Source: a virus | Direction: 5' to 3' (one strand) | Length of the DNA: 27,489 nt | Virus record (IMG/VR): IMGVR_UViG_3300020183_003769 | Span: 1-27,489 of that record | Shown: positions 1 to 27,489 of the stretch, in pieces | Position numbering within the stretch: the stretch's first letter is position 1 | Layout: each line of letters opens with the position of its first letter | Program-made: the position numbers and the translations under genes | Notes under the pieces: generated by a model | Seen by the model: only the letters and a program-made list of their open reading frames with translations | Database searches by the model: none | What the model was told of the DNA's origin: nothing

Positions 1-1049
1 GTGATGGAAAAACTAGATTTACTGATGGGAAGGATGTTAATGGTGATCCACATTTTGAGATGTGTGTTAGTGACGGGACAACAGTCACCGCAAAGGTTAC
101 TGATCCATCCTCACCAACTTGGACCTGTGCCGGGGTTTTTACCGATGTACAAGATTTAAATACCGCTCAATTAACACCGGAACAAAAAACACAATTACAA
201 AACTACGCTGATACCGTAGGTGGTGTGTATTCACAATTCCCACCAACTGGGTATAGTGCACAAGAATTTGATAAACTTGACGTTACTAAAATAAATAGTA
301 TTGGTGAGTCATTTAAAAGTTTCCCACCTAATACCATGTTTATTTGGATTAGAAAGGGATTAATGAACGCGACTCCGGATCAAGTACTTGATGTTACAAA
401 CTACATTGCTGATATGAGTCCTAAATTGACAACAAAAATACCAAGTATTAAGGATGACACTTATGAATATTGTATAACAGCTAAGGGATTATTCCCAACG
501 GCACAAAAATTTCCTCCGACTATTAGTTACGATAATTTGAAAGTAAGAATAAATGATGTCAATACGGGTTTAAAAAAGGGTTCGTGGACAATGTTTTGTC
601 CGGAAGCTGGTGAAAGAACTAAAATAGATCAAAACGCTTCCGATATGAATAAATGTAGGGAAGCTATTAAATTCTTATATTCTTGTAAATATAAGAAAGG
701 TAAATTAGTAGATAGACAAAAATGTCAATCATTTAAAACTGTCTTCACAAATAGATATATTGCTCACAGATGTAACACACTTGGAGCTTATAACAAATCA
801 GTAAATATACTTGGTCTTGGTATTAAAAAAGAATTTGAGGACTTATTGAACGACGTGGATACTCAGTTTGGGATCGGTACATTTAATCAAAATCTAATGG
901 AGTCTCTACGAACATCAGGTACATTAGATTATACAATAAATAAATTTGTACTGGAAGCAATCAAAAGTAAAAAAACTAAATCAACTGATCCAATCGGGTA
1001 CATTGTTAAGAAAAATTTATTAGAGGAGTTTAAAAGACGTATTAAATAA
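1..1049 (+). CDS. Unknown phage protein, 5' end cut off by the window
   Basis: The reading frame is open from the first bases (codons from position 3), so the gene begins before the window; the ATG at 60 is probably internal. The visible part is about 348 residues. It has scattered cysteines (for example in FCPEAG, KCREA, YSCKY, KCQSF and HRCNT), which could form disulfides or bind metal, and a basic C-terminus. I recognise no catalytic motif. The next gene starts one base after the stop, so the two are cotranscribed. The N-terminal part is rich in D, G, T and P, as in extended virion-type segments. A structural or virion-associated role is only inferred from context. Confidence 0.8.
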   Translation, partial: DGKTRFTDGKDVNGDPHFEMCVSDGTTVTAKVTDPSSPTWTCAGVFTDVQDLNTAQLTPEQKTQLQNYADTVGGVYSQFPPTGYSAQEFDKLDVTKINSIGESFKSFPPNTMFIWIRKGLMNATPDQVLDVTNYIADMSPKLTTKIPSIKDDTYEYCITAKGLFPTAQKFPPTISYDNLKVRINDVNTGLKKGSWTMFCPEAGERTKIDQNASDMNKCREAIKFLYSCKYKKGKLVDRQKCQSFKTVFTNRYIAHRCNTLGAYNKSVNILGLGIKKEFEDLLNDVDTQFGIGTFNQNLMESLRTSGTLDYTINKFVLEAIKSKKTKSTDPIGYIVKKNLLEEFKRRIK

Positions 1050-1050
1050 T

Positions 1051-1578
1051 ATGGAACAAGATACATCACACATGATTGAGGACATCCTAAGTGAGGTTCA
1101 TTACTGGAGGTCTAGGGGTTTAACCGAACAGGAAATAGCCGCTGGACTTAAGGATATGTTTGGGTCTCTAACCGATAAGGTTGGTTTAGGGTTTGGTCAG
1201 ACCATTAAAAAGGAAATTGTTCGATGGTTACTAGCTAAAATTGGGATAAACCCAAATACATGGACAGCTGTTGTTTTTGAAAACGCTTTCGCTGATTTAA
1301 ACTTTAGTGACTACGGTAAGGTATTTACCGATTGTGCGTTTACAACTGGTCTGTTAGCTAAGGCGATTATTGAGTCGTTTATTGATAAATGGAGATATGA
1401 AAAAGGGTTTAACAATATGTTTCTAGTGTTTCTACAGGAAACTGTTGTTGAATCGGTAGCAGACAGTGATATTGTTAACAAACTGGAGGATAAAATAAAC
1501 CCGATTATCTGCCCAATATTGAGTAAAGGTTTTGGTGTATTTAAGGACGCTATTGCCGGATCAACAAAAGCTTTATAA
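1051..1578 (+). CDS. Unknown protein, partner of the preceding gene
   Basis: A 175-residue protein starting one base after the upstream stop codon, so probably translationally coupled. The N-terminus (about residues 1-35) looks helical and contains a RGLTEQEIAAGL segment. A glycine-containing segment (VGLGFGQTIKKEIVRWLLAKIG, split here as VGLGFGQT then IKKEIVRWLLAKIG) and a hydrophobic C-terminus (PIICPILSKGFGVFKDAIAG) could associate with a membrane or with other subunits, but there is no clear transmembrane span. No known family is recognised. It is the last gene before a terminator. Confidence 0.75.
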   Translation: MEQDTSHMIEDILSEVHYWRSRGLTEQEIAAGLKDMFGSLTDKVGLGFGQTIKKEIVRWLLAKIGINPNTWTAVVFENAFADLNFSDYGKVFTDCAFTTGLLAKAIIESFIDKWRYEKGFNNMFLVFLQETVVESVADSDIVNKLEDKINPIICPILSKGFGVFKDAIAGSTKAL

Positions 1579-1670
1579 GTTTTTGGTTCGGTATATAAAA
1601 CTTATCTGATGTAGTTATCGGATAAGGATAAACCAACTAATGAAAGGGGGGTGTTCAATTATCTAGCAGA

Positions 1671-1699
1671 ATGGGGTCTATGACCTCATTTTGTTTTTT
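1671..1699 (+). terminator. Rho-independent terminator
   Basis: An 8-bp stem ATGGGGTC/GACCTCAT (one G-U pair) with a 3-nt TAT loop, followed by a T-rich tract. It closes the first two-gene operon. The 90 bases before it hold a second possible hairpin (CTTATC near 1600 with GATAAG near 1622) but no gene. Confidence 0.75.
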
Positions 1700-1733
1700 A
1701 GACTATTTATATTTAAGATATTATTATTAATTT

Positions 1734-2786
1734 ATGAACATGACAGATGAAAAGTTTGATCTATCAATTATTATCCCAACATATAATAGCGTACAGTACC
1801 TGGACGAATGTATTGAGTCTATTTTAATTTCAGGTATCGGATTTAAATATGAAGTGTTGTTTGGAATTGATGGTTGTGACGTATCTTTAAAATATTTTAA
1901 GGAAAAGGAATTACCAAAAAATTTTAAGGTGTTTTTGTTCACCGAAAACGGTGGTCCATATACGATAAAAAACACACTAGCGACACTCTCAAAATCAAAT
2001 ACATTACTGTTTTTCGATTCAGACGATATTATGGGTGAATTAATGATTGGTAATACAGTCTCAAATATCGGTAAATACACATGTATTAAATCTAAATTAG
2101 TTAATTTTAACAATAATTCAGGAAACATAGACATAAAAAGGTCAAAATCTTACGGTGAGGGAGTCTTTTCAATTAGAAAGGATACATTTATTTCAATGAA
2201 TGGGTTTGAACCTTGGATTTGTGCTGCGGATTCTGACTTTATGAACAGGATTTACAAATCAAAGGTTTCAGTACTATACACACAAGATATTATGTTTTAT
2301 CGTAGACTTCATAATTCAGGATTAACAACAAGACCGGACACTGGGTTTAGATCGATATTACGAAGTAAGTATTCTAGAATTATAAAACAAAAAGTGGGTC
2401 CTGGGAATCCACAGAAACTAAACACTCGTGAATTTACTGAATTATCGTTGATTAGTGGTGATGTAGAATTTACAATAAATTCAGATTTAATTGTGAAAAA
2501 ACGAGACGATATTGTTGGTAAGTTATTACAGAATGGTGAACCGAGAAAACGAGTCGAACCTAGGGAAATTAATTATGAGGAAGTTAATAAAAACAAAAAT
2601 ATTAAAGAAAATACTGTTAACAAAAATACAAAACTAATACCTAAAAACAGACAAGAATTGATTGACAGTAAGAAAAATTCAGGATCATTAAATAGTACAT
2701 CAAAAAATATGTTCAACAATAAACCAAATAGAAGATTAGACCTACCAAATGTAAATCTGGGTAGGGACAATCTGAGAATAAATTAA
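1734..2786 (+). CDS. Family 2-type glycosyltransferase with basic C-terminal tail
   Basis: 350 residues. The N-terminal GT-A fold is shown by SIIIPTYNS (residues 11-19), the ECIESIL helix and the DxD-like FFDSDD (94-98) that would hold the nucleotide-sugar metal; a later acidic segment (CAADSDFMNRIY) fits the acceptor side. After about residue 230 the protein becomes lysine- and asparagine-rich and low in complexity, ending in a segment that closely matches the C-terminus of the glycosyltransferase at 3385-5118 (PNRRLDLPNVNLG here). First gene of a three-gene operon with a methyltransferase. A second ATG lies at 1740. A TATTTAT box is at 1704. The sugar and acceptor are unknown; decoration of virion or host glycans is inferred. 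Confidence 0.88.
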   Translation: MNMTDEKFDLSIIIPTYNSVQYLDECIESILISGIGFKYEVLFGIDGCDVSLKYFKEKELPKNFKVFLFTENGGPYTIKNTLATLSKSNTLLFFDSDDIMGELMIGNTVSNIGKYTCIKSKLVNFNNNSGNIDIKRSKSYGEGVFSIRKDTFISMNGFEPWICAADSDFMNRIYKSKVSVLYTQDIMFYRRLHNSGLTTRPDTGFRSILRSKYSRIIKQKVGPGNPQKLNTREFTELSLISGDVEFTINSDLIVKKRDDIVGKLLQNGEPRKRVEPREINYEEVNKNKNIKENTVNKNTKLIPKNRQELIDSKKNSGSLNSTSKNMFNNKPNRRLDLPNVNLGRDNLRIN

Positions 2787-2793
2787 TTACATT

Positions 2794-3381
2794 ATGTTTA
2801 ACTCTAAAATTTACTGGGAAAATAGATACAATAACGGACAAACGTCAGGAAATGGATCTTATGGATTTTTAGCTGACTATAAGTCCGAAGTGATAAACAA
2901 TTACATATCTGAAAATAACATAAAATCACTACTAGAATATGGTTGTGGTGATGGTAATCAATTAAGTATGATCGATTGTCAGGAGGTAATCGGTCTTGAT
3001 GTTTCAAAAACCGCTATTGATAAATGTATTAAACTGATGCCTAATCGTGAATTTCATGTACTAAGTGGTAATAAATTTATTAATAAAAAAACTGACTTAT
3101 TACTATCTTTGGATGTAATTTTTCATTTAGTGGAGGATTCTGTTTATGAAAATTATATGAATAATATTATTAATCACTCTAGTGATCATTTAATAATATA
3201 TTCAGCCAATTTTGATGATAGTAAAACGTTTGGTTCACATGTTAGGACTAGAAATTTTACAAATCATAAAAAACTAAATGAGAATTACATGTTAATCCGT
3301 GTTGAGAAAAATAAGTTCCCGTCTACGGATCATAAAATGGGTAGTTTTTCTGATTGGTTTTTTTATAGGAGAAAGGGGTAA
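2794..3381 (+). CDS. SAM-dependent methyltransferase (class I)
   Basis: 195 residues. The SAM-binding motif I is LLEYGCGDGNQ (about 46-56), followed by an acidic motif II-like VIGLDVS (66-71) and a motif IV-like LLLSLDVIFHL. Class I methyltransferases of this size commonly sit in glycan clusters and methylate sugars or small molecules; the substrate cannot be read from the sequence. It lies 7 bp after one glycosyltransferase and 3 bp before the next, so all three are one operon. Confidence 0.88.
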   Translation: MFNSKIYWENRYNNGQTSGNGSYGFLADYKSEVINNYISENNIKSLLEYGCGDGNQLSMIDCQEVIGLDVSKTAIDKCIKLMPNREFHVLSGNKFINKKTDLLLSLDVIFHLVEDSVYENYMNNIINHSSDHLIIYSANFDDSKTFGSHVRTRNFTNHKKLNENYMLIRVEKNKFPSTDHKMGSFSDWFFYRRKG

Positions 3382-3384
3382 TAA

Positions 3385-5118
3385 ATGGATGTCAGTATTA
3401 TAATAGTAGCCCATAAATATAGTGAGTATCTTCACGACGCGATCAAAAGTGCTTTAAATCAAAATTTTAACGGTAGTTATGAAGTAATTTTATCCTCAGA
3501 TGGTAATCCAGAGTTACTGGATATCGCTAATTTTTATAATATTAGATTCGTTTTAAATGAAAAAGTTGATACGTTGAAAAGCTGGTCATCAAACGTCAAT
3601 AATTCTTTATCGGTGTGTTCTGGCAGATATATTAAAATGTTACATTATGACGATGTTTTAGATCCAAACTCAATATCAACACTTTTTAGTGGTATTAATG
3701 ATAGTGGGTATTCTATGGTTTTCGCTAACGCGATAAACTTTAAAAATAACGATAATAGGATCTTAATAAGACCAAACAAAAAAAACTTAACTATTAATGA
3801 TTTATTAGATAAAAACGAAATACATGTCGGGTCAATAATGTTTAATCGGATGGATGTGATAAGTTTGGGTGGATTTGATACTTCGCTTGAATACGCCGAG
3901 GAGTATGATTTTTATTTAAAATTATTATCTAACGGTAAGAAATTCTTGTATATAGATGATGTCGTTTATCATTACAGAATACACAATGAACAAAAGGGTA
4001 CATTGTCACTATCTAAAAATGAAAAAATTAATAAGAAAAGAATTATTAATAAAATAAAAACAAAATATAGGGGTCATAAGTTGGTAATTTGTGGCATGGC
4101 TACAACCATCAATAGAAAGAACGAAATGGTGTTGTCGGTAAATTCAATAATCGGTCAAGTGGATAAATTAGTAATCTATCAAAATGGGTATAAGGATGGG
4201 TCGATATTTAACCACAACCCAAAAGTGGAAATCATTAGTTCATTGGACACTGGTATTGATATGGGGGACGCTGGCAAATACTATACAATATCTAAATATA
4301 ACGATGGTAATTATTACTATTTCTCAATTGACGACGATATTATTTACCCATCAAATTATGTGAAAAGTACAATTAAAAAAATAAACGAATATGATGGTAA
4401 TGTTATTGTAAGTTATCACGGTAGAATTTTAAATAAAAACCCAAAATCATATTATAAGGACTATAAACAAGTTTTACACTTTATAAAAAACCAAAAAAAC
4501 GACGTGTTTGTACATTTTGGTGGTACTGGAGTTATGGCTTTTGATACTAGAATTGTAAAAATAACATTTGATTTGTTTAAAACCAGAAACATGGCAGATA
4601 TTTGGGTTGGTAGGTATTCACAACAAACCAAAACCCCAATATTGTGTCTAAAACATGAACAAAATTGGTTAAACCAAATTGAGATTAACTCTGGTTCCAT
4701 TTTTAGTACTCACTCAATTAAGGATCTGGGTCAAAATGAATTAATAAAAGATTTAGACTTTAGTAAAATTATTGTTCATGATTTGTTATTATCCACTAAC
4801 AACTATTTACCCATTGAACGTGATGTTAAAATAATAAAACCCAAAGAAAAATACGATATAATAGAGAACACCACCAGAAAAAAAGTAATTAAAAACAATA
4901 GTGTTATAATACCAAACCTAACCGGAAAACAAGAAAGAGTGAACAATGTCATAACTGAGGTTAGAACTGACAAAAGTAGAGATCTGGAAACAAAAATAAA
5001 AAAAGAAACCAATATTAATAGTACATCAATATCTAATACCAGTAAAAAGTTCCAAAAAATATTACCAAACAGGAAGTTAAACTTGCCAATAATTAATTTG
5101 GGTAAAAAATCAAAATAA
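3385..5118 (+). CDS. Bifunctional glycosyltransferase with two GT-A modules
   Basis: 577 residues. Module one: VSIIIVAHKYSEYL (3-16), then HYDD (87-90) as the DxD-like motif, as in family 2 enzymes. Module two starts near residue 230 (KLVICGMATTINRKNEM) and has FSIDDDIIYPSNY (about 313-325) as its metal motif and a GGTGVMAFDT segment further on. The last 80 residues are K/N-rich, with a tail (PNRKLNLPIINLG) shared with the glycosyltransferase at 1734-2786. Two modules in one chain suggest it adds two sugars or alternating units. Last gene of the operon; a host-like promoter follows immediately. Confidence 0.88.
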   Translation: MDVSIIIVAHKYSEYLHDAIKSALNQNFNGSYEVILSSDGNPELLDIANFYNIRFVLNEKVDTLKSWSSNVNNSLSVCSGRYIKMLHYDDVLDPNSISTLFSGINDSGYSMVFANAINFKNNDNRILIRPNKKNLTINDLLDKNEIHVGSIMFNRMDVISLGGFDTSLEYAEEYDFYLKLLSNGKKFLYIDDVVYHYRIHNEQKGTLSLSKNEKINKKRIINKIKTKYRGHKLVICGMATTINRKNEMVLSVNSIIGQVDKLVIYQNGYKDGSIFNHNPKVEIISSLDTGIDMGDAGKYYTISKYNDGNYYYFSIDDDIIYPSNYVKSTIKKINEYDGNVIVSYHGRILNKNPKSYYKDYKQVLHFIKNQKNDVFVHFGGTGVMAFDTRIVKITFDLFKTRNMADIWVGRYSQQTKTPILCLKHEQNWLNQIEINSGSIFSTHSIKDLGQNELIKDLDFSKIIVHDLLLSTNNYLPIERDVKIIKPKEKYDIIENTTRKKVIKNNSVIIPNLTGKQERVNNVITEVRTDKSRDLETKIKKETNINSTSISNTSKKFQKILPNRKLNLPIINLGKKSK

Positions 5119-5119
5119 T

Positions 5120-5150
5120 TTGTTTTATTGATTGTAAACAATTATATTTG
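5120..5150 (+). promoter_or_regulatory. Bacteroidota-type promoter
   Basis: TTG at 5120-5122 and TATATTTG at 5143-5150, spaced 20 bp, matching the -33/-7 elements (TTG and TAnnTTTG) of Bacteroidota housekeeping promoters. It precedes the small gene at 5168 and possibly tRNA-Arg. Confidence 0.7.
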
Positions 5151-5167
5151 TCCTAAAATAGTTATTT

Positions 5168-5344
5168 ATGTATGTAATAATTAAACACGTTATGACCGAC
5201 AAAAGAAAACGTTTGCCGGTTATCATATTGAATTCTGAAAGTGAGATTTGGGAATTTGATTCTCTTGAGGAAGCTGAAAAAATGAGAGAAATCTTTGAAT
5301 TGAATTCAGATTCGGGTCACAAATATGAAGTAAGAAAGATATAA
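5168..5344 (+). CDS. Small unknown protein, 58 residues
   Basis: Starts MYVIIKHVMTDKRKRLPVI and continues with an acidic helix (SLEEAEKMREIFELN) and a C-terminal GHKYEVRKI. This is the compact alpha/beta pattern of many small phage proteins whose SLEEAE segment precedes a short strand. An internal ATG at 5192 would give a 50-residue version. It has its own Bacteroidota-like promoter and ends 5 bp before tRNA-Arg. Function unknown. Confidence 0.65.
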   Translation: MYVIIKHVMTDKRKRLPVIILNSESEIWEFDSLEEAEKMREIFELNSDSGHKYEVRKI

Positions 5345-5349
5345 AATCT

Positions 5350-5423
5350 GGTCCCGTAGCTCAGCTGGATAGAGCAACTGCCTTCTAAGCAGTAGGTCGA
5401 TGGTTCGAATCCATCCGGGATCA
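5350..5423 (+). tRNA. tRNA-Arg (anticodon UCU)
   Basis: Acceptor GGTCCCG pairs with CGGGATC (one G-U pair); the D-arm has GCTCAGCTGGATAGAGC; the anticodon stem ACTGC/GCAGT frames the loop CTTCTAA; the T-arm is GATGG-TTCGAAT-CCATC; the discriminator is A. CCA is not encoded. It reads AGA/AGG codons, useful in an AT-rich phage genome. Confidence 0.97.
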
Positions 5424-5439
5424 CTAATCAAATAAATCC

Positions 5440-6144
5440 ATGACAATGAAAAATTTTTTAATCGTTTTTAGTGTTTGTTTTTTTATAACATTGTTTTTAC
5501 CGAAAAGTTTATTTAGAAAATTTGATCGTATTTTAAGTAATACCAAAACCTCTCATACATCAACAAGTGGCGAAGGTACTAAATACACGTCAGATCCTAA
5601 AACTATGGAGTATTTTAATGAAATATGTCTTAAAAGTGAAACAAACCCAATCCAACGTAAATCACCAAAAAAATATAAAAAAGATGTGAAAATTTTTGTG
5701 TACGGTGATTATGAACCATATATGTTGGATGAGGTTAAAATTGTTGTTGATGACTTGAATAGTATTATTGTACCGATAGAGGTCTCGATTGTTGGTAACA
5801 AAAACGAATCGAATATGGTTATGTATTTTGGTAACTACGAATCTTTCATATCTGATAATCCGGATTTAAAACGAATCGGTAAACTTAAAAACTGTGAAGG
5901 GTTTTTTACCACTAAAAGTAGTAAATCAAACGAAATAAAATCATCCAGGATTTTTATAAATTTACCGAGACAGGATAGTTATAATGACGTTAGAGACGCT
6001 ATACGTGAAGAAATAACCCAATCATTGGGGTTTTATAACGACAGTTGGTTATACCCAGAGAGTTGTTTTTACCAAGGTCAAAATGAGGTTTTGGAATATT
6101 CCGGTGTTGATGTTAAATTAATTAAACTTTTATATAATGACTGA
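5440..6144 (+). CDS. Exported DUF2927-like protein
   Basis: 234 residues, with ATGs at 5440 and 5446. The N-terminus is a signal peptide or membrane anchor (FLIVFSVCFFITLFLP). The C-terminal part holds REEITQSLGFYNDSWLYPES, which matches the EExxQxLGxxNDS pattern I associate with the DUF2927 family, proteins of unknown but peptidase-like appearance. This suggests an envelope-located phage protein, but the family call is from memory of the motif. The gene starts 16 bp after tRNA-Arg, and its stop overlaps the start of the next small gene. Confidence 0.7.
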   Translation: MTMKNFLIVFSVCFFITLFLPKSLFRKFDRILSNTKTSHTSTSGEGTKYTSDPKTMEYFNEICLKSETNPIQRKSPKKYKKDVKIFVYGDYEPYMLDEVKIVVDDLNSIIVPIEVSIVGNKNESNMVMYFGNYESFISDNPDLKRIGKLKNCEGFFTTKSSKSNEIKSSRIFINLPRQDSYNDVRDAIREEITQSLGFYNDSWLYPESCFYQGQNEVLEYSGVDVKLIKLLYND

Positions 6145-6250
6145 AGAAGAGGTCTTACAAGAATTACACGAAGAGTTTATAAACTCAGAAGAATATCAAA
6201 TATTTTTGTGGGAAATAAATAACGTTAACCCATTATCACTAGAAAATTAA
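6137..6250 (+). CDS. Small acidic protein, 37 residues
   Basis: Begins MTEEEVLQELHEEFINSEEY and ends NNVNPLSLEN. The ATG overlaps the last codons of the upstream gene by 8 bases, which supports coupled translation. It is a strongly acidic amphipathic helix with no known family. Confidence 0.5.
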   Translation: MTEEEVLQELHEEFINSEEYQIFLWEINNVNPLSLEN

Positions 6251-6258
6251 CAAAATTC

Positions 6259-6283
6259 TTGATATTTATATATAAAATATCAA
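6259..6283 (+). promoter_or_regulatory. Perfect inverted repeat abutting a start codon
   Basis: TTGATATTT (6259-6267) and AAATATCAA (6275-6283) form a 9-bp perfect repeat with a 7-nt centre, ending one base before the ATG at 6285. It contains a TATTTAT box (6263-6269). It could be an operator, a promoter element, or an RNA hairpin that hides the start. There is no T-tract, so it is not a normal terminator. Confidence 0.5.
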
Positions 6284-6284
6284 A

Positions 6285-6707
6285 ATGGGACGTAAAGTTA
6301 GATTAACTGAATCTGAATTAATAAAATTAATCAAAAATATTATTTCTGAGAGTAAATACTCAGAGGAAGATCTAAAATACACACATCCTAGAACTGGGGA
6401 TAAATGTAAAATCAAAATAGCTGAAAGTAAAACAAGAGATTCTGAGTTTGGTAGATTTGGATCTGTTTTGGTTTGTGAACAATCGGGTGACGATACAATT
6501 ATAGCTGAATTACCGGTGCATGGACCAACGTTCGAGTATGTCAGGGATTATATTTGTGATCGTCTAGAGAGGGCATACGAAATACTTGATGAAATGTTAC
6601 GTAATGAGGAGGAATTCGAGTTAAATGAGGAAATGGAACATCGTAGATGGAGGGTAATCGAAAAACCAATATCGTGTGACGTTAACTATGATGATGAGAA
6701 TTCATAG
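6285..6707 (+). CDS. Phage protein with LTExELxxLI N-terminal motif
   Basis: 140 residues. It opens with RLTESELIKLIKNIISES (6-23), a short amphipathic helix that recurs in several proteins of this window and, from memory, at the start of many Bacteroidota phage proteins. The rest (HPRTGDKCKIKIAES, then SVLVCEQSG, then an acidic helix LERAYEILDEMLRNEEEFE) looks like a small globular domain with no known family. The motif may direct the protein to a common partner such as the virion; that is inference. Confidence 0.75.
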   Translation: MGRKVRLTESELIKLIKNIISESKYSEEDLKYTHPRTGDKCKIKIAESKTRDSEFGRFGSVLVCEQSGDDTIIAELPVHGPTFEYVRDYICDRLERAYEILDEMLRNEEEFELNEEMEHRRWRVIEKPISCDVNYDDENS

Positions 6708-6725
6708 GAATTGTAATTAAAAATT

Positions 6726-6755
6726 TTGTAGTTTTAAAAAAAACAAGTATATTTG
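6726..6755 (+). promoter_or_regulatory. Bacteroidota-type promoter
   Basis: TTG at 6726-6728 and TATATTTG at 6748-6755, spaced 19 bp, 25 bp upstream of the ATG at 6781. Confidence 0.65.
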
Positions 6756-6780
6756 TCACATAATCTTAAATTATTGTGAT

Positions 6781-7089
6781 ATGTATAACGAAGTATTCTC
6801 ATCCGTATTTTACTCAACAAAACACGACTCAAAAACACTAGTGGAGAATTATGATCAGGATTCCCTATTTATGATTTATTCTGACGGAATTGATTTATCT
6901 ATTCTATTAGAAAATCTTATTGAGAATTACGAGTCATCAAAGGATTCAATTAAAGTCCCGTTAACTCAGTTACTTTGTCACCGTATCCACCTCATTGAAC
7001 AACTATTTGTGGTAAAGAGGTCAATACTCAAAACCGGGTTTAAATCACCGGAAATTTTCAATAACAATTACGAAATCTTATATAACTAA
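6781..7089 (+). CDS. Unknown protein, 102 residues
   Basis: Starts MYNEVFSSVFYSTKHDSKTL. Mostly helical, with an acidic first half and a C-terminal segment FVVKRSILKTGFKSPEIF. No signal peptide and no recognised motif. It has its own host-like promoter and is followed 3 bp later by a lipoprotein gene, so the two form a small operon ending at the terminator near 7400. Early expression is suggested by the promoter type. Confidence 0.7.
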   Translation: MYNEVFSSVFYSTKHDSKTLVENYDQDSLFMIYSDGIDLSILLENLIENYESSKDSIKVPLTQLLCHRIHLIEQLFVVKRSILKTGFKSPEIFNNNYEILYN

Positions 7090-7092
7090 AAT

Positions 7093-7374
7093 ATGAAAAA
7101 GTACAGTTTAATTTTAATTGGGTTTTCTTTGTTCTCCTGTAAAACAATGAACATTGTTGAGTACCGATCTGACGATAAAGTTACCTTATCCTGGGACTCC
7201 GATAAAGCCGATACGTTTGATGTATATTCATCTGACACCCTTTTGGTCCCAAAGATACCATGTTCCGGAACGAATGAAATGACAATCCACAATTACCCCC
7301 CAGGTAACTACAAGTTTATTTTCAAGTCAAATGGTGATGTAGTTGAGACTAGGAAAATTATAATCCACAATTAA
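7093..7374 (+). CDS. Small lipoprotein
   Basis: 93 residues. The N-terminus MKKYSLILIGFSLFSCK is a type II signal peptide with lipobox LFSC, cysteine at residue 16. The mature part is a beta-rich domain (VTLSWDSDKADTFDVYSSD, later YPPGNYKFIFKSNGDVVETRKI) that resembles a fibronectin/Ig-like fold. In phages such lipoproteins may alter the infected cell's surface, for example to exclude other phages; that role is inferred, not seen. Confidence 0.8.
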   Translation: MKKYSLILIGFSLFSCKTMNIVEYRSDDKVTLSWDSDKADTFDVYSSDTLLVPKIPCSGTNEMTIHNYPPGNYKFIFKSNGDVVETRKIIIHN

Positions 7375-7391
7375 TAGAATACTATACACAG

Positions 7392-7417
7392 ACCCGAATT
7401 TTTTCGGGTTTTTTTAT
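7392..7417 (+). terminator. Rho-independent terminator
   Basis: ACCCGAA, then a TTT(T)-type loop, then TTCGGGT and a run of T. It ends the 6781-7374 operon. Confidence 0.85.
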
Positions 7418-7435
7418 TTAATTCATACAAATTAC

Positions 7436-7470
7436 TTGACAAATCAAAAAAAGTGTCCTTTTTTTATAAC
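7436..7470 (+). promoter_or_regulatory. Possible promoter for the leader-peptide transcript
   Basis: TTGACA at 7436-7441 followed by AAATCAAAA and then GTGTC, nearly identical to the promoter at 14655 (TTGACAAATCAAAA...TGTC). The -7 position is less clear (TATAAC at 7465). It lies upstream of the small reading frame at 7491. Confidence 0.45.
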
Positions 7471-7490
7471 AAAACGTATAGAAAACACAA

Positions 7491-7553
7491 ATGAAAACAT
7501 TACATATCATATCTTTAATAGGGTTAGCTGAGGCTGGTGACGATACTATTTAG
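7491..7553 (+). CDS. Possible 20-residue leader peptide
   Basis: ATG at 7491 to TAG at 7551 encodes a peptide beginning MKTLHIISLIGLAEAG. Its stop codon overlaps by one base the 5' arm of a helix that competes with the downstream terminator. That placement, not the peptide sequence, is why I list it. It could be a chance frame. Confidence 0.4.
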   Translation: MKTLHIISLIGLAEAGDDTI

Positions 7554-7618
7554 GGAGATGGTGTGATAATTTACATATATTAATTTTTAAACCCATCTCC
7601 AAAAGAGGTGGGTTTTTT
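7553..7618 (+). terminator. Attenuator-like terminator with competing helix
   Basis: Terminator hairpin: CCCATCTC (7592-7599), CAAAA loop with 7600, GAGGTGGG (7605-7612), then six T. The 5' arm also pairs perfectly (8 bp) with GGAGATGG at 7554-7561, which gives a mutually exclusive antiterminator. The upstream arm begins at the stop codon of the 7491 peptide, so a ribosome there would cover it and favour termination. What lies downstream is the tRNA/structured-RNA region, although that has its own promoter at 7649. Confidence 0.6.
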
Positions 7619-7648
7619 GATTTTATATGAAAAAAAATTAAAAATTAT

Positions 7649-7679
7649 TTGACAGTTAAATAAATAATGATTAATTTTG
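7649..7679 (+). promoter_or_regulatory. Bacteroidota-type promoter of the tRNA cluster
   Basis: TTGACA at 7649-7654 and TAATTTTG at 7672-7679; 20 bp separate TTG from TA. It directly precedes a boxA-like sequence. Confidence 0.75.
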
Positions 7680-7683
7680 TGGT

Positions 7684-7694
7684 GTTCTTTGAAA
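7684..7694 (+). promoter_or_regulatory. boxA-like antitermination element
   Basis: GTTCTTTGAAA just after the promoter. The same core GTTCTTTGA occurs at the 5' end of the large RNA (14712) and of the tmRNA (17209-17217, minus strand). Bacteroidota rRNA leaders carry very similar sequences, and E. coli rRNA boxA (GCTCTTTAACA) is related. The expected role is recruiting Nus factors to stop premature termination. Confidence 0.6.
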
Positions 7695-7712
7695 TATTGG
7701 TCATGAAAAGAT

Positions 7713-7794
7713 TGCGGGGTGGAGAAGATGGTATTCTCGGTGGATTTAGGATCCATTGTCGAAAGACGTGAGAGTTCGAGTCTCTCCCTGAGTA
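7713..7794 (+). tRNA. tRNA-Leu(UAG)-like, acceptor stem mismatched
   Basis: D-arm GAGAA/TTCTC; anticodon stem GTGGA/TCCAT with loop TTTAGGA (anticodon TAG); long variable arm GTC-GAAA-GAC as in class II tRNAs; T-arm GAGAG-TTCGAGT-CTCTC. The 3' acceptor strand CCTGAGT does not pair with the 5' strand TGCGGGG beyond three positions. It may be decayed, repaired after transcription, or part of a larger structured RNA. Encoded CCA is absent. Confidence 0.65.
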
Positions 7795-7828
7795 CAGAAG
7801 ATGATAGGAAGTGTAAAATAACAAACAC

Positions 7829-7883
7829 GGAGAGGTGTTCACAAGGGTACACACTAAGGATAGGTAGAAATACCCAACTCTCT
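7829..7883 (+). ncRNA. Small three-way-junction structured element
   Basis: Outer stem GGAGAG (7829-7834) with CTCTCT (7878-7883), enclosing hairpin GTGT/ACAC (7835-7852) and hairpin GGTA-GAAA-TACC (7863-7874). It lies in the tRNA transcript between tRNA-Leu(UAG)-like and tRNA-Asp and is not a tRNA. A further hairpin GATAAA/TTTATC follows near 7916-7931. Confidence 0.4.
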
Positions 7884-7942
7884 AATGGTGTGTGAAGTCA
7901 AATGACGGGATTCCTGATAAAGTTATTTATCATCTTTTATTT

Positions 7943-8014
7943 GGTCCATTGGTGTAACGGCTAACATACATCCCTGTCACGGATGTGCTTCGGGTTCGAT
8001 TCCCGGATGGACCG
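7943..8014 (+). tRNA. tRNA-Asp (anticodon GUC)
   Basis: Acceptor GGTCCAT/ATGGACC, anticodon stem ACATC/GGATGT region with loop containing GTC, T-arm CGGG-TTCGATT-CCCG, discriminator G. CCA is not encoded. Confidence 0.95.
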
Positions 8015-8091
8015 CAATATGACGATAATATTATTTATATTGTTTTTTGGGTTTGTTTTACTTATTAGAAAAATAAAAAACCCATAAATTT

Positions 8092-8179
8092 GCTCGGGTG
8101 GTGGAATAGGTAGACACGCCAGACTTAAAATCTTGTGGACTTTATGTCCGTGTGGGTTCGATTCCCGCTCCGAGTACCA
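8092..8179 (+). tRNA. tRNA-Leu (anticodon UAA), CCA encoded
   Basis: Acceptor GCTCGGG/TCCGAGT (G-U pairs at both ends), D-arm with GTGGAATAGGTAGACAC, anticodon loop CTTAAAA (TAA), a long variable arm GGACTTTATGTCC as in class II tRNAs, T-arm GTGGG-TTCGATT-CCCGC and discriminator A, followed by an encoded CCA. Confidence 0.96.
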
Positions 8180-8187
8180 ACGATAAA

Positions 8188-8261
8188 CTTCAGTTCCCAC
8201 ACAGCGGTGAGATGGGCTAAGTTAGATACAATTCCTCGGAGCTGGGAGTAGAAAGCTGAAG
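8188..8261 (+). ncRNA. Structured RNA element in the tRNA transcript
   Basis: CTTCAG (8188-8193) pairs with CTGAAG (8256-8261), and TTCCCA (8194-8199) pairs with TGGGAG (8243-8248), leaving an internal region with GCTAAG, TTAG and CTCGGAG that could fold further. It sits 9 bp after tRNA-Leu(UAA) and 9 bp before a tRNA-like element. No coding frame and no known RNA family recognised. Confidence 0.45.
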
Positions 8262-8270
8262 AGTCGTGTT

Positions 8271-8348
8271 TGTTAGGAGTGTAATGAGGCTAGGTGCCGA
8301 ATCCTGTTAGAAGGTTTCTCATTGTGGGTTCGAATCCCACCCTAACAT
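8271..8348 (+). ncRNA. tRNA-like element: acceptor and T-arm without normal D and anticodon arms
   Basis: Acceptor TGTTAGG (8271-8277) pairs perfectly with CCTAACA (8341-8347), and the T-arm GTGGG-TTCGAAT-CCCAC (8324-8340) is canonical. Between them, only five bases follow the acceptor before AATGAG (8283-8288), which pairs with CTCATT (8318-8323). Inside lie GGC-TAGGT-GCC and an imperfect AATCC/GGTTT hairpin. This resembles the tRNA-like half of tmRNA (acceptor plus T-arm plus one long helix) more than a tRNA. A forced tRNA reading gives an 8-nt anticodon loop with TTA or TAG. Confidence 0.5.
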
Positions 8349-8411
8349 CTAGATTAAAGTTAGTATGGTATATTTTATTGCGGTATTCTAATATTTATTA
8401 TAAAAAATATT

Positions 8412-8812
8412 ATGAAATCGGAGTGTATAACTTGTGGAGTTGAATTTAGTTATTTACCAAGTCAAAAACTAGGGAAGTACTGTTCAAATAGATGTCAAGG
8501 TGATTTAAGGTTGATGAATAGATTTAAAAGGGTAGTAGATGGAATTACGCGATGGGTGGATATGTTAAAAGGTTACGTGGAACAAAATGTGAAATATGTG
8601 GTGTGAGGGAATGGAATGGAAAACCATTAGTATTACATGTTGATCATGTTGATGGTGATAGAACCAATAACGAATTAAATAATTTAATGATTTTGTGTCC
8701 TAATTGTCACTCTCAAACAGAAACATATGGTTCTAAAAATGTTTCACCTGGTGGTAAAATTAAAATGATTGAGTCAATTAATAAAAATAGAAAAGGTCTT
8801 ATAGCTCAGTAG
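8412..8812 (+). pseudogene. HNH endonuclease, single frameshift
   Basis: Two frames together give one HNH protein. The first (8412-8606) has an N-terminal zinc finger (CITCGVEF...GKYCSNRCQ). The second, one base out of register, is open from 8528 and gives KGSRWNYAMGGYVKRLRGTKCEICG, then the HNH core LHVDHVDGDRTNNELNNLMI and LCPNCHSQTETYGSKN. The switch falls near 8523-8533 (tttaaaaggg), consistent with loss of one base; a sequencing error in that run is possible. No -1 slippery heptamer fits the zero frame. The last six codons overlap tRNA-Met(CAU). Free-standing HNH genes of this type are usually mobile. Confidence 0.75.
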
Positions 8813-8868
8813 GTTAGAGCGGCGGTCTCATAAACCGTAGGTCACAGGTTCGAGTCCTGTTTGGACCA
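8795..8868 (+). tRNA. tRNA with CAU anticodon (Met or Ile2)
   Basis: Acceptor GGTCTTA/TTGGACC (one T-T mismatch, one G-U), D-arm AGCTCAGTAGGTTAGAGC, anticodon stem GCGGT/ACCGT with loop CTCATAA, T-arm ACAGG-TTCGAGT-CCTGT, discriminator A. CAU can be elongator Met or lysidine-modified Ile; the sequence alone does not decide. Its 5' end overlaps the HNH gene's stop codon. Confidence 0.93.
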
Positions 8869-8884
8869 CAAAAAAAAATAAAAT

Positions 8885-8965
8885 ATGGGTTTAATTATTA
8901 TTGGTTTTTTCACTATTATATTCATGATCAGTATTTTCATAGCTTATAATGAAAAAATTAATTAA
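8885..8965 (+). CDS. Single-span membrane micropeptide, 26 residues
   Basis: MGLIIIGFFTIIFMISIFIAY and a short charged tail: one transmembrane helix. It follows the tRNA-Met by 16 bp. A second such gene lies at 9061. Small membrane peptides are common in phage lysis and exclusion regions, and the neighbouring genes are lytic, but the function is not shown. Confidence 0.45.
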   Translation: MGLIIIGFFTIIFMISIFIAYNEKIN

Positions 8966-9060
8966 TAATAATGGATATGACACGTATGTTAATACACAAC
9001 ATGTTTTTATTCATCTAGTCACACTAAGAACAGTTTTATCCGTCTTAAAATAAAAGAAAT

Positions 9061-9150
9061 ATGGAAAGTGAAATAATAGTTTCAATTGTAACACCACTGG
9101 TTATATTTAGTATTTTTGTAATTTCTTATATCACATATAAGAAAGACTAA
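9061..9150 (+). CDS. Single-span membrane micropeptide, 29 residues
   Basis: MESEIIVSIVTPLVIFSIFV followed by ISYITYKKD: an N-out/C-in looking single span with a positive C-terminus. It ends one base before the convergent lysis-associated gene on the other strand. No family recognised. Between this and the 8885 peptide only a 15-residue frame at 8971 is seen, too short to support. Confidence 0.45.
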   Translation: MESEIIVSIVTPLVIFSIFVISYITYKKD

Positions 9151-9151
9151 T

Positions 9152-9760
9152 TTACTTAATATCCGTTGATTCGATGAGTGTGTAGGTAAATTTATTACCC
9201 CATATCTTCATCGCTTTTTTACATATCGACATGAACACGTCAAAATCCTTAACACGTTTAAATACCTGACACCCTTCGGACCAATTCTCAACCCAGGTAG
9301 AGTCTTGACCAGCTTTGTGAATATTAATACCAAACATACCGGTATCAATTTTAACTTCTTCAAAAACCAAGTCCCTATTTGAATCCCTGAATACCTTAAC
9401 ATTCCCGAGTCTTTGACATAAAGCTTCGTATTTACCTTGGTGTTTGTCTATTGAGTAAACTCCACGATATTGTCCTGGTATTAATCTAGCTACACCATTT
9501 TTATTATGAAATTGTTGTACACCTTTTTTACCAGGATCAGTCGTTGCCATCCAACAATAGAATTGTTCTACACCCTTTTCATCAAAAAATGAAAGTGTTA
9601 AACAATCATCAAAAACATTTGTTACTTTATCAGCAACACTTGGTGAATTATTTCTAACACCAACTATATTCACATCGTACCCTTTCTTTTTTGGGTCTGA
9701 AAACCAAACATAATTTTTTGATTTTACAGCTGTTTCTATTTGTTCTTTAGTGTAACACAT
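9152..9760 (-). CDS. Endolysin-associated protein with SxGC motif (YkuD-like?)
   Basis: 202 residues. The key segment is GMFGINIHKAG followed by VENWSEGCQVFK: a histidine, then S-x-G-C, reminiscent of the catalytic H...SxGC pattern of L,D-transpeptidases (YkuD). I recall similar proteins beside endolysins in Bacteroidota phages. It starts 2 bp after the stop of the amidase gene, so the two form a minus-strand operon for cell-wall work. The YkuD link is a motif-level inference; some residues of that family are not obvious. Confidence 0.7.
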   Translation of the reverse strand: MCYTKEQIETAVKSKNYVWFSDPKKKGYDVNIVGVRNNSPSVADKVTNVFDDCLTLSFFDEKGVEQFYCWMATTDPGKKGVQQFHNKNGVARLIPGQYRGVYSIDKHQGKYEALCQRLGNVKVFRDSNRDLVFEEVKIDTGMFGINIHKAGQDSTWVENWSEGCQVFKRVKDFDVFMSICKKAMKIWGNKFTYTLIESTDIK

Positions 9761-9762
9761 AA

Positions 9763-10641
9763 TTATAAACTTAATAACATATCAATTAAATCTGGATGTG
9801 GGTACATATCCACTTTACCTCTAATTACATTGGTATGTGAGTACATACCAGGGGTTGAGTTAGCTTTTGTTAGATCTAACACATCAAATCCGTCCGCTCC
9901 CTTCTCTTTAACCCATTGAACTAGACCAACTCTAGGGTCAATATTATATTTATTTGAAATAAATAAAATCCAGTTCTTTAATGTTACTATTTGATCTTCT
10001 GAGTAGTTATGCCAGTATTGATAACCTCGAAACGGTTTATCTAATTTTATAATCTGAGACGGGTCAGCTGGAGTGTTAACATAAGTTTTACCGTTTACAA
10101 TTTGTCCCATACAACAAACCTCAATACCGACTGAATTTCTGTGCATTACTGAATTACCAGTTCCGGTGTGCCATCCATATCCCCCTTCAGGAAAACATTG
10201 GATTAATTCACCATCAAATTTATTATTACCGTTTGATACATTTTGTCCACCTAAGATGTATTCTGTAGCGACATTACCACGATTGTCTCTAGCCCACATA
10301 TCAGCTACCTGGTATGGGTTAGGTCCACCAGCCGTGTGATGTAGGAAGATCCAATTTTTAGGTACCGGACCTTTAAAATAGGTGTTTTCCGGCATCCAAT
10401 ATTTTTTAATTTCAAGAGCGTTAACCACTTCATTATTCTCAGCGTTATCAGTGGTTAAAATACCCATATGTGCCCAGGTTTTTGGTCCAACAACACCATC
10501 CACAATTAATCCATTTTTTTTCTGGTATGATTTAACAGCACTTTCTGTTTTAGGTCCAAAATTACCGTCAACTGTTATTTTTAAAAATTCCTGTAGTACT
10601 TTTACGGATTCACCTTTACTACCTTTTTTTATTGTTTCCAT
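9763..10641 (-). CDS. Endolysin: peptidoglycan-binding domain plus amidase
   Basis: 292 residues. Residues 1-58 form a PG_binding_1 domain (GSKGESVKVLQEFL, VDGNFGPKTESAVKSYQKK, GLIVDGVVGPKTWAHMGI). From about residue 85 there is an Amidase_2-type N-acetylmuramoyl-L-alanine amidase: WIFLHHTAGG with the first zinc His, GYGWHTGTGNSVMHRNSVGIEV, and the C-terminal YSHTNVIRGKVDMYPHP with a late His. It cuts the amide bond between muramic acid and the stem peptide. No signal peptide, so export needs a holin; a holin-like gene is at 11873. First gene of the minus operon. Confidence 0.93.
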   Translation of the reverse strand: METIKKGSKGESVKVLQEFLKITVDGNFGPKTESAVKSYQKKNGLIVDGVVGPKTWAHMGILTTDNAENNEVVNALEIKKYWMPENTYFKGPVPKNWIFLHHTAGGPNPYQVADMWARDNRGNVATEYILGGQNVSNGNNKFDGELIQCFPEGGYGWHTGTGNSVMHRNSVGIEVCCMGQIVNGKTYVNTPADPSQIIKLDKPFRGYQYWHNYSEDQIVTLKNWILFISNKYNIDPRVGLVQWVKEKGADGFDVLDLTKANSTPGMYSHTNVIRGKVDMYPHPDLIDMLLSL

Positions 10642-10750
10642 AATATCTTACTTTATATATAATTATAGGTTAAACAATTAAAAAAATAAACGAAATAAAA
10701 TTACACCAATCTTTTTATTTAATTTAATATTTATAGTTATTAGTAATTCA

Positions 10751-11790
10751 ATGGGAAAAATAATAATAAGTGAATATCAATTAAATAAAATTGTAAACAT
10801 AATAAGTGAACAAATTAGTGGATCTACCGATACCTCTAGTGATTTTTGTAGTGTTAACGTAAAGAACGAAATAAATACGTCATTTCCCACTGAAAATAAT
10901 GTTCTCATAAAGTCTATACAGGACGCCGCGAAATTACAATTGTCAAATTCGGTTACTATATACAAAAACTGGTATAATAAACCGGAAACACAGAATAAAA
11001 TAACTAAAAAAAGTTTACTTAAAACATTAACTTATACCAATTACATGACGGTAAAAATTATTTAAATAGTTTGTACGATGTTATTCATCATGAAATGGGT
11101 CACATAATAGACTCTTATTTTAAAGTTAATGGTGAGGATATATACTTAAAAACACACGAACCATATAATAAAGATGAATACCAAAAAAACTACATAATAA
11201 ACGATAAGGACCAGTTTACTCGACTTAGTGTACTTAGAACCGCTATTGGAGCTGGACCTATGGACGAACTTAAAAGTTTATTAGATAAATTTATGTCAAA
11301 AGTTAAAGAGGGTAAAATATCTTCACCATACTTTAATTTCTCAATGTCTAAAGGGCAGTACCCACCATCAACATTTAAAAAAAATACCACTGAAGTCGCT
11401 AAAAGTATTAATATGTATCTAACAGGTAGAATATTCCTTGGCGAGTTATCAAGTAAAAATATTGAACAGTTATTCTCAAATTTTTCATTTGCTAAACGTG
11501 AGACTGATACAATATATGTTAACTTTAATTTGTTATCGGATTTAAATAGAACAACAGCTGATATTAATAAACAAGATAATGACGATATCCTGACTATTAC
11601 CGAAAAAATTTTTAAAAAGAGTAAAATATTACTTGAAATTGAGGATCCGACTACTTTTTATTTTTTATCTCTTAAACCTAAAGAAGGTAAACTTAAGATC
11701 TCAACCATCAATAACTCAGATGTTAACGATGAACCGGTTCCACCACCAACGTCGTCACCTGAATCAGGACAAGCGGTATATATTCAGTAA
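10751..11790 (+). pseudogene. HExxH metallopeptidase, single frameshift
   Basis: The first frame (10751-11065) starts MGKIIISEYQLNKIVNIISEQ, the amphipathic N-terminal motif seen in other genes here. The second frame, open from about 11023, reads LHDGKNYLNSLYDVIHHEMGHIIDSYF, where HEMGH is a zinc HExxH site. Joined by adding one base near 11039-11041, they make one protein of about 345 residues ending in a proline-rich tail (PVPPPTSSPESGQ). As written, the start-bearing frame stops before the active site. The rest of the domain is intact, so a recent mutation or a base-calling error is more likely than long decay. Probably a virion-associated peptidase. Confidence 0.7.
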
Positions 11791-11799
11791 ATCACCCAG

Positions 11800-11824
11800 G
11801 TCAACTATTGGTTGACATTTTTTT
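11800..11824 (+). terminator. Rho-independent terminator
   Basis: GTCAAC-TATTG-GTTGAC (6 bp, 5-nt loop) followed by A and a T-run; it ends the metallopeptidase gene. Confidence 0.8.
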
Positions 11825-11872
11825 AAATTTTTTTATATTTATATTTAAATAAACATTATAAAAACAAGTTTT

Positions 11873-12043
11873 ATGAAATTAACAAAAGAACAAGTACTAG
11901 GTATCGTGAGACACGCGTTAACGTTTGTTGGTGGTATTTTGGTAATGAAGGGTCTTGTTGATGAGACAGTTGTAACTGAAATTATTGGTGGTGTAATAAC
12001 ATTAACCGGATCCATTTGGTCTGTTATTGAAAAGGTAAAATAA
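11873..12043 (+). CDS. Holin-like membrane peptide (Pam3-gp28 type)
   Basis: 56 residues beginning MKLTKEQVLGIVRHALTFVG and ending TLTGSIWSVIEKVK. The pattern R-H-x-L-T-x-x-G-G, a first hydrophobic helix, a short VDE turn, a second helix with a G-G and an IWSV end with basic tail fits the small putative phage holin family named after Pam3 gp28. Holins oligomerise in the inner membrane and release endolysin. It has a TATTTAT box 31 bp upstream and a terminator right after it, so it is a single-gene unit. Confidence 0.8.
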   Translation: MKLTKEQVLGIVRHALTFVGGILVMKGLVDETVVTEIIGGVITLTGSIWSVIEKVK

Positions 12044-12065
12044 TCAATACATTTTTTGTGACCCC

Positions 12066-12091
12066 CCCCCATCAAAAGTGGGGGTTTTTTG
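12066..12091 (+). terminator. Rho-independent terminator
   Basis: CCCCCA (12066-12071), loop TCAAAAG, TGGGGG (12079-12084), then TTTTTT. The stem lies in a run of nine C. Confidence 0.85.
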
Positions 12092-12145
12092 TTTCACAAT
12101 TACGTATTTTTACAGACTTAAATATATTTATAATATAAAAAATTG

Positions 12146-12757
12146 ATGGAAAACTTTATAATGATTTCGGTAGCTTTTATTACCGGTGTTTTGGGACCAA
12201 TTTTGGTCATTTTCGTTAGAAATTGGTTAGATAGTAAAAAGAAAAAACCTGATATGGTTAGGGATACCTTGAGAGTTAGTGAGTTAATCACATCAAAAAT
12301 AGAACACATTAAGGAAGAGTTTAACGCGGATAGAGTCTGGATAGCTCAGTTCCATAATGGGGGTAACTTTTATCCAACTGGGAAATCGATGGCTAAGTTC
12401 TCAATCATTTACGAAACTGTTAACCTAGGAACCCAATCAATACAAAGTAATTTCCACAACATACCAGTTAATCTGTTTTCAAAATCTATAAATGAATTAC
12501 TACAAAACGATACTATTGAGATTTCAGATTTTAAAGATGACACAATAGCTACCTTCGGCCTTAAATATGTAGCTGAGGAAAGTGGTTGTAAATCCGGGTA
12601 TTTATTTTCAATAAAAACAATTGACGAAAAATTCATAGGTATTCTTGGATTAGATTACACAAAAAGAAAGACTAAATTGGATATTGAGGGGATAAATCAT
12701 CTCCAGGTTCACGCGACATCCGTTGGTGGTGTTTTAATATCCCACCTTGAAAATTAA
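12146..12757 (+). CDS. Membrane-anchored GAF-like domain protein
   Basis: 203 residues from the ATG at 12146 (a TTG at 12143 is in frame but less likely). Residues 5-25 (IMISVAFITGVLGPILVIFV) form one transmembrane segment, followed by a basic stop (SKKKK) and a helical linker. From about residue 45 a GAF-like sensor fold is suggested by RVWIAQFHNGGNFYPTG, YVAEESGCKSGYLFSI and FIGILGLDY. GAF domains bind small ligands. Placed between holin and M23 peptidase, it could sense or time lysis; that role is inference. Confidence 0.7.
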   Translation: MENFIMISVAFITGVLGPILVIFVRNWLDSKKKKPDMVRDTLRVSELITSKIEHIKEEFNADRVWIAQFHNGGNFYPTGKSMAKFSIIYETVNLGTQSIQSNFHNIPVNLFSKSINELLQNDTIEISDFKDDTIATFGLKYVAEESGCKSGYLFSIKTIDEKFIGILGLDYTKRKTKLDIEGINHLQVHATSVGGVLISHLEN

Positions 12758-12811
12758 TAAAAATATTTAATAAAATTTGTTTTATTCGGATTTATCCAGT
12801 AAATTAGTTTT

Positions 12812-13288
12812 ATGAATATTTTCTTTTTAGACTTCGACACGAAAAAATGTGCTACTTATCACTGTGATAAACATGTGGTAAAAATGATTCTGGAGACCGC
12901 ACAACTCCTTTGTGGTGTACACCACGTAACCCCCCAAGCTAACGAACAAGTACCGTACAAGCTGTCACATAAAAATCATCCGTGTGCTATTTGGTCGAGG
13001 GAAAGTTTATCTAATTATTTATATCTTTGTGACCTTGGTTTGGAGTTATGTCGTGAATATACATACAGATATGGTAAAAGACATAAATCACAGGAAGTAA
13101 TTGAGTGGTGTATTATGAATAAACCAAATATTCCGGATAATGGGTTTACCGAACCACCGAGAGCGATGCCAGACGAGTATAAGGTTGATTCGGTTATAGA
13201 TTCATATCGTAATTACTATATTGGAGCTAAGTCTGGGTTTACAACCTGGAGAAATAGAGACACACCTAAGTGGTTTTTACCCAAATGA
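12812..13288 (+). CDS. Conserved phage protein of unknown function
   Basis: 158 residues starting MNIFFLDFDTKKCATYHCDK. Conspicuous segments are CATYHCDKHVVKMILETAQLL, split here at CDK, then NHPCAIWSRESLSNYLYL, YTYRYGKRH and TEPPRAMPDEYK. I recall this family as widespread in phages and giant viruses under a hypothetical label. The conserved C/H/D/K at the start suggest an enzyme or metal site. A possible host-like promoter (TTTG near 12777, TAAATTAG near 12801) precedes it. Confidence 0.75.
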   Translation: MNIFFLDFDTKKCATYHCDKHVVKMILETAQLLCGVHHVTPQANEQVPYKLSHKNHPCAIWSRESLSNYLYLCDLGLELCREYTYRYGKRHKSQEVIEWCIMNKPNIPDNGFTEPPRAMPDEYKVDSVIDSYRNYYIGAKSGFTTWRNRDTPKWFLPK

Positions 13289-13311
13289 TATATTTATAAG
13301 ATATATCATTT
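13283..13311 (+). promoter_or_regulatory. Perfect 11-bp inverted repeat before a start codon
   Basis: AAATGATATAT (13283-13293) and ATATATCATTT (13301-13311), loop TTATAAG, three bases before the ATG at 13315 and covering the upstream TGA stop. It also contains TATTTAT (13291-13297). It resembles the repeat at 6259-6283 in size, loop length and position. There is no T-tract. Confidence 0.55.
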
Positions 13312-13314
13312 CAA

Positions 13315-14418
13315 ATGAGACACAACTCAAAACGTCAAAATTTAACAAAAACTAATTTATTACTAGAGACAAAGTTCTTGGGTGATAAACAATACCTATT
13401 AAAAGAATCTAAAATTGATGAGATCACTAAGGTAAAAACGGAAGCTTTAAGTATATTATCAACATTAAAAAATAGACATTCCGGTATTGTTAAATCACAG
13501 ATTGAGTCTAAGGAAAAGGACTTACGAGCTATCGATCCTAATACAGCGTGTTCAAAGTTAAGTGAAATTGAATCAGCTAAAAGTGGTATTGAATCAGCTA
13601 AATCTATGTTAACTTCTCACCCTGAAGATAAAACCGATCTAACAAAACTTGAAACACTAATTGGTAGGATACCAACATTATGTAAGTCGTCGTCGGATTC
13701 TGAAACCACAGGTAGTGACAAAGAAGATGGTGGTAAATCAGAAACTAAGGTTTTACCTAAAATATTTGGGGGTGTTAAACCTGGTTGGGGTGATAATAAG
13801 AATTCGGGTTATGAAAACGGACCAAAAAATCACGGATCTAGACCTTTTGGTAATTGGCAATCGGATAACGCTTGGGATATATTCGCTAAACCGGGAACAA
13901 AAGTTTACGCTATACTTCCAGGTAAAGTAAAAAAGGTTAAAGTTTCAAATAAAACAACCGGAAAAGTTTTTGGTACCCAGGTTTCTATAACGGGATCTGA
14001 TGGTTACCCAAATACATTTTATACACATTTGAAGAATGTTAAGTTACAATCTGGTGATGAAATTAAAGTTGGTGATCTTGTTGGTGAAATTAGTGAGTGG
14101 GATTCAGCTCCAACAATAACACACGTACACATCGGTATTGACAATAAAAAACATATAAAGGATTATTTATCTGTTGATGGTACACTATTGAAGGGTTCTG
14201 GTGAGGTGTCGGATGATTCCGGTGATGATCAAGAATCTGTTAGTGGTGACACCAAGTCAACGTACGATGACGCTTACTCCGGGTTCTTTGGGAAGGGTGG
14301 TAACGCTACATTATTCGACCTTTTCGGGTCCTTTGGTAAGATGATGACACCAAAAGAAACAACGGAAGTTACTGAGAATGTTAATGAAATTAAAAAAATA
14401 TTCAAAAAGTTATTATAA
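13315..14418 (+). CDS. M23-type peptidoglycan hydrolase with atypical first ligand
   Basis: 367 residues. The N-terminal third is helical (KTEALSILSTLKNRH to about residue 125) and then a low-complexity linker. The M23 (LytM) fold spans about 170-285: NWQSDNAWDIFAKPGTKVYA, with Asp188 as the D of the usual HxxxD, then YTHL (His238) and the HxH site THVHIG (270/272). The usual first His is replaced (Asp184), a pattern I recall in other phage M23 proteins with SDNA-D. Cleaves peptide cross-links, at entry or lysis. The C-terminus carries an acidic, S/G/D-rich tail. Starts MRHNSKRQNLTKTNLLLETK, a weak version of the shared N-terminal helix. Confidence 0.85.
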   Translation: MRHNSKRQNLTKTNLLLETKFLGDKQYLLKESKIDEITKVKTEALSILSTLKNRHSGIVKSQIESKEKDLRAIDPNTACSKLSEIESAKSGIESAKSMLTSHPEDKTDLTKLETLIGRIPTLCKSSSDSETTGSDKEDGGKSETKVLPKIFGGVKPGWGDNKNSGYENGPKNHGSRPFGNWQSDNAWDIFAKPGTKVYAILPGKVKKVKVSNKTTGKVFGTQVSITGSDGYPNTFYTHLKNVKLQSGDEIKVGDLVGEISEWDSAPTITHVHIGIDNKKHIKDYLSVDGTLLKGSGEVSDDSGDDQESVSGDTKSTYDDAYSGFFGKGGNATLFDLFGSFGKMMTPKETTEVTENVNEIKKIFKKLL

Positions 14419-14422
14419 AAAT

Positions 14423-14453
14423 TTGTTTTTTAAATAATTGTCCATTACATTTG
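14423..14453 (+). promoter_or_regulatory. Bacteroidota-type promoter
   Basis: TTG at 14423-14425 and TACATTTG at 14446-14453, 20 bp apart, 23 bp before the ATG at 14477. Confidence 0.75.
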
Positions 14454-14476
14454 TATCAAATTTAAAATTTATCATT

Positions 14477-14626
14477 ATGTCAGAACAAGAAACAGTTGCT
14501 ATTGAAAACGTTATTTTTTACTACTTCGGGTCCAATGGTATGAAGTATTACACACCGAGTTCGGATTTTGCTCACAATCAAGCGACGAAATATGGTACCG
14601 AACACGTATACGTAGAAAAATATTAA
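14477..14626 (+). CDS. Small unknown protein, 49 residues
   Basis: Starts MSEQETVAIENVIFYYFGSN and ends GTEHVYVEKY. The start is set by a clean host-like promoter just upstream; an ATG at 14438 would lie inside that promoter. A compact beta-rich, aromatic-rich domain is suggested. Function unknown. It ends 28 bp before the promoter of the large structured RNA. Confidence 0.6.
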   Translation: MSEQETVAIENVIFYYFGSNGMKYYTPSSDFAHNQATKYGTEHVYVEKY

Positions 14627-14654
14627 AAAAAAATAAAAAAAGTTCACAAAGTAC

Positions 14655-14685
14655 TTGACAAATCAAAATAAATGTCTTAACTTTG
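14655..14685 (+). promoter_or_regulatory. Bacteroidota-type promoter of the large RNA
   Basis: TTGACA at 14655-14660 and TAACTTTG at 14678-14685, 20 bp between TTG and TA. The predicted start is near 14692. Confidence 0.8.
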
Positions 14686-14711
14686 TATCACAATTCGGAA
14701 ATGTCCGAAAC

Positions 14712-14723
14712 GTTCTTTGAAAA
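14712..14723 (+). promoter_or_regulatory. boxA-like antitermination element of the large RNA
   Basis: GTTCTTTGAAAA, preceded directly by a 6-bp hairpin (14694-14709). The hairpin-then-boxA order is that of bacterial rRNA leaders. Matches the elements at 7684 and 17209-17217. Confidence 0.6.
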
Positions 14724-15632
14724 TTAAGAAATTATCCGTTCAGGAGTACGGTTAGATCCTTCGGGACAAACACCAGGAACTGATAAACGATAATTGGCTG
14801 TGTATAGTCGTTAAATAAACCACGAAAGTGGGATAAAGTGAGTCAACTGTCAAATTGATTTGCGTCTTGATGGACTTAGGATCATTGAGGTCGAGTACAC
14901 AAGCGGGATACCATAAGATCTTTAGTACCGAGGCCAACGGTGTAGGGAAAGTGATCTTATGATTAGGTGATGTGGGTCATCTGATTGAGGGGGGAACCCC
15001 AATAGGAATAACCCGTAGGGATCATGTGAGAAGTAGAGTTATCCAAACCTACAATTACGTATTCCAGTATTAAAGGATACTTAAAACCGAAAGGTATGTT
15101 AGTGTACAAGTGGTGTTGTTACTAACCTTGACCGTTCTCTACCAAGGGTTCGATCTCGAAGTAGTCTTAAAATATGGAAATGGGGACATTTCAGAGGGTA
15201 GTTGGGTATTTCGTTGTCCAAAAGATAATGAATCTCGAGACGGACCACTACTTTCACAATCCACGACACAAAACATTTTTTACAATAAGGATGTAAAATC
15301 ATAAAAGTATAAATGGAAAAGTGTCCGTCAGGTTTGGTCGAAAGGTGACTACCTAGTAACGAGCTGTTCGTTGCACATAAAGACCCCAAGTCTGAGTGTA
15401 TTTTTACCAAAGACCTCTAATCTCGCAAGGATCAACTGGGAAGGCATTCTCGGAGAGAGTTAAGTAATAGGAGAGTAGATCAAACCTTAAAGAGTGGTTC
15501 ACTTAAATAACCGTCACTGAGAAATACCATTCAAAAGATGGTGGATACGAAGGGAAACAATAATCCTTCTAAAGGTTCTCAATAACAGGTGTAATCTCAA
15601 CCTTTTTTTAAATTTTACTGGAAAAATAACTT

Positions 15633-15659
15633 AGACAACAATTAGTTGTCTTTTTTTTT
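15633..15659 (+). terminator. Rho-independent terminator of the large RNA
   Basis: AGACAAC-AATTA-GTTGTCT (7 bp, 5-nt loop) followed by a run of T. A weaker GGTT...AACC plus T-run lies just before it (about 15575-15609). Confidence 0.9.
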
Positions 15660-15735
15660 ATATAGAAACTTGATTTTTTAAAAAAAAATTACTATATATT
15701 ATGTATAATAAACTAATAACTTAATTAAAAAAAAA

Positions 15736-15900
15736 ATGAAAAGATTATTCTTAATTTCCTTCGTGGTTTTCACGACAATTTCTCTAGTGACATCTTGTGG
15801 TGAAAACACATCAACTGGAAACGCGACTCAAGACGCAACGACTGAAGTTTCAGATAGTACAACTACATCAACTGTAAAAGATTCTGTTACCGTTAAGTAA
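15736..15900 (+). CDS. Small lipoprotein, 54 residues
   Basis: MKRLFLISFVVFTTISLVTS then C: a type II signal peptide with lipobox VTSC (Cys21). The mature peptide is short, polar and T/S/D-rich with no fold evident. An A-rich stretch precedes the start, as usual for Bacteroidota leaders. Flanked by terminators on both sides, so it is a single-gene unit. It may be displayed on the infected cell; role unknown. Confidence 0.7.
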   Translation: MKRLFLISFVVFTTISLVTSCGENTSTGNATQDATTEVSDSTTTSTVKDSVTVK

Positions 15901-15923
15901 TTTAGGTTTTACCTGGACCATGA

Positions 15924-15954
15924 AACCCCATTCTTAATAGAGTGGGGTTTTTTA
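15924..15954 (+). terminator. Strong terminator, possibly bidirectional
   Basis: AACCCCATTC/GAGTGGGGTT, 10 bp with one G-U pair, loop TTAATA, followed by T. The convergent HNH gene on the minus strand stops at 15952, and the hairpin also lies just beyond its stop codon. Confidence 0.85.
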
Positions 15955-16494
15955 TTGTATTGTTAATTTATTACGATGATTAAAAATCATTTCAATAAAG
16001 TTCAACATTTCTTGGTGGGTTAGATTATTTTTAGCCTGATTACAGGTAATACTTATAAATTGTAAATTTCCTTTAATATAACCTAAGTTACTATCTATTC
16101 GATCTAGGGATGCTGTGTTTAAATTGTTGCCACCTTCATTTGGGTGAAGTAATTTTACACCACTATAGGTACAAATACCTTTTTGTTTATCCCATAAATC
16201 AAGTAAATCCTGTAACGTTACGTCATAATCGTGTTTTCTTTTTTTTACCCTTCTAAAATGTTCTCTTAAACCGGTGTATTCGTCACGTTTAATACCTTGG
16301 TATGGGATTAAATATTTTATATTTTCTTTGGAGTATTTTTTTAAATGTTCGTGACTTGTATACCCACAACATTCTAAGGAACAATGGTTTTTTCTACCAA
16401 TCCTTTCATTTCTTTTTACCTCTGAAGAATCTTTATAAAATTCTTTATTACATTTTGGGTTACAACAAGTGACCAATTCTTTTTTTCTTCCCAT
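15952..16494 (-). CDS. HNH homing-type endonuclease
   Basis: 180 residues. An N-terminal zinc finger (CCNPKCNKEF...NHCSLECC, about 10-43) is followed by a basic linker (REHFRRVKKRKHDYDVTLQD) and an HNH domain: GICTYSGVKL, then ASLDRIDSNLGYIKGNLQFI and CNQAKNNL. The D-R-I-D and N residues are the metal-binding/catalytic part of this HNH type. It lies about 100 bases downstream of, and on the same strand as, a tmRNA that contains a small ORF-less group I intron, so it may be the intron's trans-acting mobility partner. Two 12-base direct repeats (CTCCACAAAAAA at 16519 and 16539) lie between them. Confidence 0.88.
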   Translation of the reverse strand: MGRKKELVTCCNPKCNKEFYKDSSEVKRNERIGRKNHCSLECCGYTSHEHLKKYSKENIKYLIPYQGIKRDEYTGLREHFRRVKKRKHDYDVTLQDLLDLWDKQKGICTYSGVKLLHPNEGGNNLNTASLDRIDSNLGYIKGNLQFISITCNQAKNNLTHQEMLNFIEMIFNHRNKLTIQ

Positions 16495-16518
16495 AATTTT
16501 TCATATAAAAATCGTCAC

Positions 16519-16550
16519 CTCCACAAAAAATCACCCGTCTCCACAAAAAA
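16519..16550. repeat. Short direct repeat upstream of the HNH gene
   Basis: CTCCACAAAAAA at 16519-16530 and 16539-16550, each preceded by TCAC. The CTCCAC part also resembles the tmRNA 3' end a few tens of bases away, so it may be left over from insertion or repair. Confidence 0.4.
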
Positions 16551-16552
16551 AT

Positions 16553-16588
16553 GTATAAAAAAAATCCCACTATAACTAAATAGTGGGA
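16553..16588 (-). terminator. Rho-independent terminator of the tmRNA
   Basis: On the minus strand TCCCACTAT-TTAGTT-ATAGTGGGA (9 bp) followed by a U-tract, starting 5 bases after the tmRNA CCA end. Confidence 0.88.
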
Positions 16589-16593
16589 CTAAA

Positions 16594-17202
16594 TGGTGGA
16601 GGTGGAGGGACTCGCAAAATTACTCAATAATTTTCATTATCGTTTGGACTATATCATCATCTCATTGAGATGTCGGACGCTCTTGCTGGTTATTAAGTAT
16701 GTCGCCATACTCCAGTAGTCTCTGCACCTTCTTACTCTGTAAGCTTGGCTCAGGATTGCCACCACCATTACGTGCTGAGGTTTCCCTGAGTTCATCCGAT
16801 TTTTAATCTATTGTCACCAATAGATGGGTCCGAAATTAAACCCTCGTCCATAATATCCTGTAAGGTAAGGACTACATGTTTAGGTTGGTATTTTCTAACA
16901 CCCCAAAATAGTTAATTTGTTCTTCATCATCGTAAATTAACAACCAATGAACGACTCGATTTCGGGTTCAGTCGTGATCCACCTTTGTAAAGACTTCTGT
17001 TGCTAGGTTATATGTCCACCGACCCCCCGTTTCCGTAAACTTCTTAAGCTACAGTAACTTCAGAACCTCTTAGTAAACCAAGAGTTTCCATTTTGTTTAG
17101 CACATTGCCAGTTGTTTTCTGAATCAGTTTTTAAGGAGATTAATTCAGTCCCCACATGCCCTTATTCTTCAGCCAATACCTGTCAAATCCATAAACACCC
17201 CC
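16594..17202 (-). ncRNA. ssrA: tmRNA gene, interrupted by a group I intron
   Basis: The minus-strand 5' end GGGGGUG (17202-17196) pairs over 7 bp (one G-U) with CACCUCC before the encoded ACCA (16597-16594). The 5' end continues UUUAUGGAUUUGACAGG, the tmRNA signature after the acceptor. The 3' half has CCUAAACAUGUAGUCC and GGAC before the T-stem, as in other tmRNAs. T-stem GAGGG/CCCUC; T-loop UUCGAGU is assembled only after removal of 224 bases. Mature length would be 385 nt, normal for tmRNA. Most plausible tag frame: 17109 down to 17044, 21 codons ending SEVTVA and UAA; other frames exist. Its host-like promoter and boxA lie at 17254-17209, its terminator at 16588-16553. tmRNA rescues stalled ribosomes and tags their products. 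Confidence 0.92.
16615..16838 (-). other. Group I intron in the tmRNA T-loop (224 nt, no ORF)
   Basis: P1: exon GGGUU pairs with intron GACCC, with the required U-G pair at the 5' splice site (U at 16839). P2: CUAUUG-GUGA-CAAUAG. P4/Q-like: CUCAGG with GCAAUCCUGAGCCAAGC, the classical group I core. R/P7: GGUGCAGAGACUACUGG with AUAUAGUCC (GACUA/UAGUC). P7 insert: CUGG/CCAG containing GUAUG-GCGA-CAUAC. P8: CAUCUC-AAU-GAGAUG. P9: AUAAU-GAAA-AUUAU. The last intron base is G (16615). The insertion lies between U55 and C56 of the T-loop. Splicing is needed for a functional tRNA-like domain. Confidence 0.92.
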
Positions 17203-17208
17203 ATATTA

Positions 17209-17254
17209 TCAAAGAACTATATACAAATATAGGTATATTCCTACATATATACAA
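17209..17254 (-). promoter_or_regulatory. Promoter and boxA-like element of the tmRNA
   Basis: On the minus strand TTTG (17255-17252), 20 bp, TATATTTG (17231-17224), then GTTCTTTGA (17217-17209), 6 bases before the tmRNA 5' end at 17202. Perfect fit to the -33/-7 spacing; the boxA-like core equals that of the other two stable-RNA units. Confidence 0.75.
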
Positions 17255-17314
17255 ATATAAATATATTTATCAGATATAACAAGTTAAAATTAGTAAAAAA
17301 TATTTTATTTTATA

Positions 17315-18724
17315 ATGGGAGAAAATTATAATCCATACGAAGATGACCTGGATGTTATTTATGAAGATGATGATGTTAAATTAATCGATGTAATGACAAA
17401 AAAGGGTCTCAGTTACCTATTACCAGATTTTAATACCCAGGATCTAACAGATGTGAGTACTGAGTTTGGTGTATTTAGTGAGGATATTTATTTTATTGTC
17501 GGTAAAGACCCGGAATCTGACATATTCATGTTTAAAGACTATGAAGACGGTACAAAAATATTAAATGTTACTGACGGATTTAAATCGTCAAAAGCTACCG
17601 ATGTGAGAGACATAATATCTAAGTACCCCCAACTAAAGGAAAACATTAACAAAATATTCAAAGGTGGTGAAACGTTTGAGTATTTAAAGTCGATTATGTC
17701 CGGTAAAAGGGTTCCACGGTGGAATGATGGGGTTGATCGATTAATTGGTGATGTTGATTATAATGAAGATAGACCTTCTTCTAGTATCGTGGAAATTAAA
17801 ATTGAGGATAGTGATGATTTTTTAGACGTATTTAATATCGATAATGAAGATAGGTATTACTATACAGACGCTAATAGTTATTACAGACATAGGGACGTTG
17901 ATAGATACTGGTATGACGAACAGTGGGAGGACGGTAGTTTTATTAACGGTACATTAAATGATGAAAATAAAGAAAAATTCAATGAGATAATCTCACTAGT
18001 ATCACCAAAATCAATTAATTTGGATATACGTCAAAAAGTTAAAGTATTTGATCAATTTTTTGGTAAGTATTCAGATGATTTTATTTATGACTACGCGTCA
18101 GATTATCAGGACTGTGTTGACGATAAAGTTAGAGATTCCATTAATTCTGAGTTTGATAATCCATTTATAAAATTTGGGATTAAGGAAGTAAATCACTCTT
18201 ACAAATATGAAGTTAATATTTCTGTGTTATTAACCTGGTTTAAACAATTAAATGTTATTAGTGGGTCAATAAAGGATCTATTAACAAAATTAATCCATAA
18301 GTTCGATAAAAATAATAGGGGTAACTGGTCGGAATTAGAGTTCAGTATCGGGTGTGATGATTTTGATTATGAAAAGTTAAATGATCGAATTTCAGACGTA
18401 TTTGATAATATTCTTGATGAGATTCAAGAATCTGAAGAGTTTAATTTTGGAAATTTTGAGGAGTATACAAATTATTTGGATTATATTCAAAAATTAGGTG
18501 GATTTGGTACTGTGTTAAGTATACCAAAAAATGAAAATAAAAAATTTGTAATTCAGGATCTTGATCGGTCAAATAATAAAGCTACCGTAGCTATTGACAC
18601 CGGGGATAGGGATCCGGAATATCGTAAATTAACAATGGACGAATTAAATTCATTTTTGTATAATTATGAATTATTTAATGAGGGTAAATTAAAATTATGG
18701 AAAATAATGAAAGAAATTTATTAA
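17315..18724 (+). CDS. Large acidic protein of unknown function
   Basis: 469 residues, strongly acidic and aromatic (for example YEDDLDVIYEDDDVKLIDV at the start and DRYYYTDANSYYRHRDVDRYWYDEQW near residue 190, split here after YYRHR). No catalytic motif recognised; no signal peptide. A TATTTAT box lies at 17264, 45 bp upstream, with a 5-bp repeat around it. The end overlaps the next gene by 28 bases, so the pair is coupled. Acidic proteins of this sort in phages can mimic DNA or bind basic host proteins, but nothing here proves that. Confidence 0.8.
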   Translation: MGENYNPYEDDLDVIYEDDDVKLIDVMTKKGLSYLLPDFNTQDLTDVSTEFGVFSEDIYFIVGKDPESDIFMFKDYEDGTKILNVTDGFKSSKATDVRDIISKYPQLKENINKIFKGGETFEYLKSIMSGKRVPRWNDGVDRLIGDVDYNEDRPSSSIVEIKIEDSDDFLDVFNIDNEDRYYYTDANSYYRHRDVDRYWYDEQWEDGSFINGTLNDENKEKFNEIISLVSPKSINLDIRQKVKVFDQFFGKYSDDFIYDYASDYQDCVDDKVRDSINSEFDNPFIKFGIKEVNHSYKYEVNISVLLTWFKQLNVISGSIKDLLTKLIHKFDKNNRGNWSELEFSIGCDDFDYEKLNDRISDVFDNILDEIQESEEFNFGNFEEYTNYLDYIQKLGGFGTVLSIPKNENKKFVIQDLDRSNNKATVAIDTGDRDPEYRKLTMDELNSFLYNYELFNEGKLKLWKIMKEIY

Positions 18725-19416
18725 ACGGTTTATTCATATTTTGTCGTTCACTGGGGGATGTGTCAACTTTTACAATCTTATTTGATGGTTTACAGATACG
18801 TGAGGATGACATTGAGAGGTATGTCTATGGTCTGAATGAAAAAGGACAAAGACTTAAAAATAAAAGTCTTAAATTGCCAGGTAACCTTACACAATTTTTG
18901 GTTGATATAAGTTTAATGACAAATAAAGAAAGGTTTAAGTATATTGAAGGTGAACCAAAAAGTGCGTTAGGGAGTGACGATTTTGAAAATTACTCATATA
19001 ATGAAGTTGTATTTTTTATTCACCCAAAAGAAAAAAAATTAGAGTTAAGAACAAAAGCTTCATATAATAATGGTGATAGATATGTTAAGGAATTTAGAAC
19101 ACCTTTTGATTTTTTGGAGGTATTGGTTGAAAACGACTCGGAATATTTTAGATTAAATTTCTGGGGTCGTGAGGATGATTATGAATTTGACTTTAGTTAT
19201 GTTAAAGGTGATAATATTGTTCCGGGTGATGTTAGGTCGATTGGTCAAACTAGGTTTTTTGATCTTGTAACTAAATATTTTACCAGGAATTGGTATTTAG
19301 GTGATGGTTCTGTTGGTATGTTTACGGTAAAACGTAATACAACCACAATAGATGTAGAAATGTATGATTATTACGTTACCTGGTCTGGGTTTAAAAAAAC
19401 ATACGTATTAAATTAA
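18697..19416 (+). CDS. Acidic protein of unknown function, overlaps its neighbour
   Basis: 239 residues starting MENNERNLLNGLFIFCRSLG, frame +1 relative to the upstream gene over a 28-base overlap. The composition (D/E, Y, F) resembles the upstream protein, and segments such as KKLELRTKASYNNGDRYVKE and TTTIDVEMYDYYVTWSGF suggest beta structure. The two may be related or form a complex. No family recognised. A host-like promoter starts right after the stop. Confidence 0.75.
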   Translation: MENNERNLLNGLFIFCRSLGDVSTFTILFDGLQIREDDIERYVYGLNEKGQRLKNKSLKLPGNLTQFLVDISLMTNKERFKYIEGEPKSALGSDDFENYSYNEVVFFIHPKEKKLELRTKASYNNGDRYVKEFRTPFDFLEVLVENDSEYFRLNFWGREDDYEFDFSYVKGDNIVPGDVRSIGQTRFFDLVTKYFTRNWYLGDGSVGMFTVKRNTTTIDVEMYDYYVTWSGFKKTYVLN

Positions 19417-19417
19417 T

Positions 19418-19448
19418 TTGGTAATTAAATATAAAACCCATATATTTG
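19418..19448 (+). promoter_or_regulatory. Bacteroidota-type promoter
   Basis: TTG at 19418-19420 and TATATTTG at 19441-19448, 20 bp apart, only 4 bp before the ATG at 19453. Transcription would start at or after the annotated start codon unless the message is almost leaderless. Confidence 0.65.
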
Positions 19449-19452
19449 TTGT

Positions 19453-20235
19453 ATGGAAAGAAATTATCAGTTATTGAAAGACGTTCTATCGGTACCAACA
19501 AAAACGTACCAGGAAGAAAAAATGGTTAAATTTATTTGTGATTGGTTGACAGAAAACAAAATACCATTTTACGTGGATGAGTTTCACAATATTTACGCTA
19601 CCAAAAAAACTGATGAGGTTAGTTTTTTTCCGTGTGTAATATCCCACACGGATACCGTTCACAATATTGAACCTATAAACGTTGTTGAAGAGATGTTACC
19701 GGACGCACAGGGTAATGTTAAATTATCACTGAAAGCGTATAACGATGATGGAAACCCAACCGGTATTGGTGGTGACGATAAATGTGGTGTTTACGCTTGT
19801 CTTGAGTTACTAAAAGAACTACCTAATTTAAAAGCGGCTTTTTTTGTATCTGAAGAGACCGGGTGTAAGGGATCTTTTAAAGCTGACCCGACCTTTTTTG
19901 AAAATGTAGGATACTCAATTCAGTTTGACGCTCCGGAAAACAATATGATTTCAGAGTTTTTGATGAATATTAGTATGTTTGACCGTGAAAGTAAATTTTT
20001 TGAGGTTGGCGGTAGATTAATTACCGAACATTTCCCATCGGACACCAAATATCACAGACATCCATATACCGACATATATCCGATTAGAACGATGTTCGGT
20101 ATTCAGTGTTTCAATATATCAATCGGGTATTATAACTATCACACAAGGAACGAATACGTGGTTGTGGAGGATACGTATAATGGTATTAAGGTTGGCCAGT
20201 TAATGATAGATGAACTTGGTTACGAAAAGTACTAA
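19453..20235 (+). CDS. M20/M28-type zinc peptidase, compact
   Basis: 260 residues. The co-catalytic zinc pattern is visible in order: SHTDTVH (His and Asp), GIGGDDKCGVYACLELL (bridging Asp), FVSEETGCKGS (the Glu pair), QFDAPENN (Asp), and a late His in YYNYHTRNEY. It is shorter than ordinary M20 enzymes, consistent with loss of the lid/dimerisation domain, and resembles peptidase T or aminopeptidase-like proteins. It would release amino acids from peptides or hydrolyse an amide; the substrate in infection is unknown. Single gene with its own promoter and a following hairpin. Confidence 0.85.
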   Translation: MERNYQLLKDVLSVPTKTYQEEKMVKFICDWLTENKIPFYVDEFHNIYATKKTDEVSFFPCVISHTDTVHNIEPINVVEEMLPDAQGNVKLSLKAYNDDGNPTGIGGDDKCGVYACLELLKELPNLKAAFFVSEETGCKGSFKADPTFFENVGYSIQFDAPENNMISEFLMNISMFDRESKFFEVGGRLITEHFPSDTKYHRHPYTDIYPIRTMFGIQCFNISIGYYNYHTRNEYVVVEDTYNGIKVGQLMIDELGYEKY

Positions 20236-20237
20236 AT

Positions 20238-20267
20238 AAAAAAGGAGGGTTATTAATCCTTCTTTTT
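20238..20267. terminator. Short hairpin between convergent genes
   Basis: AAGGA (20242-20246) and TCCTT (20257-20261) with A-run before and T-run after, so it could terminate both strands. The stem is only 5 bp, and it overlaps the last codons of the Clp gene. Confidence 0.45.
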
Positions 20268-22310
20268 CTTTCTACCACGTTTTTTTGGTTCGGGTTTTAG
20301 TCTCTCTTCTAAATCGATAACCAATTCATCCTTTTCTTTTTTAACAAATAACATGTATTCTTTATTCTCAACAACATCACCAGTCAGTATCTTTTCGGAT
20401 ATTAAATCCTCAATTTTGTCCTGAATAGCTCGTTTAATTGGTCTAGCACCAAATTGTTCGTCAAATCCAACTTCAGATATTTTATCAGTTACGGAGTTTT
20501 CATAGGTGAAATTGTATTTCATGGATTGTAGTCTTTCAATCAACTTGTCAATTTCTAATTTAACAATCTTATCAACGTGATCCTTCTTAAGTGAGTTGAA
20601 TATTATCGCGTCATCAATCCTATTTAAAAATTCAGGTGCAAAAAACTTACCCAACTCCTTTTTTAACACATCACGTTTATGTTCTTCCTGAATTGTCTCA
20701 CTAATATTACTTTTAAACCCAACACCTGTACCAAAATCCTGTAATTTTTTAACACCAATATTCGATGTCATAATAATTAAACAGTTTTTGAAGTTAATCT
20801 TCCGACCCAAGCTATCGGTTATGTGACCGTCATCTAACATTTGTAATAGTGTTGAGAATATATCCTTATTAGCTTTCTCAATCTCGTCAAACAATATAAC
20901 CGAATACGGTTTGTTTTTAACCTGTTCTGTTAACTGACCTCCCTCCTCGTGTCCAACATATCCTGGTGGTGATCCAATCAATCTTGATATAGTGTGTTTT
21001 TCTTGGTATTCGGACATGTCAACACGAATTAAACTATCTTCACTACCAAATATTTCTTTAGCTAATTGTTTAGCTAAAAATGTTTTACCAACACCGGTTG
21101 ACCCTAAAAATATGAATGACCCAATTGGTCTATTGGGGTCTTTAATCCCAATACGGTTTCTACGAATCGATTTTGATATTTTAGAGACGGCTTCTTCCTG
21201 ACCAATAACCTTTAAGTTTAATGATGATTCCAAACTAACCAATGAATTTTTTTCATCAACATTTAATTTATTTACAGGAATTTTAGTCATATTAGACACA
21301 ACCTCATAGATCAAATCTTCCGGGATACCCCTTTTACTACTTAATAACCCAAGTTCAAATTTTTTCTTCTCATCCTCAAGTTTAAGTACCACACTTCTTT
21401 CACGATCCCTAAGTTCAGCTGCTTGTTCATAATTTTGTTTTTTTATAACATCAACCTTTTCCTTTTTAATATCCTGAGCTTCCTGTTTTAATTTCTCAAT
21501 CACTTCAGGTAGTTTAATGTCTATCTGCATTCTAGAACCAACCTCATCCAGAATATCAAACGCTTTGTCTGGAAATTCACGATCGGTAATATATCTGTCA
21601 GCTAACTCGACACACAACCAAAGAGACTCGTCTGAGTAGTGTACTTTATGATGTTCCTCGTATTTAGATTTACTTCTTTTTAGAATCTCAAATGTTTCAT
21701 CTTTACTTGATGGGTCTACTATAACCTTTTGAAATCTTCGTTCCAAAGCCCCATCTTTCTCGAAATGTTTTCTATATTCATCAAGAGTTGTGGCCCCAAT
21801 ACATTGAATTTCCCCCCTTGATAACGCTGGTTTAAATATATTCGAAGCATCCAACGACCCAGAACTGTTACCAGCACCAACCATTGTGTGGATTTCATCG
21901 ATAAATAAGATAATATTATTTGTATTTTGTAATTCATCAATAATTACTTTCATTCTTTCTTCGAATTGACCACGGTACTTGGTACCAGCTACAATCGAAT
22001 TAATATCTAACGAAACAATCCTTTTATCCATTAGGTTTTTTGGACATTCCCCGTTGTGAATCATCATCGCCAAACCCTCAACGATAGCTGTTTTTCCAGC
22101 TCCCGGTTCCCCAATTATAATTGGGTTATTTTTTTTTCTTCGTGATAGGATCTGAGCTATTCTAAATATCTCACTCTGTCTACCAATAACGGGATCTAAT
22201 TTACCTTGTTCAGCTAATTTTATTAAATCTTTACTGAAGTTATCTAGAACGGGAGTCCCACTTTCGGACTTTTTCTTGTTCTTGTCACCATCATCAACAT
22301 ATTCAATCAT
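20253..22310 (-). CDS. clpC: ClpC-like AAA+ unfoldase lacking the N-domain
   Basis: 685 residues from the ATG at 22310 (an upstream in-frame ATG at 22373 would add an implausible hydrophobic stretch). It begins directly with TPVLDNFSKDLIKLAEQGKLD, so the usual 140-residue Clp N-domain is absent. AAA1: GEPGAGKT (67-74), ILFIDEIHTMVGAG. A middle region with a UVR-like EQAAELRDRERSV points to ClpC rather than ClpB. AAA2: LGSTGVGKT, VILFDEIEKA, FLNRIDD. A GVGF loop after TSNIGVKKLQDFGT matches the ClpP-docking loop of ClpC, so it may feed host ClpP. The C-terminus is a basic PKKRGRKKKKD tail. Sequence details resemble Bacteroidota ClpC, which suggests host origin. Confidence 0.93.
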   Translation of the reverse strand: MIEYVDDGDKNKKKSESGTPVLDNFSKDLIKLAEQGKLDPVIGRQSEIFRIAQILSRRKKNNPIIIGEPGAGKTAIVEGLAMMIHNGECPKNLMDKRIVSLDINSIVAGTKYRGQFEERMKVIIDELQNTNNIILFIDEIHTMVGAGNSSGSLDASNIFKPALSRGEIQCIGATTLDEYRKHFEKDGALERRFQKVIVDPSSKDETFEILKRSKSKYEEHHKVHYSDESLWLCVELADRYITDREFPDKAFDILDEVGSRMQIDIKLPEVIEKLKQEAQDIKKEKVDVIKKQNYEQAAELRDRERSVVLKLEDEKKKFELGLLSSKRGIPEDLIYEVVSNMTKIPVNKLNVDEKNSLVSLESSLNLKVIGQEEAVSKISKSIRRNRIGIKDPNRPIGSFIFLGSTGVGKTFLAKQLAKEIFGSEDSLIRVDMSEYQEKHTISRLIGSPPGYVGHEEGGQLTEQVKNKPYSVILFDEIEKANKDIFSTLLQMLDDGHITDSLGRKINFKNCLIIMTSNIGVKKLQDFGTGVGFKSNISETIQEEHKRDVLKKELGKFFAPEFLNRIDDAIIFNSLKKDHVDKIVKLEIDKLIERLQSMKYNFTYENSVTDKISEVGFDEQFGARPIKRAIQDKIEDLISEKILTGDVVENKEYMLFVKKEKDELVIDLEERLKPEPKKRGRKKKKD

Positions 22311-22394
22311 AATATTATTTTTTATAAATTTAAGAAACAAAAGACTAAAAGTACATATTGTTTTTATTAACATATTTATTTAAAAAGTTATAAT

Positions 22395-22640
22395 ATGGCA
22401 ATAGTTAAAGAAGAAATAAAAGGAACTAAAATTATAAATGAAATACAATCTAGTAATTTGGTAAAAACGGAATATGATACCGAAACAAAAATGTTGGTAG
22501 CTGAATTTAAGAATGGTATAAAATACCAATATTCTGATGTACCTCATCAATTATACACCCAATTTAGAATGTCACCATCACAAGGATCATTCTTTAATAC
22601 TAAAATATCAAAAATATTTAAATACCAAAAATTAACTTAA
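22395..22640 (+). CDS. KTSC domain protein
   Basis: 81 residues. SSNLVKTEYDTETKMLVAEF, then NGIKYQYSDVPHQLYTQF and GSFFNTKISKIFKYQK, fit the small KTSC domain (named for lysyl-tRNA-synthetase C-terminus-like context), which is frequent in phages and in bacterial unknown proteins. A TATTTAT box lies at 22373, 16 bp before the start. Function unknown, probably nucleic-acid related by family context. Confidence 0.85.
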   Translation: MAIVKEEIKGTKIINEIQSSNLVKTEYDTETKMLVAEFKNGIKYQYSDVPHQLYTQFRMSPSQGSFFNTKISKIFKYQKLT

Positions 22641-22682
22641 TTTAGTTGTATTAAGTATTTATTATTGAATTAAAAATTTAAA

Positions 22683-23414
22683 ATGGACAATAAGATATTA
22701 CGTAGTTTTATCCCAAAAACCTCACTAAACCCAAAGATTTGGGAGAAGGATGGGGGTACTGTAAAAATGAAACGTGATGTGAGGGACAAATTATTGGAAA
22801 TAGCTTATCAATTTATTGAGTTTTTAGATGTTGATATTGTAGTTACAGACATAATTTTAACAGGGTCTTTATCAAATTATAATTGGTCCAGATATTCAGA
22901 TTTTGATTTACATGTGGTTGTTAATTTATCCCAATATAATGAAAAACAAATAGATCTATACGAGAAATTCTTTAACCTAAAAAAAATATTGTTTAACCAA
23001 AAACACGATATAAAGTTATTTGGGTACGAGGTTGAGTTATATGTTCAGAATGAGGTTGAGGCTCATTTTAGTAGTGGTGTTTATTCAGTATTGTATGATG
23101 ATTGGTCAAATAGACCAAAAAAGGAAAGCGTGAATATTGATAGGAGACTTTTAAAGAAAAAAACAAAACAATGGATGAGTATTATTGATGACGTTATTGA
23201 AAATATCGGTGATGAGGATTTGGAGACGGCTAAGGAGTTACTATCAAAATATAAAGACAAGCTTAAAAAATACAGAACTTCGGGGTTGGAAAGTGGTGGT
23301 GAGTATTCGGTGGAAAATCTAGTGTTTAAAATATTAAGAAGGAACGGGTATATTGAGAAACTACACGACGCGTCAATAGGTTTGTTGGATGATAGATTGT
23401 CCATGAATCAATAA
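22683..23414 (+). CDS. Nucleotidyltransferase-fold protein
   Basis: 243 residues. ILTGSLSNYNWSRYSDFDLHVVV (about 58-79) is the GS...DxD pattern of the pol-beta-like nucleotidyltransferase fold; VELYVQ further on is where a third acidic residue would be. The C-terminal part is a charged helical region (KELLSKYKDKLKKYR) and ends DDRLSMNQ. It might transfer a nucleotide to RNA, protein or a drug, or be a structural relative that lost activity. Located just upstream of the virion-like operon; a TATTTAT box lies at 22656. Confidence 0.75.
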   Translation: MDNKILRSFIPKTSLNPKIWEKDGGTVKMKRDVRDKLLEIAYQFIEFLDVDIVVTDIILTGSLSNYNWSRYSDFDLHVVVNLSQYNEKQIDLYEKFFNLKKILFNQKHDIKLFGYEVELYVQNEVEAHFSSGVYSVLYDDWSNRPKKESVNIDRRLLKKKTKQWMSIIDDVIENIGDEDLETAKELLSKYKDKLKKYRTSGLESGGEYSVENLVFKILRRNGYIEKLHDASIGLLDDRLSMNQ

Positions 23415-23489
23415 TTTATAATTTAAATAGTATAATACCATTTATCGATATATTTATTAAGAAAAAATAATTATTTAAAAAAATATACT

Positions 23490-24881
23490 ATGTCAGGATT
23501 AAGACCAATTGGAAGTGAAAAACTTGAGGGTATGGATAAAATCAAGCGTATTATGGAAATCGCTAGATATAATGAAAATACACCGTCAAGACTTAATGAG
23601 AGTGAATCAACAGAATATAAGTTGTCATTATCTGACGGGAATCAATATGAAATCGTAAAAGAAAAACAAGGATATATCATAAAAAAATCAATCAATGAAT
23701 CCACTTCGGATTATATTGAACCGATGAAAAATAGGAAGTATTATTCATCGTATTCCCAGGCACTTAAAAAATTAAATTTAATGGCCAAAGAGTTTAATAT
23801 GTTATATGAAAACTCTGAAGGTACTTCTCTATTTTCAGAGCAAAAAAAAAAGTTTAAACTAAAATTACCAAAAACAAAATCAAGTGAGTCTCCAGTAGCT
23901 TCACCGGAACCAGTAGCTTCACCGGAACCAGTAGCTTCACCGGAACCAGTAGCTTCACCGGAACCAGTAGCTTCACCGGAACCAGTAGCTTCACCGGAAC
24001 CAGTAGCTTCACCAGAGCTCCCACCAATGGAAGGGGGGGATGTTCCACCAATGGGTGATCTTGATACTAGTGAAAAACCGTCAGACGCTTCAGACACCTA
24101 TGACGACATGGGGTCATCCTCAACGTCAGATGGTTACGATGACGACATGGGGTCAAAAAAAGACGGTAAGGTATCAATGAAATTGATTCAAAAATTAATT
24201 GGTAAATCAGCACAAAAAATAAGAGCTTATTTATCCAAAGATGATATGGATTCCAATGATACAAAATACATAATCAATTCGATATTATCAGCTTTGGATC
24301 TTTCATCTTTAGATGAAGATGATGTTGATGAAATTATATCTAGACTGGAAGGTTCGGAAGAAGATGATGAAGACGATTTGGGTATCGATGACGAGGAGGA
24401 TATTGATTTTGGTGATGAGAATATGGATAATAGTGAAGAGCCGTCCGAACCTTCGGGAGAGGTAGCTGAAACTTATGACACATATGTTGACTCTTTTAAT
24501 GATTACATGGGTGGAGCTTACTCCAATGGGTTAATGAATGAGATGGGTGATGAAAATGAATATCCACGACATGGTGCTAGACAGAAAATTAGAAGGTATC
24601 CACATGAAAAACACGAAACAATGTATGAGTCAATAATAGATAAGGTTATTAATAAACACATTAATGAGACTGAAATTAAAGTCTCAAAGTCAAAAACAAT
24701 TAACAAGACAAAAGAAAAAATTGTAAACCTTTCTGAGTCTATTAGACAAGAAAGATCGGCTTTAAAATTTTTAGAAAAAAATCCAGAGTCTTTTTTAGTC
24801 GGGTCAACAAGTAAAGGTAATTTATTATTTAAAACCGGATTAAAGGAAAATAAAATAACCCCAGATGGGAAGGTGTTATGA
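23490..24881 (+). CDS. Virion-type protein with PVASPE repeats
   Basis: 463 residues. Starts with a helix KLEGMDKIKRIMEIARYNEN and a short beta domain; from about residue 135 it has seven PVASPE repeats, then acidic low complexity (DDDMGSKKDG, EEDDEDDLGIDDEEDIDFGD). The C-terminal part (SESIRQERSALKFLEKNPESF) is helical. The extended Pro-rich hinge and acidic middle fit an assembly or virion-scaffold type protein, but I recognise no family. It ends with ATGA overlapping the next gene, so it heads an operon of four genes. TATTTAT at 23451. Confidence 0.75.
   Translation: MSGLRPIGSEKLEGMDKIKRIMEIARYNENTPSRLNESESTEYKLSLSDGNQYEIVKEKQGYIIKKSINESTSDYIEPMKNRKYYSSYSQALKKLNLMAKEFNMLYENSEGTSLFSEQKKKFKLKLPKTKSSESPVASPEPVASPEPVASPEPVASPEPVASPEPVASPEPVASPELPPMEGGDVPPMGDLDTSEKPSDASDTYDDMGSSSTSDGYDDDMGSKKDGKVSMKLIQKLIGKSAQKIRAYLSKDDMDSNDTKYIINSILSALDLSSLDEDDVDEIISRLEGSEEDDEDDLGIDDEEDIDFGDENMDNSEEPSEPSGEVAETYDTYVDSFNDYMGGAYSNGLMNEMGDENEYPRHGARQKIRRYPHEKHETMYESIIDKVINKHINETEIKVSKSKTINKTKEKIVNLSESIRQERSALKFLEKNPESFLVGSTSKGNLLFKTGLKENKITPDGKVL
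23892..24017 (+). repeat. Seven tandem 18-bp repeats (PVASPE codons)
   Basis: CCAGTAGCTTCACCGGAA repeated seven times, the last with two changes. The unit is a multiple of three, so slippage would change copy number without breaking the frame. The opposite strand has long open frames here only because of the repeat. Confidence 0.95.
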
Positions 24882-25285
24882 GTTATTTAATTTACATAAA
24901 TAAATTAGGCCCAAATTATAAGGGTGATAATATATATGAATTTATATTTTCGGATACCTTGGAGGTTTGGGGTGAGAATTGGGAATCAAAACCAGCAAAT
25001 GGGTACCCGAGTCCTCCGGACATTGACCACATAAGAAAGGTTGGTTTATTAACTAATGAAAAGGTGACATTGGAGTTGGTTCAAGACTCTGATGTTTTTT
25101 CACTAATAGATTCGATGGATGGTGTATTAGCTTTAGGGTGGGAAATGGACTCCGGAGATATTGATTTTTTATTAACAAAAAGGATGGTTTTTAGATTTGG
25201 AGATACTGAGTCTGAAATAAAAGATAAATTATACGAAAGAGATATCGTATTAGAATTTGAAAAAAAAACGGTGTATGAGAACTAA
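24878..25285 (+). CDS. Unknown virion-operon protein
   Basis: 135 residues, starting MSYLIYINKLGPNYKGDNIY in an ATGA overlap with the previous gene. It contains the conserved-looking EVWGENWESKPANGYPSPPD, then a acidic, beta-rich part (VFSLIDSMDGVLALGWEMDS). No family recognised. Its C-terminus overlaps the start of the next gene by 11 bases. Tight packing argues for a role in the same assembly as its neighbours. Confidence 0.75.
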   Translation: MSYLIYINKLGPNYKGDNIYEFIFSDTLEVWGENWESKPANGYPSPPDIDHIRKVGLLTNEKVTLELVQDSDVFSLIDSMDGVLALGWEMDSGDIDFLLTKRMVFRFGDTESEIKDKLYERDIVLEFEKKTVYEN

Positions 25286-26165
25286 AAAAGATATAATGAA
25301 CTTAATCAAAAATGGTTTGAAGATTGAGACCATATCTAGATTAACCGAATCTCAGATTAAAACATTATCTGAAAAATTCAATAAAAGGGAAGTTGATGAG
25401 GTTGTTACCAAAATAACAACCACAATAACTCAGTACCAAACTGACCAAAATAAAGACGCTGAAATACCTATTGATTCAGGTACGAAAACTGTGGCTGTTT
25501 CGGGGACACAGACTCCAGGTAAAACGACACTAACACCAATGAAAGAGGGTGAAGTTACTGAGAGATTTGAATCAAAAGCTCAACAAGGTTTATTTTGGGC
25601 TAAGTGTAACAAATCAAAAGGTAAAGAAAAAAAGAAGTGGTGTGATATGGCAAGAGAATTCTCAGACAGTACAACCGAAAAGGAGTATGAAGATATGCCA
25701 AAAAAGAAACACCCAGAAAAAACAGTAAAATATAATAAGAAAAAAGAAAAATCCAAAGTTGAGGAACAACTAGAAAATGAAATCGTTAAATTAATTGAGG
25801 GTCATGTGAACCCGTCAATGACTAAAGGAGATCTTATTAAAGTAATTTTAGAAAAAACAAAAAAAGAAGACTCAATGGTGTTGAGAAGACCAAAAAAAAT
25901 GACTATGTTTTCAAAAGATAAAGGAAAAGAAATGAAAACAATGGACAAACCAATCGGTAAAATGTTTAGTATGGGTGGTGAAATGGGAGAAAACACAGAA
26001 ACCGCTCCAGTAAAACCAGGTACAAAAGAAAAAACTAAACCGGGAAAAGATAAAAACCCATTTAAAAGGCCTGGACCAAAAGAAAATCCAAAAGCTAAAA
26101 AAGGTAAGGAGGAAAAGAAAAATGAGTTTATCTCAGTAATAAAACAAGCGTTAAATTTAATGTAA
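25275..26165 (+). CDS. Lysine-rich virion-type protein with LTExQI motif
   Basis: 296 residues from the ATG at 25275 (a TTG at 25257 is in frame but less likely). It opens MRTKKDIMNLIKNGLKIE and soon has SRLTESQIKTLSEKF, a form of the shared amphipathic motif. It carries FESKAQQGLFWAKCNKSKG with KKWCDMAREF, reminiscent of a small domain found in phage proteins that precede DUFs, then very basic low complexity (PKKKHPEKTVKYNKKKEKSK) and a Pro/Lys tail. Stop and next start overlap as TAATG. Basic nature suggests binding to DNA or acidic partners such as the 23490 protein. Confidence 0.75.
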   Translation: MRTKKDIMNLIKNGLKIETISRLTESQIKTLSEKFNKREVDEVVTKITTTITQYQTDQNKDAEIPIDSGTKTVAVSGTQTPGKTTLTPMKEGEVTERFESKAQQGLFWAKCNKSKGKEKKKWCDMAREFSDSTTEKEYEDMPKKKHPEKTVKYNKKKEKSKVEEQLENEIVKLIEGHVNPSMTKGDLIKVILEKTKKEDSMVLRRPKKMTMFSKDKGKEMKTMDKPIGKMFSMGGEMGENTETAPVKPGTKEKTKPGKDKNPFKRPGPKENPKAKKGKEEKKNEFISVIKQALNLM

Positions 26166-27489
26166 TGGGAAATAGAAATTTAGAAAGATTAATAAGAAAA
26201 ATCGTGAATGAAGCTCCGATCGAGTATGGAGATTATCCAGAAAGAATGCACCCAAGGACCCAACAAAGAATCGAAGATCCAGAGGGTATTTACGCTAAAA
26301 ACCGTGGATTTAAAGGTGGTGTTGGTGATGTTGAGAAAATGACAGAAAAACGATTTAAAGAAATTGTTGATTACGTTAAAAGATACTACGGTACCGAGGA
26401 AAACATAACCAATCCACAAGTTAAGAGAGCTATCCAAATGGAACAAATGATGTCCGTAAGACAGGTTATGGGTATCGAACCTAGTTATAGAGAGGAACTC
26501 AGAGATTTAGCTATGGAGATAGCGGCAAAGGAGGAAGGTTGGTTACCGTCAAATATGACAATGGAAGAAGCTATAGATGAGGGTGTTGTATCAAAAGAAA
26601 GAAAAGAAGGTGGGGTGGTTTATAAATTCGATTTTATAAACGTTTTAACTTTTCTAGGTGAACAAAGAATTGACCCGAATCAATTTCAGATGAAACCAAA
26701 AGAAATGAAAAAATTAGAATTACCTAAAAACTTTTCATTTGACGTTGATGAGTTAACACCAGATGAACAAAGACAACTTGAGATTGAGAAGAGAAATGTG
26801 ATAAACGCTATTATTCAGGGTAAAGGTAAACGTGGTCAATTCGCTTATCAAATGTATAAAGATAGATTGGATGAGATTGACCCATCGTTATATCCATTGT
26901 ATAATAAAATTATGGCAGCTAATGACTTAATGTATTTTACCGATGAGGATTTAATTGAAGCTTTGGGTGGTAACGCAGCTGGATCCGCTGGTAAAATGGA
27001 TGGTGATGAAGACGAGGACGAAGATGAAGGTGGGGGTGAGGAAAACGAGGAAAACGATACATATTTCGCGAATGGTATCATTTTCCCAATCCTATTACAT
27101 GAATTATTTAAGACATTTTCAATTGTAACCTCAAGAGCACAGTGGTCGGACATGGACCTTGGTATGGCTCAGGATGTTATTGGTCAAACTGATACAATGG
27201 CAAATGAACCTATGAATTTCCGTGTTGGAGCTGAGTTAGTTCGGAAAATAAGATTGTTACTTCCGGACGAATTAACAACAGATCCTGAAGGTAAAAAATA
27301 TTATCCGTTTTTTGAACAAATTTTATATAGTGTACCCGCTGAATCTTTTTTACGTGATATCATATCAAATGTGGTTTCTAACAATAGGGAAGATAATCAA
27401 AAAGCTAGTAGAAAATTTTCAGAAATATTACAACAAGCTAAGGAGCAATATAGACAATACAAAGAGGGTAATGATGATGACGATGAGTA
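26165..27489 (+). CDS. Large virion-type protein, 3' end outside the window
   Basis: At least 441 residues, open to the last base. It starts MGNRNLERLIRKIVNEAPIE, the same helix type as at 6285 and 10751. Later segments include MTEKRFKEIVDYVKRYYG, DFINVLTFLGEQRIDPNQF, RGQFAYQMYKDRLDEIDPSL, an acidic break (GDEDEDEDEGG, about residue 280), then FPILLHELFKTFSIVTSRAQ and MDLGMAQDVIGQTDTMANEP. Mostly helical, with no enzyme motif. The last gene of the coupled operon in this window. A structural or portal-like role is possible but not shown. Confidence 0.75.
   Translation, partial: MGNRNLERLIRKIVNEAPIEYGDYPERMHPRTQQRIEDPEGIYAKNRGFKGGVGDVEKMTEKRFKEIVDYVKRYYGTEENITNPQVKRAIQMEQMMSVRQVMGIEPSYREELRDLAMEIAAKEEGWLPSNMTMEEAIDEGVVSKERKEGGVVYKFDFINVLTFLGEQRIDPNQFQMKPKEMKKLELPKNFSFDVDELTPDEQRQLEIEKRNVINAIIQGKGKRGQFAYQMYKDRLDEIDPSLYPLYNKIMAANDLMYFTDEDLIEALGGNAAGSAGKMDGDEDEDEDEGGGEENEENDTYFANGIIFPILLHELFKTFSIVTSRAQWSDMDLGMAQDVIGQTDTMANEPMNFRVGAELVRKIRLLLPDELTTDPEGKKYYPFFEQILYSVPAESFLRDIISNVVSNNREDNQKASRKFSEILQQAKEQYRQYKEGNDDDDE

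Follow-up and report, generated by a model that had tools for sequence, protein, structure and literature searches.

A candidate ribosome-controlled transcription attenuator ahead of a tRNA operon in uncultured Bacteroidota phages

We identified, upstream of the tRNA cluster in a viral sequence (IMG/VR record IMGVR_UViG_3300020183_003769; the whole stretch analysed, 27,489 nucleotides, is called the window here), a compact unit that is probably a ribosome-controlled transcription attenuator placed ahead of a phage tRNA operon. A profile search found 71 copies of this unit (44 of them distinct) in uncultured Bacteroidota phages, with a common layout: a promoter, a leader ORF of 20-24 codons (MKNLHI..L.GG.LA..E), an 8-bp antiterminator, a terminator and a boxA-like motif. 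The initial annotation of the window had read this locus as a leader peptide whose translation is coupled to transcriptional readthrough; that interpretation is supported and largely holds; that the promoters are used, that the ribosome stalls and which way the control runs are parts that we infer. The features of the window, all on the plus strand, are as follows:

7436..7470 (+), P1, the predicted leader promoter, a conserved block (TTGACA ... TTTTTTTATAAC; TTGACACTTTTnAAAAGTnnnnTATATTTATAAC in relatives)
7491..7553 (+), leader ORF MKTLHIISLIGLAEAGDDTI followed by a stop, 20 codons (ATG ... ATT TAG)
7499..7521 (+), segment 1, the 5′ arm of hairpin 1:2, within the leader ORF (partner at about 7546-7570)
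7554..7561 (+), segment 2, the antiterminator arm GGAGATGG
7593..7600 (+), segment 3, CCATCTCC, the arm used by both the terminator and the antiterminator (pairing with 7554-7561)
7589..7618 (+), intrinsic terminator 3:4 (stem 7589-7615, then a T-run)
7648..7679 (+), P2, a predicted promoter with the Bacteroidota-type motif TTTG-N20-TAATTTTG, between the terminator and the tRNAs
7684..7701 (+), boxA-like motif GTTCTTTGAAATATTGGT
7712..7795 (+), tRNA-Leu(tag), first of the cluster (ARAGORN), in which the 5′ end of a tRNA-Met appears to be joined to a tRNA-Leu
7943..8015 (+), tRNA-Asp(gtc)
8092..8179 (+), tRNA-Leu(taa)
8795..8869 (+), tRNA-Met(cat)

The geometry first described for the locus is exact in its coordinates: the ORF spans 7491-7553, GGAGATGG at 7554-7561 is perfectly complementary to CCATCTCC at 7593-7600, and the claimed terminator is present in the window as the stem 7589-7615 with its T-run. 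The "63-base transcript" of that description does not stand, as 63 bases is the length of the ORF, and a transcript running from the inferred promoter to 7618 would have about 145 nt. The leader RNA of the window is more stable than 200 out of 200 dinucleotide shuffles (z = -3.0). Since 44 distinct sequences also contain the unit as a self-contained block, the geometry is confirmed to lie far above chance expectation. A search with the Rfam covariance models gave no match over 7491-7618; a weak rimP match at 7382-7465 was under the cut-off.

Relatives were found among loci that share the protein encoded at 9152-9760 of the window (the nearest annotated phage relatives of this protein are largely Bacteroides and crAss-like phages), where a block matches window positions 7448-7623 at 70-81% identity. 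The profile was built from this block, and the loci searched with it came from three DNA-pattern scans; in the first profile run, true copies had E < 1e-25 and the best noise had 0.016-0.027. Four large records (213,924-304,365 bases) carry the unit, which is present as a single copy in 4 of 6 large contigs, and the leader start pattern occurs in exactly one copy per record in 20 records. Nearly all copies show the same succession, TTGACACTTTTnAAAAGT...TATATTTATAAC, an A-rich untranslated stretch, the leader ORF, segments 2, 3 and 4, and the T-run; the exceptions are locus L185, without the promoter, and locus L211, without the terminator. The latter (412-560) has leader and boxA intact and is a candidate constitutive natural variant. 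In the nearest relative of the window, L002, the tRNA operon is present and a different stretch of about 1.2 kb replaces the attenuator, which means that gain or loss of the unit is possible. Among the INPHARED phages no homologue of the unit was found, the sole match being 26 nt long and due to chance. When 84,980 genomes of bacteria and archaea were scanned with a pattern, 9 matches came up and none of them fitted the profile (best E 0.016); host genomes thus yielded no copy of the unit with this pattern. For the neighbouring 93-aa protein, one record matched, and it was near-identical.

The initial annotation had named conservation of both helices and of the frame in relatives as the check on its proposal, and the relatives agree with it: the competing arm covaries with the terminator, and the frame is intact in 43 of the 44 distinct copies. 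Helix 2:3 is paired in 95.5% of cells over 39 distinct rows, with four of its eight pairs changed on both sides, and its covariation score is 0.216, compared with 0.126 in shuffles and 0.010-0.042 when the partner is slid; helix 3:4 (95.6% paired) scores 0.231, compared with 0.124 in shuffles. Alignment column 132, which pairs in both helices, covaries with column 89 (in helix 2:3) and with column 148 (in helix 3:4), the three positions reading either U-A-U or G-C-G. Hairpin 1:2 is formed in all 39 distinct copies that were folded (mean z = -2.2). The competing sets are hairpin 1:2 together with 3:4 on one side and helix 2:3 on the other, and the three helices are of similar energy in nine examples. 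In copies with the short form of the leader (see below) the register of hairpin 1:2 is shifted, and His codon 5 is changed synonymously from CAT to CAC, so that TTACAC can pair with GTGTAA.

There are two main forms of the leader, one of 24 aa (MKNLHIILLGGLAIAEDRSYKEMV and its kin) and one of 22 aa (MKNLHISLIGGDLAEATFKERV and its kin); further types are found in L199 and in the divergent L209. Judged from pN/pS (raw pairwise proportions inside related sets, which are not tree-based estimates), the early leader codons are under purifying selection: the ratio is 0.28 in codons 2-17 and 8.6 in codons 18-21 of the 24-aa form, and 0.23 in codons 2-15 and 0.63 in codons 16-19 of the 22-aa form. The leader stop is preserved as a stop through exchange between TGA and TAA. 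The leader of the window is homologous to the relatives' MKNLHI[IS]L.GGLA.AED....E.V (then stop), and is an outlier among them: the homology extends to about codon 17, where a one-base shift brings in the TAG at 7551-7553. The 20-codon frame first annotated is thus real, but is a frameshifted version of the relatives' 22-24 codon frame; likewise, a stop ahead of the competing arm is true of the window, whereas in the relatives the stop lies inside the arm or just past it. We considered whether the early TAG disables the window leader and dropped this idea, since a stop at codon 21 still places the terminating ribosome on segment 2. The long form has no amino-acid constraint in the part of the leader where this shift occurs, and a ribosome at the stop would cover segment 2, so the switch in the window should survive.

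The constraint on the peptide invites another explanation, in which the nascent MKNLHI...LGGLA would itself stall the ribosome on a small molecule or host factor and so free segment 2. Residues 1-6 are indeed nearly invariant in all copies, and Ala-Glu is found near codons 14-16 in most. However, residues 7-10 and 14 differ in kind between copies, the L209 leader is widely different, and the nucleotides of codons 4-9 are also constrained by hairpin 1:2. We know of no arrest motif that can be recognised in the leader peptide, and consider an arrest peptide unlikely.

For the attenuator that we favour, the position of the ribosome on the leader can be compared with the constraint. We modelled a stalled ribosome that covers positions -12 to +15 relative to the P site, on folded transcripts that end just after segment 3. 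In this thermodynamic model, the probability of helix 2:3 is about 0.9 up to codon 15 and 0.01 at codon 19, and the antiterminator forms only as long as the A site is no further than codon 16 in the 22-aa form or codon 18 in the 24-aa form. The modelled switch boundary is where the amino-acid constraint ends, and the constraint was measured without using the structure; past the switch codon, it is lost in the long form and weakened in the short form. The truncated transcript also prefers 2:3 with no ribosome on it (mean 0.87), and the complete transcript, again with no ribosome, prefers hairpin 1:2 with the terminator (fold of the window leader). In L228 (2366-2547) and L232 (19-200), the leader of one form is fused to the terminator of the other, apparently via recombination; these two loci with mixed terminators model as unable to form 2:3.

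We propose that transcription would start at P1 and a ribosome would enter the leader ORF. A ribosome whose A site had come no further than about codon 16-18 when it stalled would open hairpin 1:2 and leave segment 2 free; the free segment 2 would pair with segment 3, no terminator would form, and the polymerase would pass the boxA-like motif into the tRNAs. If the leader were completed, the ribosome would sit on segment 2, the 3:4 terminator would form, and transcription would stop near 7618. The most likely signal would be a scarcity of charged tRNAs, including those that the operon encodes, so that faltering decoding would lead to more tRNA. Where P2 is present, as in the window, readthrough would add to the output of P2, and where P2 is absent it would be the sole route from P1. 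The virus may in this way make its own tRNAs only when translation falters, and the sensing of translation capacity, as first suggested for the locus, is compatible with the data.

The promoters of the unit have the form TTG-N-TAnnTTTG and fit the Bacteroidota promoter consensus (TTTG near -33 and TAnnTTTG at -7; PMC7366714); in the window copy of P1, the -7 element is degenerate and one base longer than in the relatives. The P1 spacer contains in most copies a palindrome, ACTTTTnAAAAGT (for example, at 10423-10441 of L022, minus strand), which is degenerate in the window and is a possible operator. The boxA-like motif, GTTCTTTGA[AC]ATATTGG, is present in every one of the 44 distinct copies, no more than 90 nt past the terminator. 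A P2-type motif is found in 16 of the 17 copies whose boxA is more than 20 nt beyond the terminator; in the other 27, boxA is directly past the terminator, with no room for a second promoter. The same boxA-like motif also occurs about 26 nt ahead of other tRNAs in these phages. It resembles GTTCATTAACATATTG / GTTCATTTGACATATTG in the 16S rRNA leaders of two bacterial genomes of the likely host phylum (close, not identical). In 20 of the 21 genomes of one bacterial family the exact boxA pattern did not occur, and the related GTTCATT form came to light only when the 16S leaders were read. As in the boxA leader of rRNA operons, a motif like GTTC[AT]TT[GA]ACATATTG stands ahead of a stable-RNA operon; unlike there, an attenuator precedes it and tRNA genes begin about 26 nt after it.

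A promoter-like stretch and a terminator would also be expected of a short regulatory RNA (the alternative raised in the initial annotation) or of a small-peptide gene, either of them unconnected to the downstream tRNAs, and P2, where present, could make the tRNAs independently. Such a gene would leave unexplained the covariation of 2:3 with the terminator, the fixed place of the unit before boxA and the tRNAs, and the missing P2 in 27 of 44 copies; it accounts for neither the codon-level conservation of the leader nor the loss of amino-acid constraint past the switch point. We regard it as very improbable.

In line with the proposal that tRNAs are the output, a tRNA cluster lies downstream of the attenuator in nearly all loci with enough sequence. 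The clear exception is L158, with no tRNA detected within 11.9 kb downstream; the tRNAs were apparently deleted relative to L204. The first downstream tRNA is tRNA-Leu(taa) in 24 of the 43 loci with a detected tRNA, at 27-32 nt in loci without P2 or 84-110 nt in loci with P2, and the tRNAs that usually follow are Met, Ile(tat), Gly(tcc), Glu(ttc) and Asp(gtc). In several copies, the attenuator and the first tRNA seem to be separated by a protein gene that has its own promoter. In the window, the 5′ end of the tRNA at 7712-7795 matches tRNA-Met(cat) and the remainder matches tRNA-Leu(tag), which are separate genes in L002; the L002 stretch between these two genes, including tRNA-Gly(tcc), is missing from the window, possibly as a natural deletion or an assembly artefact.

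Codons 4 to 16/17 of the leader are enriched for codons read by the operon tRNAs in examples such as L090 (10 of 14, 4.2 expected) and L114 (12 of 13, 4.8 expected); in L209, the operon tRNAs read 10 of 14 leader codons (5.1 expected). Little or no enrichment is seen in L012 (4 of 14, 3.0 expected) and in the window (4 of 14, 2.2 expected). The fraction of leader codons read by operon tRNAs is 0.591 for a locus's own leader and 0.555 (sd 0.007) for swapped leaders (p = 5e-5 in 20,000 shuffles, relatedness ignored). Similarly, tRNA-Arg(tct) is found in the operon in 7 of 8 cases with AGA in the leader versus 2 of 32 without it (Fisher p = 1.5e-5, relatedness ignored). When the tree is taken into account, only 2-4 contrasts are independent, and the supported ones are concordant (about 2 of 2), with none opposed. 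Statistical proof of codon-to-tRNA matching fails on this small number of contrasts; since they are concordant but too few for a test, specific self-sensing of the operon tRNAs is kept as plausible but unproven. Tentatively, the leader could be a readout strip, with codons 4-17 polling the operon-encoded tRNAs: losing any of these (e.g., to host anticodon nucleases) would stall the ribosome and release phage tRNA synthesis, making the unit an inducible counter-defence sensor, which we hold to be possible rather than probable.

The same switch could instead be a general translation monitor, triggered by any slow or stalled ribosome, with leader codons that are unmatched to the operon tRNAs. In the ribosome model, a stall at any codon from 2 to 16 is enough to throw the switch, and the enrichment for cognate codons may come from common codons and shared ancestry, the independent contrasts being too few. 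On the other hand, own leaders suit own operons better than swapped ones in the comparison above, in which relatedness is ignored, and in the divergent L209 the leader contains codons for Thr and Arg and is poorer in those for Leu, while its operon has Thr and Arg tRNAs and its Leu tRNAs are located elsewhere on the opposite strand. A general monitor seems to us somewhat short of an even prospect.

Both readings keep the attenuator itself, which is similar to those of trp, his, leu, ilv and thr in having a short leader ORF overlapping segment 1, mutually exclusive helices, a terminator with a T-run, and leader translation coupled to readthrough. It differs from these amino-acid operon attenuators in that it is phage-borne, its output is tRNA genes and not biosynthetic enzymes, the leader has no run of a single codon, the leader stop is within or adjoining segment 2, and a boxA-like motif lies past the terminator. 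As is proposed here, more than one aminoacyl-tRNA is sensed by the thr and ilv leaders. The pheST attenuator (PheM leader) has phenylalanyl-tRNA synthetase as its output and tRNA charging as its sensor; here too the output belongs to the translation machinery and the proposed sensor is tRNA charging, but our unit is carried by a phage, has tRNA genes as its output and involves several codons. Leader-peptide attenuators have been proposed ahead of Flavobacterium psychrophilum amino-acid operons (PMC9723704), which makes leader-peptide attenuation plausible in flavobacteria, a group inside the likely host phylum, although those attenuators are upstream of amino-acid biosynthesis operons and ours is upstream of tRNA genes in phages. 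Among the open-access papers searched, we found none on leader-peptide control of tRNA genes or phage tRNA operons.

It has been unclear for more than 50 years why there are tRNA genes in phages (PMC10264068), the main ideas being codon compensation and evasion of tRNA-cutting defences (PMC10264068, PMC11555353). If true, a conserved ribosome-read switch would mean that phage tRNAs can be a regulated output, with stalling at defined codons as the signal; it would make the counter-defence idea directly testable, and would extend the outputs of leader-peptide attenuation to tRNA genes.

The window contains several other features. Two conserved stretches between tRNA genes, 7797-7942 (closed by AAGATGATA/TATCATCTT) and 8180-8265, look like unannotated structured RNAs, with no Rfam match above the cut-off. 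The sequence at 8268-8350 is tRNA-like, with a good T arm and acceptor ends, and is not called by ARAGORN; some relatives have about 38 extra bases inside it. Two overlapping frames at 8412-8812, also between tRNA genes, jointly look like an HNH endonuclease gene that a frameshift has split. Further downstream, positions 15194-15603 give a full-length match to GOLLD RNA (330 bits), and a tmRNA match at 16625-17202 (minus strand) is overlapped at its 3′ end by a group I intron match, which suggests an intron in a phage tmRNA gene.
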